Of a stretch of DNA of 64,000 bases, positions 1-64,000 are shown one piece after another (within the stretch, counting starts at the first letter, position 1; every line of letters starts with the position of its first letter). Under the pieces are notes generated by a model, which saw only the letters and a program-made list of their open reading frames with translations, was not told the DNA's origin and made no database searches. Both the position numbers and the translations under genes were made by a program. Source of the DNA: Anaerolineaceae bacterium (lineage in GTDB: Bacteria > Chloroflexota > Anaerolineae > Aggregatilineales > Phototrophicaceae); contig PABP01000014.1 of NCBI GenBank assembly GCA_002699585.1, forward strand, positions 496,001 through 560,000. The letters are read 5' to 3'.

Positions 1-386
1 TGTTGATTAGACAGAACGGATTTTGCAAAACGATATGGCTTACAATTTGGACCATACACCTGGCCAACACAGCCATCAGGTGCAGGCATTATATCATGAT
101 GTGCCCCGCAGGTAATGTTCGCAGCCTGCGATTTACCTGTTGATCGAATGCTGAATCTAGCAATCCTAGCCCAGACCAGATATAACTATATATATAACGA
201 TCAACATTGCGGTATGACCTGCGCCTAAGCGCACAAAGATCGAAACCTCAATCCTTTTGCGCTTTAGAACAGAGTAGCATCATAATATAGAATCGTAGGT
301 CATTTCGATTGTTAAATACGGCGTAGCTCACTGTTGCGCTAAAAACGAACCGTCTAATATAAATAGACCCAACTGGGAGGTCAAAG
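1..386. other. Leading intergenic stretch without a recognisable gene
   Basis: I see no convincing coding region, tRNA or strong terminator in the first 386 bases. The stretch becomes AT-rich around 180-360 and presumably holds the promoter for the following FHA gene, but no clear -35/-10 pair stood out. A GGGAGG ribosome binding site lies at its end (375-380). Confidence 0.5.
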
Positions 387-887
387 GTGACAGAGTGTCC
401 GAAATGTGGCACCAAAAACCCAGATTATGAAGCCTCTTGTATTCGCTGTGGCGAACCGCTGGTGAATGCAACAACTCGCAGCCTGGGCGATACAGATTTT
501 GAAGAAGGTATCCCGAAATGGGGCTCAGCTCGCTTTAATGGCATGATGCTCCTCAAGCTCGATGTACTGAAGTCCGATCAATCTTTTGAATTTTTGGCAA
601 ATGAGATTACGGAACTGGCCATTGGCCGCGTCGATCCTGATAGTGGGAATGCGCCCGAAGTCGACCTGACACCTAGTGATGCCATCGATAAAGGCGTATC
701 GCGCCATCATGCAACCGTTGTCCGCCGCGATGGTGCACTGCATATCGTTGATAACGACAGTGCCAATGGCACCTATCTCAACGGCCAGAGGCTGGTCGCA
801 CGCCAACCGCGCATACTGCGCGATGGTGACGATATTCGCCTAGGGCATCTGGTTGTCCGCGTGACGTTTAACGTCGGTGGCTCATAG
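387..887 (+). CDS. Zinc-ribbon plus FHA domain protein
   Basis: A 166-residue cytosolic protein. The N-terminus carries two CxxC knuckles (CPKC and CIRC, residues 4-21) forming a zinc ribbon. The C-terminal half (about 75-160) is a forkhead-associated domain with the hallmark GR, SRHH and NGTYLNG segments. FHA domains bind phosphothreonine peptides, so this is probably a reader of Ser/Thr kinase signalling; a kinase is encoded at 13687. The start is GTG with GGGAGG six bases upstream. There is no membrane segment and no operon partner: the next gene begins 197 bp away with its own promoter. The phosphopeptide partner cannot be told from sequence. Confidence 0.88.
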   Translation: MTECPKCGTKNPDYEASCIRCGEPLVNATTRSLGDTDFEEGIPKWGSARFNGMMLLKLDVLKSDQSFEFLANEITELAIGRVDPDSGNAPEVDLTPSDAIDKGVSRHHATVVRRDGALHIVDNDSANGTYLNGQRLVARQPRILRDGDDIRLGHLVVRVTFNVGGS

Positions 888-994
888 CGGGTGGCTCATA
901 ATGAGATCAATTGCCTGATCGGTTGCCACACAACCTAAATAATTGAACGCACGGTTTGACGAAGTGTTTTGCACCCAATGACGTAAGATGGGGC

Positions 995-1021
995 TTGTCA
1001 GACCGTCCAATAGGGTATAAT
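995..1021 (+). promoter_or_regulatory. Promoter of the marR-doxX-dioxygenase operon
   Basis: TTGTCA (995-1000) and a perfect TATAAT (1016-1021) are separated by 15 bp, slightly short of the usual 17. The -10 box touches the inverted repeat 1019-1055, so a bound repressor would block polymerase directly. Confidence 0.6.
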
Positions 1022-1055
1022 AGTTAGCGTGCTAATGATTATGGTGCTAACTATT
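1019..1055. promoter_or_regulatory. Probable MarR operator, 10-bp inverted repeat
   Basis: AATAGTTAGC (1019-1028) and GCTAACTATT (1046-1055) are perfect inverted arms around a 17-bp spacer. A third half-site, GCTAA at 1031-1035, forms a tighter inner palindrome with TTAGC at 1024-1028. The repeat begins in the -10 box and ends 28 bp before the MarR start codon, where an autorepressing MarR protein would bind. That MarR is the ligand is inferred. Confidence 0.6.
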
Positions 1056-1083
1056 GATCCCATAAGCAACGAGGTGATAGCGC

Positions 1084-1536
1084 ATGGATCGAGCTGAATT
1101 GAATGATGTGCGTCTGCTGGCGCAGTTTAGCCAGGTATTGCGCACGGCCATCGATGCCAGTGTTGATCAGGTCGGTATGCATCGCGGACAGGCCATGCTA
1201 TTGTGCCAGGTCGCCAAGCAAGATGGCATGACCCAATCCGAACTGGCCCAGGCCCTATCGGTCCAGGGGGCAACCATCACCAACTTGCTCAAACGCATGG
1301 AAGAAACGGGCATGGTCGTGCGCCGCCGTGACGATGAAGATAATCGCCTGGTGCGCGTCTATATCACAGACGATGGCCGCCAGCACGAAGAAGCTATTAC
1401 CGAGCAGTTCGAGCATCTCATCCAGCAGATGTTCACGGGCCTGTGTGATGAAGAATATGCGGCCTTTCGTCGGACAATCGGGCAGTTAATGTCCAACCTG
1501 GAAACTTACCAGATTGACCAGGACTGCGACAGCTAA
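1084..1536 (+). CDS. MarR-family transcriptional regulator
   Basis: A 150-residue winged-helix repressor of the MarR family. The recognition region reads MTQSELAQALSVQGATITNLLKRMEETG (about residues 53-80, shown split: MTQSELAQAL then SVQGATITNL), followed by the wing RRRDDEDNRLVRVYIT. Length is typical. It heads an operon with a DoxX membrane protein and a two-domain dioxygenase, the gene set controlled by MarR-type electrophile sensors such as MhqR or by YodB/CatR in Bacillus. It likely represses itself through the palindrome at 1019-1055. Two Cys are present (residue 41, in LLCQV, and the near C-terminal QDCDS), so thiol-based quinone sensing is possible but unproven. GAGGTGATAGC precedes the ATG. 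Confidence 0.88.
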   Translation: MDRAELNDVRLLAQFSQVLRTAIDASVDQVGMHRGQAMLLCQVAKQDGMTQSELAQALSVQGATITNLLKRMEETGMVVRRRDDEDNRLVRVYITDDGRQHEEAITEQFEHLIQQMFTGLCDEEYAAFRRTIGQLMSNLETYQIDQDCDS

Positions 1537-1632
1537 ATGACGGTTGCTGTGCACGGAATAGGGGTGCAGCAAATCGGATCGTCACATTCCCACGTAACGT
1601 CAGATTTGAGGGTTAGAGTAGGGAGCAAGATC

Positions 1633-2007
1633 ATGTCAGAAACAGTCGTATGGATCCTACAAGTTGTGGTAGCGATTGCCTTTGCCGGGGCAGGCATCGG
1701 GAAGCTGATGCAACCTAAAGCCAAATTGCAGGAACGCATGGATTGGGTTGAGGATTTTTCTCAAAATCAGGTCCGCTTGATTGGCCTCGTTGAGCTATTG
1801 GGTGCAATCGGTGTAATTTTACCCGTTTTGCTCGGCGTGCTGCCTGTGCTTTCGCCACTAGCCGCGGCTGGCCTCACGTTGACGATGCTGGGTGCGGCAC
1901 TGGTCCATCTGCGCCGTCAAGAATACCCGATGATCGGTATCAACGTTGTTCTGGGCCTGTTGGCAGCATTGGTCTTCATCGGGCGCATGGACCTGCTTAA
2001 TATGTAA
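1633..2007 (+). CDS. DoxX-family membrane protein (CatD/MhqP-like)
   Basis: A 124-residue integral membrane protein of the DoxX type with four predicted helices (around residues 5-20, 45-65, 68-85, 100-118) and the N-terminal FAGAGIGKLMQP motif. I chose the ATG at 1633, preceded by GGGAGC, over an in-frame start directly after marR, which would add 32 unconserved residues. DoxX proteins in Bacillus catDE and mhqNOP operons accompany ring-cleavage dioxygenases in catechol/quinone resistance. The downstream gene here is such a dioxygenase, so I infer a role at the membrane in quinone or redox stress. The exact reaction of this family is not established. Confidence 0.75.
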   Translation: MSETVVWILQVVVAIAFAGAGIGKLMQPKAKLQERMDWVEDFSQNQVRLIGLVELLGAIGVILPVLLGVLPVLSPLAAAGLTLTMLGAALVHLRRQEYPMIGINVVLGLLAALVFIGRMDLLNM

Positions 2008-2050
2008 TCCGGCTGTGACATAGCAGTCATTCTATTAATCGTTAAAAAGG

Positions 2051-2080
2051 GGCTGCACGGTCTGACGTTGGCATGCAGCC
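2051..2080 (+). other. Hairpin in the doxX-dioxygenase intergenic gap
   Basis: GGCTGCA (2051-2057) and TGCAGCC (2074-2080) form a perfect 7-bp stem. There is no T-tract, so it is not an intrinsic terminator. It ends 18 bases before the dioxygenase ATG and could stabilise or process the message. Confidence 0.35.
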
Positions 2081-2098
2081 CGGAGCGAATGGTAATCT

Positions 2099-3016
2099 AT
2101 GACATTTACTGAACAAAACACGAACACAACAAACACATCCATCCATCCGGCGACCCATATGGGCCATGTCCATTACACGGTTGCCGACCTGGAGCGTCAA
2201 GCCGCTTTCTATCAGGACATCATCGGCTTTAAGCTGCACTGGCAGAATGGTAATGCTGCTGGGTTAGGCGCAGGTGGTCACGATTTACTGCGCCTGACGG
2301 AAGTTCCTGGTGCACGCGAAGTTCCCGGTACGACGGGCCTGTATCATACGGCCTTCCTGGTCCCCACCCGCTGGGACCTGGCCCACTTGCTCAAGCGCAT
2401 CGCGGAGACGCGCACCCCCATCCAGGGCCTGAGCAACCATCTGACGCATCACGCTATCTATTTGCCAGATGCTGAAGGCAATGGTATTGAGCTGGCCTGG
2501 GATTTGCCGCAGGCGCAATGGCCGCGCAGCTATGCTGAGATGATGGCCAATCATCGGGGCTTGCACCCTAACGAGGTTTTCAGCGCGTTGGAAGATCGTG
2601 AAGAAGAGTGGCAGGGCGTCAGCGAGGGAACCACTGTCGGCCATGTGCATCTACACGTCGATGACTTGGACGCTGCCCGCCATTTCTATCATGATGTGCT
2701 CGGCTTCGACTATCCGCTGGACTTTGAAAACGCGCCAGCGCAGTTGCGTAACAGTGCTGCGTTTATGTCGGCAGGGGGCTATCACCATCACATCGCGACC
2801 AATACCTGGCAGGGTGAGGGTGCGCCGCAGCCCCCGGCTGATGCCACTGGCCTGCGCTACTTCACAGTGCTCGTGCCGGATGCCGACGAGTTGGCGCGCC
2901 TCAAAGCGCGTTTGCAAGCTGAAGGCATCGCTGGTGAACAGACGGACGAGGGCTGGCTGATCCACGATCCGGCCCGTAATGGCGTCATGTTGACGCTTGA
3001 TCCCGGTACCTCGTAA
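2099..3016 (+). CDS. Two-domain glyoxalase/extradiol ring-cleavage dioxygenase (CatE-like)
   Basis: A 305-residue cytosolic protein with two VOC (glyoxalase/bleomycin-resistance/dioxygenase) modules, about residues 20-150 and 180-300, the layout of Bacillus CatE catechol 2,3-dioxygenase. The first module keeps a His-His-Glu-like set (GHVHYT, YHTAF, NGIELAW). The second has GHVHLHV and YHHHIA, but the usual Glu position reads NGVMLTL. Expected chemistry is Fe/Mn-dependent ring opening of catechols or hydroquinones. Together with DoxX and MarR it makes a plausible aromatic-electrophile detoxification operon. Substrate and metal are inferred. ATG at 2099, with CGGAGCG upstream as ribosome binding site. 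Confidence 0.82.
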   Translation: MTFTEQNTNTTNTSIHPATHMGHVHYTVADLERQAAFYQDIIGFKLHWQNGNAAGLGAGGHDLLRLTEVPGAREVPGTTGLYHTAFLVPTRWDLAHLLKRIAETRTPIQGLSNHLTHHAIYLPDAEGNGIELAWDLPQAQWPRSYAEMMANHRGLHPNEVFSALEDREEEWQGVSEGTTVGHVHLHVDDLDAARHFYHDVLGFDYPLDFENAPAQLRNSAAFMSAGGYHHHIATNTWQGEGAPQPPADATGLRYFTVLVPDADELARLKARLQAEGIAGEQTDEGWLIHDPARNGVMLTLDPGTS

Positions 3017-3051
3017 GCGATTGGTAAGCGTTCCCAACTAAGCTAAAAGAG

Positions 3052-3092
3052 CAGGCCCCATCACCTGAACAGGGCGATTGGGCCTGTGTTAT
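3052..3092 (+). terminator. Weak terminator-like hairpin after the dioxygenase
   Basis: CAGGCCC (3052-3058) pairs with GGGCCTG (3080-3086), followed by TGTT. The loop is long and the T-run poor, so termination strength is uncertain. It separates the operon from the sigma-factor gene. Confidence 0.35.
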
Positions 3093-3146
3093 GTCAACAT
3101 GCGCCTGTGTTTTGGCAGGGCATCGGGTACAATGGCGTGAGTATTG

Positions 3147-3827
3147 ATGGCTCAACAGATGATTTCTATGACGGCACAAACCACCCGCGATAACGATCAA
3201 TGGCTGAGTGAGTTAAATAGCACTGGCGAGCAGCAGACCGCCGCGCTCAATGACCTGCGCGAGCGGCTCAAACGCAGCATCTATTACTATCTCAGTCAGG
3301 AACGCAGTGACCTGCGTGACCTCGCCCAGAAAGAACTGGTGACAATGGCTGAAGACCTGTCCCAGGATGCGGTGCTGCGCGTCATGGATAATATGGATAA
3401 CTTCCGTGGGGAAAGCCGTTTTACCACCTGGGCCAACAAGATCGCTGTGCGTCTGGCCATCAGCGAACTGCGCCGCGCCCGTTATAAAGATTTCAGCCTC
3501 GATAACCTGACGGCCAATGGCGATTTTCTATCGGCAGATGCCTCTATCGTTGGCGAAGCCCCACCGAGTCCTGAAAAAGCCGCTGAACAAGATGACGTCA
3601 TGGGCCAGATCGACAGCGCCCTGCGCGAAGCCCTCACAGACCGCCAGTATCGGGCGTTGGTAGCCGTCGCCTTGCATAATGTGCCGATGGACGTTGTCGC
3701 TGAACAGCTAGATACCAACCGCAACGCGCTCTACAAACTCATCTATGACGCCCGTCGCAACCTCAAGAATTATCTGGAATCCAAAGGGCTTTCCACAGAC
3801 TATATGTTGGACCTATTCCAGCGCTAA
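3147..3827 (+). CDS. ECF-like sigma-70 family RNA polymerase sigma factor
   Basis: A 226-residue protein. Region 2 is seen around residues 70-110 (SQDAVLRVMDNMDNF then FTTWANKIAVRLAISELRRAR) and the region 4 helix-turn-helix around 165-215 (LTDRQYRALVAVAL, VAEQLDTNRNALYKLIYDARRNL). It lacks regions 1 and 3, as ECF sigma factors do. No anti-sigma gene is adjacent: the neighbour is a convergent methyltransferase. The start is unsure, because TTG 3144, ATG 3147, ATG 3159 and ATG 3168 are all in frame and none has a strong ribosome binding site. The N-terminal 30 residues are low in conservation signals. Target promoters are unknown. Confidence 0.78.
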   Translation: MAQQMISMTAQTTRDNDQWLSELNSTGEQQTAALNDLRERLKRSIYYYLSQERSDLRDLAQKELVTMAEDLSQDAVLRVMDNMDNFRGESRFTTWANKIAVRLAISELRRARYKDFSLDNLTANGDFLSADASIVGEAPPSPEKAAEQDDVMGQIDSALREALTDRQYRALVAVALHNVPMDVVAEQLDTNRNALYKLIYDARRNLKNYLESKGLSTDYMLDLFQR

Positions 3828-3865
3828 TTACTTGCCAATTCAACAACGCCCAACATAAAAATCAG

Positions 3866-3896
3866 TCGTAGGGTCGCAGCATGCTGCGACCGAGCC
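3866..3896. repeat. R1 interspersed palindromic repeat, partial copy
   Basis: Contains the palindrome TCGCAGCATGCTGCGA inside the same context (CGTAGGG before, CGAGCC after) as the R1 copies at 18275 and 26497. Only the first R1 hairpin is present. It lies between two convergent genes and may act as a weak bidirectional terminator. Confidence 0.6.
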
Positions 3897-3959
3897 GACA
3901 AAATGAGCATATTTCTCTGTAAATCTGATACCTGTTAATGATGCTATGTTGCGGAGTAT

Positions 3960-4658
3960 TTACCAGATGCCGGGTAGCAGTCGATAGCGGGTTTCTAGGG
4001 CGTATTCAGCGTAGCCCGGTAACTCCGCTTGCAATGTGCTGTCTTCCAGGCGCGTCCGTATGACGAAAGCGATTGTGAGTAAGATCGCTGGGACCCACGC
4101 CCAGGCTGCATCCAGCAGCAATGGTGCGGCCAGATACCGTAGCAGAATGCCGCTGTAACCTGGATGCCGTACCCAGGCATACGGCCCGGTCGATACGACG
4201 CTATGTGAGCGATCCGTCTGGATGCGGACCACGGGCGAGAAAAACTGATTTTCCAGCCGCGCATATGTCCCAATCACGTACCCCAGCACGATCAAAACAG
4301 CGCCAATAACGTGCATCGTACCACTGAATTCCCCCGACCAGCCAAAGCGCGCATCCAACCCGGCAACCAGCGGCACCAGTGCGCCACCCGTCGCGACAAT
4401 CGGTGCCAGCATCTTATCCCAGCTCTTCGTATCGTTGTGATCAAAATTGCGGCCACGCTCCGCCATCAATTTTGGACTGCGCCATGTCAGCAGCAGGCGA
4501 CTGAGCACAAAGCCGAAGATCGAGATAATCGCATAAGCCCAGCCTTCCAGCCAATCCCAACGCCCGGTCAGGATCAAAGGCAGCAATGGCGCAATCACGG
4601 AAACAACCAGCAATTGAACGATCAAACGGGGCTTCATCGTACGGATCTTCTCGATCAT
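3960..4658 (-). CDS. Isoprenylcysteine carboxyl methyltransferase-like membrane methyltransferase
   Basis: A 232-residue integral membrane protein with about five hydrophobic segments and the signature of the ICMT/PEMT methyltransferase group near the C-terminus: VVSTGPYAWVRHPGYSG, then RLEDSTLQAELPGYAEYA. Members methylate small lipophilic or prenyl-cysteine substrates using S-adenosylmethionine; the substrate here is unknown. I chose the ATG at 4658 because CGAGGTCACT precedes it; an upstream in-frame ATG at 4712 lacks such a site and adds 18 polar residues. Monocistronic and convergent with the sigma-factor gene. Confidence 0.75.
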   Translation of the reverse strand: MIEKIRTMKPRLIVQLLVVSVIAPLLPLILTGRWDWLEGWAYAIISIFGFVLSRLLLTWRSPKLMAERGRNFDHNDTKSWDKMLAPIVATGGALVPLVAGLDARFGWSGEFSGTMHVIGAVLIVLGYVIGTYARLENQFFSPVVRIQTDRSHSVVSTGPYAWVRHPGYSGILLRYLAAPLLLDAAWAWVPAILLTIAFVIRTRLEDSTLQAELPGYAEYALETRYRLLPGIW

Positions 4659-4836
4659 AGTGACCTCGTTGCTCACGTTATCGACAGGGTTATGGTCCAA
4701 TAGAAATAACATATTCTATGTGGCTTGAAGGTATACCGAATATCACTTTTGCGCAACAAATGAGCAGTGAATCGCGAGAGCGAGTATAGTTACTACGTTG
4801 GCAAATCAAATAAGTATCTATTGAGGGGAGAGCGCG

Positions 4837-5427
4837 ATGGGTTGCCTATCGTCGATATTAAAAGTGCCGCTGCGCGGTTTATTGTTGGTTTATTTTTTGC
4901 TGCCGCTTATTTCAGTCGGCATCATGCTGTTGCTTGTTCAGCAAATTTACGCCGATGTCGAACCGGTCTTTACCACTGCGACAACGGCCATTTCTACCGC
5001 TGCGGAGACAGTCGAAGATGAGTTGGGCGATCTAGAGGATAATTTCCGGCCTCTGGTCAATGCGGTCAATAGCATCCGCAATGCACTCAGCACTGTCATC
5101 AACTTCCTACGCAATACGGTCAACACAGTGATCAACTGGGCGGAAAATGCGTGTAATGTGGCCAGCCCCTTTAGCAATCCTTGTAACTGGAGCGGCATAC
5201 CTGCGATCAACCTGCCGAATATTGTCGACTTATCGTTTCTGGAGGATATTGGCGATGCGATCAGCAGTATTGCTACCAACGTCAACAACCTTACCTCGAC
5301 CATCACGACCACATTTGCCACTTACCAACTGATGATCTGGGCAGCGTTCGGTGTCCTGGCGCTGTGGGTGGTGCTGTCCTATATCCTGATTAACGTCGCC
5401 ATCTACCGCAGTCTGATCAAGATATAG
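4837..5427 (+). CDS. Membrane protein with two terminal TM segments, unknown function
   Basis: A 196-residue protein not recognised as any family. Residues 10-35 form an N-terminal membrane segment (LLLVYFLLPLISVGIMLLL) and residues 163-187 a C-terminal one. The roughly 125 residues between them are Val/Asn/Thr-rich with heptad-like spacing (ISTAAETVEDELGDLEDNF; INFLRNTVNTVINW), suggesting an extracytoplasmic helical region. A Cys pair (ACNVASPFSNPC) could form a disulfide outside the membrane. The start is supported by GGGGAGAG. The gene ends one base before the stop of the convergent DprA-like gene. Confidence 0.65.
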   Translation: MGCLSSILKVPLRGLLLVYFLLPLISVGIMLLLVQQIYADVEPVFTTATTAISTAAETVEDELGDLEDNFRPLVNAVNSIRNALSTVINFLRNTVNTVINWAENACNVASPFSNPCNWSGIPAINLPNIVDLSFLEDIGDAISSIATNVNNLTSTITTTFATYQLMIWAAFGVLALWVVLSYILINVAIYRSLIKI

Positions 5428-5428
5428 G

Positions 5429-6397
5429 TTAATCTATATTGAGAGCAAGCTGCTTGGGTTTGCTCTCTCTTTTTACTTCTGATGATTTTTCTACAGTGTT
5501 TATTAGTGATGATATATTTGCTCTACCCGTTTGGCGGCTCTTCTTAATAGAACCAGCTCCACGTTGTAGGAAATAGCGATTGCCTTTGTTATTTTCTTCA
5601 GTTGTTTCGTATTCAACAACAAACAATGGGTGTTTCATCTGTAAGGCAGATTTCCCTGCACTGAAAGTGCCGCCTTCAAGCCGGGATTCGATAAGCATCA
5701 TAGCGTTAGAGAGTGCGATAATTGTTTTATTTCGTTGCATGGCATAGCCTGCGTTCCAGCCTGCCTTGCGCGGGAACTCAGAAATGACAAGTAGATTTTT
5801 CTTTTTTGCTACGGCTTTTAATTCTGCTCGAAGCTTAAAGGTATCAATCCCCTGAGGCAGAACAATGATGGTTCCCGCATCTTGGACGAGCGCAGCCTTG
5901 TGCGCGGTTGTATCAACGCCACGAGCATGTCCGCTAATGACGATCCAATCTTGCCCAGCGATTTGTTCAGCAATATCCTTAGTAGCTTCTAGCCCTGTCA
6001 CTGATACATTTCTTGATCCACAGAATCCAATGCCAGGATGGTTTAGTAATCCGAGATTACCCCAAGCATAGATTTTCTCAGGGGCCCTATCTCCTAGCTG
6101 CTGAAGCAGTCGTTTTGGATACCTGCTGTCATCTTTTGTTAGCGTAATTATATTGTCGGTAAACTTGATTGTGGAGTCCAATGGCTTTTCTTGTACTTCG
6201 GTGGTTAGCTGGCTACCAAACTCATGTATATTGCGTGCGACATTGATAGGTAACCCAAAACGAGCTTTGATTTCTGTAGCCTCAAGCTTTAGAAACCTTT
6301 CTATAGACATTTTTTCTTGTCTTAGAGAATTACATATTTTTTCGTAACGCTTAGGGCCTATACCGTCTATTGATTGAAGTTGTGCTAATGATGGCAT
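5429..6397 (-). CDS. DprA/Smf-family protein, probable ShosA-type antitoxin
   Basis: A 322-residue protein with an N-terminal helix-hairpin-helix (SIDGIGPKRYEKI, about residues 9-21) and a DprA Rossmann-like core: GSRN (127-130), SGHARGVD (155-162), ISEFP (205-209), RNKTI (222-226) and an EGGTF segment near 241. Canonical DprA loads RecA on incoming single-stranded DNA. Here the gene sits two bases after a phosphoribosyltransferase gene, on the same strand and with the same low GC, the order seen in the ShosTA toxin-antitoxin/anti-phage system, where the DprA-like protein neutralises the phosphoribosyltransferase. It lacks the usual DprA C-terminal winged helix and ends in a charged tail. The ShosA role is inferred from gene pairing; a housekeeping dprA is less likely given composition and context. 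Confidence 0.8.
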   Translation of the reverse strand: MPSLAQLQSIDGIGPKRYEKICNSLRQEKMSIERFLKLEATEIKARFGLPINVARNIHEFGSQLTTEVQEKPLDSTIKFTDNIITLTKDDSRYPKRLLQQLGDRAPEKIYAWGNLGLLNHPGIGFCGSRNVSVTGLEATKDIAEQIAGQDWIVISGHARGVDTTAHKAALVQDAGTIIVLPQGIDTFKLRAELKAVAKKKNLLVISEFPRKAGWNAGYAMQRNKTIIALSNAMMLIESRLEGGTFSAGKSALQMKHPLFVVEYETTEENNKGNRYFLQRGAGSIKKSRQTGRANISSLINTVEKSSEVKRESKPKQLALNID

Positions 6398-6399
6398 TA

Positions 6400-7200
6400 T
6401 TATCCCCTAATCGTTTTTGCTCCTACTAGTCCGAGGCATTTCCCACCAGCATTAACAATTTCTTGTGCTAGTGTCTGAATTGTTATTCCTGAACGATAGA
6501 CATCATCTATTATGATAACAGCTTTGTCCTCAAATACCTCAGGAGAATCAAGTTTGAAAACGTTTTGCATGTTTTCTGTTTTTTCATCAATAGTATTCAG
6601 ACTCTTTTGAGGTTGTGTAGCTTTTGTTTTCTTGACAAGATGAGAAGCATTCGTGATTTCAAATCTTCGACTTAATTCTTCTGCGAGATATGAAGGTAAG
6701 TCAAATTCTTTATGACCAAAATAAGGCATACTTACAATCAAATCGGCCTGTTTATACAGCTTATGTTTTTGAATAAAATGCTCCATATATTCGCATAAAT
6801 CGTTGAGTGCCTTTTGGTGAAGGCCTGTGTAAGGCCTGTCATATTTTGCCTTATTAACTAATTCTCCAGCTACTGTCCTGCCGCCCTCATCGTTGTCCCA
6901 ATATGGTTGGTAATAATAATCAAGAGCAAAAGATTGCATTAGACTATCAGCTATACATACTGCATATTGCAGCATATGTAATAAGCTTTCTATCTCTTGC
7001 TGTATGCCTTCCTCATTATCAATATATGCTCCCCAATCATAATTATTGTTTTTGTCTTTGAAGAGCGACTTACATCTACTCTTATATATCAATTTGAGTA
7101 TCTTATAGTAGATTACATCACCTGTCACAAGTACACAAAGTTGATTGGTTTGTTGTTGATAATCAGTTGAATAGTCCTGTAATTTGAACCTTTTTGGCAT
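6400..7200 (-). CDS. Phosphoribosyltransferase-domain protein, probable ShosT-type toxin
   Basis: A 266-residue protein with a C-terminal type I phosphoribosyltransferase domain. The PRPP loop IIIDDVYRSGIT (about residues 230-241) keeps the two acidic residues and the SGIT turn, and a hydrophobic strand (ADLIVSMPY) marks the start of the fold. The N-terminal 130 residues are Tyr/Asp-rich and match no family I know. It is the first gene of a two-gene operon: its stop TAA is followed by TA and then the ATG of the DprA-like gene, indicating translational coupling. In ShosTA systems the PRTase is the toxic effector. Base composition is much more AT-rich than the flanking chelatase gene, which supports recent acquisition. 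A ComF-like competence role is the alternative. Confidence 0.75.
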   Translation of the reverse strand: MPKRFKLQDYSTDYQQQTNQLCVLVTGDVIYYKILKLIYKSRCKSLFKDKNNNYDWGAYIDNEEGIQQEIESLLHMLQYAVCIADSLMQSFALDYYYQPYWDNDEGGRTVAGELVNKAKYDRPYTGLHQKALNDLCEYMEHFIQKHKLYKQADLIVSMPYFGHKEFDLPSYLAEELSRRFEITNASHLVKKTKATQPQKSLNTIDEKTENMQNVFKLDSPEVFEDKAVIIIDDVYRSGITIQTLAQEIVNAGGKCLGLVGAKTIRG

Positions 7201-7218
7201 GATGGCCCCTTTAAATTA

Positions 7219-7234
7219 TAGAACAAAAGTTCTA
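7219..7234. promoter_or_regulatory. Candidate LexA/SOS box upstream of the ShosTA-like operon
   Basis: TAGAACAAAAGTTCTA is a perfect 16-bp palindrome containing GAAC-N4-GTTC, the LexA (DinR) operator pattern of Gram-positive bacteria. It lies 19-34 bp upstream of the PRTase start codon, suited to repression of the operon. The same palindrome could instead be a short hairpin ending the chelatase transcript; a T-rich tail is absent, so I favour an operator. Confidence 0.5.
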
Positions 7235-7244
7235 ATTCTTCAAG

Positions 7245-8216
7245 CTATGCCCGGTCCATCTCCTGGCGAACGGTTTCCAGCAGGTTATCGGCGCGGATCT
7301 GCGAGAGGGCGTAGCATGGCCCACCGAGTTGATCAGCCAGTTTTTGCGCCAATCCCTGGTCGAACGCCACATGCTCCATGTTGACCGTCACCGTGCGAAT
7401 ATCGGCTTCTTTGATGAGGTGCGCGATCTGGTGCGCCTCATCTTGTGGCGATATTTTTTCGCTGATGCTGACGTTACCCGCGCCATCTGTCAGCAAGATG
7501 ATCAGCGGCATGACATCAGGCATGGCCAGCTTCTCTTTGCGCACGGTTTCATAGGCTAGCAGCAAACCCGCACTGAGCGGTGTCTTACCACCCACCGGAA
7601 TATCAACCAGGGCTTCCTTAGCGAGAGTCACGCTGTTGGTTGGGGGCAGCACCAGCGATGCGCGATCCTTCTGGAAAACAATCAGACCGACGCGGTCACG
7701 GCGCTGGTAGGCATCCGTCAGCAGTGACATGATCGCGCCTTTGGTGGCCTGCATTCGCTCACTGACCGCCATACTCCAACTGGCATCGACGGCGAACAAC
7801 ACCAAGTTGCTGGCCTTCTTCACGCGGATTTTGCGTTGAAGGTCGCTTTTGCGTAGGGCATACGCCATGCCTGTCTGTTTTTTCTGGTCACTGCGTTGGA
7901 TTTGGAAAGGGGCTGCCGCGCGCAATGTGGCATCGAAGGCGATGTCGTTCGTCTTGTTGCCCGCCGGAACAGCCCGGATATAGCGTCCACGTTTGCGTTC
8001 GGTAATCGTTGAGGTACGCCGCCCGGATTGCTTGCGCGACATTTTGTCGAGCTGGGTATTTAACTTGCGCGTCTCAAACTCAGCCGCCGCCTCCACTTTT
8101 TGGCCGCCTTCCCACCATTTGGCATCGGCGCTGGGGAAGGGATTTTGCGGGGCGGCAGGCTGGTCTGCAACATCTGGCGATTGTTGCGCTTCGCCGGATT
8201 CGTCTACTTCGTCACT
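7245..8216 (-). CDS. chlD: Chelatase VWA region, -1 frame continuation of chlD (medium subunit part)
   Basis: This frame is open from the A9 run at 8216-8224 to 7245 (323 residues). It carries an acidic, Pro-rich linker and then a von Willebrand A domain with a full MIDAS: DASWS, the Thr of GGKTPLS and LLTDGAG. Such domains form the medium subunit of Mg/Co chelatases and couple the AAA+ ring to the large subunit. The frame has no ATG or ribosome binding site of its own: the first possible start, GTG at 8096, sits inside conserved linker sequence. I therefore read it as expressed by -1 frameshifting from the AAA+ frame, giving a fused protein of about 697 residues (MIDAS at about 518). A simple sequencing or mutational frameshift is the alternative. 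No CobN/ChlH large subunit is in this window. Confidence 0.75.
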   Translation of the reverse strand, partial: SDEVDESGEAQQSPDVADQPAAPQNPFPSADAKWWEGGQKVEAAAEFETRKLNTQLDKMSRKQSGRRTSTITERKRGRYIRAVPAGNKTNDIAFDATLRAAAPFQIQRSDQKKQTGMAYALRKSDLQRKIRVKKASNLVLFAVDASWSMAVSERMQATKGAIMSLLTDAYQRRDRVGLIVFQKDRASLVLPPTNSVTLAKEALVDIPVGGKTPLSAGLLLAYETVRKEKLAMPDVMPLIILLTDGAGNVSISEKISPQDEAHQIAHLIKEADIRTVTVNMEHVAFDQGLAQKLADQLGGPCYALSQIRADNLLETVRQEMDRA

Positions 8217-9337
8217 TTTTTTTTAGAGCTAGATGACTGCTCGTCACCTGTGCTCTCGCCGCTCTCTGTGGTTTCCATCTGGTCTTCGTCATCACCAAGC
8301 TCGTCACGCTTCTCTTGTAGCATATCCGCTACTTTGTCGAGTTCGGCGGTCGCGTCAGTGAAAGGGCCACGCTTTAAGCGATGCGGAATCGCCAGCTTAA
8401 TAGCCAGGGCGATGTCCTGATCGTTGATGTGGTTGCGGCCTTCGTAAGCGGCATGCGCGCGTGCCGTCTTGAGCACGACCAGGTCTGCACGATGGCCATC
8501 AATCTGCATATCGGCCATCATGCTGGCGATTAAACGCAGATCGTTCTGGGTGTGGGATACATCGTGGATCATATCCCGTGCCGCAGCAATCCGTTTCGAA
8601 AGACTATCTTCTACTGGATGCCATTCTGTCTGGAATGCATCCATATCTTCTTCGTAAGCGATGTGCCGCTGTAAAATCTCAATGCGCTCCTGGGCGTTGC
8701 GGATGCCGCGTACATCGACCGATAAGGCGAAGCGGTCGAGCAATTGCGGGCGCAAATCGCCTTCTTCCGGGTTCATCGTCCCCACCAGGATGAAACGTGC
8801 AGGGTGGCTGAAGCTGATGCCTTCACGCTCGACTACGTTGACGCCCATCGCGGCGCTGTCCAGCAGCAAGTCCACGATATGGTCATCGAGCAGGTTAACT
8901 TCATCGACATATAAAATACCCCGGTTGGCACTGGCCAGGATACCTGGCTCGAAGTGCTTCTCACCGCGCTGGATCGCTTTTTCAATATCGAGCGTCCCCA
9001 CGACGCGGTCTTCGGTCGCGCTCACAGGCAGATCGACGAAGGGCGCTTTGCTAAATTCCGTTGGCACGTTCTCCACATCCGCATAACGCTCGCGGGTGAT
9101 GTCGGACCAGGTATTGGGGCGAGCCGGATCATCGTTAAAAGGTGAGTCGGCCACGACTTCCATTTCCGGTAGGAGGGCTGCCAGGGCACGGGCGGCGGTT
9201 GATTTACCCGTCCCGCGTTCACCACGTATCAAAACACCACCAATTCGCATATCAATGGCATTGAGCACCAACGCGAGGCGCATCAAATCTTGTCCGACGA
9301 TGGCGGTGAAGGGGTACACGGCTGGCCGTTTACTCAT
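8204..9337 (-). CDS. chlD: Mg/Co chelatase AAA+ subunit, zero-frame product of chlD (small subunit)
   Basis: A 377-residue AAA+ ATPase of the ChlI/BchI/CobS-like chelatase type: Walker A GERGTGKS (39-46), Walker B ILYVDEVNLL, sensor region GTMNPEEGDLRPQLLDRFAL. It ends in a Glu/Ser-rich acidic tail, then SSSSKKKVTK and a stop just after a run of nine A's. In the published chlD class this zero-frame product serves as the small (AAA+) subunit while -1 frameshifting makes the AAA-VWA medium subunit. The product is an ATP-driven motor for metal insertion into a tetrapyrrole. Cobalt (cobalamin) is the likelier metal because no bacteriochlorophyll genes are nearby. The ATG has GAGG eight bases upstream. 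Confidence 0.85.
   Translation of the reverse strand: MSKRPAVYPFTAIVGQDLMRLALVLNAIDMRIGGVLIRGERGTGKSTAARALAALLPEMEVVADSPFNDDPARPNTWSDITRERYADVENVPTEFSKAPFVDLPVSATEDRVVGTLDIEKAIQRGEKHFEPGILASANRGILYVDEVNLLDDHIVDLLLDSAAMGVNVVEREGISFSHPARFILVGTMNPEEGDLRPQLLDRFALSVDVRGIRNAQERIEILQRHIAYEEDMDAFQTEWHPVEDSLSKRIAAARDMIHDVSHTQNDLRLIASMMADMQIDGHRADLVVLKTARAHAAYEGRNHINDQDIALAIKLAIPHRLKRGPFTDATAELDKVADMLQEKRDELGDDEDQMETTESGESTGDEQSSSSKKKVTK
8216..8224 (-). other. A9 slippery site for -1 frameshifting in chlD
   Basis: On the coding strand the zero frame reads TCT AAA AAA AAA GTG. Two lysyl-tRNAs can slip back one base on this run and continue AGT GAC GAA into the VWA frame. An imperfect downstream hairpin (GGCGA / TCGCC, about 20 nt after the run) and an AGGTGA about 19 nt before it could stimulate slippage, but both are off the ideal spacing. 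Confidence 0.65.
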
Positions 9338-9608
9338 GAATAGGACCTCACTCTCTGGATAGAGTCTTGGACGAAAGGATCGTAGCAGGCATATCTACGC
9401 AGTCACCACTACAGTGTTCATTGTGATGGATTTTGCAGATATGCAAAGGGCCATTATAGGCCACTGGGCTAATGGGTGGAAGGTTGGTTGCGGGTTGTAA
9501 CAGGCGTTTAGATGAATAGGCAATGAGAAAACAGAAGCCCACATTAGAGCTTATACTCTTTTGCTCAAATTAGGTTGTCTATCGAAATGGGACGATATAG
9601 CTCGGCTT
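9338..9608 (-). promoter_or_regulatory. Upstream region of chlD with palindromes
   Basis: No gene. On the minus strand a TATAAT (9458-9453) could be the -10 box of chlD, though no good -35 is seen. Just downstream of it lies the perfect 16-bp inverted repeat TTTGCAGATATGCAAA (9432-9447). Further on are CGTAG/CTACG arms (9381-9399) and CACTACAGTG (9408-9417). These look like operator or leader structure. I looked for a cobalamin riboswitch and did not find its conserved boxes. Confidence 0.35.
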
Positions 9609-9998
9609 TTATGCTTGGCTGGGTAACGACAAATCTATGCGTCTTAGCACATCTAAAGCTTCGGTTTTGTCTGCCACTGTTTTCATGTTCATATTAGCCA
9701 TTTGTGTAAGTACTGAGGCAAGAAACTTAACTAGCGGATGCTTGAAACCGATAAGTACTGCCCAACCCATATTCTCGTGGTTCGTGTAGATGCTTGTTGC
9801 GTATTTGATATCCCTCAAGTTGCGAGGAAAGGACTCTACATCTTTGAATTCTGCAACCATGTGAATCTTGTCATCAACAGCGTCTAGATATTTGTCTCTG
9901 ACAATTTCGTTGCAAGCTATCAATTCGTCAAGCGTGAGCGAGTCCCACATCTTCACGTAGAAAACCTTGCTAGGTATAAGCCACTCAATACTGTACAT
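9609..9998 (-). CDS. STAS/SpoIIAA-like small protein (paralog 1)
   Basis: A 129-residue cytosolic protein. The pattern (MYSIEWLIPSKVFYVKMW at the N-terminus, HMVAEFKD in the middle, TVADKTEALDVLRRI at the end) resembles a STAS/SpoIIAA-like fold and matches seven other proteins in this window, most closely those at 52166 and 52703. It starts 25 bp after the terpene synthase stop and has GGATGG as ribosome binding site, so the two form an operon. Function is unknown; STAS-like domains often act in partner switching or ligand sensing. Confidence 0.65.
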   Translation of the reverse strand: MYSIEWLIPSKVFYVKMWDSLTLDELIACNEIVRDKYLDAVDDKIHMVAEFKDVESFPRNLRDIKYATSIYTNHENMGWAVLIGFKHPLVKFLASVLTQMANMNMKTVADKTEALDVLRRIDLSLPSQA

Positions 9999-10023
9999 AT
10001 TTATACCATCCTAAAACCCAAAA

Positions 10024-11010
10024 CTAGAGCAAATGCTTAAGCTCCGAGAATGGCGATTCAGGAGAACGATAACGGTTAGTCGTCCATTGCCAATGCCAGG
10101 TTGCGTTGATGATGTCCCTCATGCCACTTGTGTAATGAGCTACCTGAGCGTTTAAGGTCTGATCTTCCCACAAGGGTACCATGGTTTCGAGTTCTGCAAA
10201 CTCGGTTATGATACGGTTCAGATACGATATTGCTTGATGAGCACCTTCATCAAAGTCCAGATTGTACTCATCCATGTATACTGCGATGAGATTGTATTTC
10301 GTACCAATTTCATTGACTTCCTTATGGTACGAAAATACATCATTCATCAAGCATCCTACCTGGGATGCTATGGAGTACATACGTGCAATGATTGGATGCT
10401 TTCGTATTGATTCTGGAAGATCAATACCCCATGCAAATTCGACTAAATCGACGGTCATCTTCATCCCGGATGTAAATTCCCGGTAATGAATGTAACGTTT
10501 TGATGTCAAACGTCCACTCTCATTTACTATATCAGACAAAGCGAACGTTGTAGTATTAAGATATTTTGCGGCAGCGCTGATGAATCTGTTTAGATATATA
10601 GGCTCTGCTTCAGCAAAGAAGAGTCTATGTAGTTCCTGGCCCACTTTAAGCAGTGGATGGAGTTGGAAGGAATCATCTCCATTTTTGATGATATGTATCA
10701 TCTTGGCAAATACCTTGCGATATTTCAGATCTTCTTTTTCCATTCGGTCATCATTGATGACATCATCCACATAAAAGAACATATTCATCAGGACGTTAAC
10801 GGCTACAAGCTTGGCTTCACTTGTATGCGGATAGAGATACGCAGACATTGTCGCGTACTCGTTATAGTGCGGTAGTTGGATGCCGCAAGCTTTACATATT
10901 TGCTTAGCTTGTAGATCTGCAGACTTTATTGCGGGATTAAATGATGGAGCTTCATCTAACACAACCATGTCAGATAAAGTTAATAACCCTGACTGTACCA
11001 TTATGTGCAT
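10024..11010 (-). CDS. Class I terpene synthase
   Basis: A 328-residue protein with both metal-binding signatures of bacterial class I terpene cyclases: the aspartate-rich DDVIND (residues 82-87) and the NSE triad NDVFSYHKE (223-231), plus a C-terminal RY pair (313-314). The enzyme should ionise a prenyl diphosphate (FPP or similar, Mg-dependent) and cyclise it; the product cannot be predicted. AGGAGAGG precedes two candidate starts, ATG 11010 and ATG 11001; the second has the better spacing. Base composition is AT-richer than sucCD next door, hinting at transfer. No cytochrome P450 or prenyl transferase gene is adjacent, only the STAS-like gene downstream. Confidence 0.85.
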   Translation of the reverse strand: MHIMVQSGLLTLSDMVVLDEAPSFNPAIKSADLQAKQICKACGIQLPHYNEYATMSAYLYPHTSEAKLVAVNVLMNMFFYVDDVINDDRMEKEDLKYRKVFAKMIHIIKNGDDSFQLHPLLKVGQELHRLFFAEAEPIYLNRFISAAAKYLNTTTFALSDIVNESGRLTSKRYIHYREFTSGMKMTVDLVEFAWGIDLPESIRKHPIIARMYSIASQVGCLMNDVFSYHKEVNEIGTKYNLIAVYMDEYNLDFDEGAHQAISYLNRIITEFAELETMVPLWEDQTLNAQVAHYTSGMRDIINATWHWQWTTNRYRSPESPFSELKHLL

Positions 11011-11555
11011 CCTCTCCTAGCTGTGAGCCGTGCGGAGCTGTAAGCTATAGAATTCGGAACTTCCCTCTTAACAAAACCCTTCACCAAATTCTATTTGTAA
11101 TCTTCAATTACTGCGGGTAATCAACGTCACCCGCCCATAGTGCTAAGTTACATATATTATTTTGACATAATAGGCGACATTGTAACCAAAAATGAAATGT
11201 ATGGGTATAGCCGCTTTTATCTTTTTACGAAATCTATAGTGTTAATCTTGCTTTCATAAAGGGTATCGTTTATACCTAATGACAGATGTACACATAATAT
11301 AAGTGATAAATAGTACTGTTGTTTTGACTTTGGGTACATGCTCAACTTTTTTAGCAAACAATCTAAAGAAAAATGCGAAAATCTTCATATAACGGAAGAT
11401 AGCCTTGTCCGTCAGAAGGCTATCAAAACCTCTCAAGTCCATTCCATATGTCTCACCTACAGATTTTGCGGATTCAGCGGTAAGATAAGGCTCCGTAACG
11501 CCTACAGTCTTACAAAGCCTGAACCGAAGTCTTATTTACCTAAGGAGCTATCCAA
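11011..11555. other. 545-bp AT-rich gap between terpene synthase and sucC
   Basis: Divergent intergenic region that must hold the promoters for the terpene synthase (minus) and sucC (plus). It is AT-rich to about 11440 and then approaches sucCD composition. Short open frames here overlap sucC in the wrong frame or have no homology signal, so I call none. The sucC ribosome binding site AAGGAG lies at the right edge. Confidence 0.45.
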
Positions 11556-12692
11556 GTGGATTTATTTGAATACCAGGGCAAACAATACTTTGCCCGTTAC
11601 GGCATTCCGGTATCCCCTGGCGATGTCGCCGATACCGTTGATGACGCGGTGGCTGTTGCCGACCGCATCGGCTACCCAGTCGTCGTTAAAGCCCAGGTCC
11701 AAATCGGTGGGCGTGGTAAAGCAGGTGGTATCAAGCTGGCGAACAATACCGACGAAGTGCGCGAACATGCTGGTAACATCCTCGGCATGGATATTAAAGG
11801 CCACGTCGTTCACCGCCTGTGGATCGAACTGGCCTCCGATATCAAAGAAGAATATTACGCCTCATTCACCCTCGACCGCAGCAAGAAGCTGCACCTCGGT
11901 ATGCTGAGTGCTGAAGGTGGCGTCGAAATTGAATCCGTGCCGGATGACAAAATCGCTCAGATTCGCGTGGACCCGACCATCGGCCTGACTGAAGAAGCCA
12001 CCCGCGAGTGGGTCGCAGCGGCCAATTTGCCCGCAGAAGCCGTTGAAGGCACCGTCGATATCCTGCAAAAGCTGTACACCGCTTACGTCGAAGGCGATGC
12101 CAGCCTGGTTGAAATCAACCCCCTGATTTTGCGGCCCGATGGCAGCGTCCATGCGCTGGATGCCAAAGTTAGCCTGGATGCCGCAGCCGCCTTCCGGCAC
12201 GAAGAATGGAACGAATTCGTTGGCCTGGAATCGCGCGATGAGCGTGAACGCGAAGCCGAAGAAAAAGGTCTGCAATACGTCGGCCTGGATGGTAGCGTGG
12301 GCATTATTGCCAATGGCGCGGGCTTGGCCATGAGCACAGTAGACATCGTCAATCAGGTCGGTGGCGCACCCGCCAACTTCCTGGACATCGGTGGTGGCGC
12401 TAACGCCGACCGCATGGTCGATGCCCTGACCGTCATCAACAACGATCCCAACGTCAAGGTCATTTTCATCAACATCTTCGGCGGTATCACCCGCTGCGAT
12501 GACGTCGCCAACGGTATCGTCCAGGCCATGCAGCGCGTGGACCTGAAAGCGCCGCTGGTCGTGCGCCTGGATGGCACCAACGCCACAGAGGGCCATGCCA
12601 TCCTCGATGCCAACAAGTCCGATAAGCTCATCAAGCAACCCGATATGCTCAATGCGGCGAAAGAAGCCGTTTCAATCGCAGGAGGCAACTAG
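11556..12692 (+). CDS. sucC: Succinyl-CoA ligase (ADP-forming) beta subunit
   Basis: A 378-residue ATP-grasp subunit of the TCA-cycle enzyme that interconverts succinyl-CoA and succinate with nucleotide phosphorylation. The N-terminus MDLFEYQGKQYFARYGIPVS is the usual SucC opening. The ATP-grasp signature GGRGKAGGIKLA is near residue 50, VEINPL near 188, and the ligase segment LDIGGGAN and INIFGGITRCD in the C-terminal half. The start is GTG with AAGGAG eight bases upstream. sucD follows after two bases. Length and motifs are standard. Confidence 0.95.
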   Translation: MDLFEYQGKQYFARYGIPVSPGDVADTVDDAVAVADRIGYPVVVKAQVQIGGRGKAGGIKLANNTDEVREHAGNILGMDIKGHVVHRLWIELASDIKEEYYASFTLDRSKKLHLGMLSAEGGVEIESVPDDKIAQIRVDPTIGLTEEATREWVAAANLPAEAVEGTVDILQKLYTAYVEGDASLVEINPLILRPDGSVHALDAKVSLDAAAAFRHEEWNEFVGLESRDEREREAEEKGLQYVGLDGSVGIIANGAGLAMSTVDIVNQVGGAPANFLDIGGGANADRMVDALTVINNDPNVKVIFINIFGGITRCDDVANGIVQAMQRVDLKAPLVVRLDGTNATEGHAILDANKSDKLIKQPDMLNAAKEAVSIAGGN

Positions 12693-12694
12693 AC

Positions 12695-13573
12695 ATGGCG
12701 ATCTGGCTAGATAAAAACTCAAAAGTCGTTGTTCAGGGCCTGACCGGTAGCCAGGGACAGTTCTACGGCCTGCGTAACCGGGATTATGGCACCAACGTTG
12801 TCGCTGGCGTCAATCCGCGCAAAGCGGGCACCGATGTCGATGGCATTCCGGTATATGCTACCGTTGCGGATGCCGTCAAAGAAGCTGGCGCGAACGTCTC
12901 TTTCGTCATCGTTCCAGCACGCTTCGCTGCTGATGCCACCCTGGAAGCGGCTGCAGCAGGTATTCCCCTGGTAGTCACCGTCACTGAGCACATCCCGGCG
13001 CAGGATCAGGCACGGTTGTATAACAAGCTTAAAGACGAGTATCCGAATACCCGTTTACTTGGCCCCAACTGTGCAGGCATCCTCAGCCCCGGTAAAGCCA
13101 ACATCGGCTTCACCCCGACCGAAGTCGCCAAAGAAGGCCCAGTTGGCGTCGTCAGCCGCAGCGGAACGCTGGCTTACCAGGCGCTCTATGAGCTGACCGC
13201 TCAGGGCATCGGCCAGACGACCTGTGTCGGTATTGGTGGCGATCCTGTCCCCGGTACCAGTTTCATCGACGTCCTGGCTGCTTTTGAATCTGACCCGGAA
13301 ACCGAGGCCATCGTTATGATTGGCGAAATTGGCGGTACTGCTGAAGAAGAAGCCGCTGAGTACATCAAAGAGCACGTCACCAAGCCGGTTGTGGCTTACA
13401 TCGCAGGCGTGACTGCTCCTCCAGGCAAGAAGATGGGCCATGCTGGCGCCATCGTCATGAAGGGCAAAGGCACCGCCAAAGCCAAGATGGAAGCTCTCAC
13501 GGCTGCCGGTGCTAGCGTCGCCCAGAACCCGACCGAAATCGGTGGGTTGGTCGCTAAAGCACTCGGCCTCTAA
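12695..13573 (+). CDS. sucD: Succinyl-CoA ligase (ADP-forming) alpha subunit
   Basis: A 292-residue CoA-binding subunit. It shows the N-terminal CoA-binding Rossmann fold ([16 protein letters not shown]), [10 protein letters not shown], and the phosphorylated-histidine loop GHAGAIV near residue 250. It pairs with SucC to form the alpha/beta enzyme. Translation is coupled: the ATG comes two bases after the sucC stop, with AGGAGG inside the sucC end. A strong intrinsic terminator closes the operon. Confidence 0.95.
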
Positions 13574-13590
13574 TTTTCTAGCTCCACAAA

Positions 13591-13622
13591 AAAGCGCTGA
13601 GCACAGGCTCGGCGCTTTTTTT
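13591..13622 (+). terminator. Intrinsic terminator of sucCD
   Basis: GCGCTGAGC (13594-13602), loop ACAG, GCTCGGCGC (13607-13615), then seven T's (13616-13622), with A's ahead of the stem. One T-G wobble apart, the stem is perfect. Confidence 0.9.
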
Positions 13623-13623
13623 C

Positions 13624-13684
13624 TTGACATATATCGGCAACGGATATATTATATCGATAGCAGATATATCGTGCACGGATATAT
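13624..13684 (+). promoter_or_regulatory. Promoter with two matching operators for the kinase-padR operon
   Basis: TTGACA (13624-13629) and TATTAT (13647-13652), 17 bp apart, form a near-consensus promoter. Two 21-bp palindromes with identical arms ATATATC...GATATAT occupy 13629-13649, between and over the promoter boxes, and 13664-13684, ending just before the ATG at 13687. The PadR regulator encoded in this operon is the obvious ligand, giving autorepression; this is inferred. Confidence 0.65.
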
Positions 13685-13686
13685 AT

Positions 13687-14727
13687 ATGGCCAAAAAACC
13701 TTTGTTAGCCTTCACAAATCGCTTTCTACAGAGCCTGATGTGGTTGTATCCACCGTCATTCAGACGTGAATACGGGGATGCCATGCAGAGCATCTATGAC
13801 GATATGTGTTCTGACGCAGTCGTGAGGCAGGGGACTCTTGGCCTGCTGTTCGTCCTACTAAAAGCCGTAGCCGATACGGCGTTGAGCGCTATCCGTGAGT
13901 GGATGAGCGCATGGGAGCACACAAAAATAATGACACTTGAACGAATCGACGAGTACGAAATCAAGCAAATTATTGGGGAAGGTTCCGCCGCCACTGTGTA
14001 CTTAGCCCACGATCCGCTGCAAGACCGCGATGTGGTGGTCAAGTTGCTCAACCCAGAATGGGCACAAAAATCGGATGGCATCGCAAATGAGGCCGAGGCT
14101 ATGCAGATTGCGGGCCACAAAAGCATCCCGACCGTGTACAAGACGGTCAGCCGCGATGATGCCCAATATCTGGTGATGGACTATCTTCAGGGCCAGACTG
14201 CTTTAGATTGCTTGGCCGCTGGTGACATCCTGGAGAAAGAAGTCATCGCCTGGGGAATTGCCATCTGTGATGTGCTGCATCACCTGCATACACTGCCGCA
14301 GCCTTATCTCTACCGCGATGTCAAACCGGGTAACATCATGGTCGATGGCGACAGCGTTTCTCTGATTGACTTTGGTATTGCCGTACCGTATGAAATCGAC
14401 GGCGATTACGACAAAATCGGGACCATTGGCTACAGTGCCCCGGAGCAGTATGTGGGCCGGGTTGATTTCCGCAGTGAAGTCTACGCGCTGGGGGCGACCC
14501 TCTACCATCTTGCGACCGGGCGCGACCCACGCAAAGAGCATAGCCAGTTCCTGTTCCACTTTTTGCCACCGCGTCAGTTGAAGCCAAGCTTGTCCGCTGC
14601 TCTGGAACAGGTCATCTTGCGAGCAACTGAGCACAAGCCGGAAGATCGCTATCAGACCATTGCGGATATGCGCGCTGCATTGCTCGCCTGTCGCCTGGAC
14701 GATGGCCCGACTGAGCGCCTATCCTGA
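13687..14727 (+). CDS. Ser/Thr protein kinase with permease-prefix-like N-terminus
   Basis: A 346-residue protein. The C-terminal 260 residues are a Hanks-type kinase with all key elements: glycine loop GEGSAATV, VVVKLL lysine, catalytic YRDVKPGNIM, IDFGIA, and SAPEQY. The N-terminal 75 residues (LMWLYPPSFRREYGDAMQSI and a hydrophobic stretch LGLLFVLLKAVADTAL) look like the prefix domain normally found on PadR-linked ABC permeases, here joined to a kinase. I chose ATG 13687 because the upstream in-frame codons lie in the promoter/operator. The next gene is a PadR regulator, so the pair is probably co-regulated. Target proteins are unknown; the FHA protein at 387 is a possible reader. Confidence 0.82.
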   Translation: MAKKPLLAFTNRFLQSLMWLYPPSFRREYGDAMQSIYDDMCSDAVVRQGTLGLLFVLLKAVADTALSAIREWMSAWEHTKIMTLERIDEYEIKQIIGEGSAATVYLAHDPLQDRDVVVKLLNPEWAQKSDGIANEAEAMQIAGHKSIPTVYKTVSRDDAQYLVMDYLQGQTALDCLAAGDILEKEVIAWGIAICDVLHHLHTLPQPYLYRDVKPGNIMVDGDSVSLIDFGIAVPYEIDGDYDKIGTIGYSAPEQYVGRVDFRSEVYALGATLYHLATGRDPRKEHSQFLFHFLPPRQLKPSLSAALEQVILRATEHKPEDRYQTIADMRAALLACRLDDGPTERLS

Positions 14728-14783
14728 ATCCCTGTTTACGAAAATGACAAAATGCCCATTGGAAAGATCAATCGGAGAAGAAC

Positions 14784-15131
14784 ATGACGGACAACAAACG
14801 CCCTGGTGACATCCTGCCCCTGACGCCTGCTGTCTTCCATATTTTGCTGGCGCTGGCGCAAAGCCCAAAACATGGGTATGCCATCATGCAGGATGTTGAA
14901 ACGGTCTCCAATGGGCAAGTCACGATGGGGCCGGGTACGCTCTATGGCTCTATTAAGCGCATGGTGCAGTCGGATTTAATCGAGGAAGTCCCCGCACCAC
15001 CTGATGAAGATGACCCGCGCCGCCGCTACTATCAACTCACCGCAGAGGGGCGTCACATCCTGCGCGCGGAAGCTGATCGTTTAGCTTCACTGGTCAATAT
15101 CGCCGCCAACCGCCGTGTTCTCGGCAGCTAA
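14784..15131 (+). CDS. PadR-family transcriptional regulator
   Basis: A 115-residue winged-helix protein with the PadR pattern LTPAVFHILLALAQSPKHGYAI, GPGTLYGSIKRM and RRRYYQLTAEGRHIL. The short C-terminal helix is typical of the compact PadR subgroup. GGAGAAGA precedes the ATG. It follows the kinase gene by 56 bp on the same strand and is likely the repressor acting on the twin palindromes at 13629-13684. The effector ligand is unknown. Confidence 0.88.
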   Translation: MTDNKRPGDILPLTPAVFHILLALAQSPKHGYAIMQDVETVSNGQVTMGPGTLYGSIKRMVQSDLIEEVPAPPDEDDPRRRYYQLTAEGRHILRAEADRLASLVNIAANRRVLGS

Positions 15132-15148
15132 GACGATCCCACTTACGG

Positions 15149-15790
15149 CTAATTTGTCTGCTGCCAGATGGTCGCCCGGTCGTACATCTCAATCGCGCTG
15201 ACACCCGCCTGATAGGAATTGTTCCAGGCATAAAGCTCTGTACCTGCCTCATCCACAAAGCCGATTCGGACGCGGGTATTGTAAAGCGTTCTGTAGATGG
15301 GTTCGGTTGGCATGAGGGGCATCAGCGCGTTGAACACGGCATACAGTAGATTGCCACGTGCCAGGTCGCTGTCCTCGATTGAGGCTGTGATCTCGATGCT
15401 TTGCCAGCGAACGTACGTATCGGATCGGGCGTCTTGGTCGCCTTGTGGCCGTGTGAAGCAGTTACCACGATCATAACTCATGCTCGCTGTCTCGATGCCA
15501 GGGACAGCCAGCATAGCAGCGGTCAGACTATCCTCAGTCAGCACAGATGAAACATGCTGCTCAGCGGCAAAGTCGCAGTAGGGCACATCCGTTCCCAAAA
15601 TGACGTAGTTCTGTGCTGTAATCGTGATGCTTTCTTCAAATGACATTGTGCTGCTGATTGTCTTGGTTGCTGTTCCATAGCTGACATAACCCCATATCAG
15701 GGTGATCCCCCAAACCACAGCGACCGCACCCATCAACCAGAAGAGATAACGCGGTGCGGGCTTGCCTTTACGCTTGGGTTTCTCTTTCAT
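15149..15790 (-). CDS. Single-pass membrane protein, unknown function
   Basis: 213 residues: a basic cytoplasmic start (KEKPKRKGKPAPR), one membrane helix at about 15-37, then an extracytoplasmic domain of about 170 residues with three Cys. Not recognised. It is the last of four same-strand genes (17036 down to 15149), 12 bp after the preceding one, and all four products have the same one-helix topology. The domain has mixed strand-rich composition with no catalytic motif that I can see. Confidence 0.6.
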   Translation of the reverse strand: MKEKPKRKGKPAPRYLFWLMGAVAVVWGITLIWGYVSYGTATKTISSTMSFEESITITAQNYVILGTDVPYCDFAAEQHVSSVLTEDSLTAAMLAVPGIETASMSYDRGNCFTRPQGDQDARSDTYVRWQSIEITASIEDSDLARGNLLYAVFNALMPLMPTEPIYRTLYNTRVRIGFVDEAGTELYAWNNSYQAGVSAIEMYDRATIWQQTN

Positions 15791-15802
15791 GATGGATCCT
15801 CG

Positions 15803-16429
15803 CTATAGGCCCATTGCATAAATCGCCTCGGAATTTGCTGGATCGCTTTCGATGGCTTGGAATACATCATCAAATGACGCTTTCCATTGTTTCTGTTCCC
15901 CATCTGGCAGGTTGAAAATGACATCCAGATAACCGCGCGTTTTATCTTCTGCGGAAAGCGTTGCGTAGCCCTCCCGGTACAGTGCCAGGATTTGCTGACC
16001 ACGGCCAGCCTCATCATCGGCTGCATCAATCGTGATGCGCGGCGAGTAGTCCATAATCAGGTAATCGCCATCGTAGTAACTGCCATCGTCCGCTTGGCAC
16101 GTTTCTTGCTCACCATAGGTGGTCATGATGGCTTCTTCATAGGTGATGCCTGCTGCGTCCAGCGCCGCTTGCAACTGAGTAGTCAGCGCATCGTCTTCGC
16201 CATACTGCCACATCATATTGCAGCCCGACGGATATGAGGGGGCGACGGTCACGGCGACCTCGAATTCTGCCTGCATGGCGTCAGCATTACTGACCACAGT
16301 ACCTGTCGCGGGTTGCAGAAAGAAAAATGCACCTGCTCCCAGCACTAGCAGGGCAGCGACTAAGGCAATGGCAGTCTGAGTGGACCGGGCATCGTTCTTG
16401 GTTTTTTCACGTTTACGTTTTTCGGTCAT
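15803..16429 (-). CDS. Single-pass membrane protein with extracytoplasmic domain, unknown function
   Basis: 208 residues with a strongly basic N-terminal tail (TEKRKREKTKNDAR), a helix at about 19-40 (ALVAALLVLGAGAFFFL) and an acidic outer domain holding two Cys (SGCNMMW, QETCQADD). Family unknown. Its ATG overlaps the stop of the preceding gene by four bases (ATGA at 16426-16429), showing tight co-translation in the four-gene operon. Confidence 0.6.
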   Translation of the reverse strand: MTEKRKREKTKNDARSTQTAIALVAALLVLGAGAFFFLQPATGTVVSNADAMQAEFEVAVTVAPSYPSGCNMMWQYGEDDALTTQLQAALDAAGITYEEAIMTTYGEQETCQADDGSYYDGDYLIMDYSPRITIDAADDEAGRGQQILALYREGYATLSAEDKTRGYLDVIFNLPDGEQKQWKASFDDVFQAIESDPANSEAIYAMGL

Positions 16430-16683
16430 GGTGTGGCCTCCGGTGTATTTTGGGCTATAGTGACAGCGATTTGCGTATTTGCAGTTTCTGTTTGGAAAGC
16501 TTCTAGAGTTGGGTTCATGATTGGCGCAAGTTGTGTAGATTCTGGATAGATTTCTGTTCTGTTGCGTTGGTTCCAGAACACTACCGTATACAACAGGACC
16601 AGAATCACCAGTAGAGTAATGATCACAATATCAGTCATACGCCATGACAAGCCGTGCTCATCTCGCTTCTTTTTCTTGCTCAT
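16426..16683 (-). CDS. Small bitopic membrane protein, unknown function
   Basis: 85 residues: a charged start (SKKKKRDEHG), one helix at about 16-35 (IVIITLLVILVLLYTVVFW), then a Thr/Glu-rich tail. It overlaps both neighbours by ATGA. The small size and position between larger bitopic proteins suggest a component of a membrane complex; no motif identifies it. Confidence 0.55.
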   Translation of the reverse strand: MSKKKKRDEHGLSWRMTDIVIITLLVILVLLYTVVFWNQRNRTEIYPESTQLAPIMNPTLEAFQTETANTQIAVTIAQNTPEATP

Positions 16684-17036
16684 GGCGTGGCTTCTGCTGT
16701 CACCATCGCTGGCTGCGTCGGAACAGGTGTCTCAGCCGCTTCTGTCTGCGTGATGAAGACCTCAACCGTCATGTTCAGTCCGACGATATGCGTAGCCGTC
16801 ATTTGATGCGCATTCAGCGTAGGTGTCACATCTAGTTGGTCGAACAGGCTATCCAACAGGTTGACGGCTGTTGCTGCCATCTGCGTTTGCGTAGCAGCGA
16901 CCTGTTCATCGGTCAGTTCACGCGGCGTAATCAGCGCGATGACCACAACCGTCACCACCACCAGCACCACTAGCGGAACCGTCAGCAAGATGAGATTGGT
17001 GCGCTGGGGTTTCTGGGTCGGGGTCGGCTGCGGCAT
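16680..17036 (-). CDS. Bitopic membrane protein with Thr/Pro-rich ends, unknown function
   Basis: 118 residues, first gene of the four-gene operon. A Pro/Thr-rich cytoplasmic start is followed by a very hydrophobic helix at about 15-37 (LLTVPLVVLVVVTVVVIALI) and a Thr-rich outer region ending TPVPTQP...EATP. A ribosome binding site (AGAGGATG) precedes the ATG. Not recognised as a known family. Confidence 0.55.
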   Translation of the reverse strand: MPQPTPTQKPQRTNLILLTVPLVVLVVVTVVVIALITPRELTDEQVAATQTQMAATAVNLLDSLFDQLDVTPTLNAHQMTATHIVGLNMTVEVFITQTEAAETPVPTQPAMVTAEATP

Positions 17037-17218
17037 AGGTCATCCTCTGCTGGTTGAATACTTTCATTATAAGCGAGGCTGTTCGCCTTTGCATGACGTT
17101 CGCCCCACACTCGCCCCGTGTAATTTGGCCATCTCATTTAGTGCCCATTGGTACTGATGCGAATGCCGAAAAATTATAGAATAAACGGGCTGCACTGTAG
17201 ATTTTATAAGGATGGATT

Positions 17219-18313
17219 GTGATACCTTCTGCAAAAACAGGCGTGTTGATGGCTCAACTCGGTACGCCGGATGCCCCAACGCCGCAAGCTCTGCGTACCT
17301 ATCTGCGCCAATTTTTGTCGGATATGCGCGTGATTGACTATCATCCACTGCTATGGCAGCCTATTCTGCGCGGCATCATTTTGCGCACCCGACCCAGCAA
17401 ATCAGCCAAATTGTATCAACGCATCTGGCTGGATGATGGGTCGCCGCTGTTGGTCTACTCCAAACAGCAGGCGGCAGGGTTGCAGCAGCGCCTGGGTGAT
17501 GCCTACCGCGTCGTCATTGGCATGACCTACGGCAATCCTTCTATCGCCAACGCCCTACAGACTTTTGCCAACGAGGGCATTGACCAAATCGTCGTCCTAC
17601 CGATGTTCCCGCAGTTTTCATCGACGACCACATCTTCAGTGTATGATGCCGTTTATCAGGCCGCAGCCGGTAAAACCCACTCGTTTAGCCATGATCGCAA
17701 GCGCTTTACGCCTGCACTGCGCTTTATCGCGCCCTATTATGACCACAGCGGCTACATTCAGGCCATGCGCGATCATTTGCAATCAGAAGTCGCTCGCCTG
17801 CCTGCCTTGCCCGATAAATTCGTGATTTCGTTTCATGGGATTCCCAAGCGGTATGTAGCTACTGGCGATCCCTATCGTGAGCAGTGTGAGCACACTGCCA
17901 ATCTGTTGGCAGAAGCGATGGGCTGGCAGGACGATGACTGGGTGCTCACGTTTCAGTCGCAGTTCGGCCCGGAAAAATGGCTGGAGCCAGCCACCGACAC
18001 CGTGCTGGAATCCTTGCATGAACAGGGTGTCGAGCGCCCGCTGATCTTTTCGCCTGGGTTTGTGACGGATTGTCTGGAAACACTGGATGAGTTAGGGAAT
18101 GAAGGCCGCGAACAGTTCGCAGAGGGTGGCGGCGACGAGGCCAAGTTCCATTTTGCCTCGTGCCTCAATGCCAATGATGACTTCATGGATACCCTGGCGC
18201 AATTGGTCACGGAAAATGCCGCTGGCTGGGCTTACCCAGTCAGTGAAGCAATGCTTCAAGCGGCTGAGGTGAGCATCGTAGGGACGCAGCACGCTGCATC
18301 CGACCCAGGCTAG
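17219..18313 (+). CDS. hemH: Ferrochelatase
   Basis: A 364-residue enzyme inserting Fe(II) into protoporphyrin IX (or coproporphyrin III) in haem synthesis. Seen are the N-terminal GVLMAQLGTPDAP, the catalytic-His motif SFHGIPKRY near residue 205 and the conserved FGPEKWLEPAT segment. The start is GTG with AAGGATGG upstream. The last ~13 residues (SIVGTQHAASDPG) are encoded by an R1 repeat copy, so the natural C-terminus has been replaced or extended by the repeat; the core is intact. The gene is isolated from other haem genes in this window. Confidence 0.93.
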   Translation: MIPSAKTGVLMAQLGTPDAPTPQALRTYLRQFLSDMRVIDYHPLLWQPILRGIILRTRPSKSAKLYQRIWLDDGSPLLVYSKQQAAGLQQRLGDAYRVVIGMTYGNPSIANALQTFANEGIDQIVVLPMFPQFSSTTTSSVYDAVYQAAAGKTHSFSHDRKRFTPALRFIAPYYDHSGYIQAMRDHLQSEVARLPALPDKFVISFHGIPKRYVATGDPYREQCEHTANLLAEAMGWQDDDWVLTFQSQFGPEKWLEPATDTVLESLHEQGVERPLIFSPGFVTDCLETLDELGNEGREQFAEGGGDEAKFHFASCLNANDDFMDTLAQLVTENAAGWAYPVSEAMLQAAEVSIVGTQHAASDPG

Positions 18314-18361
18314 CAAACATACCGTAGGGGGCACATATATTGTGCCCCTACATGACATTTT
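18275..18361. repeat. R1 interspersed palindromic repeat, full copy
   Basis: About 87 bp, closely matching the copy at 26497-26583. It has two hairpins: GACGCAGCACGCTGCATC-like, then TAGGGGGCAC...GTGCCCCTA. The first hairpin overlaps the 3' end of hemH and supplies its stop codon; the second could terminate the transcript. Confidence 0.8.
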
Positions 18362-18372
18362 GAAGCTATCTC

Positions 18373-19302
18373 CTACCCATGAACATGCGGTAGCACGTTG
18401 GCCGCCATATGTTCCAGGCCAGCGATATCATCCTGATCGATCCATTGCAGCATGAAGCGCTCGACACCCCGCTCAGCCCAGGCCCCAAGTTGGTCAATCA
18501 CCGCCGAAGCCGTGCCCACGATCAACCCGCGCTCAATCAGGTCATCGGCATTCTGGTTGGCCGCATCCAGCTGGGCTTTTAAGCTGGCATCATCCGCGCC
18601 ATAGAACACGCGCGTCATCAGTGACCGTTTGACATCACTCGGTTCACGCCCCTGCTGCTTGAGCAGTTCATTGAGCGTTTCCGTGCGGTCTTTATAGGTC
18701 TCAGGGTCGATGTACACCGCGTTCCACTCGACGGCGTATTTGGCGACCAGGGGCAGTGTCTTGGTGGGGCCATTGCCGCCGATCAAAATCGGAGGTCCAC
18801 CTGCCTGTACAGGACGTGGCAGCAGCAGCGCATCTTTTAAAGAATAATACTCGCCTTTGAAATCAACCGGTTCGTCGCTCTCGAACAGCAACTTGGTGAT
18901 CTGTATCGCTTCTTCCAGCCGTTCATAGCGCTCACTTAATTCCGGGAAGTCGATCCCATAGCTCTCATGTTCACGGTCCTGCCAACCCGTGCCCATGCCC
19001 ATATACAACCGTCCGCCACTCAGATCGCTGATAGCGCTGGCGTACTTCACGTTCATCGACGGATGCCGGAACGTGACTGGCGTCACCAATGGGCCGAATT
19101 CAATGCGGCTGGTGTGGCTGGCGGCATAGGTCAGCGAGGTCCATAGTTCGAGCGCGTCTTTGTGTGGGCCATCCGCGTTGGTGAAGTGATCGCTACGGAA
19201 AACGCACTGGTAGCCGCTGTCATCAGCCGTTTGTAAAATGCGTTTCCAACGGTCCCAGTTTAGCCCGTCCTGGCCTTCGATCATGATGCCAATCTGTGTC
19301 AT
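18373..19302 (-). CDS. LLM-class (luciferase-like) flavin/F420 oxidoreductase
   Basis: A 309-residue TIM-barrel protein of the bacterial luciferase-like superfamily: the N-terminal ADDSGYQCVFRSDHF, TSRIEFGPLVTPVTFRHP, GRLYMGMGTGWQDREHESYG and PPILIGGNGPTKTLPLVAKYA segments are typical of the F420-dependent subgroup. Members transfer hydride between a reduced deazaflavin/flavin and an organic substrate, which is unknown here. Monocistronic. A second, divergent member is at 58123. Convergent with hemH across the R1 repeat. Confidence 0.88.
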   Translation of the reverse strand: MTQIGIMIEGQDGLNWDRWKRILQTADDSGYQCVFRSDHFTNADGPHKDALELWTSLTYAASHTSRIEFGPLVTPVTFRHPSMNVKYASAISDLSGGRLYMGMGTGWQDREHESYGIDFPELSERYERLEEAIQITKLLFESDEPVDFKGEYYSLKDALLLPRPVQAGGPPILIGGNGPTKTLPLVAKYAVEWNAVYIDPETYKDRTETLNELLKQQGREPSDVKRSLMTRVFYGADDASLKAQLDAANQNADDLIERGLIVGTASAVIDQLGAWAERGVERFMLQWIDQDDIAGLEHMAANVLPHVHG

Positions 19303-19484
19303 AGTGCCCTCCCTTTATGGGGTTATGTAGGTATGCCTGAAATGCGCGTTAATTTGTATACGACATAGCGGCAGTGTATCCTAATCTTAGCGTGCGCACA
19401 CTAACCGCAGATGAGATGGACTTTATGAGGTCTGTACCAACGAGTACAAATGGCTGCTTGTACGCCGCCCGGATGCTGCGCCAG

Positions 19485-19527
19485 GGTATTGCACCAAAGG
19501 TATTGCACCAAAGGTATTGCACCCAAA
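19485..19527. repeat. Three tandem copies of a 14-bp unit
   Basis: GGTATTGCACCAAA occurs at 19485-19498 and 19499-19512, then GGTATTGCACCCAAA at 19513-19527. It lies 74 bp upstream of the phosphotransferase gene; it may be a slippage product or a binding array. Confidence 0.8.
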
Positions 19528-19600
19528 ACCATTTGCGGCTTCTTTTCAGCAAGGTTAGAATTAACAAACATTATGCATTTGTTGCCTGGGCCTAAACTTC

Positions 19601-20974
19601 ATGACCGTGACCTATCACCATCCGAGCCTGATTTTTACCTATTACTGCGTCATTCCGCATCCCGAAGGCGGACGTGTTTTGCTGGTAAAAAATGGTGATC
19701 GGCTCAGTCTCCCACACTTCCAACCCGAGGAACATCACTTTGGCGTCGTTGACCATATCAACGTTTCACTTGCCGAGAAATATGGTTTAAAGGTGGCTGT
19801 CCTGCGCTGCCTGGGCGATGAATACGTCGAGGATGGCGTGCATCGTTATTATGCTATTGACTATCTGGCCCATAGCACCCAGGTTGACGAGGGTTTGCAG
19901 TGGGCTTACCTCAATGAGCTGCCGGATTTGCCAGTGCCCAAAGTGCAGCGCGCGGTGGTCGCGCGCTGGCACGAGTGGCAGCATCAGTCGGATGAACGCC
20001 GTTCGCCCTGGTCACAGGCGGGTTGGTATACCGAAGCCAGCGCTGTCCTGACCGATTTTGCGGATCGTATGGATATGGGTCCGATGGGCCGTGTGGAGCA
20101 GGTACGGGCCTGGGCACGCTCGTCCGTATTACGCATCCCGACCGAGAAGGGGCATCTCTTCCTCAAAGCCGTGCCCGATATGTTCGCTTATGAAATCAAA
20201 CTGACGCGCATCTTCTCACTGCGTTATCCGCCGCACATTCCACAGATATTGGCCATTAACAGCGACCGCTCCTGGATGCTGATGGATGGCTTCAAGGGCA
20301 ATTTACTCAGTCAGGTGAAGGACATCGCCATCTGGGAACGCGCCCTCAAGCGATACGCACGCCTGCAAATTGACCTCGACAAGAGCGCTCGTGCCCTGAT
20401 GAACATGGGTGTGCCTGACCGTAACATCGACGCGCTGTCATCCCAGGTGGAGAGCCTCGCTGCCGATTTACCAGCGGAATTATCTGTAGACGAACAGGAT
20501 GTCTTCCGGCGTAGTGTGCGCCTATTGCGCAGCCTGTGCTACGAACTCATGGACTATCAGGTGCCTTTGACGCTGCTGCATGGCGACTTTTGGCCAGGGA
20601 ATATCGTTGTGCGCGAGGATACCCAGGAACCGGTCTTCTTTGACTGGTCCGACAGCGCTGTCTCGCATCCCTTCTTCGATTTGCCCTTCTTCCTGGATGA
20701 CATCGAAGACATGTTACCCGGCGTGCCCGATGTGCGCCGCCGTCTGCGTGATGCGTACCTGGGCCAATGGGCACGTTATGAATCTCCCGGTCGCCTACGT
20801 AACCTCTATCGGATCGCCAGAGTGATTGGCCCGCTGCATTACGCCCTGACCTACCATGCGTATGTGCTGCCGGGAATGGCACCCAGCGTGCGCTGGGAAA
20901 TGTCCGCCATGCTGCCCTTGATGGTCCGCAAAGTCCTCGCTGAGTTCGAGCAGTACCAAAAAGCCGAGCAATAG
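19601..20974 (+). CDS. Aminoglycoside phosphotransferase-family protein with Nudix-like N-terminus
   Basis: 457 residues. The C-terminal ~300 residues are an APH/choline-kinase fold: catalytic LLHGDFWPGNIVV and metal-binding VFFDWSDSAVSHPFFDL. The first ~140 residues resemble a Nudix fold (GRVLLVKNGDRLSLP, YYAIDYLAHS, WAYLNELPDL), but the Nudix box is degenerate (QPEEHHFGVVDHIN...EKYGLK), so hydrolase activity is doubtful. It probably phosphorylates a small hydroxyl compound; real aminoglycoside resistance is not implied. The ATG at 19601 is weakly supported by upstream sequence. Monocistronic, convergent with pfkB. Confidence 0.8.
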   Translation: MTVTYHHPSLIFTYYCVIPHPEGGRVLLVKNGDRLSLPHFQPEEHHFGVVDHINVSLAEKYGLKVAVLRCLGDEYVEDGVHRYYAIDYLAHSTQVDEGLQWAYLNELPDLPVPKVQRAVVARWHEWQHQSDERRSPWSQAGWYTEASAVLTDFADRMDMGPMGRVEQVRAWARSSVLRIPTEKGHLFLKAVPDMFAYEIKLTRIFSLRYPPHIPQILAINSDRSWMLMDGFKGNLLSQVKDIAIWERALKRYARLQIDLDKSARALMNMGVPDRNIDALSSQVESLAADLPAELSVDEQDVFRRSVRLLRSLCYELMDYQVPLTLLHGDFWPGNIVVREDTQEPVFFDWSDSAVSHPFFDLPFFLDDIEDMLPGVPDVRRRLRDAYLGQWARYESPGRLRNLYRIARVIGPLHYALTYHAYVLPGMAPSVRWEMSAMLPLMVRKVLAEFEQYQKAEQ

Positions 20975-21074
20975 CCCGGCTCCTGTTTCGATCTGAATAA
21001 AAGAACGGTTTGCCGTAAAAATGACTTTTTCTGACAGCTAAAGCCTGACGGCTGTTCGCTTTTACCGCACCACT

Positions 21075-22004
21075 TTACCGTACTACAATCACATCGGGAT
21101 AAATCTGCTCGACATCTTGAGGGCGGCAAAGCTGTGTACCGGGCGTCATCACCGCAGCCGAACCTGCCGCAATGCCAAAGCGCGTCGCATCGCGCAGGTT
21201 ACGCCCCAGCGCCAGGGCCAGCACAATCCCACCGACCATGCTGTCACCCGCGCCAACTTTGCTGCGGATCGGCACCACAGGCGGGCGCATCTCGACGAAA
21301 TCGTCTGCTGTCACCAGGGCGGCACCACCCGCACCCATCGAAATAATCAGTACTTCCGCCAGCCCATTGCGTATATAGTCCTGGGCTGTTTCTTTCAGGC
21401 GTGCTTCACTGGTGAATTGCTCACCTGTCAGCAGTTCCAGCTCACGTAAGTTAGGCTTCATCAAAAAGACGTGCTTATTGGCCATTGCCGCCAGCGCTTC
21501 ACCCGATGTGTCGACGATCAGCTTGCCATCGGTTTCATCAATGCGATCAGCTAAACGTGCGTAAAAATCAGCGGGCATATTGGGCGTCAGGCTGCCACTG
21601 GCCACGATCAGGTCCGCACCTTCTTCGACGACGGCATCCAGGCACGCTTCTTGCTCGGCTTCGCTGATGTCCGGCCCCGGCATGCCGAAGCGATATTGCA
21701 GCGTGGTCGATTCCTCAAACACAGTCAAGTTTTCCCGCGTGTAATTGGCGATGCCGACTGTATGTTGCTCAATATCTTCAGCGGCCAGCAAGTCAAACAG
21801 CATCTGGCCGGGGCCGCCACCCTGGGTATAGACGGCGACCGATTCCCCGCCCAGCTTCTTCACAGCGCGGGAAACATTCACGCCACCGCCGCCAGGGTCA
21901 AAAGTGGGTGGCTGGCAGCGCAGTTTAATTTCCGAAGCGACGCTATCGACAGAAGTGCTCTTGTCGATAGTCGGGTTCATGGTCAATGTGACGATTTTTT
22001 GCAT
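21075..22004 (-). CDS. pfkB: PfkB-type 6-phosphofructokinase/1-phosphofructokinase
   Basis: A 309-residue ribokinase-family sugar kinase, the same length as E. coli PfkB and with its pattern: IVTLTMNPTIDKST at the start, KLRCQPPTFDPGGGGVNVSRA (shown in parts: KLRCQP, PGGGGVNVSRA) near residue 30, and the anion-hole/catalytic motif GAGDSMVGGIVLAL near 250. It phosphorylates fructose-6-phosphate or fructose-1-phosphate. I chose ATG 22004 (GAGGAC eight bases upstream) over the longer frame from 22064. Monocistronic. Confidence 0.88.
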   Translation of the reverse strand: MQKIVTLTMNPTIDKSTSVDSVASEIKLRCQPPTFDPGGGGVNVSRAVKKLGGESVAVYTQGGGPGQMLFDLLAAEDIEQHTVGIANYTRENLTVFEESTTLQYRFGMPGPDISEAEQEACLDAVVEEGADLIVASGSLTPNMPADFYARLADRIDETDGKLIVDTSGEALAAMANKHVFLMKPNLRELELLTGEQFTSEARLKETAQDYIRNGLAEVLIISMGAGGAALVTADDFVEMRPPVVPIRSKVGAGDSMVGGIVLALALGRNLRDATRFGIAAGSAAVMTPGTQLCRPQDVEQIYPDVIVVR

Positions 22005-22137
22005 GGGTTTGTGTCCTCGTGCTGTAGCGGGCGCATCGTACTTATGTATACCTGAGCAGGTCACTTACGGCCAGCATGTGTACCACCCTGGCCACATAGC
22101 GCAGCTGTTGAGCGATAAAATTGGACTGTACAGGAAC

Positions 22138-22566
22138 CTATGTGGGGGCATCCGTATCGTCGCAATCTTCCTGAGACTGCGTGATCTCAGCCAGTTTGGT
22201 TCGGGCTTCTGCCAGCGTACGTGCAAATTCAAACTGCGGTGCATCGTCACGCCCTGGGTTTATTTTCTGGAGGGCATTGCGCACTATGTTGATGAAGGTC
22301 ATGATAGACGGAGAGGATACAAAGACCAGGCGACCTGTATTGGGGTGGTTTAATTCCAGCACGCGCTTAAAGCGAGTTAACGCACCACCGGGTGGCATCC
22401 CTGCATGGCTGACATCGAAGATGATATGGACCTTGTGATCCACTTGGCTCAGCATATTAATCAGATCATTTGCTGTTCTGTCAAATTCGTCCCAATTCCA
22501 GGGGCGTTCATAATCTAACAAGATGATCGTCTGCTGGGCGTTATCCCATGACAGCGCAATACCCAT
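22138..22566 (-). CDS. STAS/SpoIIAA-like small protein (paralog 2)
   Basis: 142 residues with the family pattern seen eight times in the window: IALSWDNAQQTIILLDYERPWNWDEF at the N-terminus (in parts: ALSWDNAQQT, PWNWDEF), KVHIIFDVSHA in the middle, RLVFVSSPSIMTFI, then a C-terminal helix FARTLAEARTKL. It is not membrane-bound and has no catalytic motif. It lies alone between pfkB and the G5 protein gene. Function unknown; the fold resemblance to STAS/SpoIIAA suggests a regulatory or ligand-binding role. Confidence 0.65.
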   Translation of the reverse strand: MGIALSWDNAQQTIILLDYERPWNWDEFDRTANDLINMLSQVDHKVHIIFDVSHAGMPPGGALTRFKRVLELNHPNTGRLVFVSSPSIMTFINIVRNALQKINPGRDDAPQFEFARTLAEARTKLAEITQSQEDCDDTDAPT

Positions 22567-22717
22567 ACTGCATGACCCTCATGATCTAAATGGCTCAGTC
22601 ACTAGGTTGCTCAGGTGTAATCGCAAGACACGTCGCAATACAAAACGAAATAATTTACACGTACACCTATTGTAGTAAGTTAACCCAAATCGCAATAGTG
22701 ACCTATGGCGCCGTTTA

Positions 22718-24208
22718 TCAGTGACCGCGCAGCGGCCTCCAGGTCGGTAGGAGATAGTCGATATCTGCTGGAACGGGCGTTAGTAAATAGACATCAACAT
22801 AGCGGCTCCAACTGACCCAATCTTCATCGCTGTAACCCAGGTCAATCCAGTAGGGCGAACTGCGCGCACCGCCCGTATCCGCGATGACACCGGTTCCATA
22901 GCCCGGTACATACACGTTGGTGCGATAGGGGATGATGTTGGGGTTGGCCCCGATAACGCCTTTTTGTAGTTTCATGCCAATCGCCGTGACGTCATCGCCG
23001 CCCAGTGCAGCCGGATGATAGCTGGTGGCGTATACCCGGAACGTACGCCAATATTCGCGTGGGCCTTCCGGCGTGTCGATGGTATACAGCACAATGTTGG
23101 TGCCGTAGGCGACGACCTCATTGACGGGTTCCTGCACGACGGCGCTGCCGTCTTCGCTGCGGCTGACCTCGACGCCATTTTCATAGCGTACCCGCGTATA
23201 GATTTCGCGCACGCCATTTTGGCCTGCCTGTCGCCCTTCGCGCGTATCCAGCGCCATGACTGCATCGGCCATATAGACCGTTTCATAAGGGATCGGCTCG
23301 GTCGATGTTACGCGTTCTTCGGTCACGCGCACGATTTCAATGCGCATACCCGGCTCGGTCGTGGCGCTTTCTTCGGGCTGCGTATAGTCTAGCCCAATCA
23401 GGCCGATGCCTGCTTCTGCCAGCGCCTCACTGACCGTCGTTCCCTGCACCCGCGTTTCGATTTCCGTGCCATCGACCGCAATCGTAATCGGGTCGGCGCG
23501 GTCAATGGTGACAGTAAGGCCATCACTGACTGGCTCGGTCAGGCCCGGCATGACGATGTCGGTCAGGTACAGCGTGATGTCAGCTTCAAATAGCGCTTCG
23601 CCGATGGTATCTGTGGTCGTTTCCAGTGTGCGCGTTTCCTCGTTATCCACCACTGTGATGCTCACAGCATGCTTGATTTCAATGTCCAGCACGGGAACCG
23701 GCCACAGCAGCACATTACCCGGCTCCGTTTCAGTGCCATCCAGCCACACGCGATCGATGTCACTCAGGCTGACACCTGCTTGCTGCAAGACATCATAGGG
23801 GTTAGTCAGCGCCGACCGGATGACCTGGTGTTCGCCATCGACTGTCAGGTCGATCTCACGGGCGCGGTTGATATAGATCACACGCCCTGGGCGCAATGGG
23901 GCATCCAATGGGTCACTAATCGCGTCATCGGGTTCCAGTTGGATATCGGCTTCATTCAGCAAGTCGCCGATGGTCTGGGCAGTTGTATAGACGGTGGTCC
24001 GCTGCCCAGCATCATCAATTTCAATGGCCATCGGGTTGATGGTCGCGACGGATGGCGGCTCGGTGTGGCCTGTTGCCCACCAAACGGCTGTTAATCCCAG
24101 CGTTCCCAGCGAGATCAATATGAGTAGCAATGGCCAGATTGCCCTGCGTGTTTGGCGCACGGCTACAGTCGGCTGGGTATCATCGGGACGAATGGGCGGT
24201 TCGATCAT
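22718..24208 (-). CDS. DUF348/G5/3D-domain cell-wall protein (YabE/Rpf-like)
   Basis: 496 residues. A cytoplasmic tail and one membrane anchor (about 24-43) precede three DUF348 repeats (about 65-280, each ending in a TIGDLL/DVLQQAG/SEALAEAG-type helix), a G5 domain (about 285-365) and a C-terminal 3D domain (about 390-475) with YATSYHP, GVIGANPNIIPYRT, ADTGGA and WIDLGY. The 3D domain is the lytic-transglycosylase-like catalytic unit of stationary-phase and resuscitation-type wall enzymes, so this is probably an anchored peptidoglycan-remodelling protein. The three Asp typical of 3D are visible. Monocistronic. Confidence 0.87.
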   Translation of the reverse strand: MIEPPIRPDDTQPTVAVRQTRRAIWPLLLILISLGTLGLTAVWWATGHTEPPSVATINPMAIEIDDAGQRTTVYTTAQTIGDLLNEADIQLEPDDAISDPLDAPLRPGRVIYINRAREIDLTVDGEHQVIRSALTNPYDVLQQAGVSLSDIDRVWLDGTETEPGNVLLWPVPVLDIEIKHAVSITVVDNEETRTLETTTDTIGEALFEADITLYLTDIVMPGLTEPVSDGLTVTIDRADPITIAVDGTEIETRVQGTTVSEALAEAGIGLIGLDYTQPEESATTEPGMRIEIVRVTEERVTSTEPIPYETVYMADAVMALDTREGRQAGQNGVREIYTRVRYENGVEVSRSEDGSAVVQEPVNEVVAYGTNIVLYTIDTPEGPREYWRTFRVYATSYHPAALGGDDVTAIGMKLQKGVIGANPNIIPYRTNVYVPGYGTGVIADTGGARSSPYWIDLGYSDEDWVSWSRYVDVYLLTPVPADIDYLLPTWRPLRGH

Positions 24209-24326
24209 AATGTGATCCGGCTGTGTGGTCAGTCGGGCCGTATTGTAAGCGAGGCCAGCCGCTTGGCAAGACTACGCTTGCCCCACGTAAAAATATCGGG
24301 TTCCAGGAGGAATTTAGAAAGCAGGG

Positions 24327-24749
24327 TTAACTCGCCGATGCGGGGCTATCATTATCATAAGGATAATCGCGCGCTTGCTGGGCATCTTCAACGGCGCGAT
24401 AGGCTTCATCCACGCTGCGTGTGAAGAACACATTGACATGCGCACCCGGCATCTGACGGACAACTGTATTATTTAGTGTCTGCCAAAAGCGGTTGTTGCT
24501 GATGACGACAATTAGATTATCAAATTCTTTGAGTCTAAGACGGGCATCACGGCAGATGTTGATGAGGTTAGGTGGATTGTGCATCACCTGGCGCAGATCG
24601 ATAATCATATCGACGGGGTAGGGTTTATTGTGCATGGCGTCGATGGCACGGGTCATTTCGCGTCGATAGTCCTCGTGTGTCCAACGCAAAGCTGGCTTCA
24701 CGACGAGTATTGTCTCCTCGTAGTTTCCCCAGTCGATACTCATACCCAT
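24327..24749 (-). CDS. STAS/SpoIIAA-like small protein (paralog 3)
   Basis: 140 residues beginning MGMSIDWGNYEETILVV, with YPVDMIIDLRQV in the middle, DNLIVVISNNRFW and the C-terminal VFFTRSVDEAYRAVEDA helix. It is closest to the proteins at 22138 and 57580. The reading frame stays open upstream to 24989, but that part runs through the SRP RNA gene; I take the ATG at 24749 (GAAGGG upstream). Function unknown. Confidence 0.65.
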   Translation of the reverse strand: MGMSIDWGNYEETILVVKPALRWTHEDYRREMTRAIDAMHNKPYPVDMIIDLRQVMHNPPNLINICRDARLRLKEFDNLIVVISNNRFWQTLNNTVVRQMPGAHVNVFFTRSVDEAYRAVEDAQQARDYPYDNDSPASAS

Positions 24750-24835
24750 TGTAATCGACCCTTCGCCCCTATAAATTTTTACCGAAGTCCAGCCCAATTT
24801 GCACGGAGGTGTGCATCGAGCTGTAACACAGTGAT

Positions 24836-24968
24836 GGCCAGGAAAGCAAGCCGGGGTTGCCCACGACACCCGGATGGACACCTTAGTGCTGCTGTCTCTC
24901 GACCCTGACACGGTTCGGCGTTTTCCGCCGCGCAGGGCCCCGACATGCCTCACTGGCCACCACAATGT
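24836..24968 (-). ncRNA. ffs: Signal recognition particle RNA (bacterial small type)
   Basis: The minus strand contains the SRP domain IV signature: GTCAGG, stem GTC, tetraloop GAGA, stem GAC, AGCAGC, then ACTAAGG (24909-24881). The flanks pair as a long rod: GTCGGGG with CCCCGGC and outer TGGCC with GGCCA (24954-24958/24836-24840), plus the hairpin CGGCG-GAAAA-CGCCG. The RNA scaffolds Ffh for co-translational targeting to the membrane. The tetraloop is GAGA instead of the common GGAA, still a GNRA loop. A consensus promoter lies immediately upstream. Exact ends are approximate. Confidence 0.82.
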
Positions 24969-24974
24969 TGTGCC

Positions 24975-25003
24975 AGTATAAAAAATCAAATCGCTCTAGT
25001 CAA
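24975..25003 (-). promoter_or_regulatory. Promoter of the SRP RNA gene
   Basis: On the minus strand TTGACT (25003-24998) and TATACT (24980-24975) are spaced by exactly 17 bp. The predicted start is near 24968, at the beginning of the structured RNA. Confidence 0.75.
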
Positions 25004-25360
25004 TATAAGTCACGTTACAGCTTGTTACAATTGCCTTTAATAGGCCGAATGTTTATGTATTTCTATGACAAATGGATACCCTCTATGATGTCTAGACTGT
25101 GCCTACCTGTTTTTTGACGCCTCACCTATAATGGCCTCATGATGAATTTTTTGCATACACCTCCCCATGCGGGGCATCCTCAACCGGGCCATCGTCGCCT
25201 GGATGCGTTGTAGCGATTGACCCCATTTATGCACCTGAATGTGTAAATCACAATCGGGCGTTGTTGCGTTGGGCTATTGCACCGCCCGCTTTTCCAGCCG
25301 CTGCCCAGGCTTTTAGAATCACCCATATTTTCAATCATCAACCCGCAGAGGGATATAACC
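25004..25360. other. Gap between SRP RNA and prfA
   Basis: About 350 bp without a convincing gene. An in-frame extension of prfA back to 25277 exists but has no ribosome binding site. No tRNA fold was found. The region should contain the prfA promoter; AGAGGG lies just before its ATG. Confidence 0.4.
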
Positions 25361-26431
25361 ATGTTAGAAAAACTCGCAGGCGTGGAATCACGCTTTAAAG
25401 AAATTGATCGCCAGATGATGGACCCAGAAATCGCCAGCGATCACCTCAAAATCACCGAATTAGCCAAAGAACGCTCTGATATTGAGCAAATCGTCCAGGC
25501 CTACCGCCGCTATCAAAAGCAGGTGGAAGAACTGACAGGTGCGCGGGAACTCGCTCATGAAGCTGAAGACCCCGAAATGAAAGAAATGGCTCAGATGGAA
25601 GTCGACGAGTTGGAAGCCAGTACAGAAGCCCTGCTCGAAGAACTCAAGCTGATGCTGCTGCCCAAAGACCCGCGCGATGGCCGCAATGCCATTGTTGAAA
25701 TCCGTGCCGGGGCAGGTGGTGACGAGGCCGGTCTCTTCGCGGCGGACTTGCTGCGCATGTATACGCGCTACGCTGAAAATAACCGCTGGAAGACGGAAAT
25801 TCTCGAAATGAATGAGACAGGCGGCAACGTCATCAAATCGGTGACATTCTCCGTCAAAGGCTCCGATGTATTCAGCCGCATGAAGTTCGAAAGTGGTGTG
25901 CATCGCGTCCAGCGTGTGCCCTCGACCGAAAGCCAGGGGCGCATCCATACCAGCACGGCGACTGTCGCCGTACTCGCGGAGATGGACGAAGTGGATGTCG
26001 CACTCGATATGAGCGAAGTACGCGTCGATGTCTTCCGCAGCCGGGGCGCGGGTGGTCAGAGCGTGAATACCACCGATAGCGCTGTGCGTATGACCCATGT
26101 TCCAACGGGCGTCGTGGTCGAAATGCAGGATGAGCGCAGCCAGTTACAGAACCGCGAACGCGCCAAACAGGTGCTCGTTGCCAAGCTGTATGAGTTGGAA
26201 TTGGAAAAACAGCGCAGCGAACAAGAAGCCGAACGTCGCGGCCAGATCGGCAGCGGCGACCGCAGCGAAAAAATCCGTACCTATAACTATCCGCAAAGCC
26301 GCGTCACGGATCACCGCGTCAATTACAGCAGTTACAATTTACCAGGCGTCATGGATGGCGATCTTGATCAATTCGTAGATGCCCTGGCCACTGCCCAACA
26401 AGCCGAACTGCTGGCTGCTGGCTCGGAATAA
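25361..26431 (+). CDS. prfA: Peptide chain release factor 1
   Basis: A 356-residue class I release factor recognising UAA/UAG. The GGQ catalytic loop is in RSRGAGGQSVN near residue 230, and the stop-codon reading region RVPSTESQGRIHTSTATVAV contains the P-x-T tripeptide (PST) of RF1. The N-terminal coiled region and the domain with GGDEAGLFAADL are standard. I chose ATG 25361, preceded by AGAGGGA. prmC, which methylates the GGQ glutamine, follows after 327 bp filled with two repeats. Confidence 0.95.
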   Translation: MLEKLAGVESRFKEIDRQMMDPEIASDHLKITELAKERSDIEQIVQAYRRYQKQVEELTGARELAHEAEDPEMKEMAQMEVDELEASTEALLEELKLMLLPKDPRDGRNAIVEIRAGAGGDEAGLFAADLLRMYTRYAENNRWKTEILEMNETGGNVIKSVTFSVKGSDVFSRMKFESGVHRVQRVPSTESQGRIHTSTATVAVLAEMDEVDVALDMSEVRVDVFRSRGAGGQSVNTTDSAVRMTHVPTGVVVEMQDERSQLQNRERAKQVLVAKLYELELEKQRSEQEAERRGQIGSGDRSEKIRTYNYPQSRVTDHRVNYSSYNLPGVMDGDLDQFVDALATAQQAELLAAGSE

Positions 26432-26496
26432 TCACTTGCCTGGATATTTCTCTCGTAGAGATGCAGCATGCCTTGCGCTGACCCTGTCCGCTAACC

Positions 26497-26583
26497 ATCG
26501 TAGGGACGCAGCATGCTGCGTCCGGCCCAAGTTTGCTATCTATCGTAGGGGAACAATATATTGTGCCCCTACATGGCATTTTT
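26497..26583. repeat. R1 interspersed palindromic repeat, full copy
   Basis: Nearly the same as 18275-18361. The hairpins are GACGCAGCATGCTGCGTC (perfect palindrome) and AGGGGAACAATATATTGTGCCCCT-like (AGGGG...CCCCT arms). It sits in the prfA-prmC gap. Confidence 0.8.
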
Positions 26584-26620
26584 CTCTGGCCTTATCGCCC
26601 ATATTCCATAAGTCTCTTAA

Positions 26621-26732
26621 CCAGACCCCCATCCTCAGTCCTTCCCCCGAAAGAGGAAGGATGCCGCTATGTCAGATAGGGAAGCAGGCACAAGTCCCCT
26701 CTCCTTCGGGGAGGGGATTTAGGGGTGGGTTT
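26621..26732. repeat. R2 interspersed repeat, copy 1
   Basis: About 112 bp sharing both ends with 32259-32371: CCAGACCCCCATCCTC at the left, AAGTCCCCTCTCCTTCGGGG and ATTTAGGGGTGGG at the right. The middle differs. It holds two internal hairpins (TCCTTCCCCCGAAAGAGGAAGGA; CCCCTCTCC/GGGGAGGGG in parts). Confidence 0.8.
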
Positions 26733-26758
26733 CACACGCACGAAATTGTGGCCGACTA

Positions 26759-27598
26759 ATGCCCACCCTCCGCGATGCCCTGACTGACGCCCGTGCGCGC
26801 CTGGCCCACCTGCCGACGCCGCGCCTCGATGCCGAATGGCTGCTGTGCCATATGCTGGATGTGCCCCAGAGCTATCTTATCGCCCACAGCACCGATCTGC
26901 TGCCAGATGACCAACGCGCCCAATATGATGCCCTCGTCATACGGCGGGCATCCGGCGAACCGCTGGCCTATATTCTGGGCGAAGTCGGTTTTTATGGCCG
27001 GACGTTTACCGTATCGCCTGCCGTGCTCATTCCTCGCCCGGAAACCGAACATCTCATTGAAGCCGGTTTGAGTGCGCTCAATCACTGGACGCAGCCTATC
27101 ATTGCCGACATCGGCACAGGCAGCGGCGCGATTGCCGTCACACTCGCCGCTGAATGCCTCCAGGCGACTGTCTACGCGACGGACATCAGCCCAGATGCGC
27201 TGGCCATCGCTCGGCAAAATGCATCGCACCATCAGGTTGATGTCACCTTTTTTGAGGGGGATTTAGCCGCGCCCCTGCTACCTGAACTATCCGATAAGGT
27301 CAATCTGTTAGCGGCCAACTTGCCTTATATCGCCCGTGACGAAGTGCCCACGCTCGACGTCAGCCAGCACGAACCCACCCTCGCGCTCGATGGCGGCTCC
27401 GATGGTCTTGACCTCGTGCGCCGCTTGTTGGGGCAGGTTCCGCAGCTCTGTACGGACGATGCCACTATCCTGCTGGAAATCGGCGCGGACCAGGGCCAAG
27501 CGACTGCCGATATAGCTCGATCACTGCTGGGTGAGGTGAGCATTCGCATAGAAAAAGACTACGCGGACTTAGACCGTCTTGTCGTCATTGGGCTTTAG
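26759..27598 (+). CDS. prmC: Peptide chain release factor N5-glutamine methyltransferase
   Basis: A 279-residue SAM-dependent methyltransferase that modifies the Gln of the release-factor GGQ motif. An N-terminal helical domain (DARARLAHLPTPRLDAEWLL) is followed by RPETEHLIE, the SAM motif ADIGTGSGAIAVTLA near residue 115 and the substrate motif NLPY (normally NPPY) near 185. Replacement of the first Pro by Leu is a conservative variant also known in the family. The context directly after prfA confirms the assignment. ATG 26759 immediately follows a TAA. Confidence 0.92.
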   Translation: MPTLRDALTDARARLAHLPTPRLDAEWLLCHMLDVPQSYLIAHSTDLLPDDQRAQYDALVIRRASGEPLAYILGEVGFYGRTFTVSPAVLIPRPETEHLIEAGLSALNHWTQPIIADIGTGSGAIAVTLAAECLQATVYATDISPDALAIARQNASHHQVDVTFFEGDLAAPLLPELSDKVNLLAANLPYIARDEVPTLDVSQHEPTLALDGGSDGLDLVRRLLGQVPQLCTDDATILLEIGADQGQATADIARSLLGEVSIRIEKDYADLDRLVVIGL

Positions 27599-27637
27599 GG
27601 CCATACTTCCGCACACGATGATTCACACTACCACCTT

Positions 27638-28786
27638 ATGGATTTGACAATGCAATCTGATTGGCTGCTAGACCCCGACGTGACCTTTCTCAATCACGGG
27701 TCCTTCGGGGCGTGCCCACGTCCCGTTTTTGAAACATACCAGCGCTGGCAATTGGAACTCGAACGCCAGCCTGTGGAATTTATGGGCAGGCGTTTTCATG
27801 GTTTGATGAACGACGCCCGCCAAAAACTCGCAAACTACCTCAATACCGATGCCGACGAACTGGTCTTCGTGCCCAATGCGACAGTCGGCGTCAATCTGGT
27901 GGCGCGTTCGCTCCAGCTCAAGCAGGATGATGTCATTGTGCTGACCGACCACGAATACGGCGCAGTCCATAAAACATGGCAGTTCATCGCCAACAAAACC
28001 GGTGCACAGCTCTGCATCAAAAAATTGCCGCTGCCCCTGACTGACCCGCAGCAGGTGGTCGATGCCTTGTTTGACGATTTACCAGAGCGCACTGCCGTCA
28101 TTGCTATCAGCCATATCACCTCACCCTCAGCCCTGATTCTGCCTGTTACTGAAGTTTGCCAACGTGCCCGCGAAAGGGGCATCCTGACGGTGATCGATGG
28201 CGCACACGTCCCTGGCCAAATGCCGCTGGATTTGGCCCAGGTCGGTGCCGATTTTTATACGGGCAATTGTCATAAGTGGCTGTGTGCGCCCAAAGGCTCG
28301 GCATTTTTACACGCTCGTTCCGAGCATCACGCCATACTCGACCCGCTGGTCGTCAGTTGGGGCTGGGGCTGGCCGGATACGACCTTCGTCAATACCAACC
28401 AGTGGCAGGGGACGCGCGATGTGGCCGCTTATTTGAGCGTGCCCGCCGCCATCGACTACCAGCAAGCCCACGATTGGCCGACTGTTCGCGCTCGCTGCCA
28501 TGATTTGGCCATTGATACAATGCACCGTATCTGCCAGCTAAGAGGCCTGCCGGCTATCGCCAGCGATGACTTCTTCGCCCAGATGATCGTCGCGCCACTG
28601 CCGCCCATCGACCCGGAAGCCTTTAAGACCCGCCTTTACGATGACTATCGTATCGAAGCGCCCACGACGCAGCTTGGCCTGACCCACGACGGCCCCCATT
28701 ACCTGCGTGTCTCCTTCCAGGCGTATAACACCCAGGCCAATGCCGACCGCCTGCTTTCAGCGTTGGAAGCGATGCTCTATAACTAG
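27638..28786 (+). CDS. PLP-dependent aminotransferase class V (isopenicillin-N epimerase-like)
   Basis: 382 residues of the class V aminotransferase fold used by isopenicillin-N epimerases and cysteine desulfurases. Seen are the opening FLNHGSFGACPRPVF, the PLP-phosphate region NATVGVNLV, VIDGAHVPGQ and the Schiff-base lysine in GNCHKWLCAPKGSAFL near residue 218. The GSFGACP start and NCHKWL are the epimerase-like subgroup hallmarks; the true substrate is unknown. The start is ATG 27638 or 27650; neither has a strong ribosome binding site. It follows prmC by 39 bp. Confidence 0.85.
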   Translation: MDLTMQSDWLLDPDVTFLNHGSFGACPRPVFETYQRWQLELERQPVEFMGRRFHGLMNDARQKLANYLNTDADELVFVPNATVGVNLVARSLQLKQDDVIVLTDHEYGAVHKTWQFIANKTGAQLCIKKLPLPLTDPQQVVDALFDDLPERTAVIAISHITSPSALILPVTEVCQRARERGILTVIDGAHVPGQMPLDLAQVGADFYTGNCHKWLCAPKGSAFLHARSEHHAILDPLVVSWGWGWPDTTFVNTNQWQGTRDVAAYLSVPAAIDYQQAHDWPTVRARCHDLAIDTMHRICQLRGLPAIASDDFFAQMIVAPLPPIDPEAFKTRLYDDYRIEAPTTQLGLTHDGPHYLRVSFQAYNTQANADRLLSALEAMLYN

Positions 28787-28981
28787 TGCCTCACCAAACG
28801 ATATAACTTTACACATCAACCTTCCGCCCGCATGGAGTTGGAAACAACTGACTTGGAAAAGAGTAGCGAGGGATTACCCGCACCTTGATTGAATAGCTGC
28901 GCTGTGCGCTTGCCACTAAATCCTTACTGTTATACTGAAATGAGCAGCATTACCTCGTTGGCTTGTGACGGGATAAAGTCT

Positions 28982-29935
28982 ATGGACCAAAACCAATGGC
29001 TAGAACTGGCGGCATCGGCTTACAAAGATGCGGGTTTCGCCGCTAAAACTATAGAAATTATCACAACCTGGGAACAAAAATTCACGGACGTTGAACTTTT
29101 CAGGAATAATGCGGTTTTTCGGATAAATGGCGAGCATATCCTGAAGCTATTTGGCACAGAGTCGCAGCGGCATTTTAATATTGAACGAGCCGCATTGCAG
29201 ACCTTGACCCCCGCGTTTCCAGCCCCGCGTTTGGTGGCATCTGGCACACTGGGCGACCAGCCCTACATCATCATGACGGAAATTCCCGGTAAAACACTGC
29301 AAGATACCTGGGCCGAGCTTTCATCTGCTGAGTTAAAAACCGTTGCGTCAGAAATCGGCACCCAGACGGCCCTCCTGCATCAACAGCCTCATGATCGCCT
29401 AGCTGACGTTGAGTCCCAGTTTGGCGGGCGAGAGCAAGTGATAACCCTGGAAGCAACCCATCGCGCTTTAGAAATACGAGCCAATGAACGTTTTTCGACG
29501 CATCACAAAGACGAATTGCTAGACTTTTTGCATGGCAAGGGCAAAACGTTTCTCGATGTGCCACCCGTGTTCACGCACGCTGACCTATCGCACGCCCACA
29601 TCTATATCGTCCAGTCGGAAAATGAGCCGGCGGTTTCCGGTTGGATTGACTGGGGGGAAGCCATGTTAGGGCCGCCGGAGTGGGACATCGCTTTTCACTG
29701 GTTTTGGACCTTCTCCCAGCACAGCGATACCATGCGCGCTTGCCTGGATACCTATTATCAGGACATGCCACGTCCCGATCAGTTGGCACGTCACTGTTTT
29801 GCGACCCATCTGTATACCTTCTCCATGAACGAAGTCTGGGATTACTTTGATGCGCCTGTTGCTGATTCTGAATCCATCGTCCGCGCGATGGTTGCACATC
29901 TGTTCCCGAAGCATGTTTTTGGCCCGCCTGATTAA
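28982..29935 (+). CDS. Phosphotransferase (APH family)
   Basis: 317 residues of the aminoglycoside/homoserine kinase-like fold. VLKLFG-type lysine strand near 50 (HILKLFG), catalytic FTHADLSHAHIYI near 200 and metal motif SGWIDWGEAMLGPPEWDIAF. The usual catalytic-loop Asn is His, as in the HADL..DH subgroup. The substrate is unknown. I selected the ATG at 28982, preceded by GGGATAAAG, over upstream in-frame codons at 28889. Monocistronic. Confidence 0.8.
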   Translation: MDQNQWLELAASAYKDAGFAAKTIEIITTWEQKFTDVELFRNNAVFRINGEHILKLFGTESQRHFNIERAALQTLTPAFPAPRLVASGTLGDQPYIIMTEIPGKTLQDTWAELSSAELKTVASEIGTQTALLHQQPHDRLADVESQFGGREQVITLEATHRALEIRANERFSTHHKDELLDFLHGKGKTFLDVPPVFTHADLSHAHIYIVQSENEPAVSGWIDWGEAMLGPPEWDIAFHWFWTFSQHSDTMRACLDTYYQDMPRPDQLARHCFATHLYTFSMNEVWDYFDAPVADSESIVRAMVAHLFPKHVFGPPD

Positions 29936-30048
29936 GTCGCCTGACTAAACGCATCGCCTAACGTCGTCTATTAACCAATTTAACTTGCCCACGGTAGGCT
30001 TTCCATGATACGCTGTGCTCTTATTTTTGAAGCCAGGATGGGAGCCAC

Positions 30049-30831
30049 ATGCCCGATAAGCTAGCCATAATTTCCGATTTACATGGCAATATGGACGCGC
30101 TGGAAGCCGTCATGGCAGACATTCGACAGCGCGGCATTGATACGGTCTACTGCCTGGGTGACCTCATTGGCAAAGGGCCGGATGGCGACCTGGTGGTCGA
30201 TTTTTGCCAGCAGCATGTGGATGTGGTCTTACGCGGCAATTGGGATGATGGCATCAAGAACCCGCAGACATCGCCCACTGTGCAATGGTGGAAAGATCGC
30301 CTGAGCCAGGACTGTCTGAACTATTTGTCTAACTTGCCTAACAGCCATGATTTCTGGCTGAGTGGCCAGCGGGTGCGCTTGTTCCATGCCTCGCACATCA
30401 GCGAGCATCATCGCATTCGCCATTACACTACTGCGGAAGAGCACCTCAGTATGTTCACCAACACGCCCTTCACGGGCGATGGCCCCGAACCGGATATCGT
30501 CGGCTATGGGGACATCCATTCGGCCTTCATGATCTATCCAGATCGTCACAAGATGCTGTTCAATGCAGGCAGTGTTGGCAACCCACTTGATGTGCCTATT
30601 CCAGTGTATGTAGTGATGACAGGCGAAGTCGGCTGTCAGGAGCAAGCGCCTTACAGCATGGAGTTTGTGCGGGTGCCCTATGATGTGGAAAAGCAAATCG
30701 AGCGTGCGCGGTCACTCAACATGCCTGCGACCGACGCCTACGCAATCGAACTGCGCACAGCAGTCTATCGCGGCGTTCAGAAGCGGCAAACAGAGGAAAA
30801 ACGCAAACTCCGCCACAAACAGCACGGTTAG
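30049..30831 (+). CDS. Metallophosphoesterase (YfcE-like)
   Basis: 260 residues with the calcineurin-like motif set: ISDLHGN near the N-terminus, YCLGDLIGKGPDG, LRGNWDD, the FHASH segment and GYGDIHSAF. These bind two metals and hydrolyse phosphoester bonds; cytosolic, substrate unknown. ATG 30049 follows AGGATGGGAG, a good ribosome binding site. Convergent with the bitopic protein operon. Confidence 0.87.
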   Translation: MPDKLAIISDLHGNMDALEAVMADIRQRGIDTVYCLGDLIGKGPDGDLVVDFCQQHVDVVLRGNWDDGIKNPQTSPTVQWWKDRLSQDCLNYLSNLPNSHDFWLSGQRVRLFHASHISEHHRIRHYTTAEEHLSMFTNTPFTGDGPEPDIVGYGDIHSAFMIYPDRHKMLFNAGSVGNPLDVPIPVYVVMTGEVGCQEQAPYSMEFVRVPYDVEKQIERARSLNMPATDAYAIELRTAVYRGVQKRQTEEKRKLRHKQHG

Positions 30832-30921
30832 ATTTTTGGATTAGCAGCCAGGCGGATGATTTCCGTAGGCACGCTGTGTCCTGACCACGCCCGCACATTT
30901 TCGTATTGGCAAGTATAGGGA

Positions 30922-31839
30922 TTATCCCACGCGCCGGAACGTGACGTAGTAGCTGGTGATGGCTTGCTGTCCGGTACCAGTCGTACACGGATTGGCCGTC
31001 AGGGCTGTCGACAGCGGATCGCTCAGTCCCGGCATATCCACAATGTAGGATAGCCCCGGCTCCATCGCAAAATCGGCGTATTCCGTGCCGCGTTCGGGCT
31101 TGAGGCCCGTGACGAAGCGATCTTCGCCACCATCCCAACGGACACGGACCATCTCCCCTGGAATGCCCTGGCCGTTAAAGTCCACCACGCGCACTTCGAT
31201 CAACCCGGATAGCTCAAGGTCACAATTGGTCCCGGCGACACGGCCTTCATAGGCGCGTTCTGGTGCGGAGGTCGGCACGACTACAAAACCCGACTCGGTG
31301 GGTTCTGATCCGTTATTAGGGGTGGCGGTTTTGGTTGGGGGTGGCGGCAGCGTCGGTGTGGCGGTTGGCACCATGACCGTTGCCTCTAAGACCACTTCCA
31401 CCTCAGGGATCAGGTCATCGGCGCAGCCCGACCGCCCCTGATTATGGTAAAAGCTCTGCATGGTGCGTATCGCACGGATGCCTGCGCTGCTATCGACATA
31501 ACCCGTACGCGCCAGATCACAGGCGACGTTGGCCACCTCTTGAATAGGGTCCAGCCCCAGGCCGAGGTCCGTCAGGCGGTTGATGGCTTTGCCCAGGTCG
31601 CTGTCATAGGCATAGCTCAGCATGATGGCGACCGCATAATGCACCTTATCAGACTCGCGCAGTTGGCGTGGCGTTGTATCGAATTCCTCAACAGGCGCGA
31701 TGACCCAGGCATAGGTCAGGCCCAGCGCGATGCCAATGGCCAACCCGATGAAAATGCCCCACCAGGAGACGAGATGACGTGAGCGCCGATAGCGTGTATC
31801 TTCCGGTGGTTTGATATGCGGCGTATAGGGCGTACTCAT
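30922..31839 (-). CDS. Bitopic membrane protein, IAPxE family member A, with outer domain
   Basis: 305 residues: cytoplasmic tail, one helix at about 29-49 (GIFIGLAIGIALGLTYAWVIAPVEE in parts: GLAIGIALGL, WVIAPVEE), a helical region (LSYAYDSDLGKAINRLTDLGL), a Pro/Thr spacer (VMVPTATPTLPPPPTK) and a C-terminal beta-rich domain of about 110 residues with two Cys. The helix and following ~90 residues are clearly related to the next protein upstream (31836-32225), so the two are tandem paralogs. Family unknown. The ATG overlaps its neighbour's stop by four bases (31836-31839). Confidence 0.62.
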   Translation of the reverse strand: MSTPYTPHIKPPEDTRYRRSRHLVSWWGIFIGLAIGIALGLTYAWVIAPVEEFDTTPRQLRESDKVHYAVAIMLSYAYDSDLGKAINRLTDLGLGLDPIQEVANVACDLARTGYVDSSAGIRAIRTMQSFYHNQGRSGCADDLIPEVEVVLEATVMVPTATPTLPPPPTKTATPNNGSEPTESGFVVVPTSAPERAYEGRVAGTNCDLELSGLIEVRVVDFNGQGIPGEMVRVRWDGGEDRFVTGLKPERGTEYADFAMEPGLSYIVDMPGLSDPLSTALTANPCTTGTGQQAITSYYVTFRRVG

Positions 31840-32225
31840 GAGCTGGCCCTCACTGATGATGGGCGTAGTTCGTAATAGGGTTCCATGACGGGGGTCAGTC
31901 GGCCCAAACCAGCCGCCAGTGCCACCAGCTTCTGAATATCATCTAGATCGCGTGAATTAGAGATGTACGTTTCCGTCACTTCCTGGACGTACAGCGGCAC
32001 GTTAGACATCCCCAGCACCCGCAGCCGTTCGACCGCGCCCAGGACATCGCCATCAACCAGATAGCCTTCCGCCACCATGACCGTATATTCCTGCTGGTGA
32101 CGTATTGATAGTGAGGTCATCGGGCTGTTGACGTATTCAATCGGGGCCACTGTCCAGCCGATGAACAACCCGGCGACAAGGCCAATTGCAACCCCAATGA
32201 CTGTGGATATGAAGAACCGCTGCAT
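31836..32225 (-). CDS. Small bitopic membrane protein, IAPxE family member B
   Basis: 129 residues: one N-terminal helix (VIGVAIGLVAGLFIGW) directly followed by TVAPIEYVNSP, then a helical domain containing YTVMVAEGYLVDGDVLGAVERL. It is a short paralog of the 305-residue neighbour, lacking its spacer and outer domain. It lies between that gene (ATGA overlap) and the PP2C-like sensor gene, separated from the latter by an R2 repeat. Function unknown; likely a membrane partner in the same complex. Confidence 0.6.
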   Translation of the reverse strand: MQRFFISTVIGVAIGLVAGLFIGWTVAPIEYVNSPMTSLSIRHQQEYTVMVAEGYLVDGDVLGAVERLRVLGMSNVPLYVQEVTETYISNSRDLDDIQKLVALAAGLGRLTPVMEPYYELRPSSVRASS

Positions 32226-32258
32226 AGTGTTCCTACAATAGTTGTTTGTAACGGGTCA

Positions 32259-32371
32259 CCAGACCCCCATCCTCGGTCCTTCCCCCGAAGGAGGAAGGAT
32301 GCCGTTTTTGCAACCATCTTCGCCTATGGAAGTCCCCTCTCCTTCGGGGAGAGGATTTAGGGGTGGGGTCT
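32259..32371. repeat. R2 interspersed repeat, copy 2
   Basis: About 113 bp, same ends as 26621-26732 (CCAGACCCCCATCCTC ... GGGGTGGGGTCT). It lies inside what is otherwise one operon, between the PP2C-like gene and the bitopic protein genes. Confidence 0.8.
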
Positions 32372-32380
32372 GAGCGCCGC

Positions 32381-34483
32381 CTACCCATCCATACTGAGCG
32401 TGTAAATCGTATTGCCGGATCCCGCGTAAAGCAAGCGCTGTCCCGGATCAACCACCACCGAGTTCAATAGCTCGAACTTGCTTTCGTCATAGGTGCGATA
32501 GGTTCGATGCCATGTTCCTGCCAGCCCGCGTTCGTAAATCGAGCGTGTCGGTTGGCTGATGAGATAAAAACCTGGTAGCAGATTGCCGCTCAGGTACACA
32601 TACTGCAGCGGCGGATCGTCTCCCTGGATAGGTGGCAGACCGAAAAAAGCGAAGTCCTGGGATTCTCCACCGCGATGGCGCGTCATATAGCCCTCGTCAT
32701 AGGCGACGAATACTTCGCCGTCATCCTGGCGAATGGCGAAATCGACCGCCTGCACCAACTGCGGCAAGCTCGTTCCCGTAAAGTACTCGCTTGGACGGTC
32801 CGGGTAGAGGTCCGCTGTCGGCTGGAAGCGCCAGATCTGGTTCGCCCCGGTATCTAGCATGTAGATGTTGCCATTGGCGTTATACACCTGGATCGCAATC
32901 GGGTTGCGCAGCACATCGGTGTTGAGCTGTTGCGCCGTACAGTCGGTCATCAAGCTGAGCGAGCAGGAAATCAACACGCCATTGCTATCGAAGGCCAGCA
33001 AATTGCGCGTGCTCATGGTCATATTGACCAGGGGCCCAATCGTGATGCCGCTGACGGTCGCGCCAGTGCGCATACTAATCACCGGGTCCTGATCGATAGC
33101 TTGTGTACCCGCCGCATCCAGCTTAACGCGCCAGACAGCGGGGACGCGCTCATTGACGTCTAGCACGTATAAATCGGTACCTTGTAGCAGCATCCGTCGG
33201 ATGGTTGCCCCAGGGATCGAGGTCAGTAGATTGGCCTCGCGCCGCGTAATATCGCTGATACCGTCGATGTTTGTCTGAGCTTCGCGCTTGAGTTCGCTGA
33301 TAACCGGATCATCGGTGCGCTCTTCCTCACATTCCGCCACGTTGGTCAGTACCACTGTCCAGGCAGTCCGAATGGCGTTTAACTGGGTCTGGTCGATGTT
33401 ACGTGCCAGTTCGGCATTGGTCAGCGCATTATTGACGCAGGTCTCGTAACGAGTTTCTCCCAGGCCGCCGATCCACGACAGCACGATGACCACCACCAGC
33501 GCCAGCGGTAGGGCAATCATCGTCGTGATGACGACCGAAGGCGGTATCAGCGGCTTTTCGGAATCTTTGCGTTTGAATACTTTTGCGGCCAAATCACTCA
33601 TGGCTTCCAGGGCGGTACCTGTGCCTTTGGCTGTTTCGCCGACGGTCTGTTGCATGCGCCGCCCGATCTTCGTTGCTGGGCTTTGCCGCCGTCGTGCTTC
33701 GGCTGTACGCACCGCTTCTTGCTGAATATTCGTCCGGGCCTGGGTGATGGTTGCGCTCAATTGGCGGCTGTCATCGCCCTCAGCAGCGACCACCGGAATC
33801 TTGCGCTCTGGGATGACAAACTCGGTGGCGATTAATTGCGTCTGTAGCGTGATGAGCGTCTTAAAATCGTTGAGCACGTCTTCTAGCGTTTTGCCCAATA
33901 GCGCCTGCGTGATGCGCGCCAAACTCACTTCGCGGATAGCCGCATCCGCCAACAGCAGCCGTGTGCCGCTGTCGATGATGAAGCGCTTCATGTCCACTTC
34001 CGGGATAGGCTGGGCGCCCATCGGCGCCATGAACAGCTTTTCATCGTCGGCCATATCTTCCGGCAGGCTGAAGGTATCGCCGCTGTGGCGCAGTAGGGCA
34101 ATCGCTGCCCCGGAACGCGCCAAGTACAGTTCGTCATCGCGCAGCACGGCACAAATCATGTGCGCTTCGTAATGGCTGCGGCCACTCTGGTTGTGTTCAT
34201 GCAAATTATGATTGAGCGTATTGAAGACATCCCGCAGCGCCGAGGTCACGCTGCCTGTATTGCTGAAGTAGCGCTCGGCACTCATATGGGCCATTTGCTC
34301 ATAAAACGTGGTCGGTACCACGCGCCCGGAGGGCAGCACCAGCGAGAAGAAGGTATCCACCTCGCGCCCGCGTGCGGCTGTCTTGGGCGCAGTCTGGACC
34401 AAGGCCCCAGGGGGTGTCGTATGGATGGTGCGACCACCCGCAATATAAAGATGGCCGACCAGGGCTTCTAATTCAAACGGCAT
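32381..34483 (-). CDS. PP2C-like membrane sensor with outer propeller-like domain
   Basis: 700 residues. The first ~225 resemble a PP2C/SpoIIE-type phosphatase (FFSLVLPSGRVVPTTFYEQMA, HMICAVLRDDELYLARSGAAIALL), but the metal-binding Asp/Gly motifs are not intact, so it is likely a pseudophosphatase. A linker leads to one helix at about 320-345 (VVITTMIALPLALVVVIVLSWIGG, in parts VVITTMIALP, LALVVVIVLSW) and an outer ~350-residue domain with repeated strand units (LYVLDVNERVPAVWRV, IYMLDTGANQIWRF, VFVAYDEGYM) suggesting a beta-propeller. Probably transmits an extracellular signal. First gene of the operon with the two bitopic paralogs. Confidence 0.65.
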   Translation of the reverse strand: MPFELEALVGHLYIAGGRTIHTTPPGALVQTAPKTAARGREVDTFFSLVLPSGRVVPTTFYEQMAHMSAERYFSNTGSVTSALRDVFNTLNHNLHEHNQSGRSHYEAHMICAVLRDDELYLARSGAAIALLRHSGDTFSLPEDMADDEKLFMAPMGAQPIPEVDMKRFIIDSGTRLLLADAAIREVSLARITQALLGKTLEDVLNDFKTLITLQTQLIATEFVIPERKIPVVAAEGDDSRQLSATITQARTNIQQEAVRTAEARRRQSPATKIGRRMQQTVGETAKGTGTALEAMSDLAAKVFKRKDSEKPLIPPSVVITTMIALPLALVVVIVLSWIGGLGETRYETCVNNALTNAELARNIDQTQLNAIRTAWTVVLTNVAECEEERTDDPVISELKREAQTNIDGISDITRREANLLTSIPGATIRRMLLQGTDLYVLDVNERVPAVWRVKLDAAGTQAIDQDPVISMRTGATVSGITIGPLVNMTMSTRNLLAFDSNGVLISCSLSLMTDCTAQQLNTDVLRNPIAIQVYNANGNIYMLDTGANQIWRFQPTADLYPDRPSEYFTGTSLPQLVQAVDFAIRQDDGEVFVAYDEGYMTRHRGGESQDFAFFGLPPIQGDDPPLQYVYLSGNLLPGFYLISQPTRSIYERGLAGTWHRTYRTYDESKFELLNSVVVDPGQRLLYAGSGNTIYTLSMDG

Positions 34484-34690
34484 AAGGCATCACATCAGTT
34501 CTGACTGCCGAGCTTGGGCATCCACTTAACGATTGTAAGCTGAACTCAACCAGCTCATCTTGCACTATTCTAACTATTGTACACAAATCACAAGACTTGG
34601 GCAGGCCGTAGGTCAGTCGTTTTGTGGAGCAATATATTTTTTGGTTTATCGAATGGTTTATCGAATAGGAGTTAGGGCAAGCAGAAGTCG

Positions 34691-35077
34691 TTACCCCGCT
34701 TCTCGTGTCCGACAAACAGGCTCAGCGATTTCCATGATCTGATTGAGCAAAATGGGTTTGACCAGGAAGCGGGCATTTTTTAGTGGGGCAATCGACATTT
34801 CGTATTCTTTACCGGAACTGACGACCAGCACAAAGGTATGGTCAAAGCGTGGTTCGCTTGCGATGTAGTCAATGATGACATTCGCGTTGATGCCCGGTAA
34901 GCGCATATCTGACATGATGAAGTCAGGGGTATTATCTTGTAGAAGCTCCAGGGCAGTATTGCCATTCGTGGCTTTTAGCACGCGATAGCCCATGCTGGAA
35001 AGCACACGCTCATACATCATGGCGAGTCCGATTTCATCTTCAATGATTAGTGTCAGTGGGCGGTCGACCATATTCAC
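34691..35077 (-). CDS. Stand-alone response-regulator receiver (orphan 1)
   Basis: 128-residue CheY-like protein: acidic pocket IIEDE, phospho-acceptor in MSDMRLPG (about residue 58), VVSSG and the conserved Lys in FLVKPI. No output domain and no histidine kinase in the neighbourhood. It probably relays phosphate or binds a partner protein. Separated by about 200 bp from the convergent-orientation neighbour genes. Related receivers lie at 61351, 62066 and 63159. Confidence 0.85.
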   Translation of the reverse strand: MNMVDRPLTLIIEDEIGLAMMYERVLSSMGYRVLKATNGNTALELLQDNTPDFIMSDMRLPGINANVIIDYIASEPRFDHTFVLVVSSGKEYEMSIAPLKNARFLVKPILLNQIMEIAEPVCRTREAG

Positions 35078-35330
35078 AATCCCCTGTTTTCAGTTGTAGG
35101 CGAGGCGCAAGTTGCCCTTGCCTCTGCATTTAGTACCGGAGAGTGACCCATCCCTCAGTGTGGTACCAAATGGAAACCAATAAGATCACAGTATAGTATT
35201 AAAACGGCCCTGGAAACCTTAATTTTTAATTAGGATGAACATTTATTACAGGGATTTTACAATTAAAGGAATATGGGAAAATCATCAGTCATTTAAGTTT
35301 TATAGTCCAAACGAAGGCAATTAGCAACAA

Positions 35331-35356
35331 AAAATGGGGCCGGATGGCCCCATTTT
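35331..35356. terminator. Bidirectional intrinsic terminator
   Basis: AAAATGGGGCC (35331-35341), loop GGAT, GGCCCCATTTT (35346-35356). A perfect 11-bp stem with A/T flanks usable in either direction; it ends the Bax-inhibitor gene on the minus strand. The rest of the 35078-35400 gap shows no gene. Confidence 0.85.
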
Positions 35357-35400
35357 CTTGACTGTTTAGGTCTCTATGTCGTTCTAACGAGCTAGGCTCA

Positions 35401-36180
35401 TTAGTCGCGGCCAGCGAACAACCGCAGCAGGAACAGGAACAAGTTGATGAAGTCCAGGTACAGCGTCAGTGCGCCCATGATGCTCAGGCGGACCATACTG
35501 TCACTATGTTGCTGCATTTCTGGCGATGCCGCCAAACGCTTGATCTTCTGGGTGTCATAGGCCGTCAGACCCGTGAAAATCAGGACACCCGCAGCGCTGA
35601 TGACGAAGCCCATGAAGCCGCTGTTCAAGAAGATGTTGACGATGGAGGCGATAATCAAGCCAATCAGCGCCATCATCAGGTAGCTGCCGAACTTGCTCAG
35701 GTCGATTTTGGTCGTGTAACCGATGACGGTCATCACACCAAACAGACCGGCAGTGGTGGCAAAGGCACTGGCAATCGCCCAGATACCATCCGGGTCGTAG
35801 GTTATTTGCCCTGTTGGGCTAATATCACCCACGATGATGCCAAAGAACATGGCACCCAGCGTTACGCCCATCGTGCCTGCATAGATGAAGAACAAGATTA
35901 GCGCGATATTCGGTGAGATGCGGTTAATCGCAAAACTCAGACCGAAAACGATACCCAGTTGGACGATCATCAGGATCATCCAGCTATTCATGAATGTCAC
36001 AATCAATTGTGGATTGTTGATGACCGCGGCTGTGATCGCTGCCGAAACACCAGCAGTCACCAGCAGGCCGAGGCCCATCCACAGGTAAACAAGGCGCATT
36101 AGCGGCTGTAAGTTCACCTGAATTCTTGAAGCGATACCTGCATCCTGTTGGATTGCAGAGTTAAAGTTGAAGTCACGCAT
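35401..36180 (-). CDS. Bax inhibitor-1/YccA family membrane protein
   Basis: A 259-residue protein with seven hydrophobic helices, the BI-1 pattern GLLVTAGVSAAI, GVTLGAMFFGIIVGDISP, FTGLTAYDTQKIK and an ending LYLDFINLFLFLLRLF with the charged tail GRD. Family members are integral membrane proteins linked to stress and ion (Ca) homeostasis or protease regulation. The start ATG 36180 is chosen for GGGAGATT upstream; an ATG at 36195 adds five residues. Monocistronic. Confidence 0.9.
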   Translation of the reverse strand: MRDFNFNSAIQQDAGIASRIQVNLQPLMRLVYLWMGLGLLVTAGVSAAITAAVINNPQLIVTFMNSWMILMIVQLGIVFGLSFAINRISPNIALILFFIYAGTMGVTLGAMFFGIIVGDISPTGQITYDPDGIWAIASAFATTAGLFGVMTVIGYTTKIDLSKFGSYLMMALIGLIIASIVNIFLNSGFMGFVISAAGVLIFTGLTAYDTQKIKRLAASPEMQQHSDSMVRLSIMGALTLYLDFINLFLFLLRLFAGRD

Positions 36181-36372
36181 TGATAAATCTCCCATTTACT
36201 GACCCAACACCGTCGATTACGAACATCATTATACCTATAAATATGTCTATAGAGCATTTGAAACACCTGGAATTAACCTGGAATTTACGAATTACTCAGC
36301 TAACTACAGGCTATGACCTATAATCAGGGCACTTGCTCACGATTACAGTATCCCGTGCCCTGTGGAGCCAAT

Positions 36373-37416
36373 ATGCCCTTTGACCCGGCTTTCCCGCCGA
36401 CTTTCAACTCGCTCAATCGCTTCAAAATCTGGGAGCTAGAAGGCTTCCCTAATGAAAAAGTTGGCTGGGCTTTTTACGATCTGGTGTCATCGCATGCCCT
36501 CAGTCAGGCGATTATCGTCCAGGCCGAGTCACTCGCTATCAACCCGGCTGAACAGGATTTGCATGCCGTTTACTTCCAGCGCTTGGCTGCTGCCGACGAT
36601 GCCGCTATTGCCATTGCCCAGCAGATGGGGCGTTATTTTGGGTTCATGCTGGTGGCGCTCAAACGCGGGGATGCCCTCAATCGCCAGAAAAATGCTGAAA
36701 AAGATGCCGCCTACTGGGATTACTGGTCGCAGGTAGATCGCGTGTTCCTGGGTGGTGGCTTGTCGGAAGGCGAATTTGGCCGCTTGCTGGTGTCGTCCGC
36801 GCAGGCGATATTGCAGCAATACGCGCTCGATGTGCAGCTCAGCATTGCTGCTTATCCGCGCTCGTTGGGGCTGCTGGGTGCCGCTCGTCATGTGTCAACG
36901 GGTGAACAAGCCCTCGTCCTCGATTTTGGCAGCACGCGCGTCAAACGAGGCCGGGCCTTCTACAGCGATGCGGGTTTGCAGCAGGTACAAGTTTTGCCCT
37001 CAATTCCGGCGGGTTTTGATGTGTTTGTAGCGGCAGGCCAGGAACAGGCCATCTTTGAGCGTTTTGTCGCGCTGCTGGTCGATGCCTACCAGCCCCAGGA
37101 TGCCGACCTCATTCCGGTTAGCATATCGGCGTATGTGACGCCAACTGGCCAGCCCGTATTGACACAGAGCGGTATCTACATGCACATGAGCCACCTCAGT
37201 GATGACCTACCCGCTTTGCTCTCTGAAACCGTCAGCCAGCGCGTCGGGCGCTCCGTTGCGGTCAAGCTGCTGCATGATGGCAGTGCCGCCGCCAGCACGT
37301 ACGCACCGCTCGACCACGCTGTTGTCATTACCCTGGGCACGGCCATTGGCTCTGGCTATCCCGTCATGCGTCCTGGCTTGCGTCCGCTAACGTCTGATTT
37401 CACCGTAACCAACTGA
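36373..37416 (+). CDS. ROK/ASKHA-like ATPase, unknown substrate
   Basis: 347 residues with ASKHA-fold landmarks: ALVLDFGSTRVKRGRAFY (phosphate-binding strand with inserted residues), an HDGSAAAS loop and VITLGTAIGSGYP near the C-terminus, the order used by ROK glucokinases and repressors. The catalytic Asp of ROK kinases (usually ND.NAA) is seen as HDGSAAA. No zinc-binding motif or HTH is present. It probably phosphorylates or binds a sugar-like compound. ATG 36373 follows GGAGCC. folC follows on the same strand 110 bp later. Confidence 0.55.
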   Translation: MPFDPAFPPTFNSLNRFKIWELEGFPNEKVGWAFYDLVSSHALSQAIIVQAESLAINPAEQDLHAVYFQRLAAADDAAIAIAQQMGRYFGFMLVALKRGDALNRQKNAEKDAAYWDYWSQVDRVFLGGGLSEGEFGRLLVSSAQAILQQYALDVQLSIAAYPRSLGLLGAARHVSTGEQALVLDFGSTRVKRGRAFYSDAGLQQVQVLPSIPAGFDVFVAAGQEQAIFERFVALLVDAYQPQDADLIPVSISAYVTPTGQPVLTQSGIYMHMSHLSDDLPALLSETVSQRVGRSVAVKLLHDGSAAASTYAPLDHAVVITLGTAIGSGYPVMRPGLRPLTSDFTVTN

Positions 37417-37526
37417 CCTTTGCAATCATCCGACTAGCCTACTTACCGACTCGACGCTGTGCAGGGCGGCGGCCTGTCTTATAATGGTGCCCAATAGGCA
37501 GTCTCGCTTCAGAAAGGCTCCGCCCC

Positions 37527-38885
37527 ATGCGTTTTACGACAGAGCAAGAAGCCATCACCTATATCTTCTCCACGCGCGACCGGATGCCCAATCCGCCGCG
37601 CGGCTTTGATGAAGATGTACGTGATCCCTCACCGACCCGCCGCATGCTGATGCAAGCGGGCCTCAATCTAGAAGGCCGCGAGTATGTCATCATCACCGGC
37701 AGCAAAGGGAAGGGCAGCACCGCCGCCATCACCGCCAAGCTGCTTCAACACCTGGGGCATACCGTCGGCCTGCTGACCAGCCCGCACCTGATCCACTGGT
37801 ACGAGCGCATTCGCGTTAATGGCCGCATGATCTCCCAGGCGGATTTTTTGCGCATATTATCGGCCATCGCGCCTGTCATCGACCGGGAAGCCGACCAACT
37901 GACCGAAAGTCAGTACCTCAGCCCGCAGGGGATTCTGCTGCTGGTGGCGCTGCGCTACTTTGATGAGCAGGGCGTAAACGCGGCTGTGCTGGAAGTCGGA
38001 CGCGGGGGTCGCTACGACGATGTGGCGATGGTCCCCAACAAGCTGGCGCTGTTTACACCCATTATCATGGAGCATGCTCAATATCTGGGTGATACCCTTG
38101 AGCGTATCGCATGGCACAAAAGCGGCATCATCAAAATGGGCGGCTATGCCTATAGTGTGCCCCAGTCCGCCGAAGTGCTCGAAGTGCTCCAGCGCGAGGC
38201 CGATGCTCAGGATGCTGAGTTCTACTGGCTGAGTACATTGGATATGCCGCATTACCTCGGCCCAACTGACGATGGTCTGCGCTTTAAGTTGGGCCGCTAT
38301 GGTGAGTGTGAGCTATCTCTGCTCGGTCGCTATCAATTGGCTAATGCCGCCCTGGCTATCCAGGGTGTGGGCAACATGCATGCTCGTTTGAAGGGCATGC
38401 CCCATGCCAGCCCAGAATACGTAGAAGCTATTCGTAGCGGCCTGGCGGATGTCCGTTGGCCCGGTCGCGTTCATAAACTCCAGGATTATCCCCAGGTGAT
38501 CGTGGATGGGGCCGTGAACGTGCTGTCAGCGCGTAGCTTTTTGCAGAGCGTCAAAGAACGTTGGACGCATCCCATCGTGACCGTGCTCGGTGTGCCCACC
38601 GACCGCGACTACCCGGCTGTCTATGAAACCTACGCCCAACATAGCGATGCCCTGATTATCACCAACAGCACCATCAATCCGCGTATCACCTTCCCAGACG
38701 AAGACCTCGCTCTGAATACGGCCCGTGCCTATCATCATGATGTGCGCTATGCGGAGACATTGCCCGCCGCCCTGGAAATGGCCCATGCCAAAGCCGGGAC
38801 CGAAGGCACGATCTTAATGGCAGTCGCCCAACCCCTGGTCGGCGAGGCTATGCAGCTCTGGAACATCGACATGACCCAAATATAG
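37527..38885 (+). CDS. folC: Folylpolyglutamate synthase/Mur-ligase family protein
   Basis: 452 residues. The P-loop ITGSKGKGSTAAI is near residue 58, followed by LLTSPHLIHWYERIRVNG and the MurE-like VNAAVLEVGRGGRYDD and DTLERIAWHKSGI segments, all FolC hallmarks; the C-terminal ligase domain carries ILMAVAQPL. The enzyme adds glutamates to folate. The size and sequence fit; a dihydrofolate synthase role cannot be separated by eye. ATG 37527. Ends two bases before the convergent GH39 gene stop. Confidence 0.88.
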   Translation: MRFTTEQEAITYIFSTRDRMPNPPRGFDEDVRDPSPTRRMLMQAGLNLEGREYVIITGSKGKGSTAAITAKLLQHLGHTVGLLTSPHLIHWYERIRVNGRMISQADFLRILSAIAPVIDREADQLTESQYLSPQGILLLVALRYFDEQGVNAAVLEVGRGGRYDDVAMVPNKLALFTPIIMEHAQYLGDTLERIAWHKSGIIKMGGYAYSVPQSAEVLEVLQREADAQDAEFYWLSTLDMPHYLGPTDDGLRFKLGRYGECELSLLGRYQLANAALAIQGVGNMHARLKGMPHASPEYVEAIRSGLADVRWPGRVHKLQDYPQVIVDGAVNVLSARSFLQSVKERWTHPIVTVLGVPTDRDYPAVYETYAQHSDALIITNSTINPRITFPDEDLALNTARAYHHDVRYAETLPAALEMAHAKAGTEGTILMAVAQPLVGEAMQLWNIDMTQI

Positions 38886-38886
38886 G

Positions 38887-40542
38887 TCACGCATTAGGAG
38901 CTGAAATCACAACGAGCGAAATGCCATGTACAGGTAGGCTCATTTCCAGCGTGAAGCTACGCTCACGGATAGCGACCTGTTGCGGCGCTTCAACCATTTC
39001 CAGGCTATCCCGCGCTTTGATGGCCGCATATTGTGCGTCTGATGGATACATCGGTTTCCCCTGACGCACCCATTCTGAATAAGCATTGCTGTGGTCGCTA
39101 TCAATACGATAGTGTGTCAGGCTTGCCTCACCGGAAAATGGCACATGATCAACTTGCAGGCTGATCGTCGATTCACCGTCCAAATCCCAATTGTCATGAT
39201 GATTGTAGATCAGGATCGAGATGCGGTTATCGGCATGCAGGGTAGCCAGCGCACTCACATCGGATTTTTCTTCCATCCCATGTTCATCTGCATAGTCCAA
39301 TGGGTTTTTGGACGCAGAACTTTCACACAATAGGGCATCGTTACCCATAAACGCATATATTCGGAACAAGTTCAGTATGGCTTTGTCGATGCCCTGTGTG
39401 GAAAACGTGCGTGTGCCTTCAAAACAGCGTTCCCCCACAAACATGAATGCCCAACTGAGCAGGCGCAAATCCCAGGATTTTTCCAGTGCGAATTGCGTCA
39501 CCTTATCGAATGCGCTTATGACAAAACTTGCATAATAGGGCGTATTCCGAAAATTCAAATTGGCATTATCCCACGCACCGCCGGCGGCCCATCCGTCGGG
39601 GTCAATTTCTGAGAGAATGCATTCGAGTTTGGCCAATTCGGGATACTTGTTGATGATCTGGTAGCCCGTTTCGACATCCTGTACGATGCGCTTGACTGAG
39701 GGTGGCTTCTGCTTGCGGTGTTTGGGGTCGGCACGATACCCGCCCCCTTTGACATGGAAACTGGTGAAGTCAATCGGCGTGCCTTTTTCACCTGTGTAAT
39801 AATTCGTGCCCTGGATGACATGTTCACAAAAGGCTTCCAAAAATTGACCTGACAAACGGCTGCGATCCGGGTTGGTGGTGCCTGGGCCGCCCACCCTCGC
39901 ATCCGGGAATGCTGCTTTTACAGCAGCCGCCGTGTAATCATATAATTTGAGATAGTCCTCAATCGTGCCTTTCCAGTAGTAATCTAAATCGGGTTCATTC
40001 CAGAGTTCCCAATACCAACTCCGAACTTCATCTTCGCCATAACGCTCAAGGCAGTGTGCCACCAGCGCGAAGACCAGGTCATACCATTTTTGATAATCCT
40101 TGGGGGGCACCGCCCAACCTGTACGCCGATATTCCTCATGGGTCCATGTATCGCTGCCTACGTCGTACACGTTGGGGTCAGCAAGGTCTTGGGGCATAAA
40201 TCCAAGTTCGACAAAAGGTTTGCAATGGTGTTTCAGCAGCGTATCAAACGTCAGGTCGATGAACGTCCAATCATAAATGGGATTTCCCTGCTCGTCTTCT
40301 AAGTAAGCATTCGTGGAACCCCACTTGTAAAACCCGTGACAGTTGCCCGTACATAGCAGGTGATGCACCCGAACATAATACGGTGCATCCGCTAGCTCAC
40401 CGAACTTCGCTAAGAGAGTTTCGCCTTCCGGCGTGTAGGTATAATTGATCTCGTCATAGCCGATGTAATTCCAATTATGTGGGAAAATCCCCGCCTTTTG
40501 GGCAGCATCCACGCGAATACTGACACGCTCAGTAACTTTCAT
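38887..40542 (-). CDS. Glycoside hydrolase family 39-like enzyme
   Basis: 551-residue (beta/alpha)8 retaining glycosidase resembling beta-xylosidases of GH39: acid/base in YWELWNEPDLDYYW near residue 175, nucleophile candidate in ECILSEIDPDGW near 315, and the segment VGGPGTTNPDR. No signal peptide is visible, so it appears cytosolic and would act on imported oligosaccharides. No transporter or sugar operon is adjacent. The ATG start at 40542 has only a weak ribosome binding site. GC is close to host average. Confidence 0.82.
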   Translation of the reverse strand: MKVTERVSIRVDAAQKAGIFPHNWNYIGYDEINYTYTPEGETLLAKFGELADAPYYVRVHHLLCTGNCHGFYKWGSTNAYLEDEQGNPIYDWTFIDLTFDTLLKHHCKPFVELGFMPQDLADPNVYDVGSDTWTHEEYRRTGWAVPPKDYQKWYDLVFALVAHCLERYGEDEVRSWYWELWNEPDLDYYWKGTIEDYLKLYDYTAAAVKAAFPDARVGGPGTTNPDRSRLSGQFLEAFCEHVIQGTNYYTGEKGTPIDFTSFHVKGGGYRADPKHRKQKPPSVKRIVQDVETGYQIINKYPELAKLECILSEIDPDGWAAGGAWDNANLNFRNTPYYASFVISAFDKVTQFALEKSWDLRLLSWAFMFVGERCFEGTRTFSTQGIDKAILNLFRIYAFMGNDALLCESSASKNPLDYADEHGMEEKSDVSALATLHADNRISILIYNHHDNWDLDGESTISLQVDHVPFSGEASLTHYRIDSDHSNAYSEWVRQGKPMYPSDAQYAAIKARDSLEMVEAPQQVAIRERSFTLEMSLPVHGISLVVISAPNA

Positions 40543-40777
40543 ATCTCAAGAATCCTTTTCCAAAATAGGTGCAATGGCTTCTTAGGCCCGTTCCAATGTC
40601 ATATCACACGCGCTGTTTCTTAACCATCTTTGAAGTTAAACGAACTCAGATTGTATGGCTTTCATGGTGAAGGGGCAAAGTGAGAAAATTTGATAGCAAG
40701 GTGAATGTCGCCTAATCTATCAGCATGTTGAAAAAGTCCTCAACAAATACTCAATGATCTGAAGCTGTTGTCGATAT

Positions 40778-42214
40778 TCAGATCGATGTTGGCAAAAAGT
40801 AGGCGAATAGCGCCAGTGGGGGAGGTGGATCGGGTTGTAATTTGTTGCTGATTTGCTTGAGTAATCGCTTGATATTCTGACCTGCTGCCCTGAGTAACCC
40901 TTCGATATTCACCTTTCGCAATCGTCGTAATCGGAACCTTCTCATCTGATGCCATTGCTTGCCTTCACCAAAGAGCGGTTCGACCCAGGCTTGTCGTTTT
41001 CGCATGGCTTTTTTATAGGCTTCGGTTTGGTGGTAGCCTCTCACTCGATCAAGCATTGGTTGGGTAAAGGGTCGGAAAATATGACGTCCAGACTTACTAC
41101 CTGTACATGCCTTCTTGACTGGACAGGCATTGCAGATCCGATAGTCGGCACGATAGACATAGACTTGCTCGGTCTTTCTTCGAGACCACAAGGGGAGCAC
41201 CTCACCTTGTGGGCAAATGTATTGATCCTGATCTGTATCATAATCAAAATTCTCGGTTGGATAATACTTGGTGCGTTGCCTGAGATCGGTGATGGGTGTA
41301 TAAGCTCGAATGCCATCCTGCTCCAGTTCGGAGATATTGGTAATCGTTCCATACTTGGCATCACCAACCGCAATCTCTGGTTTGATTCGCCAACGAAACC
41401 GAACCCAGCGAGCCAGATCAAGCATGGGCGTATTGTCCATAATCGAGGCTGGTGTTGTCAGGGCTGCCAGAATGATTCTCGCTTTACCACCATCAACCAC
41501 ATAATGGGTGTGATAACCAAGCTTAGCTCGATCCCCATTGAATCGGCTCATCGGGCTGGCATCTGGATCAGTGGGGCTGACTTTCAGATCAGCTGTACGT
41601 TTGTAGGTTTTGGCGCGTCTTCCGCTCAAGCGTGTGCCGTCATACTTCTCGACAAAGCGACTCTCGATAGCAGCCTGCTCAATAGGTTCACTTTCAGGAA
41701 AGAGATCTTCGATGTGTTCCTTGGCTTGCCAATACCAACGATGGGTGACAGACTCAATTGAGGCATTCGCCCTGATCTTCGTCCCATCGAAATAAAGCTC
41801 TTTACCCCAAACCAAACCCGCTTCGATGCATAATTCAACGATTCTTTCAAAGAACTTCTGGAAGACTTCCAAGCCATAGCGATCACGAATTTTGCTCAAA
41901 CTACTGTGATTGGGAACGGACTCATCGAGGTCATAGCCTAAGTACCAGCGGTGGTCCAGTCGCATCGCCACCATATCCATCAACTGACGCTCTGAGCGGA
42001 TGCCCTCAAAGAACATGATCAATTGGAGTTTAAAGAAGACCACTGGATCAATTGACGGTCTGCCCATACGGAATGAGTAGTGATTCTGCACCAGCTCACG
42101 AACAAAGCTCAGATCAAGTTTTGCCTCGACCTGGCGGTAGAAATTATTTTCAGGAACGAGGCTTTCAAGATTGACAAGATGGGGTTGGAAACTCCGCGCT
42201 TTTTGCTGAAGCAT
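40778..42214 (-). CDS. IS1182-type transposase (DDE)
   Basis: 478 residues: N-terminal DUF772-like region (NHYSFRMGRPSIDPVVFFKLQL), the DDE residues in YFDGTKIRAN, EIAVGDAKYGT and WVEPLFGEGKQWHQMRRFRLR, and a C-terminal Cys cluster (YICPQGE, ICNACPVKKAC) typical of the IS1182 group. It starts two bases after the stop of the recombinase gene, so the pair is translationally coupled. Apparently intact and full length. The left inverted repeat lies 41 bp beyond its stop. Confidence 0.9.
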   Translation of the reverse strand: MLQQKARSFQPHLVNLESLVPENNFYRQVEAKLDLSFVRELVQNHYSFRMGRPSIDPVVFFKLQLIMFFEGIRSERQLMDMVAMRLDHRWYLGYDLDESVPNHSSLSKIRDRYGLEVFQKFFERIVELCIEAGLVWGKELYFDGTKIRANASIESVTHRWYWQAKEHIEDLFPESEPIEQAAIESRFVEKYDGTRLSGRRAKTYKRTADLKVSPTDPDASPMSRFNGDRAKLGYHTHYVVDGGKARIILAALTTPASIMDNTPMLDLARWVRFRWRIKPEIAVGDAKYGTITNISELEQDGIRAYTPITDLRQRTKYYPTENFDYDTDQDQYICPQGEVLPLWSRRKTEQVYVYRADYRICNACPVKKACTGSKSGRHIFRPFTQPMLDRVRGYHQTEAYKKAMRKRQAWVEPLFGEGKQWHQMRRFRLRRLRKVNIEGLLRAAGQNIKRLLKQISNKLQPDPPPPLALFAYFLPTSI

Positions 42215-42216
42215 TT

Positions 42217-42864
42217 TTAGCTTTGCCCATTTTCCAAAAGAGGTTTTAGCTGACTGTCGTTGTGAATGTAGTATTTGAAACTGTTATACGAGAGCGTCTT
42301 TTCAAGATGTGGGTTAATCAATTTTCGAATACTAGCAATAGATAAACCCGAATGCAGATATGCTTCGATCTGATCCCGAAATGAATCAAGCGGTCTTTGC
42401 CTATTACGGCTGCCTTTGGGGCGTCCTAGTTGCTGTCCTCTAGCTTTGGCTGCTGCCAATCCCTGTTTGGTTCGCATAGAAATAAATTCTCGTTCTGATT
42501 GTGCGAAGTAGCTGTAGATAGCGAGCAACAGTTGAGCATGGGAAGCCGTTGTCGATAACTCTGGTTGCCGCACAAAAATGAGCTGAACTTCTTTTTCGTT
42601 GAGCGCACTGATTAGATTCAGTGTCTCCAACATATTGCGTCCCAACCGACTTAGTTCAGCCACAATGAGCACATCACCTGATTTCAATTTGTCTATCAAT
42701 TCGGTGATTCGCCGTTCACGTTGATTTTTGCGAGATGAGATTTCAACTTCGATGAATTCGTCTATCGATAGCTTTTGCTGATATGCATACTCAAGCAGTA
42801 GATGTCGCTGCTTACCTAAATCCTGATTTTCTGTGCTGACACGAATATAGCCGATGACCGTCAT
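42217..42864 (-). CDS. Serine recombinase (resolvase/invertase family)
   Basis: 215 residues with the catalytic Ser in IGYIRVSTENQD, the ELSRLGRNMLETLNLI active-site region and the long E-helix (YFAQSEREFISMRTKQGLAAAKARG, in parts), then a basic GRPKGSRNRQ and a helix-turn-helix-like C-terminus (SIASIRKLINP). Related to resolvases/invertases that cut and exchange DNA at a dimeric site. The ATG at 42864 is chosen; longer extension is AT-rich non-coding. Serves as the upstream partner of the transposase and is atypical for IS1182 elements. Confidence 0.85.
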   Translation of the reverse strand: MTVIGYIRVSTENQDLGKQRHLLLEYAYQQKLSIDEFIEVEISSRKNQRERRITELIDKLKSGDVLIVAELSRLGRNMLETLNLISALNEKEVQLIFVRQPELSTTASHAQLLLAIYSYFAQSEREFISMRTKQGLAAAKARGQQLGRPKGSRNRQRPLDSFRDQIEAYLHSGLSIASIRKLINPHLEKTLSYNSFKYYIHNDSQLKPLLENGQS

Positions 42865-43028
42865 AATGTATGCTTTGCAAAAATAAGGTGATATTAACAG
42901 TATTTTTAACACATTAGTGAAACGATACTCAAGCAATAAATTTGCATTATTTGACACAATTTAACGAACGATATTATTGCAAATAGCTTGTCTCCAATGG
43001 TTAATTATGTTTTGAGTTATCGTGTTAA

Positions 43029-43056
43029 AGCGTCAGACTAGCAAACGCCTGACGCT
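43029..43056 (-). terminator. Hairpin downstream of the cargo operon
   Basis: AGCGTCAG (43029-43036) and CTGACGCT (43049-43056) form a perfect 8-bp stem; on the minus strand it is followed by TTTAACA. It could end the minus-strand cargo transcript or be a recombinase site. Confidence 0.45.
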
Positions 43057-43129
43057 AAGCAGTTCGATTCAATCAACAGCTTTATTGTCTTGTTCTATAG
43101 AATTGAAATGAGACTAAAACCTGAAAAAT

Positions 43130-43450
43130 CTATTCAAGATCTTCCAGGGTCACGATTGCTGTTCGGATTGCGGTAATCGCGCATGGCCACCCGGCATAGA
43201 AAGCAAGATGTGTGAATACTTCGGCCAGTTCTTCTTTACTGATCCCATTGGCTATGGCGCGTTTAATGTGAGACGGCAGTTCATTGGTTCGATAAAGTGC
43301 CGTCAGGGTTGCGACAACAATCAAACTGCGCTCTCGTGGGGATAAACCCTCACGTTCCCAAATGTCGCCGAAGAGTACGTCATCGGTTACTTCCATTAAT
43401 TTAGGTGCAAATTCTCTAACCTGATCGAGAGTGGGTTGTTGATGGGTCAT
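43130..43450 (-). CDS. Carboxymuconolactone decarboxylase-family protein
   Basis: 106 residues of the AhpD/CMD alpha-helical fold: EGLSPRERSLIVVATLTALYRTNELPSHIKRAI and NGISKEELAEVFTHLAFYAGWP. The CxxC of the AhpD peroxidase group is missing (only one Cys, in GWPCAI), so it is more like the 4-carboxymuconolactone decarboxylase-type branch. ATG 43450 follows GGAGAA; the longer frame from 43510 is not supported. Last gene of the minus-strand cargo block. Confidence 0.8.
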   Translation of the reverse strand: MTHQQPTLDQVREFAPKLMEVTDDVLFGDIWEREGLSPRERSLIVVATLTALYRTNELPSHIKRAIANGISKEELAEVFTHLAFYAGWPCAITAIRTAIVTLEDLE

Positions 43451-43560
43451 GGTGTGTTCTCCATATTCAAAGGTTTTACGTATTCTGTTGAAGTGCATAT
43501 TGCCTTGCATCTAGTGATTTGGGGAAATCATGATTTCTGTGTTTGAATTCTTGAGTGGGG

Positions 43561-44307
43561 CTACACTACTTGGCGCGTAGGGCGAAATAGAATTTCGTTC
43601 ACGTCCACATCTTCGGGTTGACTCATAGCATAGGCGACTGCTCGCGCGAATGAATCAGCAGGAATGGCAATCTCCTCATAGAACTTGTGAATGCCTTCGG
43701 CAATGTCTGGATCGCTAATCGCATTCGGTAATTCTGTTGCAACTGCTCCCGGTGAGATCACGGTCGTACGCATGTTGTAGGGCTTGACCTCCTGCCGTAG
43801 CCCTTCAGAAATAACGCGAACCGCATGTTTAGATGCCGCATAAACGGCATTTTCTGGACCGACTTTGTGCCCTGCAACCGAGGAGACATTGATGATGTGT
43901 CCTGATTTCTGCTCCTTCATATAGGGTAACGCTGCTGCAATGCCATACAGTACGCCTTTGATGTTCACATCGATTGTCTGATTCCACTCATCGATTTTAA
44001 GATGCTCAAGTGGTGCTCGAGGCATAATGCCAGCGTTGTTAATCAGGACGTCGATGCGCCCATAGGTCTGTACAGCAGCATCGACCAGGCGCTTGACCTG
44101 ATCATAGTCGGTAACATCTGTCTCTACGGCCAACGCTTTGCCACCACGGCCTGTCAGCTCATCAACCAGGGACTGCAGGCGGTCAATGCGCCTTGCCCCC
44201 AAGGCAACGCTTGCTCCCTCAGCGGAGAGCAGTCGGGCAGTGGCTTCACCTAATCCGCTACTCGCACCAGTGATAACGACGACTTTTCCGTCGATATTAT
44301 TGCTCAT
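43561..44307 (-). CDS. Short-chain dehydrogenase/reductase
   Basis: 248 residues of a classical [11 protein letters not shown] cofactor loop, NNAGIMP, catalytic NVSSVAG and YAASK. An NADP-preferring ADH-like or keto-reductase activity is expected; the substrate is unknown. I chose ATG 44307. The reading frame continues upstream but overlaps the aldo/keto reductase stop at 44384. Second-last gene of the cargo block. Confidence 0.88.
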
Positions 44308-44383
44308 CGGTTGATTCTTTCTGCAAATTGTGGTTTCAATTGTTCGTCTTGAGTTTTCATGCAGCGGGCTAAGAACAAGATGC

Positions 44384-45379
<996 letters not shown>

Positions 45380-45470
45380 TTATAGACTGCTTTATGTATC
45401 TAGCGTTTCAACTGTGTTGAGTTGATTGCTTGACCATGCAGTCATGCATTAGCTCTTTTCGTCGACTAGC

Positions 45471-45869
45471 TCACTCAGGCTGATATTGTTCGTCGCTGAC
45501 CTTTTCCAGCCAGTCAACCGACTTGCCCTCAAGCTTTTCGCCGATGGCAATATGGGTCATGGCTGTGGTTGGCGCTGCACCATGCCAATGTTTTTCTCCT
45601 GGTGCAAACTGTACTACGTCACCCGGATGAACTACTTTGCTTTCACTACCCCAAACTTGCACACGCCCACATCCGGCGGTGATTATCAATGTTTGCCCCA
45701 ATGGGTGGGTGTGCCACGCTGTACGAGCACCGGGTTCAAATGTCACGTAGGCACCATAAGCGCGGGCTGGTTCGGCTGGCGGGAACAACGGGTCGACACG
45801 TACCGTCCCCGTAAAATTCTCCTCCAGTCCTTTGTAGGAAGCTTGTGATCCACTCCTTTTGATTTCCAT
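45471..45869 (-). CDS. Cupin-domain protein
   Basis: 132 residues with a single cupin barrel: [20 protein letters not shown] (HxH plus Gln) and [15 protein letters not shown] (His) provide three or four metal ligands. The [20 protein letters not shown] start is typical of small cupins linked to AKR/SDR genes. It may act as a dioxygenase, isomerase or binding protein; the function is unclear. Lies between the two AKR genes. Confidence 0.85.
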
Positions 45870-45904
45870 GTTTGCATACCTCGTCCTGTTTACAGCCTGA
45901 CGAA

Positions 45905-47867
<1,963 letters not shown>

Positions 47868-48053
47868 CGTATTACCTTTCAAGGTGATGTTTGATCGTTA
47901 TGATGTCCATTGTAGGTAAATACGAAGCGCAAAGATTGCAGAATACTCCGCGATACTTGTATATTTCTCTAAGAATCCGACCTGATTATTACAATAATCT
48001 TGAATAAGAGTACAATAAACTTAATCTTCAAATGTGTTCAGGACAGCGTCCTT

Positions 48054-49001
48054 ATGGATGTCACAAACCATCAACAAACAGAGCGGGGGGCACAGCGTCT
48101 GCAGGCAAGTCGTGAGGAACTTGTTGAGCGAATCGCGTTTGCTATGTGCGAAGATGGTGTCAGTGAACCCCTTCCGGGACTTCATCTGGCTCGACTCTCC
48201 GCCCCTATGGAGAAAATCCATAGTGTATTGGAACCCTCTTTATGTGTGATTGCACAGGGGAGCAAGATTGTATTTGTCGGCGGCAATCGCTATCAGTATG
48301 ATCCGTTTAAGTACCTTCTCACCACACTCGAGTTACCCCGTGTAAGTCAGGTTGAAGAGGCATCCAGAGAGAAACCCTACCTCAGCCTCAGACTAGACCT
48401 CGACCCTCATCTTGTTGGTTCTGTCATGATTGAAGCGGGTCATGTCATCCATACAAGCAACACGGATGTTGAAGCCACTACGGTCAGTCCGCTGGATGTG
48501 GAGTTGCTAGATACGCTCGTACGCCTTGTCAGGCTTCTGGATTCTCCTGCGGAAGCGCGGATTCTTGTGCCATTGATTAAACGGGAAATTGTCTATCGCC
48601 TTCTCGTCGGTGATCAGGGTGGCAGACTCAGTCATCTTACGATTTCCAGTGGTTACACCTCAAACATTGCCAGAGCAGTTGAGCGACTCCGTCAGGATTT
48701 CGATCAGTCGGTTCGTATCGAGGATCTGGCGCAGGAACTGGGAATGAGTGTGTCAAGTTTTCACCAGCACTTTAAGTCTGTCACCGCCATGAGTCCGTTG
48801 CAATTCCAGAAGCGACTCCGCTTACAGGAAGCACGCCGTCTGATGATTAGTGAAGATCTGGATGCTACCAGCGCGGCTTATCAGGTTGGCTACAATGATG
48901 CTGCACACTTTAGTCGAGAATACAAAAGCCTCTTTGGTGACCCGCCCATACGCGATATACAGAGATTGCGGGAAGAAAATCACAATTCTGCTGTCGGTTG
49001 A
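48054..49001 (+). CDS. AraC-family transcriptional regulator
   Basis: 315 residues: an N-terminal AraC_N cupin-like domain (LSAPMEKIHSVLEPSLCVIAQGSKIVFVGG in parts) and a C-terminal double HTH (IEDLAQELGMSVSSFHQHFKSVTAMSPLQFQKRLRL, then ATSAAYQVGYNDAAHFSREYKSLFG). The N-terminal type (Arac_N of the YqhC group) often activates aldo/keto reductases, which agrees with its divergent placement from AKR 3. ATG 48054 is chosen, with AGGACAG upstream; a TTG at 48000 is possible. Confidence 0.88.
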   Translation: MDVTNHQQTERGAQRLQASREELVERIAFAMCEDGVSEPLPGLHLARLSAPMEKIHSVLEPSLCVIAQGSKIVFVGGNRYQYDPFKYLLTTLELPRVSQVEEASREKPYLSLRLDLDPHLVGSVMIEAGHVIHTSNTDVEATTVSPLDVELLDTLVRLVRLLDSPAEARILVPLIKREIVYRLLVGDQGGRLSHLTISSGYTSNIARAVERLRQDFDQSVRIEDLAQELGMSVSSFHQHFKSVTAMSPLQFQKRLRLQEARRLMISEDLDATSAAYQVGYNDAAHFSREYKSLFGDPPIRDIQRLREENHNSAVG

Positions 49002-49201
49002 AATAGTAATTCTTCTTCAAGCGTACACGATAGTAATGCAATACTGCTCTTCATACCCAAAAAGCTGATATTTCAACTTTCTGTAATATGCTGTAATGTA
49101 TTTTTCAACAGGCTCCTATAGCCTACGATAATATCCCTCGCGGATTGAGTCGTTTATTCGGTACAATGACGCATATTAATAGTGTGGAATAGAATTTCGT
49201 T

Positions 49202-49585
49202 ATGATAGAAGTTGAATGGGCTGATGACACCCAGGAAATTGTGATCTTGCGCTTCCAAGACAAGTGGACATGGCAGCAGTTCTTCGATGCTCAAAAAAAG
49301 ACGCATGCCTTGGTAGAGACCGTCCCCGATAAAGTCATTTACGGCATTATTTTGCCGTCCAAGCAACAATTGCTGCCGCCGAACCCGCTCTTTAACTTCC
49401 GAAAAGGTCTGGTAAATATCCATCCACGCTACAAGGGCAGCGTGATGGTGGGCGCCAACGCCTTTTCAAGGCTCATGTTGACTACTGTGCTGAAGGTCAT
49501 GAGCAATGATGATTTGTCATTCGCGAATTCCGTTGCTGAGGCGTATACATTCATTGCTACTGAGCGAGAAAAACAACCCCAATAG
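49202..49585 (+). CDS. STAS/SpoIIAA-like small protein (paralog 4)
   Basis: 127 residues: IEVEWADDTQEIVILRF, WTWQQFF, KVIYGIIL, SVMVGANAF and FANSVAEAYTFI, the same pattern as the next protein (49798) and those at 22138, 24327 and 57580. It lies just outside the right end of the putative transposon. No partner gene; tandem duplicate with 49798. Unknown function. Confidence 0.65.
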   Translation: MIEVEWADDTQEIVILRFQDKWTWQQFFDAQKKTHALVETVPDKVIYGIILPSKQQLLPPNPLFNFRKGLVNIHPRYKGSVMVGANAFSRLMLTTVLKVMSNDDLSFANSVAEAYTFIATEREKQPQ

Positions 49586-49797
49586 GTGATGAAATAAACT
49601 CGCCCCCCCTGTATAAATGCAAATCGATAAGACTTCTCTAAGGGATATGCCTCGGCCTGATCTTGGCTCTATAGTCGGCGCCAATGAAGCTTAGGATTCA
49701 ATTTTTCCGTAACACTACGCAAAAATGGTGACTATGTGATTATCAAATTGTCGCTAAAATAGTAGGAATCTATACATTTGCCTGATTGTAGAGTCTG

Positions 49798-50187
49798 ATG
49801 ATCGATGTTGCGTGGGCCAATGAAACGCGTGATACCATCGTCCTTAAACTTAGTAGCGGGTGGACCTGGGAGCAATACTTCCTTGCTCAAGATGAAGTAA
49901 GCACCATGATTGAGTCCATTCCCGACATAGTGGTCCATTGCATCATTCTCTTCCCCAAAAACCAGCCCCTGCCTCCGAATGCGTTGGGTAATCTGCGGAA
50001 AATAGTCAAACGAACCCATGAACGATTTGGTATCGCTGTCCTCGTGGGGGTAAGTCCTTATACTGCCCTGATGGTGAATACGCTGTTCAAAGTGATTGGC
50101 TACAAAGCTATCCACTTTGTAACGACCGTCGCTGAGGCGCACATTTACTTAGAAACACTTCGACAAAAATCGCGTCCGAAAGCCTGA
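49798..50187 (+). CDS. STAS/SpoIIAA-like small protein (paralog 5)
   Basis: 129 residues, tandem relative of 49202: IDVAWANETRDTIVLKL, WTWEQYF, IVVHCIILFPKNQPLPPNAL and VTTVAEAHIYLETL. Both share the PLPPN-type insertion after the central strand. The spacing of 212 bp suggests separate transcription. Unknown function. Confidence 0.65.
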   Translation: MIDVAWANETRDTIVLKLSSGWTWEQYFLAQDEVSTMIESIPDIVVHCIILFPKNQPLPPNALGNLRKIVKRTHERFGIAVLVGVSPYTALMVNTLFKVIGYKAIHFVTTVAEAHIYLETLRQKSRPKA

Positions 50188-50371
50188 CCTCAACCACATT
50201 ACGGCGTATCCTCAGCGCATGACAAGTTGTCGTATGTCGTCCCATAAGCCGATACACAGTTGCGGCGTTGGGCAAGCGTTGGTTGATCCAGCCATCACAC
50301 ATAACCTGACCTGTGCTATACTGCCGCCGATCTAGATTGGATCACAAGGATCATTTAGAAGGCGACGATTT

Positions 50372-51922
50372 ATGCGTGTATCGGGTTGGTTTGTTGGAAT
50401 TTTGGCACTCACGATGTTGGTGATCGGCACCGGCTTGTGTGCGATTGTCTCCTACAATGGCATGCGTGGCTTCGTCATTGATAGCTGGGATAATGGTCTC
50501 CAGTTGGATGACCCTGGCGACATCGTCGCCGCCCTGACTGACCCGGAATCGATCCTCCAGCCGACCAACACGCCCATAGACACCAGCAGCGTCATTGTCA
50601 TGCCGTCGATTACCCCTGTGGCTACCCTGCCTGTTGGGACAGAAGTTGCGGCGGCTGTTGCCACCGAGCCAGCCGACAACGGCCTTTCCGGCCAGACAGC
50701 CCAGGCGTCAGCCACCCCGCAACCCACTATCGACCCTGCCGCCGAGTATCAGATCAACGACCCGCGCCAGATTCGTATCCTGCTGATGGGCATTGACGAG
50801 CGCACGGGCTTTACGACTGAGCAAGCCTATCGTACTGATACCATGATTGTCCTTAACATTGATCCGGCACGTAATACGGCCGGTGTCATCTCGTTCCCGC
50901 GTGACCTATGGGTGAGCATTCCCAACTTTGAGCCAGGGCGTATCAATACGGCCAACTACATCGGCGATAACGTCTCTTATCCAGGTGGGGGTGGGCCGCA
51001 GCTGGCCAAAGAGACCATCGCCGCCAATTTCGGCATCACTGTGAATCATTTTGTGCGCATCAACTTTACCGTCTTCGAGACGGTTGTCGATGTCGTCGCA
51101 CCCAATGGCGTCGAGGTCTGCCCGACCGAACGCATTTATGACGATCATTATCCCGACGAAGGTTTTGGCACGCTCACCATCGAGTTCCCGGCAGGATGCC
51201 AGCGTTTGGGAGGCCGGGAGCTGCTGCAATATGCCCGTACCCGCGCCACCAGCGGTGGCGACTTCGACCGGGCGGCCCGTCAGCAAGAGGTCATCGACGC
51301 CGTGCGCGCTGAAGTGCTCAGCCTGGGCGGCGTGACCAACCTGATCACTCAAGTCCCTGTGCTGTGGAGTGAGCTATCCGGCAGCTTTGATACGGATTTG
51401 ACCATTGAGCAAGTCATTGGGCTTGGCTTGGAACTCAACGAAATCCCGCGCGAAGACATTCACTATGCCGTCATCGACAACAATTACGTCACCCTCGGCC
51501 AGACGCCCCAGGGCGATCAAATCCTGCATCCGAACTTTGGTCGCATCAGCGATCTGATCCAGCGCGTGCTCTTTCCCCAAATCGAAGTCGACCAGGCCGA
51601 TCTGCTCAACCGTGCCGAAACCGAAGGGGCTGAGGTGCATGTGTATAACGGCACCGACATCGCCGGACTGGCAGGCCGTACCCAGGAATGGTTCATTGGG
51701 CGCGGTATCTCGATTGCCAGCGTCGGCAATGCGCCCAACCACAACGGTGCCAATACCATCATTCGCTACTACGGCGAAACGCTCGATACCGCCAATTACA
51801 TAGCCGATGTCATGGGCATCCCCACCGAGCGTATTCAGCCCGGTAGCGATGGCCTGTTGCCTGTGGGTAACGTTGCTGTCATCGTTGGCCCCGATGTCCA
51901 GAGCTTGCTGGCAGGTAATTAG
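50372..51922 (+). CDS. LytR-CpsA-Psr (LCP) family protein with LytR_C domain
   Basis: 516 residues: N-terminal membrane helix (about 6-28), a Thr/Pro/Ala-rich spacer to about 125, the LCP domain (about 130-345) with ILLMGIDER, TDTMIVLNIDP, ISFPRDLWVSIP, RINTAN and YARTRATSGGDFDRAARQQ, and a C-terminal LytR_C domain (AEVHVYNGTDIAGLAGRTQEWF). LCP enzymes attach polymers such as teichoic-acid-like or capsular glycans to cell-wall peptidoglycan using lipid-linked donors. The Arg/Asp set of the active site is present. Acts outside the membrane. ATG 50372. Confidence 0.93.
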   Translation: MRVSGWFVGILALTMLVIGTGLCAIVSYNGMRGFVIDSWDNGLQLDDPGDIVAALTDPESILQPTNTPIDTSSVIVMPSITPVATLPVGTEVAAAVATEPADNGLSGQTAQASATPQPTIDPAAEYQINDPRQIRILLMGIDERTGFTTEQAYRTDTMIVLNIDPARNTAGVISFPRDLWVSIPNFEPGRINTANYIGDNVSYPGGGGPQLAKETIAANFGITVNHFVRINFTVFETVVDVVAPNGVEVCPTERIYDDHYPDEGFGTLTIEFPAGCQRLGGRELLQYARTRATSGGDFDRAARQQEVIDAVRAEVLSLGGVTNLITQVPVLWSELSGSFDTDLTIEQVIGLGLELNEIPREDIHYAVIDNNYVTLGQTPQGDQILHPNFGRISDLIQRVLFPQIEVDQADLLNRAETEGAEVHVYNGTDIAGLAGRTQEWFIGRGISIASVGNAPNHNGANTIIRYYGETLDTANYIADVMGIPTERIQPGSDGLLPVGNVAVIVGPDVQSLLAGN

Positions 51923-52165
51923 CGACAGGGCACCTTTGGCCCAAGCTGTGTTTTCGAAAACTTCAATACGAATACGCACTGCCTCGATCTGCTTCCTGGC
52001 TGTATTTTGGGTTGGCCTTCAAGCAAGCGCCAGCCTATCTCACCTACTCCAACCCAGACCTGTGGAAGACAAATAACCTCTCTTTGACGAAATCTTATGA
52101 AATATTTTATATATCTCTTTATATAATGAGCCTGTAAATTGTCTTCGTCACAGATAAGGTGCCTA

Positions 52166-52555
52166 ATGCCGTACACAGTCATCTGGCTCATCCCGGATAG
52201 GGTTATTTATGCGCATTGTTCCGGTCATATTGCGGAAGATGAGCTGCGTGAGAATCTTCAACTGATAACCAATATGATAGATAACAGTCGTTTTCCGCAT
52301 GTCCATGTTATTTCGGACACAGCAGATATGGTGACGCCTCTAATGGCGCAAAATTCCCTGCAATTCTCACAAGAAGTTGGCAGACATGAGCGTACAGGTT
52401 GGGTCATCACCATCCGGGAAAAGGCACCTCTCATAAAAATGAGCACGGACTTTGCGTCATCAGTGGATAGCTCCAAGGCGCGCTTCTTCAATACGCTAGA
52501 AGAAGCCGAAAATTTCCTCAAGCAGGCCGATACGTCGCTCTATTGGGGCAGTTGA
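52166..52555 (+). CDS. STAS/SpoIIAA-like small protein (paralog 6)
   Basis: 129 residues: PYTVIWLIPDRVIYAHCSG, EDELRENLQLITNMID, VHVISDTAD, ERTGWVITIREKAPLIKM and FFNTLEEAENFLKQAD. Start ATG 52166 follows AAGGTG. It forms a tandem pair with the gene at 52703 and belongs to the same sub-branch as 9609. Function unknown. Confidence 0.65.
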   Translation: MPYTVIWLIPDRVIYAHCSGHIAEDELRENLQLITNMIDNSRFPHVHVISDTADMVTPLMAQNSLQFSQEVGRHERTGWVITIREKAPLIKMSTDFASSVDSSKARFFNTLEEAENFLKQADTSLYWGS

Positions 52556-52702
52556 ATAGGGAACCCTCCCTTCGAATATGTCACATCATGATATGCCACC
52601 AGGCTACCCCGGCGCGTACCTATGGAGTGTTAATCTCTATTAAAAGATAGACATATGTCTTGTATAATAGATGTTATGACGTGGGTTAGTGCTGAGGATT
52701 TA

Positions 52703-53119
52703 ATGCCTTATTTAATAGATTGGTTCATACCAGACCAAGTTATTTATGCATGTTACTCTGGTGAATTCACCGAAGACGAACTGCGTATGAGTTTGCGTAC
52801 CTTGATTGATATGGTTGATAGTAGCAGTTCACCCTATGTGCATATCATCGCCGATACGGGTGATGTGACGAAACCCGTGCCCCCGCAGAAGGTACTCAAA
52901 ATATCCCGTGAAGTAGGTAGCCATGAACGCACAGGTTGGAACCTCATCCTCCGGGAGAGGTCAACCTTAGTGAAAATGGGCGTCGCCTTCGGGTCAACAT
53001 TGATCAAATCCAAAATTCGCTCATTTGATACGCTTGAAGACGCCGAACAATTTCTGAGAAAAATCGATGAGACGCTAAGCTGGGACAATGTAAACCGGGC
53101 AGTCGTTGCCCGTAGTTGA
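52703..53119 (+). CDS. STAS/SpoIIAA-like small protein (paralog 7)
   Basis: 138 residues, close duplicate of 52166: PYLIDWFIPDQVIYACYSG, EDELRMSLRTLIDMVD, IIADTGD, ERTGWNLILRERSTLVKM and FDTLEDAEQFLRKID. Start ATG 52703 follows GAGGAT; an in-frame ATG at 52655 is less likely. A strong terminator follows at 53160. Confidence 0.65.
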   Translation: MPYLIDWFIPDQVIYACYSGEFTEDELRMSLRTLIDMVDSSSSPYVHIIADTGDVTKPVPPQKVLKISREVGSHERTGWNLILRERSTLVKMGVAFGSTLIKSKIRSFDTLEDAEQFLRKIDETLSWDNVNRAVVARS

Positions 53120-53158
53120 TTGATTTCGTAGCGCATGACTGCCTGCGAAACGTTAACT

Positions 53159-53182
53159 AAGCTACCTTAGGGTAGCTTTTTT
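53159..53182 (+). terminator. Intrinsic terminator after STAS-like paralog 7
   Basis: AGCTACC (53160-53166), loop TTAG, GGTAGCT (53171-53177), followed by six T's. Perfect stem. Confidence 0.9.
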
Positions 53183-53234
53183 GTTGCAGATTGCTATTTA
53201 GGGATATGGAACATAGAGATGGTTGTAGCTGTGA

Positions 53235-53555
53235 CTAAACCTTAAATACACCCGTATAGCGCGTCACCCGCACGTTGTAATTCTCCACAAACGAGAGCAA
53301 TTTATTCTCCAGACGCTCCCAGCGCGGGCTGTGCATGATGCTAATCACCCGGCTCAGTTCATCCGTGACGAACTCCAATTGGCGCTCTGGGTAGGGGCCG
53401 TAGGCGATGTGCCATGCATCCTGCAAGACCAACCCCGCATCTTGCAAAGCCGGTTCCAATTCCTGCCGGATGAACCGAAAGTAGGGCACATTCAATCCGT
53501 TATGAATATCGTATGTCAAGATGAGTGTAAAACGTGGTCTGACGAGTTCCGGCAT
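53235..53555 (-). CDS. Conserved small protein of unknown function
   Basis: 106 residues beginning PELVRPRFTLILTYDIHNGLN, with an internal ELEPALQDAGLVLQDAWHIAYGPYPERQLEFV (in parts) and ending NVRVTRYTGVFKV. I recognise no domain. The alternating strand-helix pattern suggests a small alpha/beta fold; it is not Cas2-like. ATG 53555 chosen over 53597. Monocistronic, convergent with the STAS-like gene. Confidence 0.5.
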   Translation of the reverse strand: MPELVRPRFTLILTYDIHNGLNVPYFRFIRQELEPALQDAGLVLQDAWHIAYGPYPERQLEFVTDELSRVISIMHSPRWERLENKLLSFVENYNVRVTRYTGVFKV

Positions 53556-53830
53556 ACGACGCAATCCAATACACAAGGGTTTAGAGGATAGCGCCACTGC
53601 ATGTAGCTAAGCAGATGCTATCCTATTCCGTTCAACATAGTCTAACTGTATCATAACTCAAGCTAAATTGCCTACGTCAGGCACCATCAACCACGCCCCC
53701 GAATGGGGCCGATTGGGTAGCCTGCTTTTATAGGGCTTTTTGGCGCACGCTTACCCAACGTCATACGCCCCGACCTTGCTGCAATGGGCAAGCTAGGGTA
53801 ATGTTTGTCGTGTTGAGGAAGAGGAACACT

Positions 53831-56218
53831 ATGCCTGATCTGAAGCAGCGAATTGATAGCCTGCGCGAACGCTTGAGCTTTGCATCACCCGACCAGATGG
53901 CCGATATTGAGCGCGACGCGCGTGACTTGCTGGCAGACGCCAAGAACACGGAATACGAAGCCGAGGTTCAGGCGCTGTTTAACCAGCTTGCACAGTCAAA
54001 TAACCCCGATAGCCAGGAAATTGGTGATTCCCCGGCGCTGCGTGGCTTGCTGCGGCGCGCGCGTATCCGCATTGAGATGGCTGGCGACCAGGAAGACATC
54101 GACGAAGCGCTGGATATCCTGGGCGAAGCCCTGAGCATGTCGCCTAACAATCCTGAAGTCATCAACATGATGGAGCAAGCTGGCCAGAAGAACGCCCATG
54201 CCAGCCGCCGCGTCAACGATATGTTCAAGCGTTATGGTGTAAATCGCACCATGCCGTCACCGACCAATGTCGCTCGTCCGCGCGCCACATCGACCGATGA
54301 GGTGCCACAGCCAGCGGTCCCTGGTGAGCAGTCGCCAACGCCCAGCCCGAGCGCCAACTACAACGATGATGGTGACGAACTGTTAACACAGCTCAGCGAA
54401 ACCTACTACGCGGGTGATTATCAGCAAACCATCGACATCGCCAACCGTATTCTCAATGGCGATCCAGGGAACGTTTCTGCACAGGAATATCGCCAAAAAG
54501 CGGAAGACAATCTGATTCGGGGTATCGTGCCCGATCATCGTATCCCGTTCGATGCCCGCGTCTCTTACAACCGTGCTAATTCACTGGTACGTGCCGGTAA
54601 TTACGACGAGGCTGCTCGCCTTTACCGTGAAGCACGCGACATCGCCGAGCAAAGCGGTATTCTCAGTTGGAAAGACGTCGAGCAAGCTCTGCTCGATATT
54701 CAAGATTTGGCCCTGGCGCGTGAACTGCTCGACGAGGGTGATCGTCTCATTCAGGCCGATAACTGGCAGGAGGCCATCCGTAAATACGAAGGCGCACTGC
54801 GGGTTGTGCCCAATGACCCATTGGCCGAGGAACGCCTCGACAATGCCCGACGCATCCAGCAAGATGCCGATCAGGTCGCTATGCGCCTCAATATGCTCAG
54901 CGGCACCATGCAAGAGCAGGTCGAGCAGTTGCAGAATGCGCGCAGCACACTGGCCCGTGCCCGTCAACTGCTGCCCAGCAGCCAACGCCTGAGCGAGTTA
55001 CAGCGCCAGATCGAAGCCAAACTCAGTGGTGTCAAAGTCCAACTTAATGAGCAGGCGCAGGCGTTACTCAGCCGCGCGCGCAATACGTCTTCGATTGACG
55101 ACCGCATCTCGTTGAACAACGATGCCATCCGTCTGATGGAATTTGCCGTCGAACTTGACCCGAACGACACATCTGCGTCCGATATGCTGTTACAGGCGCG
55201 TACCTCGTCCGGGGAATTTACAAAGGCGCGTCAAGTCATCAAACGCGCCCAGACGCTCATCTCCCAGAATTACGATTCGGAGCTGTCACAGGCCCGTACC
55301 ATGCTGGCTAGCCTGACTGATGGTGTACAGGATGAGCAGTATCGTCTGGTTGTCAATGACCTGTTCAATCGCTATATCGAGCGCGTCAGCGCTGCTTTGC
55401 AGGAGGGCAACGCCAACGAAGCGCGCGCCTGGTTGGACCAACTGCGTGAAGAACCTTTCCGCATTCTGGGCCGCCGCAGCGACATCTTCCGACTGGAAAA
55501 TGAGCTAAAGGGCCGCCGCAACCGCTTTAGGATGATCCTGGTTGGCATTGCTGGCATTATTATTGTGGCGCTAGGCATTGCGGCGATGGCTACCCGGCCC
55601 CAATGGGAAGCTGCCCTGTTCCCATCAGCCACGCCGACCGATCGGCCCACGCTGACGCCCTCGGTGACCTTTACGCCCAGTGCGTCACCCACAGCCAGTG
55701 ATACGCCGCTGCCCAGTTCCACGCCGACGCCCACGCTGACCGCCACGCCGACCTTCACCGCCACCTGGACCTGGACGCCATCGCCAACCTGGACGCCGTC
55801 TTATACGCCGACGGCAACCCTGACGCCGACCCATACCCATACACCGACGCCGACGCCGACTTCAACCAACACGCCGACGCCGACCAACACGCCGACTTCG
55901 ACGCATACGCCGACCATCACGCTGACGCCCAGCCTGACCACAACGCCTCCGGCCCTGTGCCAGGTATATGTCTCGCGGGAAAGTGGCATCAACTTGCGCG
56001 AAGAACCGACCACAACCTCGGCCCGTATTCGCCTACTGCCACAAAGTAGTGTGCTGGAAGTCATCCAGATTCAGCCGCAATCCGGCCTGGCCAACCCGGT
56101 GCTATGGTACGAAGTTCGCACCCAGTTGATCGACAATCAGGTCTTTGTCGGCTGGGTCCGTGAGGATACAGTCGAGTTCCTGACCGACTGCGGCCCGCTG
56201 CCCGGTCAAGATAACTAA
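53831..56218 (+). CDS. Coiled/TPR-rich protein with TM, TP-rich spacer and SH3-like end
   Basis: 795 residues. Residues 1-560 are helical repeats (EALDILGEALSMSPNNPEVINMMEQ, EAIRKYEGALRVVPNDPLAEERLDNA in parts) resembling TPRs and coiled coils, all cytosolic. A membrane helix follows (about 577-597, ILVGIAGIIIVALGIAAMA), then a Ser/Thr/Pro-rich spacer of about 120 residues outside the membrane (repeats of TPT/TNTPT) and a C-terminal bacterial SH3-like domain (SRESGINLREEPTTTSARI...GWVREDTVEFL). The SH3-like end probably binds peptidoglycan and the TPR part gathers cytosolic partners; this is inferred. ATG 53831 follows GAGGAAGAGG. Confidence 0.72.
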   Translation: MPDLKQRIDSLRERLSFASPDQMADIERDARDLLADAKNTEYEAEVQALFNQLAQSNNPDSQEIGDSPALRGLLRRARIRIEMAGDQEDIDEALDILGEALSMSPNNPEVINMMEQAGQKNAHASRRVNDMFKRYGVNRTMPSPTNVARPRATSTDEVPQPAVPGEQSPTPSPSANYNDDGDELLTQLSETYYAGDYQQTIDIANRILNGDPGNVSAQEYRQKAEDNLIRGIVPDHRIPFDARVSYNRANSLVRAGNYDEAARLYREARDIAEQSGILSWKDVEQALLDIQDLALARELLDEGDRLIQADNWQEAIRKYEGALRVVPNDPLAEERLDNARRIQQDADQVAMRLNMLSGTMQEQVEQLQNARSTLARARQLLPSSQRLSELQRQIEAKLSGVKVQLNEQAQALLSRARNTSSIDDRISLNNDAIRLMEFAVELDPNDTSASDMLLQARTSSGEFTKARQVIKRAQTLISQNYDSELSQARTMLASLTDGVQDEQYRLVVNDLFNRYIERVSAALQEGNANEARAWLDQLREEPFRILGRRSDIFRLENELKGRRNRFRMILVGIAGIIIVALGIAAMATRPQWEAALFPSATPTDRPTLTPSVTFTPSASPTASDTPLPSSTPTPTLTATPTFTATWTWTPSPTWTPSYTPTATLTPTHTHTPTPTPTSTNTPTPTNTPTSTHTPTITLTPSLTTTPPALCQVYVSRESGINLREEPTTTSARIRLLPQSSVLEVIQIQPQSGLANPVLWYEVRTQLIDNQVFVGWVREDTVEFLTDCGPLPGQDN
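55620..55955. repeat. Low-complexity Thr-Pro codon repeats
   Basis: Units such as ACGCCGACG, ACCAACACG and ACGCTGACC recur throughout the spacer of the TP-rich protein. It is coding, with in-frame unit length, and prone to length change. Confidence 0.85.
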
Positions 56219-56240
56219 GCCACAACTTCAACATTAAACA

Positions 56241-56272
56241 CGTAGGGGCACTCTTATCTAGTGCCCCTATAC
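56241..56272. repeat. R1 repeat, second-hairpin-only copy
   Basis: CGTAGGGGCAC...GTGCCCCTA, the second hairpin of R1 with a changed loop. It lies between two convergent genes and could serve as a terminator. Confidence 0.6.
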
Positions 56273-56296
56273 AGCCTATTCAGATGTATTTCAGTT

Positions 56297-57403
56297 CTAC
56301 TCAAACACAATCACGCCGCGCGCAACCGTACCACTGAGCATATCAGCATACGCTTCGTTGATCTGCTCCAGAGGGTATTTTTTGCTGATGAGTTCGTCCA
56401 GCTTCAGCCGCCCTGCCTGATACATATCGAGAAAGCGGGGAAAATCGCGCTTGGGGCTGACCGACCCATAGTAGCTGCCGCGTACCGTTTTTTCCGTCCG
56501 TGTGAGGACTGCGCCCGGTAGGTTGGTTGCTGTGCCCATCGGCGATAGCCCGACCAGCGTCAACGTGCCGCCAGGGCGGGTCGCTTCCAGGCCTTCTTCC
56601 TGCAAACGCGCCAATCCGACTGATTCAAAAACATGGTCCGCACCGCGCCCGCCTGTCAATTTGCGAATGGCTGCGACGGTATGGGTATCTGACATCAGCG
56701 TGTGGGTCGCGCCAAAAGTACGTGCGATGGCCATCTTGCTTTCGTTGGTATCCACCGCGATGATCGTCGTTGCTCCGGCCAGGGCCGCTCCCTGGATCAC
56801 GTTCAGGCCGACGCCACCTGCGCCATAGACCACCACGCTCTGGCCCGGTTCTACCTGCGAGGTATATAGCGCCGCGCCGACGCCTGTCGCGACCGCGCAG
56901 CCCACCAGCGCCGCCACATCCAGCGGAATATCTTTCTTGATGACCACACAGCTTTGTTCCGGCACCGTGACGTACTCACCAAACGTGCCCAGGCCGCAGT
57001 AGTGATAGACCGGCTCGCCTTGCCAGTACAGACGCGGCGTGCCATCCAGCATCACCCCGCGCCAGATTGGCTCGGTATAAGTTTCGCATAGGTTGGGCTG
57101 GCCATTTTGGCAGTAGAAGCAGGTGCCGCAGTCTGGCGTCCAACTGAGCGTGACGTGATCGCCTTCGTGTATGTGCGTCACGCCTTCGCCGACAGCCACC
57201 ACCACGCCGGCGCCTTCGTGGCCAGCGACGCATGGCATCGGGTGCTGTGTATCGCCTGTCATGATGTGCCAATCGCTGTGGCACACGCCGCTGGCGGCGA
57301 TCTTTACCTGCACTTCGCCGCGCTGTGGTGGCATCAACTCAGCTTCAACAATCTGGAAAGGGGTATTGGGGGTCGTAATCAGGGCTGCTTTAATCGTACG
57401 CAT
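56297..57403 (-). CDS. Zinc-dependent alcohol dehydrogenase
   Basis: 368 residues, medium-chain dehydrogenase. Catalytic zinc ligands in CHSDWH and GHEGAG, structural zinc cluster DCGTCFYCQNGQPNLC, NAD-binding GAGGVGLN near residue 200. The class fits NAD-dependent ADHs acting on alcohols, S-nitroso- or hydroxymethyl-thiols; the substrate is unclear. TTG 57406 and ATG 57403 are both possible starts; ATG chosen. Monocistronic. Confidence 0.9.
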   Translation of the reverse strand: MRTIKAALITTPNTPFQIVEAELMPPQRGEVQVKIAASGVCHSDWHIMTGDTQHPMPCVAGHEGAGVVVAVGEGVTHIHEGDHVTLSWTPDCGTCFYCQNGQPNLCETYTEPIWRGVMLDGTPRLYWQGEPVYHYCGLGTFGEYVTVPEQSCVVIKKDIPLDVAALVGCAVATGVGAALYTSQVEPGQSVVVYGAGGVGLNVIQGAALAGATTIIAVDTNESKMAIARTFGATHTLMSDTHTVAAIRKLTGGRGADHVFESVGLARLQEEGLEATRPGGTLTLVGLSPMGTATNLPGAVLTRTEKTVRGSYYGSVSPKRDFPRFLDMYQAGRLKLDELISKKYPLEQINEAYADMLSGTVARGVIVFE

Positions 57404-57579
57404 CAAGATTTGCCTGTCGGGTTTTGCCTATAGCTAGGCACGGATCACACACGCAAATCCTAGCATGTTTCCGGCAGGATGCACACTGATGAACGGCTTC
57501 TATTGTGAAGAATCTGACTGCGATATGTTTCAGGACGTTGCCAACAACCTGGGAACAAAAATAATATATTTGACGGACT

Positions 57580-57969
57580 TTATCCGTCTTCCGCTGCCTG
57601 GAAGCGCTCTAGCAGCGCATAAGCTTCATCCATTGACGTCACAAAATGCTGATGATGAGCCGCGCGCGGTGCCAGACGTTTACCCAGGCTCAATAGCAGC
57701 TTATGGATCATCTTTGCGCCGACGAAAATCACGATGCGCTGGTTAGGTGGCACAATCGACTCGGTCTGTGTTGCCCCACTGATGACGTTCTGCGGCACAT
57801 AATGAGTCGTTGATAGGTCAATAATAATGTCAACTGGGTGGTCGACTGTCTTTAACAATGCTGCGGATTGATGAATGATGTCGAAGTAATCGGCCATCGT
57901 CCACTCGCCGTCGATGCGTTGCATGACAATCGTTTTCTCCTCATTTGCCCATTCGACTGTCGTGGCCAT
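57580..57969 (-). CDS. STAS/SpoIIAA-like small protein (paralog 8)
   Basis: 129 residues: TTVEWANEEKTIVMQRI, WTMADYF, VDIIIDLSTTHYVP, IVIFVGAKM, FVTSMDEAYALLERF. Groups with 22138, 24327, 49202 and 49798. Monocistronic; divergent from nothing obvious. GAGGG-like ribosome binding site before the ATG. Function unknown. Confidence 0.65.
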   Translation of the reverse strand: MATTVEWANEEKTIVMQRIDGEWTMADYFDIIHQSAALLKTVDHPVDIIIDLSTTHYVPQNVISGATQTESIVPPNQRIVIFVGAKMIHKLLLSLGKRLAPRAAHHQHFVTSMDEAYALLERFQAAEDG

Positions 57970-58122
57970 TAGCTTTCCCCTCTACGTCGTAGCGATGATA
58001 CTGACTCACGCGGCTTGGCCGCCAGGTGAGTTCGCTTCGTTACGCTGTATATCGATTCGTATATTATATTCTAGAAGAGAGTCGCCGTAGTTATACATAA
58101 GAACTTGCTCATTTTTTATCAA

Positions 58123-59001
58123 TTATGACATTTGACTGACGGCAGGCAGGACTTCCTTGATGAGTCGATGGACATTTGTCAGCTTTTCTGGCTCAGGCAT
58201 ATTGAAAATGACATGCTCAATGCCAATCCCCGCCAGTTCTTCACATAGGGCAATGATTTTGTCGCTGGTATCCAGATCATCGGCATAGGCTGTCGCCAGG
58301 GATGTCTTTTCGATGTCGGCATAATTGCGCCCGACAGCATCACAGTGCTGATTAAGCACATCGAGCTTGTGCGTCAGGACGTCAATACCCGCCCGTGCAA
58401 ACAAATTACAGGCATCAGCATACTGCGCGACCATACGCAGCGTCTTTTGCTCGCCCATGCCGCCGATCATAATCGGTGGGTGTGGCTGGCTGATGGGCTG
58501 CGGATGGTTGAGAGTTTCCACAAGTTGGAAGTGCTCGCCGTTGTAAGGGCCGTTGTTGCCCTCATCCCACATCTGATGCACGATTTGCAGCGTTTCTTCT
58601 AACCACTCAAAACGCTCTGACGTGCTCGGATAGGTAAAGCCCAGGGCTTTGGCTTCGCGCTCATACCATGCTGCGCCGATGCCCAGATACGCCCGTCCGT
58701 TGGAAAGGACATCCAGCGTGCTGATGATCTTCGTCAACAGTCCTGGATTGCGATAGATGACGCCCGTTACCAGCGTGCCTAATTTGATGTTTTCTGTGAT
58801 GCCTGCAATGTAGCCCAGCGTCGTATAGGCTTCCAACATATTATTCTCAGCGGGACCGAGCAGTGGTGCGCCCAATTGGAAGAAGTGATCCATCACCCAC
58901 ATGCTGTACATGCCGCCTTCATCGACGGTCTTAGCGATCTGGGCAATGCTCCCGCGAATATCATCATAATCAAAAGAGGGTAGTTGTAACGATACGTGCA
59001 T
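58123..59001 (-). CDS. LLM-class (luciferase-like) F420/flavin oxidoreductase (2)
   Basis: 292 residues of the luciferase-like superfamily: YSMWVMDHFFQ, TENIKLGTLVTGVIYRNPG, GRAYLGIGAAWYEREAKALGF, PPIMIGGMGEQKTLRMVAQYAD. Subgroup differs from the enzyme at 18373 but shares the fold and probable cofactor. Substrate unknown. ATG 59001 follows GGGAGC. Monocistronic, divergent from pepF. Confidence 0.88.
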   Translation of the reverse strand: MHVSLQLPSFDYDDIRGSIAQIAKTVDEGGMYSMWVMDHFFQLGAPLLGPAENNMLEAYTTLGYIAGITENIKLGTLVTGVIYRNPGLLTKIISTLDVLSNGRAYLGIGAAWYEREAKALGFTYPSTSERFEWLEETLQIVHQMWDEGNNGPYNGEHFQLVETLNHPQPISQPHPPIMIGGMGEQKTLRMVAQYADACNLFARAGIDVLTHKLDVLNQHCDAVGRNYADIEKTSLATAYADDLDTSDKIIALCEELAGIGIEHVIFNMPEPEKLTNVHRLIKEVLPAVSQMS

Positions 59002-59206
59002 TGTAAGCTCCCTTATCTAGCTTGCTCCCCATGAATATTGTACATGCATTTATTATGGATTCCGAATAACCTAAGTGGATTGTTATACAAACCCAGTCTC
59101 AAAAAGGTCTTCTTCATGCAGGAACTTCACAATTCAATCGTTGCAACGTCCTCGCTTTACTGATATGCTGTTGACCATTGTAAAAAATTTAAAAGGGATG
59201 CTGAAT

Positions 59207-61030
59207 ATGACCGAAGCAGCGGAAAAACGCCAGACCGGGGCCGAAGATGTCGTCTGGGATTTGAGCGTTTTTTACAGCGGGTTAGATGATCCGAAGATCA
59301 ATCAGGATTTCGAGCGTGCCCGTGAAATGGCCATCGAACTCGCCGAAAAATACCGTGGCAAAGTGGCGACCCTCAGCGCCGCCCAGATGCTGGCCGCTAA
59401 CCAGGAAATCGAAGCGATTTATGATCTGTTAGGTGGGATTGGCTCTTACGGCTCGCTGAACTTCACCGTATATTCGACCGACCCCAAGTGGGGCGCGTTC
59501 ATGCAAAAAATCCAGGAGTTCGATGCTGAAATCGAACAGATGCTGGTGTTCTTCAGCCTGGAATGGAACGCGGTCGATGACGAGACAGCCCAGGCCCTGC
59601 TGGATGATCCAGTGCTGGCTCCCTATCGTTACCATCTGGAAGCCGAACGCCGTCTGAAGCCTTACCAGCTCAGCGAACCTGAAGAGAAAATTCTCATCGG
59701 CAAAAATGTCACCGGGCGCGATGCCTTCACCCGCCTGTTCGATCAGATCATGGCCGCCCAGGAATACGACTTCGATGGCGAAAAACTGCCACAGCCGCAG
59801 TTGCTATCCAAGATAAAAGACTCGGACCGTGAGGTTCGCCGCAAAGCAGCCGATTCACTGACCGCTGGCCTGCGCGAAAAGAACATGGAGCTGACTTACA
59901 TCTTCAATGTGTTGGCCGCTGATAAGGCCACCGATGACAAGCTGCGCGGCTTCCCCACCTGGATTTCTTCGCGCAACCTGTCCAACAAAGCGCCGGATGC
60001 AGTCGTAGAAGCGCTGATTGAGGCCGTGACCAGCCGCTACGATCTGGTCGCCCGCCACTACAACATCAAGCGCGCCTTGCTCGGCTACGATGAACTATAC
60101 GACTACGACCGCTACGCCCCCCTCAACCTGAAAGAGAGCGATGCTTTCTACACCTGGGAACAGGGCAAAGGCATTGTGCTTAACGCCTTTGAGCGCTTCA
60201 GCACCACGATGGGTATGGTTGCCAGCAAGTTCTTTGAAGAAAACTGGATTCACGCCCCGGTCATGAATGGCAAGCGCGGTGGGGCCTATGCCCATCCGAC
60301 GGTGCTATCGGCGCACCCCTTCGTGTTCACCAACTACACCGGTAACTACAGCTCCGTGACCACCGTTGCCCATGAACTCGGTCACGGCATCCATATGTAC
60401 CTCAGTGGCCAGGATAACAACGTCCTGCAAAACCTGTATACGCCGCTGACGACTGCCGAGATGGCATCTGTCTTTGCCGAGATGGTGGTCTTCCAGGACT
60501 TGATGGGCCGCGAGAGCGACGAAGAAGTGCAGCTTTCCATGCTTGCGGAAAAAATCGAAGATACCTTTGCCACCGTCTTCCGCCAGGTCAGCATGAACCG
60601 CTTCGAACATGGCTTGCATACTTCCCGCCGTTCTGAGGGAGAACTGCCCAGTGAGCGCGTGTCGGAAATCTGGATGAAGACCCAGGAAGATATGTTCCAG
60701 GGTAGCGTCACCATGCGCGAGGATTATGGCCTGTGGTGGAGCTATGTACCGCACTTCCTGCATACGCCCGGTTATGTCTATGCCTATGCCTTTGGTGAGC
60801 TGCTCGTACTGGCGCTCTACAACCTGTACAAGCAGGAAGGCGCGAGCTTCGTGCCCAAGTACGAACGCCTGCTCTCCGCTGGCGATAGTGACTATCCCGA
60901 TAAGCTGCTGGCAGCGGTCGGCATCGATCTCAACGATCCCGGCTTCTGGAAGCAGGGCATTGCCGCGATTGAAGACCTCGTCAACCAGGAAGAAGAACTG
61001 GCCAAGCGGCTCTACCCGGATCGCTTCTAA
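59207..61030 (+). CDS. pepF: Oligoendopeptidase F
   Basis: 607-residue M3-family zinc metallopeptidase. The HEXXH motif is in AHELGHGIHMYLSG, with the third ligand Glu in AEMASVFAEMVVFQ. Cleaves oligopeptides in the cytosol; family length about 600. I chose ATG 59207 (AAAGGG nine bases before) over in-frame starts to 59075. A strong terminator follows. Confidence 0.93.
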   Translation: MTEAAEKRQTGAEDVVWDLSVFYSGLDDPKINQDFERAREMAIELAEKYRGKVATLSAAQMLAANQEIEAIYDLLGGIGSYGSLNFTVYSTDPKWGAFMQKIQEFDAEIEQMLVFFSLEWNAVDDETAQALLDDPVLAPYRYHLEAERRLKPYQLSEPEEKILIGKNVTGRDAFTRLFDQIMAAQEYDFDGEKLPQPQLLSKIKDSDREVRRKAADSLTAGLREKNMELTYIFNVLAADKATDDKLRGFPTWISSRNLSNKAPDAVVEALIEAVTSRYDLVARHYNIKRALLGYDELYDYDRYAPLNLKESDAFYTWEQGKGIVLNAFERFSTTMGMVASKFFEENWIHAPVMNGKRGGAYAHPTVLSAHPFVFTNYTGNYSSVTTVAHELGHGIHMYLSGQDNNVLQNLYTPLTTAEMASVFAEMVVFQDLMGRESDEEVQLSMLAEKIEDTFATVFRQVSMNRFEHGLHTSRRSEGELPSERVSEIWMKTQEDMFQGSVTMREDYGLWWSYVPHFLHTPGYVYAYAFGELLVLALYNLYKQEGASFVPKYERLLSAGDSDYPDKLLAAVGIDLNDPGFWKQGIAAIEDLVNQEEELAKRLYPDRF

Positions 61031-61054
61031 GGTCATTTTAGGACACCAAACACC

Positions 61055-61092
61055 AAAAGGCTGGGGCACTTGATGTGTGCCTCAGCCTTTTT
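61055..61092 (+). terminator. Intrinsic terminator of pepF
   Basis: AAGGCTGGGGCAC (61057-61069) and GTGCCTCAGCCTT (61077-61089) form a long stem with one G/T position, followed by TTTTT. Confidence 0.9.
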
Positions 61093-61278
61093 AATTGCCT
61101 TTAATGCGCGCTTCGTTCTTTATAACGTTTCAGGATTGGGGTTCTCATGTGGATAGGTCATATGTCAGAAAGCAAACTGTATTCGTACACAAGTAAGGTC
61201 ATTTTTGTGCGAAACCCCTAAATATTAGGTGTTATGAACATTTGTTTTATGCGACAATGGAAACATCGGTAAGGCACA

Positions 61279-61324
61279 TTGTTTGTCTGATTTGTTTGTC
61301 TGACGATGGATCCTAACCTATAAT
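61279..61324 (+). promoter_or_regulatory. Promoter and tandem repeat upstream of receiver gene 2
   Basis: Two direct copies of TTGTTTGTCTGA (61279-61290, 61292-61303) lie over the -35 region. TTGTCT (61296-61301) and TATAAT (61319-61324) are 17 bp apart. The direct repeat at one helical turn plus three could bind a dimeric activator such as an OmpR-type regulator. Confidence 0.55.
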
Positions 61325-61350
61325 GTTGGTCAGCAAACTGAGGAACCTCT

Positions 61351-61710
61351 ATGGATAAAGTCATCTTAATTGTTGAAGATGATACGGGTTTATGGTCCAT
61401 GTATCGCCATGTATTGCGCGATTGTACTTATCCACTCTTGTTTGCGCGCAGTGGTGACGAAGCCCTGACCGCCCTTGAAACCAAGCAGCCTGTATTGATC
61501 TTTCTGGATATTCGCTTGCCCATTGTCAGCGGCGAAGATATTCTGGAAAAGATCCATCAGGAGCCGCGTTTAATCAGTACGCCAGTTGTCGTGACTACCT
61601 CCATGCGTGAGGATGATATTCACATCCCTGGCTCATACTATCTACGCAAACCTATCCGTCCAGAAACGATCCGGGATTATGCTGAGCGCTTGCTGCATAT
61701 CAATGCCTAG
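61351..61710 (+). CDS. Stand-alone response-regulator receiver (orphan 2)
   Basis: 119-residue CheY-like protein: IVEDD, phospho-acceptor in FLDIRLPI, TTSMR and Lys in YLRKPI. No output domain, no kinase nearby. Its closest relative is the receiver at 62066. GAGGAAC precedes the ATG. Confidence 0.87.
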   Translation: MDKVILIVEDDTGLWSMYRHVLRDCTYPLLFARSGDEALTALETKQPVLIFLDIRLPIVSGEDILEKIHQEPRLISTPVVVTTSMREDDIHIPGSYYLRKPIRPETIRDYAERLLHINA

Positions 61711-62065
61711 CACCGCTTAGCGCGATCTTTCCCAATCCCTGAATTGATCCGTAAAAAACATGCTGAAGCTGCGTGCTCATAAGTAGTACAGCATACAGCT
61801 TCAGTAAGTATTTCCCTCAAATACTTCCCTCAAAAAGTGCCGTAATGGATTGTCATGAATGTGTGTTTTCCGTTTGTTTTAGGTTATAATAAGGCTAATC
61901 AAAACAACCTTGTAGCGGGATAGGCTCTTAAAGGGTGGGCCTTGACGAATGTTTGTACAGGTTTTCTATCTGCCGTGTTAACTGCACTGTAACAAGCAGT
62001 GGCGGAATAACCTGAGTCACAACAACATTTGCAACCACGCTACAGCCAAGGGATTTGGGGAAAAC
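61711..62065. other. Gap between receivers 2 and 3 with two hairpins
   Basis: CTGAAGCTG (61763-61771) with CAGCTTCAG (61796-61804), then AAGTATTT (61806-61813) with AAATACTT (61819-61826). Neither is followed by a strong T-run; the first may terminate receiver 2. A TATAAT at 61885-61890 could start receiver 3, giving a leader of about 170 nt. No gene. Confidence 0.5.
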
Positions 62066-62425
62066 ATGGGGAATACGATCTTAATCGTCGAAGATGACAT
62101 GGCGCTTTGGTATGTCTATAAATACGCGCTACGCCACCTGGACGCCGAATTACTTTTTGCGAAAAATGGGCAGGCTGCTTTAGAAATTCTGGATAGCAAA
62201 ACCCCCACACTCGTTATTCTAGATATGCGTTTGCCGCTCGTCAGTGGCCTGGAACTGCTAAAGCACTTCCAGCGCGTGCTGCGTCTGGCCAATACGCCCA
62301 TTATCCTGACCAGTTCCATGAAAGAATACAGCACCCTGGCGCCCAATGGTGTGTTCATTCACAAGCCCGCCAAGCCAGATGCGATTACCCGCACGGTTGA
62401 TAACGTGCTGGCCCTGACAGGTTAG
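62066..62425 (+). CDS. Stand-alone response-regulator receiver (orphan 3)
   Basis: 119 residues, paralog of 61351: IVEDD, ILDMRLPL phospho-acceptor, LTSSMK and the Lys in FIHKPA. Probably relays phosphate to a partner. GGGGAAA precedes the ATG. Confidence 0.87.
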   Translation: MGNTILIVEDDMALWYVYKYALRHLDAELLFAKNGQAALEILDSKTPTLVILDMRLPLVSGLELLKHFQRVLRLANTPIILTSSMKEYSTLAPNGVFIHKPAKPDAITRTVDNVLALTG

Positions 62426-62611
62426 CCCAGGCTGGCGTTGATCCAGACTGGCGTTTGCCCAGCGAGATAGAATAGGTACAATACGTTTTCATCAGGGTGC
62501 GTAGGGTTACTGCATGAAGATAGGCAGCGATCCTATCGTGCCGTACCTGCACATAGTTTGCAGCAATGCGCATCGGACAATCTACACATCGGACGATTAA
62601 GGAGTACCGAC

Positions 62612-62992
62612 ATGACCCAGGCGATGCCCGTAGCCGTGTTTGAAATTAAGCAGTATATGGTCATCTTCCGGCAGCTAGAGCGCCGTGACTTCAATGGCGT
62701 AGAAGCCAAAATTCGCGGTATTGTGCGTTGTACTGGCATCAAGCCCGATACCCATGACGAGTTCCGTCTGGATGTCTACTTCCTGACAGCCGACAGCCCG
62801 GTACCCGATCCAGTAGTCGATTTGGACAGCAACAGCGGCGCGATCTTTTTCCCGATTGCCGATATGCCCATCTTTGTCGATGTGCTGCGCAACGAAAAAC
62901 CCATCTACGGCCATCTGCGCGGTGATCGTCCTGAATGGACCAGCATCACCACCACCAATGAGCCGGTCGGTGTGGGGGACGAAGACGAATAA
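62612..62992 (+). CDS. Conserved small protein, unknown function
   Basis: 126 residues: AVFEIKQYMVIFRQLERRDFNG, GIKPDTHDEFRLDVYFL, AIFFPIADMPIFVDVLRNEKPIYGHL and an acidic end. Mixed alpha/beta, no recognisable motif, no Cys cluster besides one Cys. ATG 62612 follows AAGGAG. Sits between receivers 3 and 4 and may be functionally linked; no more can be said. Confidence 0.55.
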   Translation: MTQAMPVAVFEIKQYMVIFRQLERRDFNGVEAKIRGIVRCTGIKPDTHDEFRLDVYFLTADSPVPDPVVDLDSNSGAIFFPIADMPIFVDVLRNEKPIYGHLRGDRPEWTSITTTNEPVGVGDEDE

Positions 62993-63008
62993 GCTCACTA
63001 ATTACATG

Positions 63009-63052
63009 CTGGCGGGAGAAATCCCGTAGGAACCCTTAGGGTTTGTAGCGTA
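63009..63052 (+). terminator. Paired hairpins after the 126-residue protein gene
   Basis: CGGGA-GAAA-TCCCG (63013-63026) and AACCC-TTA-GGGTT (63031-63043). The second is followed by TGTAGCG rather than a T-run, so termination is uncertain. Confidence 0.4.
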
Positions 63053-63158
63053 TTTTTGCGTGTCTCATGCGTTCGTTATGCATTGCTAGCGGCACTTTCA
63101 GGCTATACTAAACGCATGTTACGTCGTTATTTAGATAGAAATAAGGCCAGGTAACATC

Positions 63159-63533
63159 ATGCAACGCATCTTGTGCATCGAAGATAACCCCCAAAATATG
63201 CGCCTCGTTCGCAAGATTTTGAAGCATTACGGCTATGAAGTTATTGAAGCTGTTGATGGGACATCTGGCGTTGCCCTGGCCCAAAGTGAAGTGCCCGATT
63301 TGATCCTGATGGACATTAACCTGCCGGATATCGACGGCCTGGACGCGACCAATCAGATCAAAAACAATCCCGATCTGGCTCATATCCCGATTGTGGCCCT
63401 GACCGCCAATGCCATGTACGGCGATGAAGAACGTATTCTAGCGGCGGGTTGCGATGGCTATATTTCTAAGCCCGTCAGCAAAAACGCATTGGTGGAAAAA
63501 GTCGCGGAAACGCTCGCCGAGCATGCTCGCTAG
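63159..63533 (+). CDS. Stand-alone response-regulator receiver (orphan 4, DivK-like)
   Basis: 124 residues with the full DivK-like pattern: CIEDNPQNMRLVRKIL, phospho-acceptor LMDINLPDIDG, ALTANAMYGDEERILAAGCDGYISKPV. This is the GCxGYxxKP branch that interacts with sensor kinases. No kinase in the window. ATG 63159. Confidence 0.9.
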   Translation: MQRILCIEDNPQNMRLVRKILKHYGYEVIEAVDGTSGVALAQSEVPDLILMDINLPDIDGLDATNQIKNNPDLAHIPIVALTANAMYGDEERILAAGCDGYISKPVSKNALVEKVAETLAEHAR

Positions 63534-63590
63534 CACGTCTTCTCACTTCAGAAAACACAACAAGCCAACGAACAACCTTTTGGCTCGAAG

Positions 63591-63688
63591 CCCCTCCCCA
63601 TGATGTGAGGGGACTTTTGTTTGCTGCCAAATGGTTAAGAAAGGCATCCTTGCCCCTCATGGGGAAAGGAATGAGGATAGGGGTCTGA
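63591..63688. repeat. R2 interspersed repeat, copy 3 (reverse orientation)
   Basis: Reverse complement relative to 26621-26732: CCCCTCCCC...AGGGGACTT on the left, AAGGCATCCT in the middle and GAGGATAGGGGTCTG on the right. More diverged than the other two. Confidence 0.7.
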
Positions 63689-63725
63689 CAGTAAAACATG
63701 CGCTGTTTAATTCTCGGATAGACAC

Positions 63726-64000
63726 TCAGTCCAAAAATCCATGTTCCCGATACCAGCGCACGGTATCGTCTAGGCTTTGCTGCATATCAATCTGCGGCGC
63801 GCCCAGCTCTTCCACACACTTGCTGTTATCGACATACACATAACGACCGCCTAGCCGTACCTGATTGGCGTCAATCGGTGTGGGGATTCCGACCATACGC
63901 GCCAGGTCGATGGCCGTTGCCGCCAGTGGAAGCAATGGGGTTGGTGCGACCAGTTTCGGCGGTGCGATGCCCAAAGCCTTGGCGATCATCCCAAACCAGG
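63726..64000 (-). CDS. NAD-dependent epimerase/dehydratase, C-terminal part (runs off the edge)
   Basis: The visible 91 residues end an extended SDR: GRYVYVDNSKCVEELGAPQ and DDTVRWYREHGFLD are the usual C-terminus of dihydroflavonol-reductase-like or hopanoid-associated sugar epimerases. The frame is open to the window edge, so the N-terminus and cofactor motif are outside. The stop is at 63726. Function beyond the superfamily is not certain. Confidence 0.7.
   Translation of the reverse strand, partial: WFGMIAKALGIAPPKLVAPTPLLPLAATAIDLARMVGIPTPIDANQVRLGGRYVYVDNSKCVEELGAPQIDMQQSLDDTVRWYREHGFLD

Follow-up and report, generated by a model that had tools for sequence, protein, structure and literature searches.

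Genes in which an AAA+ part and a VWA part meet across a poly-A frame break (fs-chlD genes) have been described as cases of programmed frameshifting. In its account of the magnesium-chelatase cluster, Antonov et al. 2013 (PMC3711429) includes 23 genes with a -1 break, Herpetosiphon being represented, and gives frameshifting in Escherichia coli as 63% with 11 A's, 40% with 9, and 10% with 7; the 40% of the A9 chlD cassette is not divided there between slippage on the RNA and slippage of the ribosome. The sections of Kuznetsov et al. 2022 (PMC9227772) on these genes report them from Chloroflexi (Brevefilum, Anaerolinea, and others), with some of the genomes lacking the large subunit and the function called unclear, and a review places the chlD shift site under frameshifting in the part that treats it (PMC5009743). 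Sites of the fs-chlD kind are therefore already known. In 2020, Antonov reportedly linked the gene, in MBE, to two cobalt-chelatase subunits. A search at the level of titles, with subscription literature mostly outside it, found none that proposes transcriptional slippage for a chlD-type gene.

The sources on dnaX supply further points of comparison. Where they discuss Thermus thermophilus dnaX, PMC5009743 and PMC1088944 describe an A9 run, near stops in both other frames, and two subunit length variants, and they expect transcriptional slippage at homopolymers of about 9 or more A or T. The relevant part of PMC3711429 names a shift direction that varies among orthologues as a criterion for transcriptional realignment, and it also covers the E. 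coli dnaX -1 site with its A-rich heptamer.

The gene analysed here lies in a window of 64,000 nucleotides, i.e. the whole stretch of DNA that was analysed, from an Anaerolineaceae bacterium. As in the fs-chlD genes of the published sections, an AAA+ part is followed by a VWA part across a poly-A frame break that is mostly -1; such genes are known from Chloroflexi (Herpetosiphon, Brevefilum, Anaerolinea), and copies in Brevefilum and Spirochaeta occur without a large subunit. The run of nine A's, the near stops in both other frames, and the two length variants recall T. thermophilus dnaX as portrayed in the cited parts, and the A-rich heptamer recalls E. coli dnaX. Unlike Thermus dnaX, in which standard decoding is said there to give the long form, standard decoding of the window's gene gives the short one. 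Unlike fs-chlD, which the sections at hand present as ribosomal or translational frameshifting, the A9-10 copies compared here bear a signature of transcriptional slippage, and an in-frame run with off-frame stops persists in most homologues that have a single frame, a feature that also departs from those published descriptions.

Layout of the gene

The forward strand of the window has nine T's at 8216-8224, i.e. A9 on the minus strand. It is here that the AAA+ frame (377 aa) and the VWA frame (in -1) meet, as the preliminary description had it, and both frames are intact (Table 1). GERGTGKST and ILYVDEVN in the AAA+ frame, which we take to be Walker A and Walker B, both look intact, as do DASWS and TDG in the VWA frame, presumably MIDAS-like motifs. 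Reading AAA AAA AAA and then stepping one base back gives a stop-free 374 + 323 = 697 residues, so the arithmetic agrees with the product lengths first proposed, 697 residues with a -1 slip and 377 without. The VWA frame was also rightly said to lack a start of its own: its earliest ATG, GTG, or TTG is an internal GTG at 8096, and the start position is not conserved in 105 genes. Exact A9 runs number 7 in the whole 6.7-Mb assembly.

Table 1. Features of the frame-broken gene, in window positions.
Feature	Position	Strand	Remarks
AAA+ frame, ChlI-like	8204..9337	-	ATG start; 377-aa short product under standard decoding
Putative A9 slippage run, read in the AAA+ frame as three Lys codons (AAA)	8216..8224	-	Kept in relatives
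AAA+-frame stop (TAG), 9 nt 3' of the run	8204..8206	-	A9 with the same spacing in 87/110 distinct junctions
Third-frame (+1) TGA, 1 nt 3' of the run	8212..8214	-	Read from the sequence
VWA frame, -1 relative to AAA+	7245..8222	-	Without a start at a conserved place
Predicted long product, ChlD-like, 697 aa	7245..9337	-	One-base backward slip at the run (arithmetic)

Together the two halves cover TIGR02442, "putative cobaltochelatase" (641 positions), with the AAA+ half matching 1-355 and the VWA half 357-640. Pfam places AAA lid and Mg_chelatase domains in the former and VWA domains in the latter. The solved sequences closest to the AAA+ half are the ChlI-type subunits 8osf, 6l8d, and 1g8p, an alignment that likens this part to the motors of magnesium chelatase (ChlI/ChlD) and cobaltochelatase (CobS/CobT). 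The VWA half is matched by ChlD models as well as by TIGR02442.

Conservation of the run and the frame break

The preliminary description had proposed comparing related genomes for the A run and the frame break. We assembled 138 loci, including the window's own, from 61 genomes and the best 80 of 587 named contigs. Two loci (L058 and L102) hold only the VWA half, and the other 136 of 138, with both parts, yield 110 distinct junctions. The VWA part is matched in 61 of 61 genomes, our own included, with a weak match in the poorly complete G025 (E 9.7e-5).

A -1 break at a run of A7-A10 is found in 105 of the 110 distinct junctions, including the window's, and these 105 comprise 96 with A9, 4 with A8, 4 with A10, and 1 with A7. 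The remaining junctions are fused (3) or in the +1 arrangement (2: L046 with A8, and L053 with A9 and an apparent second indel). A same-genus genome in one contig (G001) has the A9 and the break identical to the window's. In 87 of the 96 A9 junctions, exactly 9 nt separate the run from the AAA+-frame stop. These 87 genes were picked for A9, which makes their in-run AAA codons uninformative, and the fair figure is 96/105; outside the run, lysine is encoded by AAA in 1149 of their 2325 codons, and their longest other A run is at most 7. Conservation speaks for programmed coding of two proteins at the A run, predicted to be a short AAA+ form and a long AAA+-VWA form.

The fixed 9-nt spacing was considered as a mechanistic rule and rejected. 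In other lineages the stop lies 1-55 nt past the run, so it is closeness that is conserved and not the exact distance.

Two contigs, L116 (titled Pleurocapsa minor) and L103 (titled Bacteroidetes), carry a Chloroflexota-type copy of the gene. G016, a genome of the window's family, has exactly the junction seen in L116, and both contigs therefore look like mislabelled or mixed bins.

Split, fused, and +1 genes across the class

The wider sample holds 150 genomes of the class, with the VWA part detected at E <= 1e-60 in 130. The gene was fetched from 120 of these 130, leaving aside 7 of the window's order that were already among the loci and 3 partial copies (G121, G142, and G199). The 120 class genes divide into 77 split at -1, 39 fused, and 4 with the +1 arrangement. 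Run lengths in the split genes are A9 (47), A7 (20), A8 (6), and A10 (3), with one gene (L243) lacking an A6 run; two +1 genes are at A10 and belong to one family, and the other two (L273 and L274) have no A6 run either.

Relatives with one uninterrupted frame and no A run, which the preliminary description had named as grounds to refute the programmed frameshift, are few: 7 of the 39 fused genes lack an A6 run and 2 have A6 only. In the other 30 the same linker still carries a run of A7-A10 that is in frame (17 A9, 5 A10, 1 A8, and 7 A7). In all 30 a -1-frame stop follows within 29 nt of the run, so that a -1 slip there would yield a short protein, which is the arrangement of T. thermophilus dnaX as given in the sources cited above. 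Counting 2 of the 3 from the order set, 32 fused genes have a run; their next-longest A run measures 3-6 in 31 genes and 7 in the remaining gene.

On a FastTree phylogeny of 160 rows, the split or fused state requires at least 18 changes, or 10 when long-run genes alone are counted, and well-supported branches by themselves force 9 changes for the fused long-run group. L096 is fused and has A10, and just past the run its first bases match those of L027, a split relative; it shows what we read as the split-to-fused step. Family f49 includes runs of A8, A9, and A10 and fused, -1, and +1 arrangements.

None of the 9 fused class genomes with A6 or no run has a second AAA+ match at E <= 1e-30, which indicates that two products are not needed everywhere. 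An association of single-frame genes with a separate small-subunit gene was unsupported, a second AAA+ match (E <= 1e-30) being present in only 14 of the 39 fused-gene genomes as judged by eye.

The fused A7 genes L158-L161, L163, and L175 of family f18 mostly have a long stem-loop after the run, and they have a -1-frame stop at 26 nt and a +1-frame stop farther off at 31-145 nt. These genes are candidates for a ribosomal truncation of the dnaX type.

Off-frame stops and register

Ribosomal and RNA polymerase slippage at poly-A sites are hard to tell apart from sequence. Off-frame stops were scored against a synonymous-codon null that preserves the long protein. Of 148 split A9-10 genes, 0.93 carry a stop no more than 30 nt away in the frame left unentered by a -1 slip (null 0.44); with families counted once, the share is 0.92 against 0.47 (26 families, 99 genes). 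Fused A9-10 genes show raised stops in both off frames, 0.92 against 0.49 and 0.73 against 0.27 (12 families, 23 genes).

The A7-8 class is small, with 7 split and 3 fused families. In its split families, stops up to 30 nt away stand at 0.93 against 0.41 for the frame into which the -1 slip leads and at 0.53 against 0.46 for the frame not entered; within 6 nt the not-entered frame is also raised (0.39 against 0.11, 31 genes). Its 3 fused families have stops at 1.00 against 0.33 in the used frame and 0.00 against 0.02 in the other. The null fits at control positions, both in the VWA body (0.18 against 0.24 and 0.32 against 0.35) and in the linker (0.29 against 0.26 and 0.10 against 0.12).

Codon choice right after the run follows the same pattern. 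Among 80 split A9 genes, the post-run serine codon is AGT in 38 of 40 when GA comes next and in 15 of 40 otherwise, the AGT-GA genes being related (five family codes of the window's order and named contigs); elsewhere in the 80 genes, serine is encoded by 386 AGT and 2045 AGC codons, pooled. The window is one of the AGT-GA cases, AAAAAAAAA-G-TGA, and its third-frame TGA arises from the choice of AGT before GA.

The register is A-AAA-AAA in 27 of 27 A7 genes with family codes and AA-AAA-AAA in 9 of 9 split A8 genes, and A9 is found in all three registers. The heptamer A_AAA_AAA is in register at the window, where it is to be read with the fact that any A9 contains one in every register. The arrangements of A9-10 genes are -1, fused, and +1, i.e. 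the shift direction varies among orthologues (-1, 0, +1) in the sense of the passage on realignment in PMC3711429, with the +1 A10 cases being only two genes of one family. With L046 (A8) and L053 (A9, second indel), these are the few +1 genes that have a run. The window's A9 is also within the length of about 9 or more at which programmed transcriptional slippage is expected. Genes that share ancestry do not count as independent cases. In paired contrasts on the tree (7 pairs), the not-entered-frame stop stands at 3.0 same to 0.1 opposite and the strong fold at 0.6 same to 3.9 opposite; a sign test on these 7 independent pairs, a small number, is in the expected direction and not significant (median p 0.25).

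Downstream structure and upstream signals

The -1 frameshift of E. coli dnaX is stimulated by a downstream stem-loop and a Shine-Dalgarno (SD)-like signal. The A7-8 relatives add a downstream stem-loop, as E. coli dnaX has, whereas the window differs from E. coli dnaX in its A9, with no consensus stem in its family and no clear SD-like signal. In a fold test of the 55 nt from +4 against shuffles, with z as family mean, split A7-8 genes reach -2.40 (se 0.32, 7 families) and split A9-10 genes -0.40 (se 0.19, 26 families). The corresponding values for fused genes are -1.34 (se 0.90, 3 families) and -0.42 (se 0.31). Individually, 26 of 36 A7-8 genes have z <= -2 vs 19 of 106 A9-10 genes.

Consensus stems in A7-8 families have 1 (f18), 2 (f11), 2 (f38), and 0 (f27) compensated pairs; f24 has a weaker stem with 4 compensated pairs, and f45 (A8) has no stem of note. 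For A9-10, a consensus stem is present in f8, f28, f46, and f34 and absent from f30, f40, and f43. The window's own downstream fold is moderate (z -1.9 at +4), and an 11-pair hairpin is common to the window (L001) and its near relatives L002 and L007; in the window's family the number of consensus pairs is 0, both across all 35 genes and across the 25 genes of at least 76% identity.

An H-type pseudoknot seen by eye after the run was set aside: it loses its second stem in the same-genus relative, and the family has no consensus pair. For an SD-like element upstream the counts differ with the controls, at 24/105 against 19/420 with one set of control positions and at 0.17 against 0.16 in A9-10 families with nearer controls and family means.

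How the second product may arise

Taken together, A7-8 runs look like classical ribosomal -1 sites, given their fixed register, mostly strong stem-loops, and stops mainly in the frame of the -1 slip. A9-10 runs fit RNA polymerase slippage better, given that they occur in all registers and mixed arrangements, with weaker structure and stops in excess in each of the two unwanted frames. Much like Thermus dnaX, the A9-10 genes resemble scramblers of run length, where any wrong frame would have to end at once. The window's A9 thus probably belongs to a two-product gene that works mainly by RNA polymerase slippage. Concerning the programmed -1 frameshift of the preliminary description, the two-product coding stands as conserved; a slip by the ribosome is doubtful, with the A9-10 signature fitting RNA polymerase better. 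The chlD precedent cited for it is indeed in print, as far as the pertinent sections of PMC3711429 and PMC9227772 go.

If RNA polymerase is the main slipping machine, one gene would give two proteins in a set ratio. The mRNA with the templated nine A's would be read to the TAG and yield the ChlI-like AAA+ subunit. Addition of one A (or 1+3n) by RNA polymerase would join the frames into a ChlD-like AAA+-linker-VWA protein, and transcripts that lack one A or carry two extra would run into the TGA one base past the run and give a short AAA+ protein too. Some ribosomal -1 slipping on the A9 run may add to the long product. Since both products share one AAA+ domain, they could form mixed rings with a VWA arm on some subunits only, as in ChlI/ChlD. 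We infer the ratio and the mixed ring, like the predominance of the transcriptional slip, from comparison of sequences; the comparison itself establishes the conserved run, the break, and the off-frame stops.

The alternative that survives best is programmed -1 ribosomal frameshifting on A_AAA_AAA, in which unaltered mRNA would give the long product. It draws on the in-register heptamer, on the reporter efficiencies of 10, 40, and 63% for A7, A9, and A11 in the cited part of PMC3711429, on the window's fold and the hairpin common to L002 and L007, and on the A7-8 relatives, whose ribosomal signature implies that the gene family can use ribosomal slipping. Yet it leaves unexplained the excess of stops in the frame not entered, the free register, the +1 arrangements at A10, and the lack of a consensus stem in the window's family, and we consider it rather unlikely for the window. 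A separate VWA protein made by translational coupling, through re-initiation near the stop or at the GTG at 8096 that the VWA frame does offer, is highly improbable: in 105 genes the first ATG, GTG, or TTG of that frame is scattered between -393 and +407 nt relative to the run, one continuous frame is found in 39 of 120 class genes, and re-initiation requires no A run. Homopolymers are error-prone and a few relatives are off by one A (L096, fused at A10; L046 at A8), but the same kind of break in 105 of 110 distinct junctions, with protein sequence conserved on both sides, leaves next to no room for sequencing error or a decayed pseudogene.

With RNA polymerase slippage as the preferred reading at A9-10, we are evenly divided on a broader proposal for the class. 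In it, the same two-protein output would have been kept while the slipping machine (the ribosome at A7-8, where a stem-loop is present, and RNA polymerase at A9-10, where it is absent) and the default protein were repeatedly swapped, and the AAA+/VWA machine would serve an undescribed function in most class genomes without a chelatase large subunit. If this is true, split genes slip toward the long form and fused genes toward the short form. Off-frame stops, register, and structure seem to separate both kinds of slip inside one gene family, and this combined test could be tried elsewhere; the class offers natural contrasts (A7 vs A9, and split vs fused).

Chelatase partners and genomic context

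The preliminary description had assigned the two products to cobalt chelatase, an assignment that finds no backing in the genomes. In the window's own genome (G000; 96% complete, which makes absence likely, not certain), there is no match to the large subunit CobN/ChlH (PF02514) or to CbiC (PF02570, the sole corrin marker used). Across the 61 genomes, 58, our own included, have no large-subunit match, 3 have one, and CbiC is matched in 1; in the class sample the large subunit is over the cut-off in 13 of 150. Given these counts the cobalt-chelatase role is unsupported, and with no large subunit found in its own genome the gene is unlikely to encode part of a complete chelatase of the ChlHID or CobNST kind. 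The target of the AAA+/VWA machine in its own genome does not look like that of a corrin or chlorophyll metal chelatase. This sharpens the question raised in the sections of PMC9227772 on such genomes, i.e. what job a widespread ChlI/ChlD-type motor has in bacteria without CobN or ChlH.

Among the three genomes with a large subunit, G026 and G037 have two genes next to it, one ChlI-like and the other ChlD-like and in frame, and in G056 a ChlD-like gene adjoins one of two large-subunit genes, with a further ChlI/ChlD-like pair on another contig. The homologue of the frame-broken gene lies on yet another contig in all three.

A second ChlI-like AAA+ gene, 40% identical, is present in the window's own genome (L141:8896-10056, on C35), and 45 of 61 genomes have a gene of this kind; the remaining 16 show no AAA+ match besides the frame-broken gene (by eye, E <= 1e-10). 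The second gene lies near ORFs that by eye resemble prenyl synthase and type 2 IPP isomerase, with no VWA gene adjacent.

Downstream of the frame-broken gene, on the minus strand at 5429-7200, are two adjacent ORFs of DprA-type and phosphoribosyltransferase-type appearance (by eye), which per the listed examples are in no group common to at least 3 of 15 loci. Over about 9.5 kb in the window and 14 relatives, only the gene's own two halves are shared by at least 9 of 15 loci, and the neighbourhood offers no clue to function. The other neighbour groups are an antisense shadow of the gene (6/15), an ABC-transporter gene (by eye, 6/15), and two more at 3/15 each.
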